Source of the DNA: Thermodesulfovibrionales bacterium
Lineage (GTDB): Bacteria > Nitrospirota > Thermodesulfovibrionia > Thermodesulfovibrionales > Dissulfurispiraceae
Assembly (NCBI GenBank): GCA_026415695.1
Contig: JAOAGP010000056.1
Coordinates: forward strand, 1-45,238
Reading direction: 5' to 3'
Length of the DNA stretch: 45,238 nt
Part shown: positions 1 through 45,238 of the stretch, in pieces
Position numbering within the stretch: the stretch's first letter is position 1
Layout: the number at the start of each line of letters is the position of its first letter
The notes under the pieces: model-generated
Told to the model about the DNA's origin: nothing
Database searches by the model: none
What the model saw: only the letters and a program-made list of their open reading frames with translations
Translations under genes and position numbers: made by a program

Positions 1-993
1 CTCTGCTTTATCACCAATTAGTGCATTTGCTGATGGCTGTGTGATAAACAATCCCGCTGCCAACAGTAGCAAGCCTAAAATTACAAAAATTAGATTATTT
101 GCAATGGTTAGAAATATCCCTAACAAAGCAGTTGATAAACCAAAGATTATCAACCTTTGTCTGCCGTGTCTTGCAGATAGAGAGCCGGCTAAAGGTGACA
201 GAAAACCACTTACATAAACAAGAAATATCAGACTGATTTCGGATGTTGTGAGATTAAACGGGTGCATACTTAAATGAAATGTGATGTAGGTAAAACCTCC
301 AGTAAATGTAAAAAATAGAAAAAATGCAATGATAAATGCCCCAACAAGATATCTATTGTTGAAATGTCCCTTCATGCCTCTTAATGATGATAGGATGTCT
401 TTATTGGCAACAAATCTTTTAGATGGCGGTAATAAAAAGATTATAAGCAATGCACCAATGAGATTTAAGATTGCAAAACAGAGAAACATGGTTTTATATG
501 TTGAATACGCTGTAATCAAGCCCCCAGCCAATCTACCTGTCAGTCCTGCTGTAATCATTGCCCCAATATATATCCCTATAGCCTTCCCTCTCATGTATTC
601 TGGGAACTCTTCGTTTATGTATGCTATTGCAATGGATGCGATGCCTCCAGCAAAGACACCCTGCAAAGCCCTCATTATTAGGAATAGGTTGAAGTTTTCT
701 ATGAAGACAATCATAAGCGTTGGTATAGGCAGTAAAATTGAAGATATAGACATAATCTGTTTTCGTCCTATGAGATCAGAAAGGGGGCCATAAAACAATA
801 AGGCAATGGATAGTGCGGTAATGTTTGCAGTTACTGCAAGGCTTGCAATATCAGGAGATACTGAAAATTCTTTGCTCAACACAGGAAGGATGGGTTGAGT
901 TACATAAATATCAGATATTACAGTAACAGTGCCTATAAACAAAACAGCCATTGCAACTGAATAATGGCTATTTAAGGATTTATCTTTGTCCAT
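1..993 (-). CDS. MFS transporter (drug/sugar efflux type), 3' end cut by window edge
   Basis: Translating the minus strand from an ATG at 993 gives an open frame of 331 codons running off the left edge, so the C-terminus is missing. The protein is a chain of hydrophobic helices. The loop between helices 2 and 3 reads GPLSDLIGRKQIM, the classic major facilitator motif (G-x-L-x-D-x-x-G-R-K/R). A second hallmark, an arginine- and glycine-rich helix 4 (RALQGVFAGG), follows, then a central cytoplasmic loop and the start of the second bundle with LAGSLSARHGRQR, a second copy of the loop motif. This fits an inner-membrane proton-driven exporter of the YnfM/arabinose-efflux type; the substrate cannot be read. 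It lies 66 bases downstream of the glycosyltransferase-like gene on the same strand and may be cotranscribed. No clear Shine-Dalgarno precedes the ATG. Confidence 0.85.
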   Translation of the reverse strand, partial: MDKDKSLNSHYSVAMAVLFIGTVTVISDIYVTQPILPVLSKEFSVSPDIASLAVTANITALSIALLFYGPLSDLIGRKQIMSISSILLPIPTLMIVFIENFNLFLIMRALQGVFAGGIASIAIAYINEEFPEYMRGKAIGIYIGAMITAGLTGRLAGGLITAYSTYKTMFLCFAILNLIGALLIIFLLPPSKRFVANKDILSSLRGMKGHFNNRYLVGAFIIAFFLFFTFTGGFTYITFHLSMHPFNLTTSEISLIFLVYVSGFLSPLAGSLSARHGRQRLIIFGLSTALLGIFLTIANNLIFVILGLLLLAAGLFITQPSANALIGDKAE

Positions 994-1059
994 AAATGGT
1001 ATTAATGGTAGAGATTATCTAAATAAATATCAAAGATTGAAGGATAAGTTGAGGATTAT

Positions 1060-2028
1060 TCAGCCAAATACCTCTTTTAATTTAGTCATTACATATTCTG
1101 CCCTTTTTGTAGTTAGGTGGCATTTCAGTAGATGTTGTCTACAAGACTGTGTGATTTCTGCAGTGTTTATCTTGTCTTGCAAAACCATATCTATCTTATT
1201 GATCATCTCACCGACATCTGAAAATCTCATTATATGTTTGCCTTCAACGAAGTCATTTGGGATATGTAGTGGAGTTTTTTGAGATAGGTGAAGAGATAGG
1301 GTTGATGAGTTTTCCCAGTATCTGAATGTATCGTATCCTGCACCTTTAAGATTTACTACAACCTTGCAACTCTGAAGTGCAGCGTAGTAATCAAGCCTCC
1401 CTAATCTACCTGACGGCATCGGATTTTCAGGTGTGGGGATGTGAGTGAGGGTTAATAATGCATCCTTGTATCTTTTTTTTATCTCTTGGATGTATGTGTT
1501 TCTATTGTCTAATGAGTTGACTGAGCTTCCTAAAAAACATACTGAGTATTTTTTCTCAACATTATCAAATCTTTTAATGAGGTTTAATACCTCCTCTGGC
1601 ATTGACATTTGTAATGGAATAGTATTGTCAAATCCATCTGTCTCTCTCTGAAAGACAACATAGTTACCGATAGGGATCCTCTGTTTTGTATCCTCTCCAT
1701 CAATGATTGCAAAACGAATGTTTAGTGGAATATCCAAACTCCCTGATAATACAGTGTTTATTGCCCTGATATCACTGATTACATATGTAAAAAAACCCTT
1801 TGCTATCTTTTTTTCAATATCATCCCTGTCAATGTTTGCGTCTTGAGGAAACCACCCTTTTAAAAGCATATTTTCATCAGATACACCAGTGCCTAAATAC
1901 CCTTCATACAGACATTCTTTTTTAGGATAATCTACAACCCTTTCGCCTAATAATTTTCTTAATCCGTGAAGAAGTAAATCGGGCACATAGTTTGGGTAGG
2001 GATGGGTAAGAAAGAGGATTCTAACCAT
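1060..2028 (-). CDS. glycosyltransferase-like protein (CgeB / Glyco_trans_1_2 type)
   Basis: 322 residues. The N-terminus (MVRILFLTHPYPNYVPDLLL) looks like the first beta strand of a GT-B fold enzyme. The C-terminal part carries YYAALQSCKVVVNLKGAGYD followed by TFRYWE, then a segment ending in IPNDFVEGKHIMRF. This arrangement is typical of Glyco_trans_1_2/CgeB-like glycosyltransferases, where the F/YWE helix contributes to the sugar-nucleotide site. I see no signal peptide or membrane helix, so it is probably cytoplasmic. The start overlaps the end of the DUF47 gene by 8 bases and lacks its own ribosome binding site, so translation is probably coupled to it. Acceptor and donor are unknown. 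The family call is by motif recognition, not a search, and a non-catalytic relative is possible. Confidence 0.55.
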   Translation of the reverse strand: MVRILFLTHPYPNYVPDLLLHGLRKLLGERVVDYPKKECLYEGYLGTGVSDENMLLKGWFPQDANIDRDDIEKKIAKGFFTYVISDIRAINTVLSGSLDIPLNIRFAIIDGEDTKQRIPIGNYVVFQRETDGFDNTIPLQMSMPEEVLNLIKRFDNVEKKYSVCFLGSSVNSLDNRNTYIQEIKKRYKDALLTLTHIPTPENPMPSGRLGRLDYYAALQSCKVVVNLKGAGYDTFRYWENSSTLSLHLSQKTPLHIPNDFVEGKHIMRFSDVGEMINKIDMVLQDKINTAEITQSCRQHLLKCHLTTKRAEYVMTKLKEVFG

Positions 2029-2638
2029 ATTTTATGATGATAGTCTCAAGCACATTGGCTACATCTTCACATCTATCAGATGCTTCTTCAAGATGCTCGT
2101 AGATTTCCTTCCATTTGATTATGTAGATTGCATCCTTTGACTCATCAAAGAGTTTTGCAAGGGCGTTTCTGAAAGTTAGATCAATCTTGTTTTCAAGGCG
2201 ATTTATCTCTACACAGTATTCTTGAACTATTGAATACTTCTTTTCTTTGAGCATCTTTACCGCAAGGTGTATTACCTCTGTAGTCTTGAGTATGTCCATC
2301 GCCATAGATACTGCCTCTTTTGTGGTTTCTTTTAGGCTAAATAGACAAAATCTATCAGCTGATGCCCATATCCTGTCTATGACATCATCTAACCTTGATG
2401 CAAGATCATAGAGGTCTTTTTTATCTATGAAGGGCAACGATGTCTTGTTGAGCCTTTTTATGATGTCGTGTGTCATTATATCTCCGTCTTTTTCTACATC
2501 TTGAATCTCCTTTGTAATGATATCCATATGCTCAAGGTCTTGCATCAATTGAACTAAAAGGGCTGCACCTTTTTGCACATTCTCAGATACCTTCTCAAAC
2601 ATCTCAAAAAAACCGCTTTTTTTAACAAACAACCTCAT
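2021..2638 (-). CDS. DUF47 / PhoU-like phosphate transport accessory protein
   Basis: 205 residues, all helical and charged, matching the DUF47 (PF01865, TIGR00153) family of PhoU-like proteins in length and pattern. It starts with a short basic segment, then repeated amphipathic helices containing the family signatures DVEKDGDIMTHDI and ASRLDDVIDRIW, and ends with EHLEEASDRCEDVANVLETI. The conserved E/D-x-x-x-D clusters are the metal-binding positions of PhoU-like bundles. Members usually sit beside a Pit phosphate/sulfate permease and modulate it. Here no permease is present. The upstream neighbour, 15 bases away, is a PhoR-type kinase, which supports a phosphate-related role. An AAGGAT ribosome site precedes the ATG. 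Confidence 0.85.
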   Translation of the reverse strand: MRLFVKKSGFFEMFEKVSENVQKGAALLVQLMQDLEHMDIITKEIQDVEKDGDIMTHDIIKRLNKTSLPFIDKKDLYDLASRLDDVIDRIWASADRFCLFSLKETTKEAVSMAMDILKTTEVIHLAVKMLKEKKYSIVQEYCVEINRLENKIDLTFRNALAKLFDESKDAIYIIKWKEIYEHLEEASDRCEDVANVLETIIIKYG

Positions 2639-2653
2639 ATCAGACTATCCTTT

Positions 2654-3901
2654 CTACGATGTAATAATGCTAACCTTTGTGCCTTTACCAACTGTGCTTT
2701 CTATCTTCATCTGCCACCCATGTAGGTTTATAAGATGTTTCACTATGGCAAGACCAAGTCCTGTGCCACCTAACTCTCTTGATCTTGCCCTATCTACTCT
2801 ATAAAACCTCTCACCAAGTCTGTCAAGGTGGTCTTTTGGTATACCTATTCCTGTATCTTCCACATACAAGATGAGTATCTTTTCATTTTTGGTGATTCCT
2901 ATTGTAATAGTGCCTGTTTCCGTAAATTTGATACTATTGTCAACAAGGTTGATTAGGATTTGAATGACCTTATTCTTATCGCCGATGATTGTATTTGTTC
3001 CTGCTGGTATATTTTTTCTTATCTGAAGCCCTTTGCTTTCAGCCCTTTCTTTAAATGTCAGAATAACTGTATCTATTGCCTCCTCTGGATTAAATGCAGT
3101 CTTCTCAATCGGCATGTCTCCTAATTCTATCCTTGATAGTGTCAGAAGGTCTTCAACAAGAGCATTGAGTCTCTCACTGTGTGTTTTTATCATGTTTAAA
3201 AATCTCAAGGCATGTTCTTTGTCCTCTAAAGAGGTATCTATTAGGGTTTCCGCACTTGCCCTTATTGCAGTCAGTGGTGTTTTTATTTCATGAGATACAT
3301 TTGCTACAAAGTCTTTTCTCATCTCTTCAAGACGCTTTAGCCTTGTAATATCTTGGAGTGTAAATACCACACCAGTAACTGCCGTTGCAGAATACATGGG
3401 GACAGCAGTTACCATCACAAATATATCCTTTTGATTGATTGATATCTCTATCTCTTCTGATATTATCTCCCAAGTATCCATTGCTTCTTTGAAAAGTTCA
3501 AGCAGCTCGTTATTCCTAATAACCTCTGGTATCTTTTTCCCCTCTGGACTTGTCTTTATCCCAAGCAATTTTTTAAGTGTCTGATTGGCAAGTATAACAT
3601 TACCATTTTTATCAGTCATCAATACGCCATCTGACATCCCCCTCAATGTTGCCTCAAGCATCTGGGTTTTTTCTTCTGCCTTTTCTATCTGTCTTTGATT
3701 TGAGTCCAAAACATTGTTTATAAGTAGGGCTAATTCTCCAACAATGCCCTTGCCTTTTAAAAAAAGCATTGCACTTAGGTTACCTGTTCTGTATTCCTTT
3801 AGCAGTCTGATTATCTCTTTTATGTGCTGTGTTGTAACCTTTATATGATAAAGGGCATACAGTAGGGCTATAAACAATATTGTAATAACTACGATTTCCA
3901 C
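2654..3901 (-). CDS. PhoR-type sensor histidine kinase (PAS, HisKA, HATPase)
   Basis: 415 residues. Order: one N-terminal membrane helix (about 3-20), a HAMP-like linker with coiled coil (about 28-85), a PAS domain (about 85-185), a HisKA dimerisation domain with FVANVSHEIKTPL (phospho-acceptor His204) and a HATPase domain. The HATPase has an N box (LINLVDNSIKF), G1 box (VEDTGIGIP), F box and G2 box (GGTGLGLAIV). All catalytic motifs are intact. There is no periplasmic sensor domain, as in PhoR, so the signal may arrive through the membrane segment or PAS domain. The start is a GTG, chosen because it precedes the membrane helix; AGAGGT lies upstream. No response regulator gene adjoins it. The downstream DUF47 gene suggests a phosphate link, but phoB would have to lie elsewhere. 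Confidence 0.9.
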   Translation of the reverse strand: MEIVVITILFIALLYALYHIKVTTQHIKEIIRLLKEYRTGNLSAMLFLKGKGIVGELALLINNVLDSNQRQIEKAEEKTQMLEATLRGMSDGVLMTDKNGNVILANQTLKKLLGIKTSPEGKKIPEVIRNNELLELFKEAMDTWEIISEEIEISINQKDIFVMVTAVPMYSATAVTGVVFTLQDITRLKRLEEMRKDFVANVSHEIKTPLTAIRASAETLIDTSLEDKEHALRFLNMIKTHSERLNALVEDLLTLSRIELGDMPIEKTAFNPEEAIDTVILTFKERAESKGLQIRKNIPAGTNTIIGDKNKVIQILINLVDNSIKFTETGTITIGITKNEKILILYVEDTGIGIPKDHLDRLGERFYRVDRARSRELGGTGLGLAIVKHLINLHGWQMKIESTVGKGTKVSIITS

Positions 3902-3990
3902 TCTCGCACTTGACCTCTTGTCTGTTTAATATCCCTCTTGGATGCCAACATGATTATCTAAATCCCCAGCAATAATCAAGAGCATAATAT

Positions 3991-5943
3991 TTACACCCTA
4001 AAGACCTCAACAGATTGAGACAACCTCTTTGCTATCTGTTTTAGTGACTCAAAACTATTGGCAATCTCTGATGCCATCTGGTCTATCTCCTTTGATAGTG
4101 CAGATGACCTTTCAATATTTCTTGCTACCTCTTCTGCCGTAGAAGATTGCTCATCTACTGATGTTGATATCTGGGTAATCTCGTCTTTTACCCTTTCTAC
4201 TGCCAAGTAGATATCTGATAGTGCATTGTCAACAGTTTTGACAAAATCTGTTGCAATCCCAACCTCTTTAGATGCCTCTATCATGCTTTCAGCAGTGTTG
4301 GAAGCATCGGTCTGTATTGCTGTTATCTTTTCAGAGATGTCAACAGTTGCCTTAATTGTCTTTTCTGCTAATTTTCTAACCTCATCTGCAACTACTGCAA
4401 ATCCACGCCCTTGCTCACCAGCCCTTGCGGCTTCAATAGCAGCATTTAGGGCAAGGAGATTAGTCTGATCTGCAATGTCTTTGATGACGGTAACGATATC
4501 TCCTATCTCAGCAGACCTGTTGTTTAAAGCATCAATCAACGATGAAAGTCTGTCAGTAACATCCTTGACCTTTTGTATTGTCAAGACGGTTTCTTGCACA
4601 ACCTCCCTTCCTTTTGAGGCACTGTTCATTGCATCGGTTGAGCGTTCGGCTGCAGTGGCGGTATTTCTTGCTATGTCATTTATGGTTTGGCTCATTTCCT
4701 CGGCTGCTGTGGCAATCTGCTCTGCCTGACTGGTTTGAGTTGATATTGCATTTCTTGCCTTTTGAAGTGTTTGGTTAGATTCATTAGCAGATGTATTTAT
4801 CTCTGTGATTAGTCCTTTGATGGTGTCTCTGATGAGTTTGTGAAATACATCTAAATAGTTTTGATTAAATATTACTGCCATTTTGCCAATCTCGTCTTGT
4901 TTGGTGTATTGAAATCTCTTTGTCAAGTCAGTACCAAGAGAGCTGATAAAATCTACGAATTTATTTATTGGATTAACGGCAAGCCTCTTTATCATCAGTA
5001 ATGCTACAATTACTATCAATACACTCATCACCGAAGTAAAGATAAGGATTAGTTGCATAATACGATAAATACCCTTGAATCCCTCATCAAAATCCTCTCT
5101 TTTTTTAACAAAGAGCTCAATGCCAAACTTCTTACCAGAATAATCAATTGCGTCTGCATAGGTTGCATAAATATCCTTGTTTAAGATGTACCCTTTTTCT
5201 AACAGTTCTTTAAAATTTACTTTTCTTGCCATGTTTACGGTCTCTTCATCAAACCACTTTGCATTAGCTGCAAGATACACATCTCCAACAGGTAAATCCC
5301 CAGCAGACTTCTTAAATTCTTGTTCATTTACTGCTCCTTTATCCACAAGAAGCATGTAATAACTCTTATCAGATTTAAATGCCCTACTTATGCTTCCAAC
5401 CCCCATCTGCACTTCTACAAGTCCAATCACATTTTTTGCTTGGTCATAAACAGGGGTCATTGCTCTAAGGTATGCACCTGCTCTTCCAACTTCCATACCT
5501 GTCATTGTTTTTTTGTCCTGTAAAACCTTCTTAGGCAGTGGTCTATCAATAATATCGTTTCTTTCTTGAGAGTAAGACCTATAAAAACTTGTAAGATTTG
5601 CCCTCATCAAGTGGATACGGGTTCCTTTGAAATCAAATCCCTCAAAACTTTTTATGAAATCCTTGATCTGGCTTTCTGCGATTGTATGATTGTCTTTTAG
5701 GAAGGCTTCAATTATCTTCTGATTTTCGGCAATTAATATAGCGTTTGTGCCCATTAAATCGAGTTTATCTTTGACCTTTTCTTTTAATTGTTTTACAAGG
5801 ATGTCTCTTTCAATGCGAGCCTTTTCTGATTGCAAATTCCTTGAAAATATGTAAAAAACACCCAATTCTAACAGCAATACCACTACAATCACTGATAACA
5901 AGGAAATTACTAACTTTCCGCTTATGGATTTTGTAAAGTTCAT
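3991..5943 (-). CDS. methyl-accepting chemotaxis protein with periplasmic Cache-like sensor
   Basis: 650 residues with classic receptor topology: membrane helix 1 (about 11-33), a periplasmic domain of about 260 residues, membrane helix 2 (about 295-320), HAMP, then a long coiled-coil signalling domain. The cytoplasmic hairpin tip reads [20 protein letters not shown], followed by [18 protein letters not shown], the CheA/CheW-binding region. The periplasmic part contains [13 protein letters not shown] and LVEVQMG stretches typical of Cache-type ligand-binding domains, but the ligand cannot be inferred. The C-terminus lacks the NWETF-type pentapeptide that recruits CheR/CheB. A GGAGG lies about 13 bases before the ATG, rather far, but a stop in the upstream frame rules out an earlier start. 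No other che genes are nearby. Confidence 0.93.
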
Positions 5944-6065
5944 AGTTTCTTACCAACCTCCTTATGAATCTAAATTTATGATATTGCCACAGTATAAAGA
6001 CTAAATTCTGCAAATCAAGGATGTATTAGAATCACAGATCTAAAGACATTGATAAACAGTTTTTT

Positions 6066-8000
6066 TTACTTAACCCTTGCCCCTTGAGATACATCCCTGT
6101 CAAGTGTTAACACTGATAACCTTCCTTCACTATCAGTTGCTGCAAGGAGCATTCCTCTTGATTCAACCCCCATTAGTTTAACTGGTTTTAGATTGGTGAC
6201 TACTACTATCTTCTTGCCAATAAGGTCATCTGGAGAATATGCCTTACCAATACCTGCTACAATCTGTCTTTTTTCACCAGTGTCAACCTCAAGCCTGATG
6301 AGTTTATCAGATTTTTTAACCCTTTCAGCGTGTAAGACCAAGCCTGTTTTGAGTTCAACCTTTGCAAAGTCTTCAATACTAATCAGATTATCAGAAGTTG
6401 TTTGTGGTATTTCTTTATTTTCTTCTTTAGGCTTAATTTCAATACGAGGGAATATCCCTTCACCCCTTTTTATAACAGTTTGGGGGGTTAATCTGCCCCA
6501 TTTTCCTTCTTGACCTAAATCCAAATTATCCAATTCAACATTTAGGCCAAGTTGATATAGTATCTTTTGTGCACTGTCAGGCATAAATGGTAGCAGATAC
6601 AAGGCTACTATTCGTAAGCCTTCTGCAGAGGTGTAAAGCACTTCTTTTAGTTGGTCGTGTTTATCTTTATCTTTAGCCAATGTCCACGGTTGATTCGTAT
6701 CTATGTATTTGTTTAATGCAGAGATTAAAGTCCATATCTCATCCAGTGCCTTGTGAAATGACAATACCTTTAGGTGTTTTTCTATGGTTTCTGCAAGATT
6801 TAGGGCAATGTCTTTAATCTCATTGTTGTATGTTGAGGTTTCAGGTATTTTGCCAGATGTGTATTTATTTATCATCATCAAGACCCTGCTTGTTAAGTTT
6901 CCTAAATCGTTTGCTAAATCAACATTTATCCTTTTTACTATTGCTGCTTCTGAAAAATCACCATCCAATCCAAAAGGGACTTCTCTAAAGAGAAAGAATC
7001 TAAATGCATCTACGCCAAATCGTTCTGCAATATCTTGAGGGTTGACTACATTGCCAAGTGATTTTGACATCTTCTTCCCTTCAATTGTCCACCATCCATG
7101 AGCAAATATGTTTTTGGGTAATGGTAACCCTACTGCCATGAGCATTGTTGACCAATATACAGAATGTGTGGTGAGGATGTCTTTACCTATGATATGGTGA
7201 TTTGCAGGCCACCAACATGAAGAAAAGATTGGGTCGGCATCATCTTTTCCCTCAATCCTTGCCCACACAGGACATAGATAGAGTGTTGCGGATAGATAGT
7301 TTAATAGTGCATCAAACCATACATATGTGACATATTCTTCATCAAATGGTAAGGGAATCCCCCAAGATAGTCTATTTTTGGGTCTTGATATGCATAGGTC
7401 ACCAAGTGTGTTTGATTTTAAAAAACCTAAAACCTCGTTCCTTCTCGTTTCTGGTAGTATAAAACCTTCATTTTGTTCTATGTATGTTATGAGTTGATCT
7501 TGGTATTTTGACATCAAGAAGAAGTAGTTGTCTTCTTGTATGTCTTCTACAGGTCTCCCGCAATCAGGGCATTTTCCATCAATCAAATCCTTGGGAGTCC
7601 AAAACCGCTCACACGGCGTGCAATACATCCCTTTGTAAGTTCTTTTCTCTATCTCTCCTTTATCTTTTAGTCTTTGAAGTATCTCTCTTACAATATTTTT
7701 GTGTCCTTCATCGGTGGTTCTAATAAATGCATCGTATGAGATGTTTAATGTCTTCCAAAGGCTTCTAAAGTTTTCTACATAGATATCGGCATGTTGTTGA
7801 GGTGTGTGCCCTTTTTCTTGCGCTGCTTTTTGTATCTTTTGCCCGTGTTCATCCGTGCCTGTTAGAAAAAATACCTGTCTGCCTTTCAGCCTGTTGTATC
7901 TTGCTAATATATCAGCTGCTATGGTGGTATAGGCGTGACCAATGTGCGGTGAATCATTGACATAGTATATTGGTGTTGTAACATAAAATCTCTCTTTCAT
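6066..8000 (-). CDS. metG: methionyl-tRNA synthetase with C-terminal tRNA-binding domain
   Basis: 644 residues; charges tRNA-Met with methionine in the cytoplasm. The class I signature HIGH is at residues 19-22 and KMSKS at 310-314. A zinc knuckle is formed by Cys127, Cys130, Cys144 and Cys147 (CTPC and CPDC). The helical anticodon-binding domain spans about 360-500. The last 100 residues (from about 545, IEDFAKVELKTG) form an OB-fold EMAP/Trbp111-like tRNA-binding and dimerisation domain, as in the longer bacterial MetG proteins. A linker rich in Glu and Lys (KPKEENKEIP) joins the two. The ATG overlaps the stop of ricT by 4 bases, so the pair is translationally coupled; the ricT-metG order is common in bacteria. 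Confidence 0.97.
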   Translation of the reverse strand: MKERFYVTTPIYYVNDSPHIGHAYTTIAADILARYNRLKGRQVFFLTGTDEHGQKIQKAAQEKGHTPQQHADIYVENFRSLWKTLNISYDAFIRTTDEGHKNIVREILQRLKDKGEIEKRTYKGMYCTPCERFWTPKDLIDGKCPDCGRPVEDIQEDNYFFLMSKYQDQLITYIEQNEGFILPETRRNEVLGFLKSNTLGDLCISRPKNRLSWGIPLPFDEEYVTYVWFDALLNYLSATLYLCPVWARIEGKDDADPIFSSCWWPANHHIIGKDILTTHSVYWSTMLMAVGLPLPKNIFAHGWWTIEGKKMSKSLGNVVNPQDIAERFGVDAFRFFLFREVPFGLDGDFSEAAIVKRINVDLANDLGNLTSRVLMMINKYTSGKIPETSTYNNEIKDIALNLAETIEKHLKVLSFHKALDEIWTLISALNKYIDTNQPWTLAKDKDKHDQLKEVLYTSAEGLRIVALYLLPFMPDSAQKILYQLGLNVELDNLDLGQEGKWGRLTPQTVIKRGEGIFPRIEIKPKEENKEIPQTTSDNLISIEDFAKVELKTGLVLHAERVKKSDKLIRLEVDTGEKRQIVAGIGKAYSPDDLIGKKIVVVTNLKPVKLMGVESRGMLLAATDSEGRLSVLTLDRDVSQGARVK

Positions 8001-8923
8001 CTTTTAAAATATCTCCTCTTTTTGTGATGTTTTCTGTCAAAGTGGGGTTTGTCTTTTTTATTAAAACTCTTATCTTCGTCCTGTTGTATTGTTTCTTCTT
8101 TGTTATTTTCAGTAGTGTCTAATTCGGTGATGACTTCATTCTGTGTTAAAACTGTTGAGGGTTTTTCTGGGATGGTTTCGGAGTCTTCTTCATCAATCTT
8201 TGATAGGATGTCAGCCATCGTTGTATCATCTTGACTGATGGTGGTGTCTTCGTCTAATGTTGGTATCTCGTCTTCAGCTACAATCTCCTTTAAGTCTCCC
8301 TCAAACTCATATCTTAAGCAACACATAAGCCTGCCGCATACACCTGATAACTTTGCGACATTCAACACCAATGATTGATCCTTTGCCATCTTGATAGCAA
8401 CAGGGTCAAAATTTGTAAGGAATGTGCTACAGCAAAACTCCCTACCACAAATCCCTATGCCACCAACCATCTTAGACTCATCCCTGACCCCTATCTGTCT
8501 CATCTCAATTCGTGTTTTAAATCTTGCAGCGAGGTCTTTTACCAATTCCCTAAAATCTACCCTGCCATCAGCGGTAAAATAGAATATTATCCTTTTTCTA
8601 TCAAGGGTTGCTTCTGTGGTTACAAGTTTCATAACCATACCCCTTGCCTTTATCCTCTCAAGACAAAAATCATATGCCTCTTTTTCAAGTGTCTTGTTTT
8701 GCTCAAGGGTTTTGAAATCCTCTTCGGTGGCAATGCGTATTATCTTTTTTAATGGTCGTTCTTCCTGTTCTATGAAATGGGTTCCTTTGATTACTTTACC
8801 TATTGTCAGACCAAAATCCGATTCAACAATGACTGTGTCACCTTGTTTTACCTCAAGACCATCTGTGTCAAATGTGTAAATCTTACCTGCATTTTTAAAT
8901 CTGATTCCAGCCACATGTGGCAT
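7997..8923 (-). CDS. ricT: PSP1-domain protein RicT (YaaT) homologue
   Basis: 308 residues. Residues 1-210 match the PSP1/RicT family, including the paired cysteine motifs GICGREFCCSTF (Cys159, 164, 165) and GVCGRLMCCLRYEF (Cys196, 201, 202). In Bacillus, RicT forms a complex with RicA and RicF that binds [4Fe-4S] clusters and promotes RNA maturation with RNase Y. The roughly 100-residue C-terminal tail is first acidic (Asp/Glu/Thr-rich) and then ends in a basic stretch (FDRKHHKKRRYFKR), suggesting a disordered, nucleic-acid-binding end. A GGAG site precedes the ATG. It heads a ricT-metG unit. No ricA, ricF or holB is seen here, although holB often precedes ricT. Confidence 0.9.
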   Translation of the reverse strand: MPHVAGIRFKNAGKIYTFDTDGLEVKQGDTVIVESDFGLTIGKVIKGTHFIEQEERPLKKIIRIATEEDFKTLEQNKTLEKEAYDFCLERIKARGMVMKLVTTEATLDRKRIIFYFTADGRVDFRELVKDLAARFKTRIEMRQIGVRDESKMVGGIGICGREFCCSTFLTNFDPVAIKMAKDQSLVLNVAKLSGVCGRLMCCLRYEFEGDLKEIVAEDEIPTLDEDTTISQDDTTMADILSKIDEEDSETIPEKPSTVLTQNEVITELDTTENNKEETIQQDEDKSFNKKDKPHFDRKHHKKRRYFKR

Positions 8924-9042
8924 CTATTTTTTGTCTCCTTTAATCAGGGTATATATTGTATAAGCAAGATTGATGTTTTAATTGAGCCTAATATTATAAT
9001 TAATTATGGTCTGAAATATGAAATTTTTTAGAAAATAAATTT

Positions 9043-9051
9043 TGGTATAAT
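9043..9051 (+). promoter_or_regulatory. extended -10 promoter for lipoprotein/HsdR-N-like operon
   Basis: TGGTATAAT matches the extended -10 consensus (TGnTATAAT) exactly. No good -35 is visible, which is usual for extended -10 promoters. It would start transcription near 9058, giving a leader of about 50 bases before the TTG at 9108. It lies in the 184-base divergent gap between ricT and the lipoprotein gene. Confidence 0.5.
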
Positions 9052-9107
9052 ATAAACATCTGTATCACCATTTTATTTATATCAAATATTAGCAGATGGA
9101 GGGGCAT

Positions 9108-9632
9108 TTGAAAAACATATTTATCGTCTTTTGTATTTTAACTTTATTTCTGTTTATATCTTGTAAAGATAAACAGCAGGACAAACCACCAATCCCACAA
9201 GTGCCACTTCAACAAATGCCTGAAAAACAAATGTCATCAGATACCCCTATGATGAATCCGCATGGCAACATCAAAAAAACTGAAAAAAGGATAGAATTGC
9301 CTGATAGTGTCAGGATGAAATGGACAAAGGCAGTGATAGTTGTAGAAGATTTGAAGAATAAAACAAGGTATGAGCAGACTGTAAACATTGGTTCTGAATT
9401 TACCCTAAAGAATTCAAATATTGTAGTAAGAACGAGGGAGTTTATCCCTGATTTTAGAATGACTGATACTACTATAACTACAGCAAGTAACGAGTTAAAC
9501 AATCCTGCATTGAGGATTGAGGTTTATGAAGGGGATAAAGATATCTTTAAAGGTTGGTTATATATGAAATTCCCAGATATCCATCCTTTTGAGCACGAGA
9601 GGTATTCAATAAAACTCAAGAATGTTATTTAA
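9108..9632 (+). CDS. DUF2155-family lipoprotein, TTG start
   Basis: 174 residues from the chosen TTG. An in-frame ATG at 9096 overlaps the Shine-Dalgarno itself (GGAGGGG at 9098-9104), so the start 5 bases beyond GGAGG is more likely. A short basic and hydrophobic signal ends in a lipobox LFISC, predicting a lipid-anchored Cys after cleavage. After a Pro/Gln-rich linker (about 20-60) comes a domain with WTKAVIVVEDLKNKT, a TRYEQTVNIGSEF strand and an ending with FKGWLYMKFPDIHPFEHERY. This matches DUF2155 proteins known from Desulfobacterota and Nitrospirota (GW-hydrophobic, His and terminal H/ER-Y). Function is unknown; it is probably on the periplasmic face of the outer membrane. The next gene follows 19 bases downstream behind its own GGAGGAG. 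Confidence 0.75.
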   Translation: MKNIFIVFCILTLFLFISCKDKQQDKPPIPQVPLQQMPEKQMSSDTPMMNPHGNIKKTEKRIELPDSVRMKWTKAVIVVEDLKNKTRYEQTVNIGSEFTLKNSNIVVRTREFIPDFRMTDTTITTASNELNNPALRIEVYEGDKDIFKGWLYMKFPDIHPFEHERYSIKLKNVI

Positions 9633-9651
9633 ACATCAGGAGGAGACATAG

Positions 9652-10230
9652 ATGCCAGAGTATATTGATTTGGGGAAGTCTCCCGAAAGTGAGCAAGAAA
9701 GACATGATTTGATAATGGAGATTATTAAATCTGACGAGGTAAATGAGCAAGAGGGTCTCAATATTATTCAAAAAAATGTGTTTGATTTCTTGACAACTCA
9801 AAAGGGGTTTCCCCCTCACAGCATATCTGCAAATAAGAGGTTGAGGGTTTTGCTTCCGGATGTGGAGTTTATAGTGCCTGTTGATCTTTTAGTAACCATT
9901 GATGATACTTTTGTTATGGCTATAAAGTGTGCCATCAATTCGGTCGATTCTTGGGAAAGGTATAGCCTTGCATTAGGAAGGACAGTATTGGATGACTATC
10001 AGATCCCTTTTGCAGTAGTTTCAGATAGTCAGACTTACATCCTCATAGATGTCTTAAAAGGTGAGGTTGTAGCAAGAGATAAACAAGATATCCCAGAATA
10101 TGAAGCTTTACGCAATTTTATAAACAATAATGGCAGACCGTTGCCTTACAACAAGGAAAAATTAGTAAGGGAAAGAAGGATACTCCATGCCTTCAATGCA
10201 ATAAGGTGTTCAGAAGGGATATGTGATTAG
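9652..10230 (+). CDS. HsdR-N-like (PD-(D/E)XK fold) protein lacking the catalytic Glu
   Basis: 192 residues, soluble. The middle (about 62-150) resembles the N-terminal domain of type I restriction enzyme R subunits (HSDR_N_2): basic KRLRVLLPDVEF, then VPVDLLVTIDDTFVMAIK, then a PFAVVSDSQTYILIDVLKGE strand pair. In active enzymes the core reads D-x(n)-E-x-K. Here Asp78 and Lys92 are kept, but the Glu position appears to be Ala90. No helicase domain follows and no hsdM or hsdS is near, so it is not a restriction system. Similar short stand-alone proteins exist in Desulfobacterota and relatives with unknown function. It is probably cotranscribed with the lipoprotein gene and has a strong GGAGGAG site. 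Confidence 0.6.
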   Translation: MPEYIDLGKSPESEQERHDLIMEIIKSDEVNEQEGLNIIQKNVFDFLTTQKGFPPHSISANKRLRVLLPDVEFIVPVDLLVTIDDTFVMAIKCAINSVDSWERYSLALGRTVLDDYQIPFAVVSDSQTYILIDVLKGEVVARDKQDIPEYEALRNFINNNGRPLPYNKEKLVRERRILHAFNAIRCSEGICD

Positions 10231-10246
10231 GATAGAGATATCCTAA
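10227..10246. terminator. short perfect hairpin between convergent genes
   Basis: TTAGGATA and TATCCTAA form an 8-base-pair stem with a GAGA loop, covering the last base pairs of both converging genes' stop codons. It is AT-rich and has no T-tract, so it is at best a weak bidirectional terminator. Confidence 0.3.
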
Positions 10247-11499
10247 ATTAGAGTCATACAGACCTTATTTCTGCCTGTGTTTTTTGCCTCGTAGAGTTTC
10301 TCATCTGAAATCTTAATGAGTTCTTCAAGTTTTTCGGTTTGACCATATGCAATACCGATGGATGAAGTATATCTAATCTCATTGTTACCATAAGATACTG
10401 GGCTATTTTCTATGGTATGTCTTACATGTTCTGCAAACCTTGATAGGTTTTCAGCATTGTCAGATGATGTCAATACGCAAAACTCCTCACCACCAAGTCG
10501 GGCAACGATGTCAGTCTGTCTTTTAAAGAGTGATAATAGCAGGTTTGCAAAATGTTTAAGGACAGTATCACCCCCTTCATGCCCATATGTGTCATTGATT
10601 TGTTTGAATTTGTCAATATCAAACATAAATGCTACAAGTTTTACATTGTTTCTTTTAGCGGTTGCATGCACCACCTTGCCTGTTTCAAAAAAGTATCTTC
10701 TGTTGTATATTCCTGTAAGAGGGTCTTTATTTGCGAAATCCTTTAGGGTTTGTATCATCTCTATGGTTTCGATATTCATGTTAACCCTGCAGATAAACTC
10801 TTCTCTACTGAAGGGTTTTTGTATGTAGTCATTAGCACCAGCCTTCAAGAATTTTGGTATTGAGTCGGTTCCTCCGTAACCTGATGCAACAATTATAGCC
10901 ATAGAGTCTTTTTTAAAAGTATGCCTTATTGTATTTACAAGTTCAAAACCATCCACATCTGGCATGTAGTAGTCTGTTATCATGAGTTTTATGTCTGGAT
11001 TGTTGTTTATTATGGATATTGCCTCTTTGCCACTTTTGGCAGTTAAAACCTTGTATAGCTGTTGAGTTAGCATCCTTGCCATTGTATCCCTTTGCACAGA
11101 AGAGTCATCTACCACTAATACCTTTATGTCTCTATTTTTAAAAGCCCTCTGAACTATTGAATGCAGATAATCAAGATCTTTAGTGCTCCTTTTGACGATA
11201 TAGTCCACTATCTCTTTTGATAACATCTTGTCTCTTATATCTGTATCATAGGATGCAGTTAAAACTATTACAGGTATTTTTTTACTGATAATAAGGTCGA
11301 CTACCTCTCCGTTAGGGGCATCAGGGAGGTTGTAATCCGATATCGCAAGACAGTATTGAGAGGCATTAGTTTGTAAGATTGTATTTGCATCAGAAAAAGA
11401 ATAGCAGACATCTGCATCTATGCCTACTTTTTTGCTTAAAACCCTTAAGATTATTCTACAGGTTGTTTTATCATCATCTACGATAAGTATTTTATTCAT
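10243..11499 (-). CDS. dual-receiver diguanylate cyclase (REC-REC-GGDEF, PleD-like)
   Basis: 418 residues. The first receiver domain (1-120) has acidic residues at 8-10, phospho-acceptor Asp55, Thr81 and Lys103. The second (125-245) has Asp131/132, Asp176 (ITDYYMPDVDG) and Lys228 (KPF). Both look phosphorylatable. The GGDEF domain (about 255-418) has the active-site variant GGEEF at 336-340, which is compatible with activity, and an RQTD inhibitory site exactly five residues upstream. It should therefore make cyclic di-GMP and be feedback inhibited. The layout matches PleD, except that both receivers retain the Asp. It follows a rubredoxin gene by 10 bases and is probably cotranscribed. No strong ribosome site is visible before the ATG. 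Confidence 0.93.
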   Translation of the reverse strand: MNKILIVDDDKTTCRIILRVLSKKVGIDADVCYSFSDANTILQTNASQYCLAISDYNLPDAPNGEVVDLIISKKIPVIVLTASYDTDIRDKMLSKEIVDYIVKRSTKDLDYLHSIVQRAFKNRDIKVLVVDDSSVQRDTMARMLTQQLYKVLTAKSGKEAISIINNNPDIKLMITDYYMPDVDGFELVNTIRHTFKKDSMAIIVASGYGGTDSIPKFLKAGANDYIQKPFSREEFICRVNMNIETIEMIQTLKDFANKDPLTGIYNRRYFFETGKVVHATAKRNNVKLVAFMFDIDKFKQINDTYGHEGGDTVLKHFANLLLSLFKRQTDIVARLGGEEFCVLTSSDNAENLSRFAEHVRHTIENSPVSYGNNEIRYTSSIGIAYGQTEKLEELIKISDEKLYEAKNTGRNKVCMTLI

Positions 11500-11509
11500 T
11501 TTAGGTGGA

Positions 11510-11674
11510 TTAGCCTTCTATCTTTTTGAAGAATTTTTTACCTGCCCCGCATACAGGGCATTTCCAGTCTTCTGGCAGATCCTCAAACTTCGTATCAGGT
11601 GGTATCTTTCCCTTCTTATCGCCCTTTGCAGGATTGTAGATATAACCACAATTACTACCTTGACATTGCCACAT
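11510..11674 (-). CDS. rubredoxin with CX4C first cysteine pair
   Basis: 54 residues, starting [18 protein letters not shown]. The second half has [18 protein letters not shown], the unmistakable rubredoxin C-terminal knuckle (CPVCG). The protein should bind one Fe(Cys)4 and carry single electrons in the cytoplasm. The first knuckle is C-Q-G-S-N-C (Cys4 and Cys9), four residues between the cysteines rather than the usual two, as known for the Desulfovibrio type-2 rubredoxin. GGAGG sits 6 bases before the ATG, and a good promoter lies upstream. The diguanylate cyclase gene follows 10 bases downstream. No rubrerythrin, rubredoxin reductase or superoxide reductase gene is adjacent. Confidence 0.93.
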
Positions 11675-11696
11675 GTGTAACCTCCATTTTTTTTAA

Positions 11697-11726
11697 ATTA
11701 TAGAATTTTTCATCAACAAATTTCAA
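11697..11726 (-). promoter_or_regulatory. sigma70-type promoter for rubredoxin-diguanylate cyclase
   Basis: On the minus strand, TTGAAA (11726-11721) and TATAAT (11702-11697) are separated by 18 bases. The predicted start is near 11690, giving a leader of about 16 bases that holds the GGAGG site of the rubredoxin gene. Confidence 0.6.
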
Positions 11727-11800
11727 AAACAGCCGTGCAGTTTACAAGGTTATTGCCAAATTAATTGACTTTTTCGTGGATTTGCTTGATAATTATTGCA

Positions 11801-11806
11801 TATAAT
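11801..11806 (+). promoter_or_regulatory. -10 box for the cytochrome gene
   Basis: A perfect TATAAT lies 23 bases before the ATG at 11830. No convincing -35 is spaced correctly upstream (GGATTT at 17 bases is poor). Transcription would start near 11813, just ahead of the AGGAGGAGG ribosome site. Confidence 0.4.
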
Positions 11807-11829
11807 AAAACAAAAAGGAGGAGGTATTG

Positions 11830-12141
11830 ATGTTTAGAATCTTGCTGCTTTTAGTATGTGCAGTGTCGTTAGGTTTCTTTGTTGTGTCAGCCATGGCTGT
11901 GCCAGCAGGTAAAAATGTTGAGTATCAGGGTGGGGCGTTAGGGAAGGTTGTCTTTGATGGGAAGATACATGCAGACAAAGGGATGAAATGTAACGACTGT
12001 CATACCTCAATCTTTAGCATGAAAAAGGAAGTAAAGATCACTATGGAGGATCATAAGGCTGATAAGTTTTGTTTTAAGTGTCATAATGGTTCAAAGGCAT
12101 TTAAGGCTGAAGAATCATGCACGAGGTGCCATAAGAAGTAA
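11830..12141 (+). CDS. periplasmic three-haem cytochrome c (c7 / class III type)
   Basis: 103 residues. A signal peptide (about 1-23, ending SAMA before VPAG) exports it to the periplasm. Three haem c motifs follow: CNDCH (54-58), CFKCH (81-85) and CTRCH (97-101). Histidines outside these motifs (His47, His75) could serve as distal ligands. The size and three haems match c7-type cytochromes of metal- and sulfate-reducing bacteria, which carry electrons between membrane oxidoreductases and outer acceptors. The ATG at 11830 is preferred over a TTG one codon earlier because AGGAGGAGG (11817-11825) is better spaced. It appears monocistronic, ending at a hairpin shared with ilvE. Confidence 0.93.
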   Translation: MFRILLLLVCAVSLGFFVVSAMAVPAGKNVEYQGGALGKVVFDGKIHADKGMKCNDCHTSIFSMKKEVKITMEDHKADKFCFKCHNGSKAFKAEESCTRCHKK

Positions 12142-12149
12142 TACATGAT

Positions 12150-12181
12150 AAGGCAGATAGAACTTTATAACTATCTGCCTT
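12150..12181. terminator. bidirectional hairpin between cytochrome and ilvE
   Basis: AAGGCAGATAG and CTATCTGCCTT form a perfect 11-base-pair stem with a 10-base loop, placed 8 bases after the cytochrome stop and touching the ilvE stop. The T-tracts are short on both strands. The position between convergent genes supports a bidirectional terminator. Confidence 0.65.
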
Positions 12182-13098
12182 TAACTAACATAGGTCAACC
12201 ACTTTTTATATTTAGGAACTCTACCTTTTACTATCTCAAAGAATGCGTTTTGTAGTTTCTTGGTAATCGGACCTGCCTTGCCTTCACCAATAACCCTGTT
12301 GTCAACCTCTCTAATGGGTGTTATCTCTGCAGCTGTGCCAGTAAAGAATGCCTCATCAGAGATATAAACCTCATCTCTTGTGAATCTCTCTTGTAAGGCT
12401 ACAATGCCCAAGTCTTTTGCTATCTCAATAACGCTGTCACGAGTTATGCCTTCAAGTATGGAAGTAAGAGGGGTTGTTTTAAGGATACCATTTCTTACGA
12501 TGAAGATGTTTTCCCCACTTCCTTCAGATACAAAACCTGATGTATCAAGCAAGAGTGCCTCATCGTAGCCGTTAGATATTGCCTCTTTCTTGGCAAGTTG
12601 TGAATTTACATAGTAACCCGATATCTTCCCCCTACACATATTGGAATTGACATGGTTTCTTATGAAGGACGATATCTTCACCCTTATACCGTTATTAAGT
12701 CCTTCTTCGCCAAGATACGCACCCCATGGCCATACTGCGATGACAACATTGATAGGATTACCTTTTGGGTAAAGCCCCATTGCACCATAACCAATAAACG
12801 CAATAGGTCTTATGTAGCATTCCTTTATTGAGTTTATCTTTATCGTTTGTATAATAGCCTGTTTTATTTCATCTGGGCTAAATGGTATCTCTAATAAAAA
12901 TATCTTTGCTGATTGAAATAGTCTGTTTACATGCTCATCTAATCTAAATACTGCGGGACCGTCTTGAGTATCGTAACATCTAATCCCCTCAAAAACACCT
13001 AAACCATAATGCAAAGAATGACTCAACACATGCACCTTTGCATCATCCCAATTTACAAACTTACCATCCATCCATATTTTATCTGTCTTGTTTATCAT
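12181..13098 (-). CDS. ilvE: branched-chain amino acid aminotransferase
   Basis: 305 residues, the usual length for class IV PLP aminotransferases. It transfers the amino group between Leu/Ile/Val and glutamate, the last step of synthesis or first step of breakdown. Landmarks are the N-terminal [15 protein letters not shown] block, the PLP lysine Lys158 in [18 protein letters not shown], and the phosphate-binding [10 protein letters not shown] and GTAAEITPI segments near the C-terminus. No signal peptide is present, so it is cytoplasmic. It lies 53 bases downstream of the DRTGG/BioD-like gene on the same strand, suggesting an operon with the ADP-forming acyl-CoA synthetase and raising the possibility of a catabolic role. 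D-amino acid transaminase is a less likely alternative. Confidence 0.93.
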
Positions 13099-13151
13099 AG
13101 TCGGCTATTGTATCATTATGTATGAAAGTGTTGCAAGGAATTTAGAAACAT

Positions 13152-14213
13152 CTATGAAAGCCCAATGGACTTCAAAAATGTATCCATGTCAAAATCATTA
13201 TCAATTATCTCTTTTGATCGAGTTACCTTGCTTTTTTCTCTAATCATCGTCTTGCCCATTATCTTTTCAATCTTTTCAACTGTTGTAAATGTATCCGTTG
13301 ATACAGATATTATTGGTATCCCTTTTTGTTTTGCCCTTCCTATCACAACATCATTGGTAAATAAGCCACCTGTAAGGATGATGCATTTAGTAGAGGTTTC
13401 CATAGCCATGAGCTGAATGTCAGTTCTGTGAGCACCAGTAATGACTGCCTTGTTGCTTATCTTTCTAAAGTAACTTAAGGCAGTGTCAACATCCATAGCA
13501 CCAACAGAGAAGTTTTCGACAAACTCATCTAATTTGTCTTCACAGCACAAAACACCACCATTTAAGACCTCAATGAGTTGTCTCACAGTGATTGCCTCAA
13601 GAACCTTATCTTTCTTAAAGACACCAAATACTGTGATACCTTTACTGTTAAGGAAAGGCACGGCTTTTTGTTTAACATGGTTGTATAGGTTTGCTGGAAC
13701 CTTGTTGATGATAGCACCCAAGAAATTTTCCCCTAAAAGTTGCTTGTGACTTACAAAGGTGTCAAGCGTAAGTTCACTAATCCAAGTATCCACTATTATT
13801 GTTTTGGCATTCGTTTCTTTTATGATTGACAGACCGTCTATATCTAAAACCGTTCCTTCAAAAAGATCCGCACCACCACCAATGAGTATTAGTTGTTTGG
13901 ATTTCATCTCGTTGTATGCATCCATCACCTTTTGTCTTGCGTTTGAAATAACTCCTTCATAAATGGCATTTTGATATTCAAATGTATAAACAAAGGGAGA
14001 CATTATAGGAATCGGCTCTTTTAGATTAAGGGCTTCTTTAATAAATAGCGCATCTTCATCTACTATATCTTTGCCCTTTTTTATGAGTGTCTTTCCAAAA
14101 GGTTTGATGTATCCGATATCTATACCCCTTTCAATCAATGCTAAACCAAGTCCGATGGTAAAAAAGGTCTTTCCTGTATGGCTGTTTTTTGAGCCGATAT
14201 AAACCGTTGTCAT
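13152..14213 (-). CDS. BioD-like P-loop + DRTGG domain protein (Pta N-terminal type)
   Basis: 353 residues. The N-terminal half is a BioD/CobQ-like nucleotide-binding domain with P-loop SKNSHTGKTFFTIG (about 8-21) and an LILIGGGADLFEG segment. The C-terminal half (about 210-325) is a DRTGG domain, ending with an ILTGG turn and PIISVSTDTF. This is the architecture of the regulatory N-terminus of long phosphotransacetylases (COG0857), but the catalytic PTA domain is absent and the frame ends cleanly. Such stand-alone forms recur next to ADP-forming acetyl-CoA synthetases, as here (40 bases downstream of that gene), suggesting a regulatory or sensor partner. GGAGG precedes the ATG. The biochemical activity is unknown to me. 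Confidence 0.8.
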   Translation of the reverse strand: MTTVYIGSKNSHTGKTFFTIGLGLALIERGIDIGYIKPFGKTLIKKGKDIVDEDALFIKEALNLKEPIPIMSPFVYTFEYQNAIYEGVISNARQKVMDAYNEMKSKQLILIGGGADLFEGTVLDIDGLSIIKETNAKTIIVDTWISELTLDTFVSHKQLLGENFLGAIINKVPANLYNHVKQKAVPFLNSKGITVFGVFKKDKVLEAITVRQLIEVLNGGVLCCEDKLDEFVENFSVGAMDVDTALSYFRKISNKAVITGAHRTDIQLMAMETSTKCIILTGGLFTNDVVIGRAKQKGIPIISVSTDTFTTVEKIEKIMGKTMIREKSKVTRSKEIIDNDFDMDTFLKSIGLS

Positions 14214-14253
14214 CTATTCCTCCTTGTGTTATTTATTTTTAAATGTTTTTGAA

Positions 14254-16344
14254 TCACTTTGTCTCAAAGATAATCCTTGCATCAAGTGCAAATGCACCTC
14301 TGTTCATAACAAGCATTGGATTTACATCCAACTCCCTAATGATAGGGAAATCAGTAACCAGATTAGACACATTTACAATACCATTTATTATAGCCTCAAT
14401 ATCCACTGGCTTTTCACCCCTTGCCCCTTTAAGAAGTGCAATTGAACGGATATCATGCACCATCTCGTCAGCCTCTTTGTAACTTACTGGGGCTATTCTA
14501 AATGAGACATCCTTTAAAACCTCTACATAAATACCACCAAGCCCAAACATTATCATGTGTCCAAATGTCCTATCATATGTTACACCAATTATCACTTCTT
14601 TGCCACCTTTAATCATCTCATAAATCATTACGCCTTCAATGTATGCATCAGGCATAAACCTTTGTGCATTTGTTGTAATTTCATTAAATGCATCCTCCGC
14701 TGCAACAGCAGAATTTATATTTAATTTTACACCTCCAACATCTGTTTTATGGAGTATGTCGGGGGAGGATATCTTCATTACTACAGGGAAACCTATCCTT
14801 TCAGCGATTATACCAGCCTCAATAGCACTTGTTGCCAATGCCCTTTCAGGAAAGGTAAAGCCATAGTGAGCAAGTATTTTCATAGCAGGGTCTTCACCTA
14901 CCTCAAATCTATTGGCATCAAGGAGATTTTCAATCATCGTTTTCACAGCCTCTTTGTTGGCTTTGGACACTGGTGGTGGGCTTTCTTGCATGTGTTTCCA
15001 CTCTGTATGATCACACAATCTTCTAAAAGCCTTGACTGCTATTTCAGGGTATGCAAATGTTGGTATGTTGTGCATCTTCATCTTCTCGGAGGCATCCCTA
15101 ACCCTTTTCCCTCCAACAAAAGAGGCGATTATGGGTTTGTCTGTTATCTTTGATGTCTCTATTACAATCTCTGCTACATTTGATACATCGGTCATTGCCT
15201 GTGGGGTTAGAAGTATCAACATGCCATCAACATTAGGATCCTTTATAGCTTGATCAATTACAACCTTATACCTCTCTGATGTTGCATCTCCAATGATATC
15301 TACAGGGTTGTACAATGAAGCGTTTGAAGGGAGCAGGTCTGCAATTGCGTCAATGCTTTCCTTTGTCATTTGGGGGAGTTGAATCTTAAGCCTATCGGAT
15401 GTGTCAGCGGCGATAATGCCGGGCCCCCCAGCATTTGTTATGATTAACAATCTCTGACTTTTGGGGAGTTTTCCACCAGAAAATGCAAGTGCTGTATCAA
15501 ATAATTCCTGAATCCCGTTTGCCCTCATTACTCCTGTTTGCTTAAATGCCGCATTAAATGCGGTTTCTGAACCAGCAAGGGCTCCTGTATGAGATGAGGC
15601 TGCCCTTGCACCTGCCTCTGTGCCTCCTGATTTTATGAGTATTACTGGTTTAACCTTTGTTGCCCTTTTTGCAATCTCCATAAATCTTTTGCCATCTACA
15701 ACATCTTCTATATAGCCTAAAATTATCTCTGTTTCAGGGTCATTGATGAAGTATTCAAGAAAATCAACCTCATTTAAATCTGATTTATTGCCAAGGCTTA
15801 TGAACTTTGAAAATCCAAAATTGTGTTCTAATGCCCAGTCCATTATTGCTACACCTAATGCCCCTGATTGAGAAAAAAGGGCTGTTTTACCTTTTGAAAG
15901 CATATCAGCGGCAAAGGATGCATTCATATTGTTTGAGGTGTTTATGACTCCTAAACAGTTAGGCCCCATTATTCTAATGTTGTTGTCTCTTGCAACCGAA
16001 AGCATCTCTTGCTCAAGTTTAATCCCCTCATGCCCAATCTCTTTAAACCCTGCACTTAATACTACCGCAGCCTTAACATTGGCCTTTGCACAGTCTTTTA
16101 GTGCCTCTGCAACAAACTTTGCTGGTATTGATACAACCACAAGGTCAACCTCTGATGAAGCTTTTGACACTGATGGGTATGCCTGTAATCCTAAAATATC
16201 ATTAGCTGATGGGTTTATTGGGTAAATCTTCCCTTTGAAGTCGTATTTTATAAGGTTATTAACAACTGCAAAACCTACTTTTTTAGTATCCCTTGAAGCA
16301 CCTATGACAGCGATTGATTTTGGATTAAATAGATAATCTAACAT
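14254..16344 (-). CDS. acyl-CoA synthetase (NDP-forming), fused alpha-beta subunits
   Basis: 696 residues. It converts an acyl-CoA, ADP and phosphate into the free acid, CoA and ATP (or the reverse), giving substrate-level ATP in the cytoplasm. Domains: CoA-binding Rossmann fold (1-130, with IAVIGASRDTKKVG), succinyl-CoA-ligase-like domain containing the phospho-histidine His252 in ASSHTGALAGSE, a second flavodoxin-like ligase domain (about 300-440), and a C-terminal ATP-grasp (about 475-696, with PVVMKISSPDILHKTDVGGV). This is the fused alpha-beta form common in anaerobes. The acyl preference (acetyl, branched-chain or aryl) cannot be read. A GAAGGAG site precedes the ATG. It heads a likely operon with the DRTGG protein and ilvE. 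Confidence 0.93.
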   Translation of the reverse strand: MLDYLFNPKSIAVIGASRDTKKVGFAVVNNLIKYDFKGKIYPINPSANDILGLQAYPSVSKASSEVDLVVVSIPAKFVAEALKDCAKANVKAAVVLSAGFKEIGHEGIKLEQEMLSVARDNNIRIMGPNCLGVINTSNNMNASFAADMLSKGKTALFSQSGALGVAIMDWALEHNFGFSKFISLGNKSDLNEVDFLEYFINDPETEIILGYIEDVVDGKRFMEIAKRATKVKPVILIKSGGTEAGARAASSHTGALAGSETAFNAAFKQTGVMRANGIQELFDTALAFSGGKLPKSQRLLIITNAGGPGIIAADTSDRLKIQLPQMTKESIDAIADLLPSNASLYNPVDIIGDATSERYKVVIDQAIKDPNVDGMLILLTPQAMTDVSNVAEIVIETSKITDKPIIASFVGGKRVRDASEKMKMHNIPTFAYPEIAVKAFRRLCDHTEWKHMQESPPPVSKANKEAVKTMIENLLDANRFEVGEDPAMKILAHYGFTFPERALATSAIEAGIIAERIGFPVVMKISSPDILHKTDVGGVKLNINSAVAAEDAFNEITTNAQRFMPDAYIEGVMIYEMIKGGKEVIIGVTYDRTFGHMIMFGLGGIYVEVLKDVSFRIAPVSYKEADEMVHDIRSIALLKGARGEKPVDIEAIINGIVNVSNLVTDFPIIRELDVNPMLVMNRGAFALDARIIFETK

Positions 16345-16385
16345 GGCTTAGATTCTCCTTCTTATTTTTTCGCTTGATGCTATTG

Positions 16386-16414
16386 AGTTTATCATTTGAT
16401 GATTTATTGTGCAA
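16386..16414 (-). promoter_or_regulatory. promoter for the acyl-CoA synthetase operon
   Basis: On the minus strand, TTGCAC (16414-16409) and TAAACT (16391-16386) are separated by exactly 17 bases. The predicted start is near 16379, leaving a leader of about 35 bases with a GAAGGAG site. Confidence 0.5.
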
Positions 16415-16456
16415 TAGGTATTTGTCTTATATTAAAACTTGATGTTTTCATGTGTG

Positions 16457-16465
16457 TGATATAAT
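16457..16465 (+). promoter_or_regulatory. extended -10 promoter just upstream of ftsK
   Basis: TGATATAAT is a perfect extended -10 element, ending 11 bases before the ftsK ATG at 16477. The predicted start is near 16472, so the leader would be about 5 bases and could not hold a Shine-Dalgarno; none is seen. A TTGATG lies at a short 15-base spacing. Confidence 0.55.
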
Positions 16466-16476
16466 AATCTAAAATT

Positions 16477-18597
16477 ATGGCACAAATAAATATGCAATCA
16501 AGGTTATCAGACAACGACAAGAGGCGACTCGTAGAGATAAGAGGGATTGTTGCCTTGCTATGTAGCATCTATCTGGGTTTGTCGGTCTTTACTTATGATA
16601 AATGGGATAAATCACTGTTTACTTTCAATAATGAGCCTGTCAAGAATTACGGTGGTGTTTTGGGTGCCTATATTTCTGATTTACTTTTTTTATGCATTGG
16701 GGTTTCATCCTATATGATACCGTTTCTTCTTGCTATATATGGCATTAGAAGGCTGATGTCTGCTGAAAGGAATTGGTTCTATCGTTTTGCAGTAGTTGGT
16801 CTCATCTTTTCAGTTTCAATCATATCGGAGTTACTTTCAAGATCCTCTTTTTTGAATGTTTCTCTTTCTGGTGGCGCTATTGGTAGTGCTATGGTCAATC
16901 TTACCCTAAATACGGTGTCAACCTCTGGTTCGTATATTATTGCAATTGGTTTGTTTATTGTATCGTTGTTGCTTTTAAGTCCAGTGTCTCCTTTTTTATT
17001 TTTAGCCAAAAAGATTTCTGACAACAAAGACAAGGACGATAAGATTGAAAGACCTTTGGATGTTAAACTACAGGTCTCAGAACCTAAAGAACAAGAGCAA
17101 GAACCACAACTAACACACTTAGAACATGAGGTTGAGATAGGAAGGTCAGAAAAAGAGGAGGAATTAGTAAGGATTTTAGACAATAGTTGTGAGGCTACTA
17201 AAGATGGCAGTTATGTGCTGCCTCCAATAGAATTGTTGGCCGAACCAGAGGAAAGAGACATAAACCTGAAGGTTGATATCAAGGGTTTTGTCACACACCT
17301 TGAGACCAAGTTAGCAGAATACGGCATCACTGGTAAGATTAAAAACGCTAATCCAGGTCCTGTTGTGACGATGTATGAATTTGAGCCGGCACCGGGGGTA
17401 AAGATTAGCAAGGTTGTGTCTTTGGCAGATGATATTGCACTGGCATCAATGGTGCAGAGCGTGAGGGTATATCCTATACCCGGTAGGGCAGCCATAGGGA
17501 TAGAGGTGCCAAATAAGGAAAGGGCTACTGTGTATCTAAGAGAGATTATAGCCTCTGATTCATTTCAAAAGAGTCTGTCAATACTTACCCTTGCATTAGG
17601 TAAGGACATTTCTGGAATGCCTGTAGTGACAGACCTATCAAGGATGCCTCATCTTCTCGTTGCTGGCACTACTGGTTCAGGCAAGAGTGTCTTTATGAAT
17701 ACCATGATTTTAAGTCTTCTCTACAAGGCAACTCCTGATAATGTCAAGATGCTTATGATAGACCCGAAATTCCTTGAACTATCACTTTACAGTGATATTC
17801 CGCATTTGATTGCACCAGTGATAACAAATCCAAAGGAGGCATCGGAGGCATTAAAAAGGATAGTGTTAGAGATGGAGAGGAGGTATAAGATACTTTCAGA
17901 GAAGGGTGCAAGGAGTATAGACACATTTAATAGGGTATGTGAGCCGGAGGAAAGGCTACCTTACATTGTCGTGTTTATTGATGAACTTGCCGATCTGATG
18001 TTTACAGCACCAAAAGAGGTTGAAAACTCAATAACAAGACTTGCTCAGATGGCACGGGCATCAGGGATCCATCTGATACTTGCAACACAAAGACCATCAG
18101 TGGATGTCATTACTGGTTTGATAAAGGCAAACTTCCCAGCACGGATATCGTTTCAGGTTACGACAAAGATTGACTCAAGGACTATCCTTGATACTCAAGG
18201 GGCAGAACAACTATTAGGTAAAGGGGATATGCTTTTTATGGTGCCGGGGGTTAAAATACGAAGGGTGCATGGAGCATTTGTTAGTGAGATGGAGGTAAAG
18301 GCAGTTACTGATTTTATAAAATCCCAGAGACTGCCTGATTATACAGCATTTCAGGAGATGTTTATCCCATCTCAAGAACAAGACGATGATACTGATACAT
18401 CACAAGAGGATGAATATTACAAAAAGGCAAAGGAATATGCCGAATCTGTTGGAGAGATATCAATATCAGGGATTCAACGGAGACTAAAGATTGGATATAA
18501 TAAGGCAGCAAATATAATGGAGATGTTTGAAAGAGATGGACTTGTCGGACCACCAAGAGGTGCAGGAAAACCAAGAGAGTATTTAGGGAGAAAGTGA
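16477..18597 (+). CDS. ftsK: DNA translocase FtsK/SpoIIIE
   Basis: 706 residues; a septal ATP-driven DNA pump that clears and resolves chromosomes at division. The N-terminal domain has four membrane helices (about 20-180). A short Lys/Glu-rich linker (about 180-250) replaces the long Pro/Gln linker of E. coli FtsK. The motor follows: alpha domain (VVTMYEFEPAPGVKISKV), Walker A AGTTGSGKS (about 400), Walker B YIVVFIDELADLM, and the FtsK signature with RASGIHLILATQRPSVDVIT. The last 65 residues form the winged-helix gamma domain (ISISGIQRRLKIGYNKAANI, then GPPRGAGKPREYL) that reads the chromosome-orientation sequences. The ATG at 16477 has no ribosome site and lies only 11 bases after a -10 box. 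Confidence 0.97.
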   Translation: MAQINMQSRLSDNDKRRLVEIRGIVALLCSIYLGLSVFTYDKWDKSLFTFNNEPVKNYGGVLGAYISDLLFLCIGVSSYMIPFLLAIYGIRRLMSAERNWFYRFAVVGLIFSVSIISELLSRSSFLNVSLSGGAIGSAMVNLTLNTVSTSGSYIIAIGLFIVSLLLLSPVSPFLFLAKKISDNKDKDDKIERPLDVKLQVSEPKEQEQEPQLTHLEHEVEIGRSEKEEELVRILDNSCEATKDGSYVLPPIELLAEPEERDINLKVDIKGFVTHLETKLAEYGITGKIKNANPGPVVTMYEFEPAPGVKISKVVSLADDIALASMVQSVRVYPIPGRAAIGIEVPNKERATVYLREIIASDSFQKSLSILTLALGKDISGMPVVTDLSRMPHLLVAGTTGSGKSVFMNTMILSLLYKATPDNVKMLMIDPKFLELSLYSDIPHLIAPVITNPKEASEALKRIVLEMERRYKILSEKGARSIDTFNRVCEPEERLPYIVVFIDELADLMFTAPKEVENSITRLAQMARASGIHLILATQRPSVDVITGLIKANFPARISFQVTTKIDSRTILDTQGAEQLLGKGDMLFMVPGVKIRRVHGAFVSEMEVKAVTDFIKSQRLPDYTAFQEMFIPSQEQDDDTDTSQEDEYYKKAKEYAESVGEISISGIQRRLKIGYNKAANIMEMFERDGLVGPPRGAGKPREYLGRK

Positions 18598-18598
18598 A

Positions 18599-19042
18599 AT
18601 GTTAGGACCTGAAAGCAAATCGGTTGTTAAGGCAAGAGAGATACTTGTATCAGTTGAGATGTTGTTGCATATACTTGCAGCAATTCTTTTACTGATTGGA
18701 TGTTTGATGATATTCTACTATGCCACTCTTAATCTTCTAACACCAAATCGTAGTGCAGTGTTTAATCTTATTAATGATGTGCTCCTTGCCCTGATAATTC
18801 TTGAATTGCTGTGGACAGTTATCAGGTTTCTAAAAAAACAGAAGTTTATCATTGCACCATTTCTGGCTATTGGTATTATTGCGGCAGTAAGAAGGATATT
18901 ACTCATAGAGGCACAGACATCCTTTATGGATCATGTCCCACATGACAAACTGATAGAACTTGCCTTAAGCACATTGATTATAATTACACTGATGGTTGCA
19001 TATTATCTTTCAGTGAAGGCACAAAAGATTGATGTAGAATAA
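18599..19042 (+). CDS. PsiE-like phosphate-starvation-inducible membrane protein
   Basis: 147 residues with four predicted membrane helices and little else. The helix 2-3 region (LLALIILELLWTVIRFLKKQ, then FLAIGIIAAVRRILL) matches the PsiE family (PF06146), whose hallmark is an ILEL helix followed by an AxxR-R-I-L turn. PsiE family members sit in the inner membrane; their role is unknown, and phosphate-starvation induction is known only in enterics. The ATG lies one base after the ftsK stop, so translation is coupled to ftsK. It belongs to an ftsK-psiE-yajQ-macro-domain run. Confidence 0.8.
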   Translation: MLGPESKSVVKAREILVSVEMLLHILAAILLLIGCLMIFYYATLNLLTPNRSAVFNLINDVLLALIILELLWTVIRFLKKQKFIIAPFLAIGIIAAVRRILLIEAQTSFMDHVPHDKLIELALSTLIIITLMVAYYLSVKAQKIDVE

Positions 19043-19061
19043 AATCATTTAGGAGGAAATT

Positions 19062-19562
19062 ATGGCAGTTGATGAGCATTCATTTGATATAGTTTGCAAG
19101 GTAGATTTGCAGGAGGTATTAAATGCTGTAAATCAGACTATGAAGGAGGTATCACAGAGGTTTGATTTCAAGGGCAGCAAGAGTTCTGTCGAACTTGACA
19201 AGGATAAGGCTCAACTCACACTCATATCAGATGACGATTCAAGGTTGAGGAGTCTCATTGACATCCTTCAAACAAAACTTGTAAAAAGGTCAGTGCCACT
19301 GAAGGCTTTGGGTTACGGTAAGGTTGAACAGGCATCTGGTAATACTGTAAGACAGATTATTTCACTTCAGCAGGGTATTCCTTTAGATAAGGCAAAGGAG
19401 ATTGTTAAGGATATCAAGGATACAAAGATAAAGGTTTCATCAGAGATACAGAAGGATCAGGTTAGGGTTAAAGGTAAAAAGATAGATGATCTACAGGCGG
19501 TGATATCTAAACTAAAGGAAAAAGACTACGGCATTCATCTTCAGTTTACAAATTATAGATGA
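19062..19562 (+). CDS. yajQ: YajQ family nucleotide-binding protein
   Basis: 166 residues, full family length. The start MAVDEHSFDIVCKVDLQEV and the segment RFDFKGSKSSVEL are characteristic, as is the C-terminal DYGIHLQFTNYR. The fold is two ferredoxin-like domains that bind nucleotides and, in Xanthomonas and Pseudomonas homologues, cyclic di-GMP. A strong AGGAGG lies 8 bases before the ATG. It is the third gene of the ftsK unit. The possible signalling partner in this window is the GGDEF protein at 10243-11499; that link is inference. Confidence 0.95.
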   Translation: MAVDEHSFDIVCKVDLQEVLNAVNQTMKEVSQRFDFKGSKSSVELDKDKAQLTLISDDDSRLRSLIDILQTKLVKRSVPLKALGYGKVEQASGNTVRQIISLQQGIPLDKAKEIVKDIKDTKIKVSSEIQKDQVRVKGKKIDDLQAVISKLKEKDYGIHLQFTNYR

Positions 19563-19592
19563 TAAAAACAAAGATGTAATAGGGAGGGTTTG

Positions 19593-20114
19593 ATGAAGGA
19601 AATACAGATTAACAACAAGACAATAAGGGTTACTAAAGGGGATATCACCGACAGGGATGTAGATGCAATCGTAAATGCCGCTAATTCGTATCTTCAACAT
19701 GGAGGTGGGGTTGCCCTTGCAATAGTGAAAAAAGGTGGAGATATCATCCAACAAGAGAGTGATAAGATAGGTTTTTGTCCTGTTGGTAGTGCGGTCATAA
19801 CATCAGGTGGTAAACTTAAGGCAAGGTTTGTCATACATACAGTCGGACCTAAAATGGGCGAGGGAGATGAGGAAAACAAATTAGCATCGGCAATCAAAAG
19901 TGTGTTAACATTGGCACACTCTAAAGGTTTAAACTCTATATCAGTGCCTGCAATAAGCACAGGCATATATGGATTTCCAAAAGACAGGTGCGCAAGGATA
20001 CTCATCAGAGAGACAAAACAGTTTTTTAATGAGAATCCAAACACAACGCTAAAATTAGTGGAGTTTTGTCTGTTTGATGATGAGACATACAGATATTTTG
20101 AAAAAGACCTATAA
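19593..20114 (+). CDS. macro-domain ADP-ribose hydrolase/binding protein
   Basis: 173 residues. It is a single macro domain of the O-acetyl-ADP-ribose deacetylase (MacroD/YmdB) group. The adenosine- and ribose-binding loop reads VDAIVNAANSYLQHGGGVAL (about 23-42), the hydrolase-type NAAN and HGGGVA motif. The second loop is VPAISTGIYGFP (about 123-134). It probably removes ADP-ribose from proteins or deacetylates O-acetyl-ADP-ribose in the cytoplasm. ATG 19593 is chosen over a TTG one codon earlier because AGGGAGGG at 19581-19588 is better spaced. It is the last gene of the ftsK-psiE-yajQ unit, and a short AT-rich hairpin follows. Confidence 0.92.
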   Translation: MKEIQINNKTIRVTKGDITDRDVDAIVNAANSYLQHGGGVALAIVKKGGDIIQQESDKIGFCPVGSAVITSGGKLKARFVIHTVGPKMGEGDEENKLASAIKSVLTLAHSKGLNSISVPAISTGIYGFPKDRCARILIRETKQFFNENPNTTLKLVEFCLFDDETYRYFEKDL

Positions 20115-20120
20115 GCACTA

Positions 20121-20138
20121 AAAAATCTTGAGATTTTT
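20121..20138 (+). terminator. AT-rich hairpin after the macro-domain gene
   Basis: AAAAATC and GATTTTT form a stem with a TTGA loop, ending in a run of five T. It is too AT-rich to be a strong terminator, but it lies 6 bases past the macro-domain stop in a 113-base gap before yajC. Confidence 0.35.
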
Positions 20139-20227
20139 AACCATAGACTGTTAGTATATCTACCTTGATTTGAACCTCAAAATCCCTTTTCCCTAAATAA
20201 AAAACTTTATAAATGGAGGTTACAAAG

Positions 20228-20581
20228 ATGACTGCAATGCTTTTAAATCTGGTTACGGATGCCTTTGCCATGGCACCTGCAAACTCTGGAGGTGGGCAAG
20301 GTGGTGCCTCACAACTAATAGCAAGTTTGTTGCCTTTGATATTGATATTTGTGGTCTTTTACTTTTTGCTTATCAGACCCCAACAAAAGAAGGCGAAAGA
20401 GCATCAAAATATGATTAATAACCTGAAAAAAGGTGATAAGGTAATCCTTGCTGGTGGTGAGTATGGTGTGGTTGAGAGTGTTGGGACAAATACCGTTACG
20501 GTCAAGATTGCCGAGAATGTGAAGGTAAAATACGGAAAGCCTTATATTTCTGCATTAAGACCACCTGCAGATGAGGATTAA
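20228..20581 (+). CDS. yajC: preprotein translocase subunit YajC
   Basis: 117 residues from the chosen start. A single membrane helix (about 30-50, LLPLILIFVVFYFLLIRPQ) ends in the family signature LIRPQQKKAKEHQ. A small cytoplasmic beta domain follows (LKKGDKVILAGGEYGVVESV), the conserved YajC core. It associates with SecDF and YidC to assist protein export. The first in-frame ATG (20213) overlaps the GGAGGT ribosome site (20215-20220), so the ATG at 20228, 7 bases later, is preferred. It is first of a long secDF-containing operon. Confidence 0.95.
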   Translation: MTAMLLNLVTDAFAMAPANSGGGQGGASQLIASLLPLILIFVVFYFLLIRPQQKKAKEHQNMINNLKKGDKVILAGGEYGVVESVGTNTVTVKIAENVKVKYGKPYISALRPPADED

Positions 20582-20622
20582 AACAAATGGTAAAAAGGAT
20601 CGGAGGTAATTACAGGTAATTC

Positions 20623-22245
20623 ATGAAAAAAGGGACTTTGTGGCGATTATGCCTAATTATAATAACTGTAGTTGTGTCAATAGTTTTCTTCCTTCCAAAT
20701 ACGCCTTTATTTCAATACATGCCAGAATTCTGGAAAAAGAACATGCCGAATAAGGGTTTGGTATTGGGTCTTGACCTTCAAGGTGGATTACACATTGTTT
20801 TTGAGGTAGAGGGAGATAAGGCTGTGGATATTGCTGTTGAAAGAATGGTGTCTACCATGAAGGCATCTTTGGAGAAGAAAAAGTTATCGGCTGATGTCAA
20901 AAAAGAGGGTAGAACCATTGTAGTATCACCAAACAAACCAGAGATTAAAAAGGAGATTGATAAGGACTACCCCATATTAGCACCTAAAGAACAAGGGGAC
21001 AGGATTGTTTATACCATTGTTGATAAGGAAGCCCAAAGGATTAAAGACACATCCACAGAACAGGTTCTTGAGATTATCCGCAATAGGATTGACCAATTTG
21101 GTGTTGCTGAACCAACAATCCACAGACAGGGTGAAAATGAGATAGTAGTGCAGTTGCCGGGTGTAAAAGACCCTAAAAGGGCTGTTGATGTTATAGGAAA
21201 GACTGCATTGCTTGAATTCAAGATAGTGGATGATGAGTCTCCATTAGCAGCGGAACTACCTGTGATTATATCATTAGGTGAGGAGGCTGCTTTGTTAAGC
21301 AAGTTTCAGGGCAAACTAAATGAAAATCAAGAGATACTCTTTCAAAGGGTAGTAAATAAGGAAACTGGTGTTGTTACAAAAAGACCATATCTCATGAAAA
21401 AAGAGACCCTTCTTACAGGTGATTTGCTTTCTGAAGCAAGGGTCAGCATTGATCAAAGATTTAATGAGCCTTATGTCTCACTTACCTTCAACACAGAAGG
21501 TGCAAGGATATTTGAGGAGATTACCGGAAAGAATGTCAAAAAGAGGCTTGCAATAATACTTGATGGCAATGTCTATTCAGCCCCAGTTATTCAAGAAAAG
21601 ATTGGTGGTGGTAATGCCCAGATAACAGGTCATTTTACATTGGAAGAGGCTAAAGACCTTGCAATTGTGTTAAGGGCTGGTTCATTACCCGCGCCAGTAA
21701 AGATACTGCAGAATGTAACAGTAGGTCCATCATTAGGCAGAGACTCCATTGAGGCAGGGAAATTGGCAGGGGTAATTGCAACGATACTTGTGGTGGTTTT
21801 TATGATTTTTTATTACAAGATGTCAGGTGTAATTGCTGATTTTGCATTACTTCTCAACATACTCCTTTTACTTGGAGCAATGGCTTCTCTAAATGCAACA
21901 CTTACACTGCCCGGTATCGCAGGTATCATACTGGCGATTGGTATGGCAGTTGATTCAAATGTGTTGATGTTTGAGAGGATGAGAGAGGAGGTTAGGGCAG
22001 GCAAATCGCCAAGGGCAGCAATAGAAGGTGGCTACAAAAAGGCATTTTGGACTATCTTTGATAGCCATGTGACTACCTTGATAACAGCGGCTGTGCTCTT
22101 TCAATTTGGCACCGGTCCAATAAAGGGATTTGCGGTTACATTGAGTTTGGGGGTTGCAATCAATCTCTTTACGGCACTGATTGGCACAAAAACGGTCTTT
22201 GACCTCATACACATCAAATGGGAAATGAAGAGGTTGAGCATATGA
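20623..22245 (+). CDS. secD: protein translocase subunit SecD
   Basis: 540 residues; uses the proton motive force to help pull exported proteins to the periplasmic side. A first membrane helix (about 7-23) is followed by motif D1 ([11 protein letters not shown], about 48-58), a large periplasmic region with the P1 fold, and five C-terminal membrane helices (about 380-535). The latter contain [20 protein letters not shown], the conserved D4 region with its proton-relay Asp. A GGAGGT and a nearer AGGT precede the ATG. It overlaps secF by 4 bases. Confidence 0.97.
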
Positions 22246-23156
22246 TTGAACTAATCAAAAACACGAAAATAGACTTTATGTCATATAGAAAGATTGCCCT
22301 TATTGCCTCTGCAATACTTTCATTATTAGGTATAGTTGCCATAATACAGATTGGTCTTGGCAATGCAAATTTGGGCGTTGATTTTGCTGGTGGGACGGCA
22401 GTTCAGATAAAGTTTCATACTAATGTCCCGCTTCATGATGTGAGGGTGGCTCTTGAGAAGGCTGGACTCAAGGATTTTGACCTACAAGACCTTCCGACTG
22501 AAAACAAGGTTCTTATTAGGGTCAAGAAACAAGAGGAAAAGATTGGTGCATCTGCTGAGATAATTACAAATGTAATGAATCAGTCTTTTGCAGACAAGAA
22601 ACCAGTAATAGATTCAATTACGGAAATAGGGCCAAAGGTCGGGGCAAGGTTAAGGACTGATGCACTAATGGCAATTGCAGTGTCAATAGTATGTCTTTTG
22701 ATCTATGTAGGTTGGCGTTTTCAGTTTAAATTTGGTGTTGGGGCTACTATTGCCACTTTTCACGATGTCCTTGCTGTGCTCGGAATCTTCTATGTCTTAA
22801 ACAAGGAGATAAACCTAATACTCTTGACAGCACTTCTAACGATTGCTGGATATTCGTTGACTGATACAGTTGTTATCTTTGACAGAATAAGGGAAAACAT
22901 GAAAAAACTCATCAGAGAAAATATGGTGGGGATAATAAACATCAGTCTAAATGAGGTGCTTTCAAGGACTATCGTTACGACACTAACGGTCTTGTTATCT
23001 GCATTATCTCTTTTCTTTTTTGGTGGTGAGGTATTGCATGACTTCTCTTTTGCAATCATATTGGGTCTTATAATAGGGACCTACTCATCAATATTTGTAG
23101 CAAGCCCAATTGTTTTGATGATCTCAAAGGGCAATATCAAAAAGAAGACTAAATGA
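22242..23156 (+). CDS. secF: protein translocase subunit SecF
   Basis: 304 residues. Six membrane helices with a periplasmic domain after the first; the signatures [15 protein letters not shown] and [19 protein letters not shown] are diagnostic. It pairs with SecD in the export motor. I chose the ATG at 22242, which overlaps the secD stop as ATGA behind an AGAGG site; an in-frame ATG at 22218 would add eight residues inside secD. Its stop overlaps the recJ start by 4 bases. Confidence 0.97.
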
Positions 23157-24880
23157 GGAAAAGGCAGACAAACCAGAGATGGTTAATCAACAAGACAAAT
23201 GATGACTTTTTAAATTATGTTAGTCGCATCTCTGGTCTGTCTGCAATATCTTCTCAGATACTTGTCAACAGGGGTATCAAGACACCCGAACAGATAAGGT
23301 ATTTTCTGAACAGGGATACCTTCTGTTTGTCCGATCCATTCCTAATAGATGGGATTTCAAAGGCTAATCAAAGGATAAAAAATGCCATTGTCAAAAATGA
23401 AAGAATACTCATCAGCGGAGACTATGATGCAGATGGTCTAACTGCTACAGCGATACTTTATGAAGGTTTGAGATATCTTAACGCCGATGTATATTACTTT
23501 ATACCCCACAGGATTAATGATGGATATGGATTTGGCTTGTCAGCAGTAAGGTATGCAAAACAGATTGGTGCATCACTTGTAATCACTGTTGATAGTGGTA
23601 TTACCTCTTTTGAAGCCCTGTCATATGCCAAGTCTCAAGGATTAGATGTCATCGTAACTGACCATCATGAGCCTTTTTGGGATGAGACTAATAAGAGTAT
23701 TGTCTTACCAGAGGCATATGCAATCATTAATCCAAAGATAATGTCCCAAAGCGAAGATTATTTCAACATAAAGGAACTATCAGGTGCTGGGGTGGCATTC
23801 AAACTTGTGCAATCCCTTATTGATGATAAGGACAAGTTGATGTCATTGCTTGATTTAGTTGCCATTGGGACATCTGCTGATGTGGTGTCGGTAATTGGTG
23901 AAAACAGGATGTTTCTTCAACATGGAATGAAGTTAATAAAGGAGGGGGGTAGAAAATCCATTGCTGTTTTAAAGGACATCTCTGGTATTAAAGACGGTGA
24001 TTTTAGAAGTTATCACCTAAATTTCATACTAAATCCAAGGATAAATGCACCGGGTAGGGTTGATGATCCTACAGATGTTGTAAGGATGTTGGTCTCTGAT
24101 TCTTTCAGTGAGGTTGAAAGGATTGCTCGTTGGACTCATGAGATGAATTATAAAAGACAGCAGATTGAGGAGATGGTCTTAAGAGAGGCGCTACAGCAAA
24201 TAGAGAATATGGAGGAGTTAGGTAATGCCATTGTAGTATCTGGTAAAAAATGGCATTTAGGGGTAGTAGGCATTGTTGCATCAAGGTTATCTGAAAACTA
24301 CTCACTACCTTCTTTTGTTTTTAGCGTTGAAGATGGTATTGCAAAGGGTTCTGCAAGGAGTTTTGACTCGTTTAATGTGCTTGAAGGTCTAAAGAGATGC
24401 TCTCACCTTCTTGATAGGTTTGGTGGACACAAGCAGGCAGCTGGTATTACTATGAAGGCTGATAGGATTGAGGACTTTAGGGCATTGATGAATGAGGTTG
24501 TATGTGAATTAAAGGATAAATCGGAGTTGCAAACTGTGTTGGTTGACTCACTTGTAGATCTTAAGGATATAAATACTGACCTTATTAGAGAGATATCCTT
24601 GTTTGAACCTTTTGGAAATGGGAATAAAGAACCGTTATTTGGTTCTAAACTCCTTGAAGTGCTTGACTACCGTATCGTTGGGAATAACCATTTAAGACTA
24701 AATGTAAGACAAAAGGGCAAGATTATAAATTGCATTGCCTTTGACATGGCCAGCGAGGCGGATAATTTAGCGGGCAGATTTATTGATGCCCTTTTTAGAC
24801 CAACATTAAACGAACAATACAACAATCAGATACAACTTCAGATAAGGGCTATCAGACCATCAACAGGAGGTGATACATGA
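23153..24880 (+). CDS. recJ: single-stranded-DNA-specific exonuclease RecJ
   Basis: 575 residues, normal length; degrades single-stranded DNA 5' to 3' in recombination and repair. The DHH phosphoesterase core is intact: SGDYDADGLTATAIL (about 88-102, metal ligands Asp90, 92, 94), VDSGITSFE (Asp147) and TDHHEP (170-173). The DHHA1 domain holds KWHLGVVGIVASRL and FGGHKQAAGITM, and a C-terminal OB-like domain follows. ATGA overlaps join it to secF before and panB after, so it is coupled within the operon; secDF-recJ order is frequent in bacteria. Confidence 0.96.
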   Translation: MRKRQTNQRWLINKTNDDFLNYVSRISGLSAISSQILVNRGIKTPEQIRYFLNRDTFCLSDPFLIDGISKANQRIKNAIVKNERILISGDYDADGLTATAILYEGLRYLNADVYYFIPHRINDGYGFGLSAVRYAKQIGASLVITVDSGITSFEALSYAKSQGLDVIVTDHHEPFWDETNKSIVLPEAYAIINPKIMSQSEDYFNIKELSGAGVAFKLVQSLIDDKDKLMSLLDLVAIGTSADVVSVIGENRMFLQHGMKLIKEGGRKSIAVLKDISGIKDGDFRSYHLNFILNPRINAPGRVDDPTDVVRMLVSDSFSEVERIARWTHEMNYKRQQIEEMVLREALQQIENMEELGNAIVVSGKKWHLGVVGIVASRLSENYSLPSFVFSVEDGIAKGSARSFDSFNVLEGLKRCSHLLDRFGGHKQAAGITMKADRIEDFRALMNEVVCELKDKSELQTVLVDSLVDLKDINTDLIREISLFEPFGNGNKEPLFGSKLLEVLDYRIVGNNHLRLNVRQKGKIINCIAFDMASEADNLAGRFIDALFRPTLNEQYNNQIQLQIRAIRPSTGGDT

Positions 24881-25677
24881 CAATGAGGGTATCTGCAGTT
24901 GATATCATACAGAAAAAGAAGTCTAAAGAGAAGATAACAGTGATCACAGCATATGACTATCCATTTGCAAAGATTGTTGAGGAATCTGGTATTGAAGTAA
25001 TACTTGTAGGGGATTCACTATCAATGGTTGTGCAGGGCAATGACAATACACTACCAGTTACAATGGATGAGATGATTTATCATGTTAAGATGGTTACAAG
25101 GGCAACTAAAAAGGCTATGGTTATTGGGGATATGCCATACATGTCTTACCAAGTAAGCGTTGAGCAGTGTCTGACAAATGCTGGACGGTATTTAAAAGAG
25201 GCAGGGGCAAATGCTATTAAACTTGAAGGTGGTAATGAGGTAGTTGATTTAGTCAAGGCTCTTGTCAAGGCTGAAATACCAGTTATGGCTCATATTGGAC
25301 TAACGCCGCAGGCAATACATAGGATGGGCGGATATAAAGTTCAAGGTAAAACGGAGGAGTCCGCTAATAAACTCTTTGATGATGCAAGAAGATTAGAAGA
25401 TGCTGGTGCATTTTGTATTGTCCTTGAGGCAATACCAAGTGATTTGGCTCATAAGATTACATCTTCACTTGAGATACCTACTATTGGCATTGGTGCAGGA
25501 CCACATTGCGATGGGCAGGTGTTGGTATTGCATGATGTTATTGGTCTCTTTGACAGGTTTGTGCCAAGGTTTGTTAAGACTTACACAAACATAAAAGAGC
25601 CTATTATCTCTGCATTAAAACAATACAAAAAAGAGGTAGAAGAGGGTTCCTTCCCGTCAGAGGAGCATTCATTTTAA
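24877..25677 (+). CDS. panB: 3-methyl-2-oxobutanoate hydroxymethyltransferase
   Basis: 266 residues; adds a hydroxymethyl group from methylene-tetrahydrofolate to 2-oxoisovalerate to make ketopantoate, the first committed step to pantothenate and CoA. Diagnostic motifs: TAYDYPFAKIVEESG, the metal-binding VGDSLSMVVQG and GDMPYMSYQ, KLEGG, and the C-terminal IGIGAGPHCDGQVLVLHDV. It is a cytoplasmic TIM barrel. No panC or panD is next to it. Its substrate is also the 2-oxoacid that IlvE interconverts with valine. The ATG overlaps the recJ stop. Confidence 0.97.
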   Translation: MTMRVSAVDIIQKKKSKEKITVITAYDYPFAKIVEESGIEVILVGDSLSMVVQGNDNTLPVTMDEMIYHVKMVTRATKKAMVIGDMPYMSYQVSVEQCLTNAGRYLKEAGANAIKLEGGNEVVDLVKALVKAEIPVMAHIGLTPQAIHRMGGYKVQGKTEESANKLFDDARRLEDAGAFCIVLEAIPSDLAHKITSSLEIPTIGIGAGPHCDGQVLVLHDVIGLFDRFVPRFVKTYTNIKEPIISALKQYKKEVEEGSFPSEEHSF

Positions 25678-25690
25678 TTAGGAGGCGATA

Positions 25691-26101
25691 ATGGGCGATT
25701 TTATTGAATGGGATGACGCTTTTTCAATTGGTATTACAGAGATTGATGATCAGCATAAGACTCTTATCGGTTATATCAATAGGCTTAAGTCAGCATTAGA
25801 CAACAAAGAAAATCATATTGAGACATTAAGAGGTGTGCTTGCTGGTTTGTTTAATTACACAGTATATCACTTCTTTGCAGAAGAGCAGATTATGGAGACT
25901 ACCCAATACCCAATGTATCCAAAACACAAAACCGAACACATGGAGTTTACCAATAGGGTGATAAATTATATAGAGATGTTTACGGATAATAAGATTGATA
26001 TTACAGAAGATGTATTGAACTTTTTGAAGCAATGGCTCTTGACCCACATTAAACATACGGACAAGGCATTGGGCAATTTTTTAATCAACAAAAAGCCTTA
26101 A
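25691..26101 (+). CDS. bacteriohemerythrin
   Basis: 136 residues forming a four-helix di-iron oxygen-binding protein. All ligands are visible: His22 in DQH, His60 and Glu64 in HFFAEE, His79 and His83 in KHKTEH, and His119 and Asp124 in HIKHTD. It binds O2 (and possibly NO) reversibly and could deliver or sense oxygen in a low-oxygen organism. No signal peptide and no fused signalling domain are present, so it is a stand-alone cytoplasmic form. A strong AGGAGG precedes the ATG, 13 bases after panB. The following gene, 19 bases on, encodes a receiver-like protein and may work with it. Confidence 0.95.
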   Translation: MGDFIEWDDAFSIGITEIDDQHKTLIGYINRLKSALDNKENHIETLRGVLAGLFNYTVYHFFAEEQIMETTQYPMYPKHKTEHMEFTNRVINYIEMFTDNKIDITEDVLNFLKQWLLTHIKHTDKALGNFLINKKP

Positions 26102-26120
26102 TATCGCGGAGGGGAATAAA

Positions 26121-26543
26121 ATGGACAAAAAGAATGTATTGGTCTGTGTTAAGAAAGACATACTTCATCCGATTGGTTGGGCTCTAAGGGAGTTTGAAAA
26201 GATGGTAATCGTCAAGTATGTGGACAATACAAAGCAGATTGATGACTTATTAGAAGCAGGCATCAGTTTTTGTGTTTTAATAATTGATTCTATTTTGCAA
26301 GACAAGTCAACCTTTGAATACATAAAGTCCTTAAAAGAAAGGCATAAGCATCAAAGGATACTCTACATAGTTTCAGAAGGCAGCAATAAAGAAGACATAA
26401 TTGAATTGATAAGGTCAAAGATTGTAAGTGGTGTGCTAATAAGACCTTTTACTGCAGAGCAGATGTCTGATTACATATACAAACTCTGCGGATTTCAAAA
26501 ACCAACAGAAGTTCCTTGGTATATGCAGACCGGGATAAAGTAG
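26121..26543 (+). CDS. degenerate receiver-like (CheY fold) protein
   Basis: 140 residues with the alternating beta-alpha pattern of a response regulator receiver. A candidate phospho-acceptor Asp56 ends strand 3 (CVLIIDSILQD), the Ser after strand 4 is present (YIVSEGS), and strand 5 leads to LIRPFTAEQ, where the usual KPF lysine is replaced by Arg. The acidic pair after strand 1 is missing (VCVKKD), so metal binding and phosphorylation are doubtful. No output domain follows. It lies between the hemerythrin and nnr genes behind a GGAGGGG site. It may be a phosphorylation-independent adaptor; this is inference. Confidence 0.6.
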   Translation: MDKKNVLVCVKKDILHPIGWALREFEKMVIVKYVDNTKQIDDLLEAGISFCVLIIDSILQDKSTFEYIKSLKERHKHQRILYIVSEGSNKEDIIELIRSKIVSGVLIRPFTAEQMSDYIYKLCGFQKPTEVPWYMQTGIK

Positions 26544-26553
26544 TTTACCTGCT

Positions 26554-28080
26554 ATGAGACTTGCCACAGCACATCAGATGCGTGAGATTGATAGGATTAC
26601 TATACAAGATTACGGTCTTTCTGGTGTAATCCTTATGGAAAGGGCAGGAGTCGTAGTATCCGATAGAATTTGTTCTGTTGTTAATAAAGACACAAAAATA
26701 GTTGTTGTATGTGGCAAAGGTAACAATGGTGGGGATGGATTAGTAGTAAGTAGAGAGATGACAAACAGAGGATATGACACGGTTTGTTATCTTTTTGCAA
26801 GACCTGATGAATTAAAGGACGATGCGTTTTATCACTACAAAAGGGCAAAGAGTTTTGGCGTTGATATAAGGGATGGAGAGTTTTTTTTCCAAGATGTAAA
26901 GGATTTTAAGGGGTGTCTCATTGTAGATGCAATATTTGGTATAGGTTTGAGTAAGGATGTTGGAGGAGTATTTAAAAAACTCATAGACACTATAAACATA
27001 GTAGATGCCACTGTATGTTCAGTAGACATCCCTTCTGGGATTTGTTCAGATACTGGATTGAGTCTAAATGCATCTGTTGATGCCGATTTTACAGTTACAT
27101 TTGGCATTGCAAAGGTAGGGCATTTTATAAATGATGGTTTTATAAAGACTGGAAGGTTGTTTGTAGAAGATATAGGTTTTCCAAGAAGTGTTGTTGATAG
27201 TATTGGCATAGAAACCTTTTTGATAGACAATGAGATGATAAAGGCGATACTTCCAAAAAGGTTTAAGATATCAAGCAAGAAAGACTACGGTCATGTGCTT
27301 GTGATTGCTGGTTCAAAGGGTAAGAGTGGTGCAAGTATTATGTGTAGTAGGGCTGCATTGCGAGCAGGTGCTGGGCTTGTAACCCTTGCATCTTCAATAT
27401 CTCTGATTGACTCAATACAGTCTGCAGTGCTTGAGGAGATGACCCTTGCACTGCCTGAAGATGAAAACGGTAGGATTTCAAAAAATGCATTGGATGAGGT
27501 CTTGGATTTTATCAAACACAAGGCAAATGTAATTGCAATTGGTCCTGGATTAGGTCAGAGCGATGAACTGGTCGGATTTATAAAAGACCTAATTACCCAT
27601 AGCAATGTGCCATTAGTCATAGATGCAGATGGGATAAATCTGCTTTCAAGATGTGATGCTGTTGATACCTTAAAGGGTGCAAAGGCACCTGTTGTAATTA
27701 CACCTCATGAAGGTGAGATGAGGAGGCTTACAGGATTTTTTAGCCAAGATAAGATTAGTTGGGCTAAAAGATTTTCTCAAGATTCTGCTGCAATAGTATG
27801 TCTTAAGGGTGCACCAACAGTTGTTTGTACACCAGATGCTTTGTCATACATAAATTCAACCGGTAATCCTGGTATGGCAACGGGTGGTTCTGGAGATGTG
27901 CTCACAGGTCTAATCGCTGGACTTATTGCTCAAGGGGTAAGTGTTTTAGAGGCAAGTCTTTCTGGAGTTTATCTACACGGACTTGCGGGGGATATGGCAA
28001 CACAAAGGTATGGGGAGCATTGTCTTATTGCTGGTGATATTATCAATTACCTTCCTGATGCCTTTATGAGTCTTTGCTAA
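26554..28080 (+). CDS. nnr: bifunctional NAD(P)H-hydrate repair enzyme (epimerase + ADP-dependent dehydratase)
   Basis: 508 residues, the full fused length. The N-terminal YjeF_N domain (1-215) epimerises damaged NAD(P)HX and shows MRLATAHQMREID, the VVCGKGNNGGDGL loop and DAIFGIGL. The C-terminal ribokinase-like domain (about 225-508) dehydrates it at the expense of ADP and holds VIDADGINLL and GNPGMATGGSGDVLTGLIAG, with the catalytic Asp in GGSGD. No ribosome site is obvious before the ATG, 10 bases after the previous stop, which suggests coupling. A small ORF begins on its stop codon. Confidence 0.96.
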   Translation: MRLATAHQMREIDRITIQDYGLSGVILMERAGVVVSDRICSVVNKDTKIVVVCGKGNNGGDGLVVSREMTNRGYDTVCYLFARPDELKDDAFYHYKRAKSFGVDIRDGEFFFQDVKDFKGCLIVDAIFGIGLSKDVGGVFKKLIDTINIVDATVCSVDIPSGICSDTGLSLNASVDADFTVTFGIAKVGHFINDGFIKTGRLFVEDIGFPRSVVDSIGIETFLIDNEMIKAILPKRFKISSKKDYGHVLVIAGSKGKSGASIMCSRAALRAGAGLVTLASSISLIDSIQSAVLEEMTLALPEDENGRISKNALDEVLDFIKHKANVIAIGPGLGQSDELVGFIKDLITHSNVPLVIDADGINLLSRCDAVDTLKGAKAPVVITPHEGEMRRLTGFFSQDKISWAKRFSQDSAAIVCLKGAPTVVCTPDALSYINSTGNPGMATGGSGDVLTGLIAGLIAQGVSVLEASLSGVYLHGLAGDMATQRYGEHCLIAGDIINYLPDAFMSLC

Positions 28081-28190
28081 TGTCAAATGACCGTGAGATA
28101 TTACTTTTCAATGCAACGGAAGATGAGAATAGAGAGGTTGATTTGTCTATGTTGCAGATAACTCGTTTTGTAGATTTTTTCTTAAATTAG
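28080..28190 (+). CDS. small hypothetical ORF coupled to nnr, 36 residues
   Basis: Its ATG shares the last base of the nnr TAA stop (TAATG), an arrangement favouring re-initiation. The product starts MSNDREILLFNATEDENREV and ends in a short hydrophobic run (RFVDFFLN). I recognise no family. It could be a real microprotein, the remnant of a longer gene, or chance. The 93 bases after it hold a plausible ppdK promoter. Confidence 0.3.
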   Translation: MSNDREILLFNATEDENREVDLSMLQITRFVDFFLN

Positions 28191-28207
28191 GAGGTCTGCA
28201 TATATCC

Positions 28208-28236
28208 TTGAATTTTATTGTTAAATCATTTAGACT
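28208..28236 (+). promoter_or_regulatory. sigma70-type promoter for ppdK
   Basis: TTGAAT (28208-28213) and TAGACT (28231-28236) are spaced by exactly 17 bases. The predicted start is near 28243, giving a leader of about 40 bases that includes the GGGGG ribosome site before the ATG at 28284. Confidence 0.5.
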
Positions 28237-28283
28237 ATCTCACTATTTTATTGAGGTAATAATTCTGAAAGGGGGTTTTTTAG

Positions 28284-31061
28284 ATGGCAAAGACTGTTGA
28301 AAAGGGAAGTAAAAAGAAGCAAAATGAAGCAAAGAAGGGAAAGCCGAAGACTGTAGCAGGTAAAAAGTATGTGTATTTCTTCGGTGCTGGCAAGGCAGAC
28401 GGCAGGGCAGATATGAAAAACTTGCTTGGTGGCAAGGGGGCTAACCTTGCTGAGATGGTAAATTTGGGGATACCTGTCCCACCCGGATTTACTATTACAA
28501 CAGAGGTATGCACTATTTATTATCAAAACAACAAGCAATACCCCAAAGAACTCAAGCCTCAGGTTGATGCAGCCATTCAAAGGGTTGAAAAGATAATGGG
28601 TAAGAAGTTTGGTGATCCTGAAAATCCATTGTTGTTTTCAGTCCGTTCAGGTGCAAGGAGTTCTATGCCGGGTATGATGGAAACAGTCTTGAATATTGGT
28701 CTTACAACGAAAACGATCCCCGGAATGATTAAGAGGACTAATAATGAAAGATTTGTTTACGATGCATATAGAAGGTTGTTGATGATGTATTCTGATGTCG
28801 TTATGGAAAAGGCAGCTGGTATTGAACCTGAAGATGGTCATGGTATCAGACACAAACTTGAATATGAGATGGAGTTATTGAAGAAAAAGAAGGGTTACAC
28901 ATCTGATCTTGATCTCAATGTAGATGACCTCAAATATCTTTGCGATAGGTTTAAGGTAATCATCAAAGACACTCTTAAAAAGGAATTCCCAGACGACCAC
29001 AACGAGCAATTATGGGGTGGTATAGGTGCAGTATTTCAGTCTTGGATGGGTAAAAGGGCTGTTTCTTATAGAAAGATTGAGAAGATACCTGATGATTGGG
29101 GCACAGCAGTAAATGTTCAGACAATGGTCTTTGGTAACACAGGCGATAATTCTGCAACAGGTGTTGCATTCACAAGAAATCCTGCAACTGGTGAAAATGT
29201 TTTCTATGGTGAATGGTTACCAAATGCACAAGGAGAGGATGTGGTTGCAGGAATAAGGACTCCTAATCCAGTTAACAAGGCAGGTAAGACCGAAGATACG
29301 AAACATCTGCCATCCCTTGAAGAGAAGATGCCAAAACTTTACAAGCAGTTGCTTGAGATTGAGAAAAAGTTGGAGCGTCATTATAAGGACATGCAGGACA
29401 TAGAATTCACCATTGAAGACGGTGTCTTGTGGATGCTTCAGACAAGAGTAGGTAAGAGAAACGGTCAAGCAGCAATCAGAATGGCTGTTGAAATGGCTAA
29501 AGAAAAACTAATCACAAAAGAGACCGCAGTCTTGAGGGTAAAGCCTGACCAGATAGATGAACTGCTACACCCAAGCGTTGACCCTGCCGCAGAGAAAAAG
29601 GCGGTTGAACTTGCCAAAGGACTTCCAGCAGGTCCTGGTGGTGCTACAGGTAAGATAGTATTTACTGCTGATGATGCAGAGGCATGGAAGAAAAGGGGTG
29701 AAAAGGTAATACTTGTTAGAAATGAGACCTCACCAGAGGATGTCCACGGTATGCACGCTGCAGAGGCAATACTGACGGCTAAAGGAGGTATGACAAGCCA
29801 TGCGGCATTAGTTGCAAGGGGATGGGGTAAGTGTTGTATAGTGGGGTGCTCTGCACTTGATATTGACCTACATAACAAGGTATTAAGGGTTGCTGGCAAG
29901 ACCCTTAAAGAGGGAGACTGGATAACCTTAAATGGCACAAAAGGAAGGGTGTATGAGGGAAAACTTCCACTACTGCCAGCTGATCCAGAACACAATAAGT
30001 GGTATAAGGAGTTGATGAAGTGGGCTGATCAGTTTAGAAAGATTGGTGTTAGGGCAAATGCCGATACCCCAGAGGATGCAAAACAGGCAAGGATTTATGG
30101 AGCCCAAGGAATTGGTTTGTGTAGGACAGAGCATATGTTCTTTGGTCCTGACAGGATTAAGGCGGTAAGGGAGATGATACTATCTGATAGCACAGAAGAC
30201 AGAAAAAAGGCACTTGCTAAACTCTTACCTTATCAAAAGCAAGATTTCATAGGCATCTTTGAGGCAATGCAAGGGTTACCTGTTACTATAAGGCTCCTTG
30301 ATCCTCCATTACATGAATTTTTACCTCAAAAGGAAGAGGACATCATTGAGCTCTCAAAGGAGATGGGTGTTTCTGTAGAGGCACTTAAGGCAAAGAATAA
30401 TTCTTTGCATGAGTTTAACCCTATGCTTGGTCATCGTGGTTGCCGTCTTGGTATCACATATCCAGAGATATACGAGATGCAGGTTCAGGCAATTATGGAG
30501 GCAGCATGTGAACTCGCTAAAAAGAAGGTAAAGGTGCTTCCAGAGATAATGATACCACTCATTGCCCATGTAAGCGAGCTCATTAAATTGAGGGAACTCA
30601 CTATTGATACTGCCAATGCCGTTCAAAAGAAGTATGGCGTAAAGGTAAACTACACCGTTGGAACTATGATTGAATTGCCAAGGGCATGTGTTACATCCGA
30701 TGAAATAGCCCAGTATGCAGATTTCTATTCTTTTGGCACTAATGACCTCACACAAACCGTATTTGGTCTTAGTAGGGATGACGCTGGTAGATTCTTACCT
30801 TTCTATGTTGAAAATAAATTTTTGCCTGATGATCCATTCATTTCCATCGACCAGACTGGTGTTGGAGAACTCATGAAGATGGCGGTTGAAAAGGCAAAGA
30901 AGGTCAAGAAAGACATCAAATTGGGTATCTGTGGTGAACATGGTGGAGAGCCAAAATCTGTGGAGTTTTGTCACAGAATAGGGCTCAACTATGTAAGCTG
31001 CTCACCATTTAGGGTGCCAATTGCAAGGTTTGCAGCAGCACAGGCAGCACTTAGAAAATAG
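28284..31061 (+). CDS. ppdK: pyruvate, phosphate dikinase
   Basis: 925 residues; reversibly converts pyruvate, ATP and phosphate into phosphoenolpyruvate, AMP and pyrophosphate in the cytoplasm, linking fermentation products with gluconeogenesis. Order: N-terminal ATP-grasp domain (LLGGKGANLAEM, FSVRSGARSSMPGMM), a swivelling phospho-histidine domain with GGMTSHAALVARGWG (His506), and a C-terminal PEP-utilising barrel (RTEHMFF, GTNDLTQT, and catalytic Cys883 in GICGEHGGEP). All catalytic sites are intact. An unusual Lys-rich extension of about 25 residues precedes the typical start (KKYVYFFG), with 11 lysines in the first 28. It appears monocistronic, with a promoter and terminator of its own. 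Confidence 0.97.
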   Translation: MAKTVEKGSKKKQNEAKKGKPKTVAGKKYVYFFGAGKADGRADMKNLLGGKGANLAEMVNLGIPVPPGFTITTEVCTIYYQNNKQYPKELKPQVDAAIQRVEKIMGKKFGDPENPLLFSVRSGARSSMPGMMETVLNIGLTTKTIPGMIKRTNNERFVYDAYRRLLMMYSDVVMEKAAGIEPEDGHGIRHKLEYEMELLKKKKGYTSDLDLNVDDLKYLCDRFKVIIKDTLKKEFPDDHNEQLWGGIGAVFQSWMGKRAVSYRKIEKIPDDWGTAVNVQTMVFGNTGDNSATGVAFTRNPATGENVFYGEWLPNAQGEDVVAGIRTPNPVNKAGKTEDTKHLPSLEEKMPKLYKQLLEIEKKLERHYKDMQDIEFTIEDGVLWMLQTRVGKRNGQAAIRMAVEMAKEKLITKETAVLRVKPDQIDELLHPSVDPAAEKKAVELAKGLPAGPGGATGKIVFTADDAEAWKKRGEKVILVRNETSPEDVHGMHAAEAILTAKGGMTSHAALVARGWGKCCIVGCSALDIDLHNKVLRVAGKTLKEGDWITLNGTKGRVYEGKLPLLPADPEHNKWYKELMKWADQFRKIGVRANADTPEDAKQARIYGAQGIGLCRTEHMFFGPDRIKAVREMILSDSTEDRKKALAKLLPYQKQDFIGIFEAMQGLPVTIRLLDPPLHEFLPQKEEDIIELSKEMGVSVEALKAKNNSLHEFNPMLGHRGCRLGITYPEIYEMQVQAIMEAACELAKKKVKVLPEIMIPLIAHVSELIKLRELTIDTANAVQKKYGVKVNYTVGTMIELPRACVTSDEIAQYADFYSFGTNDLTQTVFGLSRDDAGRFLPFYVENKFLPDDPFISIDQTGVGELMKMAVEKAKKVKKDIKLGICGEHGGEPKSVEFCHRIGLNYVSCSPFRVPIARFAAAQAALRK

Positions 31062-31070
31062 ATACGATCT

Positions 31071-31107
31071 CTCCCCTTGTATTCATAAATGCAAGGGGAG
31101 TTTTCTT
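31071..31107 (+). terminator. rho-independent terminator of ppdK, overlapping the hflX start
   Basis: CTCCCCTTG (31071-31079) and CAAGGGGAG (31092-31100) form a perfect 9-base-pair GC-rich stem with a 12-base loop, followed by TTTTCTTT. It begins 10 bases after the ppdK stop. The only ATG available for hflX (31089-31091) is in the loop. Confidence 0.85.
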
Positions 31108-32756
31108 TAAAGAGGTGTTTAAACATACCCACCATCTACGGTAATACCACAGGGTTAAAAAAAGGGGTCATTCAATCACTTGAGAGGATATATCGGCGTA
31201 GGATACCCCCAAATCATCTGATTACCCCCGAGTTGTGTAAATACATCGCCTCATTGTCTTATGATATCAAAAGACAGATTGGGATTATAGCAAATCGTGA
31301 AGGCAACATCACCCATGTAATAGTTGGTGATTTTAACAGCGTTTTTATCCCCTCTTTAGAGGATTACAAGATTGGTAGGAGCCCATTAAGAAGACTTAGA
31401 TTCATTCACACGCACCTTACAGACGATGGTCTAAACAAAGAGGATTTAACTGACCTTGCATTATTGAGGTTTGATATTCTCTGTGCTGTAACTATCAGAG
31501 AGGGTATTCCACACAAGGTTCATTATGCCTATCTAATGCCACACGGCAGTGATTCAACTTATGAGATAGTAAGTAAGGATTTCTATCAACTTGATATTAA
31601 TTTCAAGTCCTTCATTGATGACCTTGAATCACAGATGCAAAGGCAGATTGTCCTTTCAAGAAGCCCTGATAAGGAGTCTGCGATACTCGTGGGTGCAGAT
31701 GTATTACCAAAATATGTGATTGAGGAATCCATTGAAGAATTAAGGCAACTTGCAGAGTCGGCAGGGGTAGAGGTATTGGATACAACTACTCAGAGACTCA
31801 AGGAGATAAATCCAAAGTATCTACTGGGGGAGGGCAAGCTCAATGAGATAATAATAAATGCCATGCAAAAAGGTGCAACCCTCTTGATATTTGATAGGGA
31901 ATTAAGCCCTTCGCAGGCAAGGGCAATTGCTGACAAGACGGAATTAAAGGTTATTGACAGAACCCAACTCATACTTGACATATTTGCAAGGCGTGCCCAC
32001 AGCAGAGACGGAAAGGTGCAAGTTGAATTAGCCCAACTAAAATACATGCTACCTCGTCTTACTGGTAAAGGCACTGCAATGTCAAGACTTATGGGAGGTA
32101 TTGGTGGTAGAGGACCGGGGGAGATGAAACTTGAGATAGACAGGAGACGTATTAGAGAGAGGATTACTCGGTTGGAAGAAGAACTAAAAACCTTGACTGC
32201 AGCAAGACTTCAGAGGAAGAAAAAGAGGATTGATTATGGAATCCCCATAATATCAATTGTGGGTTATACAAATGCTGGTAAATCTACCCTTTTAAACGCA
32301 CTCACTAAGAGTGATACATTTGTAGAGGATAAGATGTTTGCCACATTGGATACTGCTACAAGGAGATTGAGATTCCCCCGCGAAAGAGAGGCTATAATCA
32401 CAGACACAGTTGGTTTTATAAGGGATTTACCATCGGATTTAATGGCTGCTTTTAAGGCAACCCTTGAGGAATTAAACGATGCCCATCTTTTGATACACCT
32501 TGTGGATATATCAAATCCCCTTTTTCATCAGCATATACAATCTGTAAACGGCATACTCAAGGATTTAGGACTGGATAAAAAACCGACTTTGTTGGTATTT
32601 AACAAGATAGATTTGATTAACAATCAAGAGGTACAATACATATGTAGTCGTTATGGTGGCATAGGTATATCAGCCAACAACAAAGAAACCCTGTTACCTC
32701 TACTAACTGAGGTTGAGGGTTTGCTATGGCAGGATCTAAAGGAAAGGATTGATTGA
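31089..32756 (+). CDS. hflX: GTPase HflX (start uncertain)
   Basis: Up to 555 residues; a ribosome-associated GTPase that splits stalled or stressed ribosomes. It has an N-terminal extension (about 1-190), an HflX helical domain with LAQLKYMLPRLTGKG and GGIGGRGPGEMKLE, and a G domain with G1 GYTNAGKS (about 392-399), DTVGFI and FNKIDL. Typical homologues begin near IYGNTSGL, which is IYGNTTGL at codons 16-23 here. The only upstream ATG (31089) is inside the ppdK terminator loop and lacks a ribosome site, whereas AAAGAGGTG (31109-31117) is well placed for an ATA codon at 31125. The real start is therefore open. Downstream, a PHP phosphoesterase gene follows directly. Confidence 0.93.
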   Translation: MQGEFSLKRCLNIPTIYGNTTGLKKGVIQSLERIYRRRIPPNHLITPELCKYIASLSYDIKRQIGIIANREGNITHVIVGDFNSVFIPSLEDYKIGRSPLRRLRFIHTHLTDDGLNKEDLTDLALLRFDILCAVTIREGIPHKVHYAYLMPHGSDSTYEIVSKDFYQLDINFKSFIDDLESQMQRQIVLSRSPDKESAILVGADVLPKYVIEESIEELRQLAESAGVEVLDTTTQRLKEINPKYLLGEGKLNEIIINAMQKGATLLIFDRELSPSQARAIADKTELKVIDRTQLILDIFARRAHSRDGKVQVELAQLKYMLPRLTGKGTAMSRLMGGIGGRGPGEMKLEIDRRRIRERITRLEEELKTLTAARLQRKKKRIDYGIPIISIVGYTNAGKSTLLNALTKSDTFVEDKMFATLDTATRRLRFPREREAIITDTVGFIRDLPSDLMAAFKATLEELNDAHLLIHLVDISNPLFHQHIQSVNGILKDLGLDKKPTLLVFNKIDLINNQEVQYICSRYGGIGISANNKETLLPLLTEVEGLLWQDLKERID

Positions 32757-33401
32757 TTGTTTAAGATAGATTTGCATATCCACACCTGCAATAGTGGTGA
32801 TAACTCTACAGACCCTCAAGATGTGATTGAACAGGCAATAGAGATAGGACTTGATGGTATTGCTATCACTGAACATTACTCATATGCAGCATCAGAAGAG
32901 GTTGAGCCACTGATTGAAAAATATAAAGGGAGGATAGTTATCATTAGAGGGGTTGAATTTTCCACAAGGCAGGGACACTGTTTGGTATTTGGGGTGAATA
33001 CAGATAATTTGTTTAGTCGTGATGTGGACATGGATATGCTCATAAATAAGGTTGACTCTCTTGGAGGTATTGCTATACCTTCACATCCTTATAGGGCAAT
33101 AAACAGCATTGGTGATGGGCTTTTCAGTCTAACGAATCTAAGAGTATTAGAGGGACATAATGGTTGCAACATGAAATTCATGAACGATAGGGCGATACAG
33201 GTATCAAGGCAGTTGAATATCCCTTACATAGGTGGTTCTGATGCCCATACCGCATTAGATGTAGGCAATTGTTACACGGTTTTTCAAAGACCTGTTAATA
33301 AGGATAATATCGTTGAGAGTCTGAAAGAAGGAAAATACATCTCTGTTGACAACAGGGGTTTTGCAAGGATACTTAAATACATAAGGATAGGAGGTTTCTG
33401 A
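32757..33401 (+). CDS. PHP-domain metal-dependent phosphoesterase
   Basis: 214 residues in a compact PHP fold. Metal-ligand motifs: IDLHIHTC (His7, His9), AITEHYSY, RGVEFST, SHPYR and GGSDAHT. These are the ligands of PHP phosphoesterases that act on nucleotides or small phosphate esters; the substrate is unknown and it lacks a polymerase context. The start is a TTG immediately following the hflX stop, with an AAGGA site about 9 bases upstream; the beta strand FKIDLHIH sits right behind it, leaving no room for a later start. The next gene overlaps its stop by one base. Confidence 0.88.
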   Translation: MFKIDLHIHTCNSGDNSTDPQDVIEQAIEIGLDGIAITEHYSYAASEEVEPLIEKYKGRIVIIRGVEFSTRQGHCLVFGVNTDNLFSRDVDMDMLINKVDSLGGIAIPSHPYRAINSIGDGLFSLTNLRVLEGHNGCNMKFMNDRAIQVSRQLNIPYIGGSDAHTALDVGNCYTVFQRPVNKDNIVESLKEGKYISVDNRGFARILKYIRIGGF

Positions 33402-33979
33402 TGAATGTTGTGTGTTTATTTGGAAGTCCAAGGAAAAAGGGCAATAGTGCATGGATGGCTCAGCAACTGCTGCAAAGGCTAAATCACAAGAAGGGTGTAA
33501 AGATAAAACAATACTATTTGGCTAAGATGAAATACAGTGGCTGTATTGCCTGTTATGCCTGTAAGACAAAGAGACAGGACTGTGCCTTAAAGGATGATTT
33601 GACACAGGTTTTAAATGATGTAAAAGAATGTGATGTGTTGATTATGGCATCACCTACCTATTACGGTGAGGTGTCTTCACAATTAAAGGCATTTATTGAC
33701 AGGACATTCTCCTTTCTTAAGCCTGATTATGTCAGTAATCCAGAAAGCAGTAGGCTGAAATCAGGGAAAAAACTCGTATTTATCATTGCACAGGGTCATC
33801 CAGATGAGGAATTTTTTAAGGACATATTCCCAAGATACGACTTTTTCTTTAAGTGGTATGGGTTTAAGGAAAGTTATCTCATAAGGGCATGCGGGGTTTA
33901 CAACATGGAAGATGTTGCAAGGAGGGATGACATCGTTGCTCAGATAGATAAGACTGCGGATTCACTTCTCGGAATTTAG
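33401..33979 (+). CDS. flavodoxin-like NADPH:FMN reductase, iron-sulfur flavoprotein type
   Basis: 192 residues. The FMN phosphate loop is GSPRKKGNSAWMA (8-20), and ASPTYYGEVSSQLKAFIDRT is the second flavin-contact segment of this family. Between them, Cys48, Cys51, Cys54 and Cys61 form C-x2-C-x2-C-x6-C. This lies where the archaeal iron-sulfur flavoprotein (Isf) carries its compact [4Fe-4S] motif, so an iron-sulfur cluster beside FMN is plausible. It probably handles electron transfer or reduction of O2/H2O2 or quinones in the cytoplasm. TGATG overlap couples it to the PHP gene. It ends in front of a hairpin facing the liv operon. Confidence 0.8.
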   Translation: MNVVCLFGSPRKKGNSAWMAQQLLQRLNHKKGVKIKQYYLAKMKYSGCIACYACKTKRQDCALKDDLTQVLNDVKECDVLIMASPTYYGEVSSQLKAFIDRTFSFLKPDYVSNPESSRLKSGKKLVFIIAQGHPDEEFFKDIFPRYDFFFKWYGFKESYLIRACGVYNMEDVARRDDIVAQIDKTADSLLGI

Positions 33980-33991
33980 TAGTTTTTTAAA

Positions 33992-34026
33992 TTGGGGATG
34001 GCAGGGGTGTATCAAGCCATTCCCAA
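33992..34026. terminator. hairpin between convergent flavoprotein and livF
   Basis: TTGGGGATGGC and GCCATTCCCAA pair over 11 positions with one G-U/G-T mismatch and a 13-base loop containing the livF stop. T-tracts are poor, but the convergent position suggests a bidirectional terminator. Confidence 0.4.
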
Positions 34027-34719
34027 ATAAACCTTGTTTATAGTCTCATTGTTTTTGATGTCTTGGCTGTTACCCTGAAGGACTATCTCACCGTTTTCAA
34101 TAAGCATTGCCCTTTGGGATATCTGCAAGGCTTTTTTGACATTTTGTTCAACCAATAGTATTGTCATACCCTGTTCGTTTAACTTCATAAGCGCATCGTA
34201 TATTGAATTTATCAACAGGGGTGCAAGGCCAAGTGACGGCTCATCAAGTAATATCAAACGAGGCATCATCATCAACGCCTGTCCAATGGTAAGCATCTGT
34301 TGTTCACCACCAGAGAGTGTGCCAGCCTGTTGTTTGAGCCTTTCCTTTAGTCTTGGGAATAGTTCAAAGACTGTCTCAAGATTTTTCTCAATAGATTGTC
34401 TTTTTGTTTTTATGTAGGCGCCCATCAGGAGATTTTCTCTTACAGTCATTGTGCCAAACACCCTGTGTCTTTCTTGCACATGAGCAATTCCAACGGATGC
34501 ATAGTAGTGAGGTGGTTTACCACATAACTCTTCACCTAAAAACCTTATACTCCCCTTGAGGTTTGGTAATAATCCAGTAAGTGCCCTAAGTAGTGTGCTT
34601 TTACCTGCACCATTAGGGCCTATTATTGACAGGATCTCCCCCTCTTTGATATCAAAGTTTATGTTTTTTATAACCTCTAACTTGCCGTAGCCACCAATTA
34701 AATCCCTTACCTCAAACAT
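34012..34719 (-). CDS. livF: branched-chain-type ABC transporter ATPase LivF (cluster 1)
   Basis: 235 residues. Walker A GPNGAGKSTLLRAL, signature TLSGGEQQMLTIGQAL, Walker B LILLDEPSLGLAPL and the switch His/Gln region (VEQNVKKAL) are intact, and the VQERHRVFGTMTVREN stretch is typical for LivF. It energises uptake through LivHM. The ATG at 34719 overlaps the livG stop and sits behind AGGTGAGGAG; a GTG three codons earlier is less likely. It is the last gene of the livK-H-M-G-F operon. Confidence 0.93.
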   Translation of the reverse strand: MFEVRDLIGGYGKLEVIKNINFDIKEGEILSIIGPNGAGKSTLLRALTGLLPNLKGSIRFLGEELCGKPPHYYASVGIAHVQERHRVFGTMTVRENLLMGAYIKTKRQSIEKNLETVFELFPRLKERLKQQAGTLSGGEQQMLTIGQALMMMPRLILLDEPSLGLAPLLINSIYDALMKLNEQGMTILLVEQNVKKALQISQRAMLIENGEIVLQGNSQDIKNNETINKVYLGMA

Positions 34720-35428
34720 ACTCCTCACCTAAATAGGCATCAATCACCTCTTGTTGAGTCATTATCTCTTGAGGGTTGCCTTTTGCGAGCATTTCCCCAA
34801 AATTTAACACAACAACCTCATCTACAAGAGAGACAACGACCTTCATAATATGTTCTACTAAAAGAATCGTCATCCCCTCATTTCTCAAGCCTCTAATAGT
34901 TTCAATCACTGCATCCATCTTATCTACACTCAAGCCACCAACAGGCTCATCCACCAATAAAAATTGGGGATTTGTTGCGTATGCCTTGGCTATCTCAAGG
35001 AGTTTGAGTTTCCCAATTGGAAGGGCATCTGCCTCTTTTTTGATGTCATCGGACAAAAGCATCTTTTCTGCAATCCTATATGCTTCTTTATGTGCCTGCT
35101 CCTTGTCCTTTCTAAGCAGTAGCGGTATCAGGATGTTTTCATATACAGTCAGTGATTTGAAGTGTTGCGGGACTTGGAATGTCCTTGTGATGCCCAGCAT
35201 AGCGCGTTTATGAACAGGCATCCTTGTGATGTCCTGTCCTTTGTAAAATACCTTTCCCGTAGTAACCTTTTCAAAACCAGTGATTACATTAATAAGGGTG
35301 GTCTTGCCTGCCCCGTTAGGTCCTACTAATCCCACAATCTGCCCTTGTTTGATATCCATGTTTATATTTTTTAGGGCATGTATCCCACCAAATGACTTTG
35401 TTAGGTCTTTTATGCTAAGAAGTGTCAT
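34712..35428 (-). CDS. livG: branched-chain-type ABC transporter ATPase LivG (cluster 1)
   Basis: 238 residues. Walker A GPNGAGKTTLINVITGFE is the LivG form, and ITRTFQVPQHF is the family Q-loop segment. The signature position reads ALPIGKLKLLEIAKAYA, so the LSGGQ core is replaced by a PIGKLKLL variant; Walker B is QFLLVDEPVGGLSVDKMD. LivG proteins normally have a relaxed signature, yet this one is further from consensus (Lys-rich, DEPVGGL). It likely forms a heterodimer with LivF, whose canonical site may carry hydrolysis. Overlaps by 4 bases with livM and 8 with livF show translational coupling. Confidence 0.9.
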   Translation of the reverse strand: MTLLSIKDLTKSFGGIHALKNINMDIKQGQIVGLVGPNGAGKTTLINVITGFEKVTTGKVFYKGQDITRMPVHKRAMLGITRTFQVPQHFKSLTVYENILIPLLLRKDKEQAHKEAYRIAEKMLLSDDIKKEADALPIGKLKLLEIAKAYATNPQFLLVDEPVGGLSVDKMDAVIETIRGLRNEGMTILLVEHIMKVVVSLVDEVVVLNFGEMLAKGNPQEIMTQQEVIDAYLGEEYV

Positions 35429-36375
35429 TTAAATCTCCTTTTGAGGAGTCCAACTATACCATGTGGTAAAAAACGGGCAAAGATGATGAGTAAGACCCCG
35501 TAAAAAAGTAGATGAGCCTTTGTGAATTCACTCCTTAACATCTCACCTATTGGAACAAGTAATATTGCACCAATGACCGGGCCAAATATCGTGCCAATAC
35601 CACCAACAATGGTTATAAAGATTGGTTCAACAGTTCTCACCATATCAAAGCCGCTTTCAGGGTCAACAAACCCTGTATGTGTGGCAATCAAACCACCTGC
35701 AAGGCCTGCAAAGAAGGCGCTTATAAGCAGTGCGTATAGTTTGAATCTTTTTGAATTTATGCCAACAGCCATTGCTGCATCTTCATTTTCGGCAACTGCT
35801 AAAAAGTAGTAATTATAACGGGACTGTTTTATCAGTATTGCAGTAAGAAGTGCAAAACCTGCAATCCAAAGTGTTATCAAGAAATATACTCCTCCAGTTG
35901 CCTTGATACCAAGTATGTCACCTTGTGAAACAACGATACCTTGTGTGCCTTGTGTGAACTCACGCCAACCTTCAACTATTAGTTTTGTAACCTCTGCTAA
36001 TGCGAGGGTTGATAATGCAAAATAGGGACCTCTTAGATTTAAGGCTATCACACCAATGATCATAGCCCCGATAACCGCTGCAACACCAGAGATGGGCATT
36101 ATTAACCAAGGAGACAATTTACAATGATAGTGTAATAATGCAATAGCATAGGCGCCCATCCCTACAAATCCTGCATGCCCGAAGGATACCTGACCAGCAA
36201 AACCACCAAGTATATTCCATGATGTTGAAAGCAAGATGATGATGTTTAGTGTAAAGAGGATATCATATAGATATTTGTAGTTTTCAGAAGGCAATAGTAA
36301 CGGCAAAAAGGACAAAACTATCAATGCTACTAATAATCCTAATATGTCTTTTTTTCTATACCCTTGATTTTCCAC
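35425..36375 (-). CDS. livM: branched-chain-type ABC transporter permease LivM (cluster 1)
   Basis: 316 residues, about nine membrane helices. Family marks: SWNILGGFAGQVSFGHAGFV near the N-terminus and GGIGTIFGPVIGAILL near the C-terminus, with AVAENEDAAMAVGINSKRFK as the cytoplasmic coupling region (EAA-like). The start is a GTG that overlaps the livH end by 20 bases; I chose it because the first helix follows after a short polar stretch. It forms the inner-membrane channel with LivH. Confidence 0.93.
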   Translation of the reverse strand: MENQGYRKKDILGLLVALIVLSFLPLLLPSENYKYLYDILFTLNIIILLSTSWNILGGFAGQVSFGHAGFVGMGAYAIALLHYHCKLSPWLIMPISGVAAVIGAMIIGVIALNLRGPYFALSTLALAEVTKLIVEGWREFTQGTQGIVVSQGDILGIKATGGVYFLITLWIAGFALLTAILIKQSRYNYYFLAVAENEDAAMAVGINSKRFKLYALLISAFFAGLAGGLIATHTGFVDPESGFDMVRTVEPIFITIVGGIGTIFGPVIGAILLVPIGEMLRSEFTKAHLLFYGVLLIIFARFLPHGIVGLLKRRFK

Positions 36376-37219
36376 CTAATATACCTGAAGGTTTAAATAT
36401 CAGAACGGAAAGAAATATGATGAATGCTATGATGTCCTTCATGGAGTATTCAAGGAATGTACTTGCCAATGCCTCTGATACACCTAAAAGTAGCCCTCCA
36501 ATGAGTGCACCTGTTACAGACCCCATACCCCCTAAAACGACTATCGTAAATGCCTTTATAACGAAGTTTGATCCTACAAAAGGGTATATGTAAAAAATAG
36601 GAGACAGTATCGCACCCGCGACGCCTGCAAGCACGAGTCCAATGCCAAATGTGAGCATTGATATAACCTTTACATTTACACCAAATAACGATGCGCTTAC
36701 TGGGTCTATTGCGGTTGCCCTTATTGACATCCCTAAAAATGTTTTTGTCATAAAGAAGTAAAATGCGATAATGAGAATAACTGAAAATGCTGATGAGAAA
36801 AACGCTGGATAACCAATCCTTGTGCCAAAGATATCAAAAACCTCTTGTGAATAAGAAAGATTTACAGTCCTATAATCTGCTGTCCAGATGAGCATTGCGA
36901 GGGTTGCGGTTACAAAGGAAATGCCAAGGGTTATTATAAGAGAACTCATCTCCCTCTGTTTAGGAGGAATAGGCTCAAGTATCTTATATATTGCCAAACC
37001 GATGACCAGAAACGCTGGAGCAGTAATAATAGGAGAGATGTAAGGACTTATTCCGTATTTTTCGTGTAGTAGGTATGCGGAATACATGCCAAGCATCACA
37101 GCATCACCATGAAACATGTTTATTATCCTCATAACACCAAATATAACGGTCAGTCCTACAGCAATTAAACTATAGATACAACCAATGAGTAGCCCGTTGA
37201 TTATTATTGAGATAATCAT
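36356..37219 (-). CDS. livH: branched-chain-type ABC transporter permease LivH (cluster 1)
   Basis: 287 residues, about eight membrane helices. The start MIISIIINGLLIGCIYSLIA is the standard LivH opening, and GVMRIINMFHGDAVMLGMY is the family motif, here with Met-Phe-His in place of the usual Asn-Phe-Ala-His. TAIDPVSASLFGVNVK is the coupling helix and VVLGGMGSVTGALIGG the C-terminal signature. It partners LivM. The gap to livK is 41 bases. Confidence 0.93.
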   Translation of the reverse strand: MIISIIINGLLIGCIYSLIAVGLTVIFGVMRIINMFHGDAVMLGMYSAYLLHEKYGISPYISPIITAPAFLVIGLAIYKILEPIPPKQREMSSLIITLGISFVTATLAMLIWTADYRTVNLSYSQEVFDIFGTRIGYPAFFSSAFSVILIIAFYFFMTKTFLGMSIRATAIDPVSASLFGVNVKVISMLTFGIGLVLAGVAGAILSPIFYIYPFVGSNFVIKAFTIVVLGGMGSVTGALIGGLLLGVSEALASTFLEYSMKDIIAFIIFLSVLIFKPSGILGGKSRV

Positions 37220-37260
37220 CTTGTTCTATATAAGGGGAGGCAATGATGCCTCCCACATAT

Positions 37261-38478
37261 TTAGTATTTGAAATCTGCCTCAGCAGCAGACTTTGGCCAG
37301 ACTTGTAGGAGTTTTCCGTTTTGCCATTGTGCAAGGGCAGTAAGAGAGTGAGCCCTGTTTTGATTTACATATCCATCAAAGTTCTCAAATTTTACCTTGC
37401 CAAAAATTGTGTTCATATTTACTGCCTTTAAGCCTTGCTGGAGTTCTTCCCTTTGTTTTACTATGTCCTTTGATTTCACATTCTTGAGAGCCTCAGCTAA
37501 GACATAAATAGCAACATATCCCTCAATCTCATGCTCGCCGGGGACATACTTAAACTTCTTTTCCCAGTCTTGTCTCCATTTTTTCCATTGTGGTGAGTTT
37601 ATCTCGCCATGCCATGGTCCTGATGTAAAGTATCCCTCCACTGCACCTCCGCTTTTTTCATAGATGTCTTGCATGCTATGACCTGCTCCTGTGCCAGAGA
37701 ACAACTTTGCTTTTAACCCTACTTCTTTTGTTTGTTTTGCAAGAAGTATTCCATCTGTGAGGTATGAGGTTAACACAACTATATCAGGGTTTGCGTTCTT
37801 GACCTTGATAAGAAGTGGTTTGTAATCCATTGCCTTTTCGTTGTATGCGTCAGAGACGACCAATTCAAACTTATCCTTTTTGGATTGGAAAAACGGTAAT
37901 ACACCATTTTTTGCAACACCCTGTCCAAAGGCATTGTCAACATAGAGGTAAGCAACCTTTAGTTTCTTCTTTTCTTTTGGATAGACAACCTTCTCTAAAA
38001 AGTCCTCAAGGGCAGCACTATACATACCTGTAGTTGGTTGAAGACGAAATACATAATCGTTTGCTGGTTTGTCAGGTGTTTGTTTTGTTATATCATCAAG
38101 GGCTGGATGTTCAAGGAGATAAGGGGTCTTGTTTTCCTGTGCTACTGGCGCTACTGCTAAAGCAACACCACTACTCCATCCACCGATTAATGCAACAACC
38201 TTGTCTGATGTAATTAGTTTCTTGGCATTGGTTACGGCGGTAGCAGGCTTTGCCTGTGTGTCGTCTATGACAAGTTCAAGTTTTTTACCATTTACTCCAC
38301 CCTTTGCATTGATCTCATCAATTGCCATCGTGTAAGCCTTTTTAAACTTCTCACCAAATGCAGCACCAGCACCTGTCATAGGAAGTGGTGCACCAATCTT
38401 AAAAACCTCTTGAGCAAAGACGCCTTGAGTGAAGATTAATGAAAGACATACTACCAAGAACATCAGTGTTTTCAACAT
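37261..38478 (-). CDS. livK: branched-chain-type ABC transporter binding protein LivK (cluster 1)
   Basis: 405 residues. A signal peptide (MLKTLMFLVVCLSLIFTQG, cleavage probably after VFA) exports it to the periplasm. The mature protein is a Peripla_BP_6 fold: FKIGAPLPMTGAGAAFGE, INAKGGVNGKKLELVIDD and LIGGWSSGVALAVAPVA (ligand loop). It captures the ligand and delivers it to LivHM. Amino acids are the default, but the family also takes amides, urea and aromatic acids, and the pocket cannot be read here. The ATG at 38478 is preferred over a TTG five codons upstream, since GGAGGAGGG overlaps that TTG. It is first in the operon, so it is probably the most highly expressed gene. Confidence 0.93.
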   Translation of the reverse strand: MLKTLMFLVVCLSLIFTQGVFAQEVFKIGAPLPMTGAGAAFGEKFKKAYTMAIDEINAKGGVNGKKLELVIDDTQAKPATAVTNAKKLITSDKVVALIGGWSSGVALAVAPVAQENKTPYLLEHPALDDITKQTPDKPANDYVFRLQPTTGMYSAALEDFLEKVVYPKEKKKLKVAYLYVDNAFGQGVAKNGVLPFFQSKKDKFELVVSDAYNEKAMDYKPLLIKVKNANPDIVVLTSYLTDGILLAKQTKEVGLKAKLFSGTGAGHSMQDIYEKSGGAVEGYFTSGPWHGEINSPQWKKWRQDWEKKFKYVPGEHEIEGYVAIYVLAEALKNVKSKDIVKQREELQQGLKAVNMNTIFGKVKFENFDGYVNQNRAHSLTALAQWQNGKLLQVWPKSAAEADFKY

Positions 38479-38528
38479 AATACCCTCCTCCAAAATTTTT
38501 TTGCAGTAATATTAAACAAATTTAAAAG

Positions 38529-38558
38529 ATTATATCAATACTCAGGTATGAATTGTAA
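38529..38558 (-). promoter_or_regulatory. extended -10 promoter for livKHMGF
   Basis: On the minus strand, TGATATAAT (-10 at 38534-38529) is a perfect extended -10, with TTACAA (38558-38553) 18 bases upstream. The leader before livK would be about 45 bases and carries the strong GGAGGAGGG site. Confidence 0.55.
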
Positions 38559-38609
38559 CTTGAGATTATGTTAATCTTAATTGCTTGATTATTTATGAGG
38601 GAAGTAGAT

Positions 38610-39065
38610 ATGAGCAACCAGTATGATGAGATAATAACTAAATACAGGTTTGAGGAAGGAAATATCATCTCTTTGCTTCAGGATACACAAAACAAGTTTG
38701 GTTTTATACCTCAGGATGCAATATTTTATTTTGCAAGGACTTTAGAAATACCTGTAAGCCAGATATATGGTGTAGCAACATTTTACTCGCAGTTTTACCT
38801 AAAACCAAGGGGTAAAAATAGGATCACAGTTTGTCGTGGCACGGCATGTCATGTAAAAGGTTCTGAAAGGATATTAATGAAGATAAAAAAGGAAATAGGA
38901 TTAGATACTCATGAGGATACTACTGCTGGTCTGGAATTTAGTGTCGATGAAGTAGCATGTGTAGGTGCATGTAGCATAGCACCTGTTGTGATTATAAATA
39001 ATAAAATGTATGGCAAATCTTCACCTGACAGGTTGATAAAAGAAATAAAGGCTATCATGAAATAG
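38610..39065 (+). CDS. solitary NuoE-like [2Fe-2S] thioredoxin-fold protein
   Basis: 151 residues. It matches the 24-kDa NuoE subunit of complex I and the HndA/HoxE subunits of flavin-based hydrogenases and formate dehydrogenases: KFGFIPQDAI, then PVSQIYGVATFYSQFYLKP, then the cluster ligands Cys75 and Cys80 (CRGTAC) and Cys117 and Cys121 (CVGAC). All four [2Fe-2S] ligands are present. Its partner should be a NuoF-type flavoprotein, but none is in this window; both neighbours are Liv transport operons. The ATG at 38610 is chosen over one five codons earlier because GAGGG (38597-38601) lies before it. Confidence 0.9.
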   Translation: MSNQYDEIITKYRFEEGNIISLLQDTQNKFGFIPQDAIFYFARTLEIPVSQIYGVATFYSQFYLKPRGKNRITVCRGTACHVKGSERILMKIKKEIGLDTHEDTTAGLEFSVDEVACVGACSIAPVVIINNKMYGKSSPDRLIKEIKAIMK

Positions 39066-39076
39066 CACCTTTTGTT

Positions 39077-39106
39077 ATGAAATTCTAAATAGATTTTTGT
39101 TAAAAT
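39077..39106 (+). promoter_or_regulatory. possible promoter adjoining the second livH ATG
   Basis: TAAAAT (39101-39106) is a good -10 box, ending 5 bases before the ATG at 39112; ATGAAA (39077-39082) is a fair -35 at 18-base spacing. If used, the mRNA would begin at or next to the start codon. No ribosome site is visible. Confidence 0.35.
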
Positions 39107-39111
39107 CTGTC

Positions 39112-40014
39112 ATGTTTATTCAACAAATCATCAATGGATTAACACTTGGAAGTGTCTATTCCCTGATTGCTCTTGGTTATACTATGGTTTATGGCATACT
39201 TGAATTCATCAATTTTGCACATGGCGAGATATACATGATTGGTGCTTATTTGGGAATAATCTTTTTGACATTCTTTACTGCAGTAGGACTTACAACCTCA
39301 AACATATATCTTTCATTGTTTCTGACTATGATCCTTACAATAGCCTTTTGCTGTGCCTACGGCTATTTGATTGAAAGGGTAGGTTATAGACCGTTAAGGT
39401 ATGCGCCACGACTAAGTCCTTTGATTAGTGCCATAGGCATATCCATATTTTTACAAAACTTTGTGATGTTTACACAAGGGGCTACGGACAAGGTTATAAG
39501 GGTTGAAGCACTTGATGGATTTGTCAGTGTTTGGGGTATAAATTTAAGTTATCTTCAGGTGGCAATCCTCACAGTTTCCTTTGTAGTCATGATTGGACTA
39601 AACCTTTTTGTAAATAAGACTAAAATAGGAACAGCCATGAGAGCAACTGCTCAAGACAAGATAATGGCGTCATTGGTGGGGATAGATATTAACATGATAA
39701 TCTCCCTCGTATTTGTGGTTGGTGCAGGGCTTGCATCAGTTGCAGGTGTGATGGTGGCTGGTTACTATGGACTTGTAAATTATCACATTGGTTATATCGC
39801 TGGACTTAAGGCTTTTACGGCAGCTGTGTTGGGAGGCATCGGCAGTATCCAAGGTGCTATGATTGGGGGACTTATACTTGGAATCGTTGAGACCCTCGGC
39901 TCTGCTTATGTTTCAAGTGATTATAAGGATGTGTATGCCTTTTTAATCTTGATTGTGGTTTTACTAATCAAACCCACAGGACTATTAGGGCAGAGGATTG
40001 AAGACAAGATATGA
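39112..40014 (+). CDS. livH: branched-chain-type ABC transporter permease LivH (cluster 2)
   Basis: 300 residues, about eight membrane helices. MFIQQIINGLTLGSVYSLIA is the canonical LivH opening, followed by GYTMVYGILEFINFAHGEIY, the fully conserved N-F-A-H-G motif. TAQDKIMASLVGIDIN is the coupling helix and AAVLGGIGSIQGAMIGG the C-terminal signature. It is closer to the textbook LivH than the cluster 1 copy. ATG 39112 was chosen over a TTG five codons earlier because the family begins here. It overlaps livM by 4 bases, and no binding protein gene accompanies the cluster. Confidence 0.94.
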   Translation: MFIQQIINGLTLGSVYSLIALGYTMVYGILEFINFAHGEIYMIGAYLGIIFLTFFTAVGLTTSNIYLSLFLTMILTIAFCCAYGYLIERVGYRPLRYAPRLSPLISAIGISIFLQNFVMFTQGATDKVIRVEALDGFVSVWGINLSYLQVAILTVSFVVMIGLNLFVNKTKIGTAMRATAQDKIMASLVGIDINMIISLVFVVGAGLASVAGVMVAGYYGLVNYHIGYIAGLKAFTAAVLGGIGSIQGAMIGGLILGIVETLGSAYVSSDYKDVYAFLILIVVLLIKPTGLLGQRIEDKI

Positions 40015-41144
40015 ATAATTACATTCAGTCTAATACTCACCTCATCAGACTTTTTAATGTTTTATTGATATCAATACTTGTCTTGCCTTTTATTGGTTTG
40101 CAGCATTCTGCCACATTATTAGTGGTATTGTTGGTTGTTTTTTTTCTAAAGGACTACCTGAAAGTTTTTTTTTCATCCCTTGCTTTAAGTTTTAGTGGTT
40201 ATTCGTTTTCAAGATACAAAAAGGCGATTCTTGTTGTATCTTCAGTCATCATCTTAATTATCCCAATTATGCCGTATTCTCAATATGCTACCGATGTAAT
40301 TACCCTTTGCTTAATTTATGTAATCCTTGCATGTGGTTTAAATGTGATTGTTGGCATGACTGGTTTACTGCATTTGGGTTATGCGGCTTTTTATGCCATC
40401 GGTGCATATTCCTATGCTTTACTATCCATAAACACTGGCATTCCGTTTTTAGCAACCGCAGTGTTAAGTATTGTTATCACATCCTTTATTGGTTTGATGA
40501 CAGCCTTTCCTGCCTTAAGATTAAAAGGGGATTATTTAGCGATTGTAACACTTGGTTTTGGTGAAATTTTAAGAGTGATTTTAAACAACTGGCAGTCTCT
40601 AACAAACGGACCAAATGGTTTGTCTGGTATTCCAGCACCTCATGTATTTGTGGATTTTACAGATGCAAGGATGATGTTTTATCTCACTGCAGTAGTATGT
40701 TTTGTGTCAGTTTTCATTATCTTACGGGTAGAAAGGTCTAAGATAGGACGAGCATGGCGATGTATCAAAGAGGATGAAACTGTGGCATTAGCCATGGGAA
40801 TAGATGTTGTGAGGTATAAATTGATATCATTTGTCTTTGGCTCATTTTGGGCAGGTCTTGCAGGTGTGTTGTATGCAAGTAAGATGGGTTTTGTATCGCC
40901 TGACAGTTTTACATTTTTAGAATCCATACTCATCTTGTGTATGGTAATAGTAGGTGGACTTGGCAATACATATGGGGCAATAATTGGTGCCTTTATCCTT
41001 ATCTGTATTCCGGAGATTCTACGCGATATCCAGACATTTAGGATGTTAATCGTGGGTTTGGTGCTTGTCTTACTTGTCATATTTTTACCAAAAGGCATTG
41101 TGGGGAGTATAAAAGATGTCAATCATACGAACAGTAAATCTTGA
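40011..41144 (+). CDS. livM: branched-chain-type ABC transporter permease LivM (cluster 2)
   Basis: 377 residues, longer than the cluster 1 copy because of two or three extra N-terminal membrane helices (about 15-100), as in E. coli-type LivM. The core shows LNVIVGMTGLLHLGYAAFYA, LRLKGDYLAIVTLGFGEILR, SNGPNGLSG-like TNGPNGLSG and VGGLGNTYGAIIGAF. IKEDETVALAMGIDVVRYK is the coupling helix. The start overlaps the livH stop as ATGA, and livG begins inside its last 29 bases. Confidence 0.94.
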   Translation: MNNYIQSNTHLIRLFNVLLISILVLPFIGLQHSATLLVVLLVVFFLKDYLKVFFSSLALSFSGYSFSRYKKAILVVSSVIILIIPIMPYSQYATDVITLCLIYVILACGLNVIVGMTGLLHLGYAAFYAIGAYSYALLSINTGIPFLATAVLSIVITSFIGLMTAFPALRLKGDYLAIVTLGFGEILRVILNNWQSLTNGPNGLSGIPAPHVFVDFTDARMMFYLTAVVCFVSVFIILRVERSKIGRAWRCIKEDETVALAMGIDVVRYKLISFVFGSFWAGLAGVLYASKMGFVSPDSFTFLESILILCMVIVGGLGNTYGAIIGAFILICIPEILRDIQTFRMLIVGLVLVLLVIFLPKGIVGSIKDVNHTNSKS

Positions 41145-41889
41145 AAAAAACTTTGGTGGTTTAAAGGCACTTTCAAATCTCAATCTGTCTATTAATAAGG
41201 GTTCTATAACAAGCATCATTGGTCCGAATGGTGCTGGAAAGACTACATTATTTAACTGTATTACAGGATTTAACAAACCAAACGGCGGAGATATTTTTTT
41301 GGGCAACCTTAAGATAACGGGTCAACCTCCACATTTGATTGCAAGGAGTGGTATAGCAAGAACATTCCAAAACATAAGGCTTTTATCTGATATGACCGTT
41401 TTACAAAACATAATGGTATCAAGGCATATAAACCTGAAATATGGTTTTTTTGATTGTATATTTAGGAATAAGCACTTTTTTCTTCAAGAAGACATCTCAA
41501 CACAAAAGGCTATGAAGTTTTTAGATTTTATGGGTATTAGTGAGTATTGCCATCATCTTGCAACATCCCTTCCATATGGGATACAAAAAAGGGTGGAGAT
41601 TGCTCGGGCATTGTCTCTTGAACCAGAGGTCATTTTACTTGATGAACCAAGCGCAGGGATGATCCATGCAGAAACAATGTCACTGATGTCTCAAATACAG
41701 AAGATCCGTGATATTGGTAAGACGGTGGTATTGATTGAGCATGATATGAACCTTGTAATGTCAATATCTGATTGGGTAATTGTCTTAAACTACGGTGTCA
41801 TGATAGCAGAGGGCACCCCCAATGAGATAAAGAACAATAGGCAGGTCATAGAGACTTATTTAGGATTTGCTCATGAGCATCTTGCTTGA
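41116..41889 (+). CDS. livG: branched-chain-type ABC transporter ATPase LivG (cluster 2)
   Basis: 257 residues. Walker A GPNGAGKTTLFNCITGFN and the IARTFQNIRLL Q-loop are canonical for LivG. The signature reads LPYGIQKRVEIARAL, close to the usual LPYGQQRRLEIARALA. Walker B is VILLDEPSAGMIHAE, where a His replaces the Pro normally found in the D-loop region (GLNP). The switch histidine is present (IEHDMNLVM). GGGGAG lies 9 bases before the ATG. Overlaps with livM (29 bases) and livF (17 bases) show tight coupling. Confidence 0.94.
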   Translation: MSIIRTVNLEKNFGGLKALSNLNLSINKGSITSIIGPNGAGKTTLFNCITGFNKPNGGDIFLGNLKITGQPPHLIARSGIARTFQNIRLLSDMTVLQNIMVSRHINLKYGFFDCIFRNKHFFLQEDISTQKAMKFLDFMGISEYCHHLATSLPYGIQKRVEIARALSLEPEVILLDEPSAGMIHAETMSLMSQIQKIRDIGKTVVLIEHDMNLVMSISDWVIVLNYGVMIAEGTPNEIKNNRQVIETYLGFAHEHLA

Positions 41890-42574
41890 ATTAAAGGATA
41901 TTGAAACATCTTATGGTGATGTCAAGGTGCTTAAGGGCATTTCTATTAGTATTAACCGTGGTGAGATTGTTTCATTGATAGGCAATAATGGTGCAGGCAA
42001 ATCAACAACCCTAATGACAATCTCAGGTATCTTAAGACCAAACAAGGGAGACATACTATTTAATGGCACTTCAATTGTAGGATATCCACCTCATGAGATA
42101 GTTAGGTTAGGATTGATACAATGTCCAGAGGGTAGGAGGATATTTCCACGATTAACGGTCAGAGAAAACTTACTAATGGGAGGGTTTTTGAGGTCAGGAG
42201 GTAATCTTGATTTGGTTTTTGAGATGTTTCCAGTGCTCAAAGAAAGGCAAAATCAATATGGGGGGACATTAAGCGGGGGAGAACAGCAGATGCTTGCATT
42301 AGCAAGGGCATTGATGTCTAATCCAGTCTTATTGATGCTTGACGAACCTTCCTTGGGAATATCTCCTATAATCACACAAAGGATTTTTGAGCATATTGAA
42401 GAGATAAACAAAAAGGGGGTGACAATACTACTCGTTGAGCAAAATGCCTATGCATCTTTGAAAATCTCTCACAGGGCGTATGTATTAGAAAACGGCTATA
42501 TCAAGATTGAGGGCACTGGTCAAGAACTTTTAGATAGTGAGGAGATAAAGGTGGCTTATTTGGGGATTAGATAA
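41873..42574 (+). CDS. livF: branched-chain-type ABC transporter ATPase LivF (cluster 2)
   Basis: 233 residues. Walker A GNNGAGKSTTLMTISG, signature TLSGGEQQMLALARAL and Walker B LLMLDEPSLGISPII are intact, and QCPEGRRIFPRLTVRENLLM is the LivF mark. ATG 41873 is used rather than a TTG two codons earlier; AGGA precedes it. It is the last gene of the cluster, followed by 71 bases with a strong promoter for pilM. No terminator hairpin is evident after it. Confidence 0.94.
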   Translation: MSILLELKDIETSYGDVKVLKGISISINRGEIVSLIGNNGAGKSTTLMTISGILRPNKGDILFNGTSIVGYPPHEIVRLGLIQCPEGRRIFPRLTVRENLLMGGFLRSGGNLDLVFEMFPVLKERQNQYGGTLSGGEQQMLALARALMSNPVLLMLDEPSLGISPIITQRIFEHIEEINKKGVTILLVEQNAYASLKISHRAYVLENGYIKIEGTGQELLDSEEIKVAYLGIR

Positions 42575-42610
42575 AATGAATTGTTACTTTTTATAATACA
42601 AAAAAAATTA

Positions 42611-42639
42611 TTGACAAATATATAAATAAGTGTTATAAA
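42611..42639 (+). promoter_or_regulatory. strong sigma70-type promoter abutting the pilM ATG, with a dyad
   Basis: TTGACA (42611-42616) is a perfect -35, and TATAAA (42634-42639) lies exactly 17 bases later. The ATG starts at 42646, so the predicted transcription start falls on the start codon. A palindrome AGTGTT-ATA-AACACT (42629-42643) covers the -10 box and is a candidate repressor site. Confidence 0.7.
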
Positions 42640-42645
42640 CACTGC

Positions 42646-43701
42646 ATGCTATTTAAGAAAAGTCAGACAATTGGGTTAGATGTAGGTTCAGGATACATAA
42701 AATTAGTGCGTATCAATGAAACGAAAACCGGTCAAGAATTGTCCTTATTTGATTTCATAGCAACACCACATGGGGCAATAGTTGACGGTATCATTGAAGA
42801 TAGAAGTCTTGTAGTTCAAGCAATACAAGAGCTCCTTGCAAAAAATAAGATTAAAGATGCTGATGTGGTTACTGCCGTTGCTGGTCATTCATCTGTAATA
42901 GTTAAAAGGATAACAATTCCCAAGATGTCTGAAGAAGAACTATCAAAATCAATAAAGGTAGAGGCAGAACAGTATATCCCATTTGATATAAACGATGTTA
43001 ATATTGACTTTCAGATTTTGGGTGATAGCAAGTTTGAAGCAGGTCAGATGGATATTATCCTTGTTGCTGCGAAGAAGAATGTATTAAACGACTACGCGGA
43101 GGCATTAGAAACAACAGGACTTACTCCAGTGGTAATTGATGTTTGTCATTTTGCAGTAAGCAATGCATTTGAATTTAGCTATGGTGTTTTGGACAATGAG
43201 TGCATAGCACTTGTAAACATAGGTGCAAATTCCACAAATCTTATAATCGTAAAAGGTGGATATTCGCTTTTTACAAGGGATACACCGATTGGGGGAAATG
43301 TTCATACAGAAGCATTAATGAGTGATCTGAATCTTACTCTTGAGGATGCCGAAAGGGCAAAGAGAGGATTGTCCGTTGAGGGTATTAGTCCGGAGCAAGT
43401 AAACCAGATTATACTAAACTCAAGTGAAGAGATATTCTCTGACATACAAAGGTCAATGGATTTCTTTAGAAGCAGTATAAGCGATGAGGAGATTACAAAG
43501 ATAGTTTTAAGTGGTGGGTTAGCACTAACAAATGGTTTCAAAGAAACACTGGCAGAAAGGGTTTTGATGCCAGTTGAGCTGCTTGACCCTTTTAAAAATT
43601 TGGCCATAAACCCGAAGCTTGATGATAAGTTTATAAAAGACATGGCTCCAATTGGTGTTGTAGCTACAGGATTGGCTATGAGAAGGTCAGGAGACAAATA
43701 A
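42646..43701 (+). CDS. pilM: type IV pilus assembly protein PilM
   Basis: 351 residues; an actin-like cytoplasmic ATP-binding protein that links to PilN and aligns the pilus machine. The phosphate-1 loop is IGLDVGSGYIKLVRI (about 9-23), followed by the FtsA-like subdomain with VAGHSSVIVKRITIPKM, the phosphate-2 region (ALVNIGANSTNLIIV) and adenosine loop LSGGLALTNGF. EAEQYIPFDINDV is a PilM hallmark. The promoter ends 6 bases before the ATG, so it may be translated from a leaderless mRNA; no ribosome site is seen. It is first in a pilM-N-O-P operon. Confidence 0.96.
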   Translation: MLFKKSQTIGLDVGSGYIKLVRINETKTGQELSLFDFIATPHGAIVDGIIEDRSLVVQAIQELLAKNKIKDADVVTAVAGHSSVIVKRITIPKMSEEELSKSIKVEAEQYIPFDINDVNIDFQILGDSKFEAGQMDIILVAAKKNVLNDYAEALETTGLTPVVIDVCHFAVSNAFEFSYGVLDNECIALVNIGANSTNLIIVKGGYSLFTRDTPIGGNVHTEALMSDLNLTLEDAERAKRGLSVEGISPEQVNQIILNSSEEIFSDIQRSMDFFRSSISDEEITKIVLSGGLALTNGFKETLAERVLMPVELLDPFKNLAINPKLDDKFIKDMAPIGVVATGLAMRRSGDK

Positions 43702-43704
43702 GCA

Positions 43705-44253
43705 ATGATAAAGATAAATCTCATTGGTGAAGAAAAAAGAAAGCGGAAGAAAAAACCACTTCAGATTAAGAATGTGACCTTTTTGTTTTTAGTGATTATG
43801 GGGTTAACCATACTCATTAATGGTGGTGCCTTCCTTTATTTATATCTCACCGTTAGTAGTCTTGAGGAGAAAAAGAAGGCAAATGATACTGTGCTATCTG
43901 ATTTAAACAAGAAGATTGCAGAGGTCAAGAGACTTGAAGAATTGAATCAAGAGATAAATAAAAGAAAAGGCATAATACAAAAGTTGACAAAGAATAAAAG
44001 CGTTCCTGTCAGGATACTCAATGAGGTCAACTCAACACTGCCAGAGGGAATATGGCTAAACAAGATTGAATATAAAGGTAATAATGTAAACATTGAAGGC
44101 ACAGCCCTTACAAACATAGCGGTTGTTTCATTCATAGAGAATCTCAAAAATTCAAAGCTGGCTAATAATGTGTTTTTACAGGAATCAAATCAGGTTGAGT
44201 TTGAAAAGGTGCCTGTTTATAGGTTTAAACTTACCTTTGAGGTAAATGTATGA
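43705..44253 (+). CDS. pilN: type IV pilus assembly protein PilN
   Basis: 182 residues. It starts MIKINLIGEEKRKRKKK, whose INLI segment is the PilM-binding tail of PilN. One membrane helix (about 25-48) is followed by a periplasmic coiled coil (about 50-95) and a ferredoxin-like fold (LNEVNSTLPEGIWLNKIEYK onward). It forms the inner-membrane alignment complex with PilO. It begins 3 bases after the pilM stop behind GGAG, and overlaps pilO by 4 bases. Confidence 0.95.
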   Translation: MIKINLIGEEKRKRKKKPLQIKNVTFLFLVIMGLTILINGGAFLYLYLTVSSLEEKKKANDTVLSDLNKKIAEVKRLEELNQEINKRKGIIQKLTKNKSVPVRILNEVNSTLPEGIWLNKIEYKGNNVNIEGTALTNIAVVSFIENLKNSKLANNVFLQESNQVEFEKVPVYRFKLTFEVNV

Positions 44254-44897
44254 ACCTATCGCTTAAACTACCAAAGATTGATTTAGAGACTCTACCAAAA
44301 CAGCAAAAACAGCTGCTACTCATTGTATTACCGCTATTGATTACCGCACTTGTTGGTTATTTTGTATGTTATCCACTGTATGAGGACATGGTGAAACTTG
44401 AGCAAGAGACAACTAAACAACAAAAAGAAATAGACTCTGCAAAGGTAAAAGCGGCAAATCTCCCCAAAGTAAAGGCTGAATATACAAAGGTGCAGGCAGA
44501 GTTGAAGGAACTTGAAAAACAACTTCCTGAAGAAAAAGAGGTTTCTGGCTTGCTCAAAAAGGTATCAGAACTTGGCACAAAGGCAGAACTTCAAGTCTTA
44601 AAATGGAAACCAAAGGACAAGACACTACATCAAAGTAAAGAGGTTTATGAAATACCAGTGGAGGTTGAGTTACGAGGGCAGTATCATAGTTTTGGTCAGT
44701 TTTACAGTAATGTCACAAAGCTTGAAAGGATTGTGAATGTTTCTGACATAAATATGGCAAATGCAGGTATTAAGGCAAGACCTAATGAACTTAAGTTGAG
44801 TTGTCTTATAACAACATATTCTGTTTTAACGGACAAGGAAAGAGAAGAGATAAAGAAAAAAGAGAAGGAAGAAAAAGAAAAGAAGGAGAAGAAATGA
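44250..44897 (+). CDS. pilO: type IV pilus assembly protein PilO
   Basis: 215 residues. After a short cytoplasmic tail there is one membrane helix (about 22-42), a periplasmic coiled coil rich in Glu/Lys (about 45-95), and a ferredoxin-like domain (VPVEVELRGQYHSFGQFYSN is the conserved PilO segment, here read with EI before PVEV). The C-terminus ends in a 25-residue, almost pure Lys/Glu tail, longer than usual. It dimerises with PilN. ATGA overlaps join it to pilN and pilP. Confidence 0.94.
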   Translation: MNLSLKLPKIDLETLPKQQKQLLLIVLPLLITALVGYFVCYPLYEDMVKLEQETTKQQKEIDSAKVKAANLPKVKAEYTKVQAELKELEKQLPEEKEVSGLLKKVSELGTKAELQVLKWKPKDKTLHQSKEVYEIPVEVELRGQYHSFGQFYSNVTKLERIVNVSDINMANAGIKARPNELKLSCLITTYSVLTDKEREEIKKKEKEEKEKKEKK

Positions 44898-45238
44898 GAG
44901 CAGTCATTAAAATCCTTTTTTTTATTGTTATCTCCTTATTTTTGTTTAGCGGAGTGAGTCAAGCCGTAGATGTTCAAGATGAACAGCAAAAGCTCAAGTC
45001 TGCTATTGAAAAGGCAAAAAAACCAGTTGAGGCGGCAAAGGATATCTTGCCTTCTGTTCCTGCTATAGGCAAATCAGAACAAAAAGGATCTGCACAACAA
45101 CAAGCAGGACAAACCGCTGGCAGTGTCCAACAAACGCAACAGACAGATATTGTGGAATATGTTTATTTAGGTAAAAGAGACCCTTTCATGCCTCTGATAA
45201 AGCAGGAAACAGAAAAGAAAAAAGGTGGTTCACCACTT
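44894..45238 (+). CDS. pilP: type IV pilus assembly protein PilP, 3' end cut by window edge
   Basis: 115 codons are visible before the window ends. A hydrophobic N-terminus (IKILFFIVISLFLFSG, ending SQA) looks like a signal peptide without a lipobox Cys, whereas many PilP proteins are lipoproteins. A long Gln/Ala/Lys-rich linker (about 30-85) follows, then YVYLGKRDPFMPL, the first conserved strand of the PilP domain that contacts the PilQ secretin. GAAGGAG lies before the ATG, which overlaps the pilO stop. pilQ would be expected just outside the window. Confidence 0.9.
   Translation, partial: MRAVIKILFFIVISLFLFSGVSQAVDVQDEQQKLKSAIEKAKKPVEAAKDILPSVPAIGKSEQKGSAQQQAGQTAGSVQQTQQTDIVEYVYLGKRDPFMPLIKQETEKKKGGSPL

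Follow-up and report, generated by a model that had tools for sequence, protein, structure and literature searches.

A conserved promoter abutting the pilM start codon suggests a leaderless pilus operon transcript in the Thermodesulfovibrionales

The pilM gene, which opens a type IV pilus operon in a 45,238-nucleotide stretch of DNA from a Thermodesulfovibrionales bacterium (the whole stretch analysed, hereafter referred to as the window), is preceded by a sigma70-type promoter abutting its start codon. Its transcript very probably begins at the A of the ATG or no more than about 3 nt away from it, with pilM as a leaderless first cistron, in an arrangement that is ancestral and selectively kept and in which a dyad overlying the -10 box is incidental. 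A leaderless pilM mRNA had been proposed in the initial annotation of the window, and the proposal is well supported by comparison of related sequences, namely by the promoter-to-start register kept over 13 families, by a contrast in the occurrence of Shine-Dalgarno (SD) motifs and by the grouping of the promoter-bearing genes in one clade.

Promoter elements and the dyad upstream of pilM

On inspection of the sequence, the region upstream of pilM reads TTGACA-17 nt-TATAAA-CACTGC-ATG at 42611-42648 (Table 1), and no GGAG, GAGG or AGGA is present within the 20 nt 5' of the ATG in the window. The two boxes, the 17-nt spacer, the 6 nt preceding the ATG and the lack of an SD all agree with the initial annotation, in which only the extended -10 TG at 42631-42632 had been overlooked. 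The gene product is a PilM protein of 351 aa, and pilN and pilO come next, adjacent or overlapping, as judged from the list of open reading frames and Pfam. Of the features expected of sigma70 promoters, TTGACA and a -10 box containing A-11 at a spacing of 16-18 nt are present, together with the extended TG, and the T at -7, which is a strong preference and not a strict requirement, is replaced by A; the promoter is therefore termed sigma70-type and not consensus sigma70. A generic promoter scan did not list it because the scan requires T at the sixth position of the -10 box, and the canonical TTGACA-TATAAT-ATG pattern has only two matches in the window's genome. Sigma70 polymerases usually initiate 7 nt past the last base of the -10 box, so that the predicted +1 coincides with the A of the pilM ATG.

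Table 1. Features of the pilM upstream region, in window coordinates
Feature	Position	Strand	Basis
A-tract, proximal UP-element-like, just 5' of the -35 box	42600..42607	+	Sequence; A-rich at -45 to -39 in 40 exact-register relatives
-35 box TTGACA	42611..42616	+	Sequence; TTGACA/T conserved in relatives
Palindrome AGTGTT-ATA-AACACT, perfect 6+6, over the -10 box	42629..42643	+	Probably incidental; absent from relatives, frequent in shuffles
Extended -10 element TGT	42631..42633	+	Sequence; TG at -15/-14 in 37-38 of 40 exact-register relatives
-10 box TATAAA	42634..42639	+	Spacer 17 nt, 6 nt to ATG; T-12 A-11 conserved, A not T at -7
ATG start codon of pilM, coinciding with the predicted +1	42646..42648	+	7 nt past the -10 box; register conserved; +1 deduced from position
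pilM, opening the pilMNO... operon	42646..43701	+	Pfam PilM_2 PF11104, E 1.7e-71

The palindrome spanning the -10 box is present at 42629-42643 as initially annotated, and had been proposed there as the binding site of a repressor. A perfect 6+6 dyad in such a position would suit an operator switching the pilus operon, and it could be specific to this species, but it was detected in none of the relatives' pilM upstream regions, including that of a congener with a 64% identical PilM; lack of conservation in close relatives was the very outcome that the initial annotation had named as counting against its proposal. Moreover, perfect 6+6 dyads with a loop of 0-8 nt arise in 53% of the dinucleotide shuffles of the 74-nt region (11% for a loop of exactly 3), and the window's genome holds one exact and one single-mismatch copy of the palindrome, with 17 matches at two or fewer mismatches against 10 for the reversed control, which is no clear excess. 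Most of the palindrome-like sites examined fall inside open reading frames, and the genome search for the 15-base palindrome, likewise suggested in the initial annotation, yielded no clear set of sites before genes. The dyad is thus neither conserved upstream of the pilM orthologues nor recurrent before other genes; a repressor acting on it is unsupported and is considered highly improbable, and its position over the -10 box is probably a coincidence.

Conservation of the register and exchange with SD motifs

The pilM upstream stretches of 80 related genomes and of the window's own (81 in total) were compared. Many of the relatives are metagenome assemblies. A separate search with an alignment as the query gave 80 named loci, a single-protein query having matched nothing, and the named relatives of the window's pilM are labelled Nitrospirae, Nitrospirota or Thermodesulfovibrionales bacteria; the window itself belongs to the Nitrospirota (Thermodesulfovibrionia/Thermodesulfovibrionales). 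The pilM start used in each genome is the in-frame start beside the conserved PilM domain.

TTGACA/T lies 34-42 nt 5' of the pilM start in 71 of the 81 genomes, representing 13 families (the range admitted, 33-42 nt, was chosen after inspection of the data), and exactly 35 nt before it in 40 genomes of 12 families, with only five further copies of TTGACW elsewhere within 150 nt upstream of pilM in the 81 genomes. The corresponding binomial probability (5e-76) treats the genomes as independent and overstates the significance, as they are related. The conserved -35 box is followed by TGnTA and AT-rich sequence abutting the start codon. Most of the relatives' PilM proteins are about 45-55% identical to that of the window, a level at which unselected spacer sequence should be scrambled; both the promoter and its spacing to the ATG are conserved beyond chance. 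The 40 exact-register sequences share an A-tract at -45 to -39, an invariant TTGAC, a T-run at -20 to -17, TG at -15/-14 and a T-12 A-11 ... A-7 T-6 A-5 element running into the ATG. The start codon is ATG in the window and GTG in two relatives (G064, G073), with the conserved PilM core right after it, and pilM has no usable downstream start, as expected of a leaderless gene. The -10 box is likewise placed for a +1 on or near the start codon, 6 nt separating TATAAA from the ATG in the window and the register being kept in the 71 genomes. A leadered gene would not need this distance to be kept, which supports a leaderless pilM. The TTGACA/T distance of 36-42 nt in some relatives would allow a leader of a few nucleotides there.

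SD-like motifs are found in only 2 of the 71 promoter-bearing pilM genes (and not in the window) but in 7 of the 10 promoter-less ones (Fisher 1e-6, treating related genomes as independent); all ten promoter-less genomes come from the window's own family. A tree was built from 101 PilM proteins, of which 45 are promoter-bearing; 44 of these group in one 64-member clade (SH-aLRT 99), and promoter status changes 7 times as against about 33 in shuffles. Of the seven changes, one is due to a single row from the Desulfuromonadales (L259), seemingly a chance match, and another to a contig with Ns just 5' of the start (L220). The promoter is missing from nearly all outgroup pilM genes, which belong to other Nitrospirota, Desulfuromonadales and Myxococcota. 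Within the limits of this quick, unrooted tree, the promoter-bearing genes are confined to one clade apart from the exception noted; that the promoter was gained once and subsequently lost in places is the simplest interpretation and not proof.

A pilM mRNA that lacks an SD and nevertheless carries a leader was also considered. Transcription would in that case start from a TATAAT at 42592-42597, giving a leader of 42 nt, or read through from the branched-chain amino acid transporter gene that lies 71 nt upstream on the same strand with no terminator found between the two, and the A/U-rich leader would be used with help from, for example, ribosomal protein S1. The TATAAT belongs to a 10-of-12 promoter match (TAGATA-18-TATAAT, ending at 42597), but two such matches were found in the region where 2.1 are expected by chance, and it was rejected as the pilM promoter, being no better than chance. 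A leadered transcript would, in addition, leave unexplained both the TTGACA-to-ATG distance kept over 13 families and the SD in most of the promoter-less genomes, and is regarded as improbable.

From these comparisons, the point at which pilM transcription begins and the way in which ribosomes enter its mRNA may be inferred as follows. The A-tract, the consensus -35 box and the extended -10 element would position RNA polymerase with the housekeeping sigma factor at the pilM ATG, the 5'-terminal AUG of the mRNA would be engaged directly by a ribosome carrying fMet-tRNA, and translation of the downstream cistrons pilN and pilO would be coupled. The arrangement would be ancestral to the pilM genes of most Thermodesulfovibrionales and maintained by selection; in the window's family, most of the pilM genes that lost it bear an SD.

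Related promoters and leaderless starts at other genes

A feature of pilM that counts against a leaderless start is its -10 box, which lacks the T-7 preferred at extended -10 promoters elsewhere in these genomes. A occupies -7 in 32 of the 40 exact-register pilM promoters, and in relatives such as L066, L079 and L086 the -10 is conserved without T-7 (TATTCAT, TATTTAT), with the -35 box, the TG and the A-tract near consensus. In 60 genomes, TTGACA-N14-TGnTAnnnT occurs at 890 sites (control, 58) and TTGACA-N14-TGnTAnnnA at 299 (control, 39). T is present at -6 in 147 of the 299 A-7 sites (summed from the table of counts), and the A-7 T-6 form is therefore not peculiar to pilM. Another view would be that the block TTTTCTGGTATTCATA conserved in the relatives is recognised by a dedicated regulator or an alternative sigma factor, with closeness to the ATG as a by-product, since its -10 is kept in a non-consensus form (A-7, T-6) with a T-run before the TG. 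Such a view is considered very improbable in the light of the perfect sigma70 -35 consensus at 17-nt spacing, the occurrence of A-7 promoters at other genes, ilvE included (299 sites against 39 in the control), and the window's own promoter, which has TATAAA and no T-run.

The ilvE gene (Aminotran_4) was picked because it had appeared in two genomes, and so does not serve as a random control. In most of 30 relatives it lacks an SD and has TGnTATAAAT, and its TTGACA stands about 37-40 nt 5' of the ATG, a distance implying a leader of a few nucleotides at most. The window's ilvE-like aminotransferase gene (13096-13136, minus strand) has TTGCAA-18-TACAAT-8-ATG and no SD, and is a near-leaderless candidate. 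Another observation concerns the branched-chain amino acid permease gene (39098-39114, plus strand), the true start of which is probably ATG 39112 and not TTG 39097; TG-T-TAAAAT lies 5 nt 5' of ATG 39112 and no SD is present.

A genome-wide count was made by mechanical gene calling on about 435 kb of the window's genome (G000, window included) and 400 kb of a second genome (G035), in both of which an SD is present in roughly half of the genes. Among SD-less first genes with an upstream gap of at least 45 nt, a peak of TAnnnT at -12/-11 was found in G035 (23 seen, 6.6 expected) and, weakly, in G000 (11 seen, 5.5 expected); no such peak was found among the SD genes of these stretches. The usual anti-SD is tabulated for the Thermodesulfovibrionia (PMC10783764), so that SD-led and leaderless initiation should coexist. 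On these sequence patterns pilM is not unique, and leaderless initiation seems to be a general trait of the lineage. A more extended proposal, advanced tentatively and with slightly less than even confidence, is that leaderless genes are common in the Thermodesulfovibrionia (possibly between one in ten and one in five of the SD-less first genes) and have long been kept by selection at particular genes such as pilM and ilvE, the pilus operon being thereby linked to conditions in which leaderless translation is at an advantage, set for example by the balance of IF2 and IF3.

Many other promoters of the same pattern precede ATGs that soon meet stop codons and hence are not gene starts; an Rfam scan of eight such promoter loci found only a tRNA. 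Two recurring types were observed. The first, TTGACATATCACAT-N-ATGTGATACACAT, has a spacer with an inverted repeat and occurs in several families (L133, L148, with similar places in G004, G027, G034, G040, G059, G070, G084 and G088); in L133 and L148 a stop directly follows the ATG 3' of the promoter and no Rfam match was obtained, and this promoter may drive an RNA or a more distal gene. The second, roughly TTGACAAG-N-TATATGnTAnTAATTnAGATG, occurs in the window's family (G003, G005, G006, G009, G017 and G021; L136, L140, L141, L143-L145) and is followed only by very short open frames; Rfam gave no match at L141, L143 or L145, the three loci scanned.

Significance and comparison with known systems

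Selection keeping a given gene leaderless is seldom testable, and the pilus operon displays it over 13 families, with the natural losses of the promoter, usually accompanied by an SD, providing a ready-made comparison. Leaderless genes were reported from many phyla in a 2011 survey, the Nitrospirae not being among them (Zheng et al. 2011, PMC3160421), and the present analysis points to leaderless translation as a common mode in this phylum, unlisted by that genome survey. If it is common, both the calling of start codons and the design of expression constructs would be affected in these bacteria, most of which are uncultured. Among the papers searched, none mentions leaderless genes together with pilM, and no transcription-start map for the Nitrospirota was found.

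Like the leaderless genes described by Zheng et al. 2011 (PMC3160421), pilM has a TAnnnT-like box just 5' of an ATG or GTG start and no SD, and the TG preceding the box in several low-GC genomes of that survey is likewise present at pilM. Unlike in that survey, a single orthologue, pilM, keeps the arrangement across an order and with a full -35 box. The promoter resembles sigma70 extended -10 promoters in its TTGACA, 17-nt spacing, TGn before the -10 box and upstream A-tract, and differs from them in a -10 box that reads TATAAA, often TATTCA or TATTTA in the relatives, without T-7. Within the same order it resembles the promoter of ilvE, which shares TTGACA, TGn-TATAAA and the lack of an SD, conserved in many relatives, but in which the distance from promoter to ATG is 3-4 nt longer, so that a leader of a few nucleotides, and not none, is expected.
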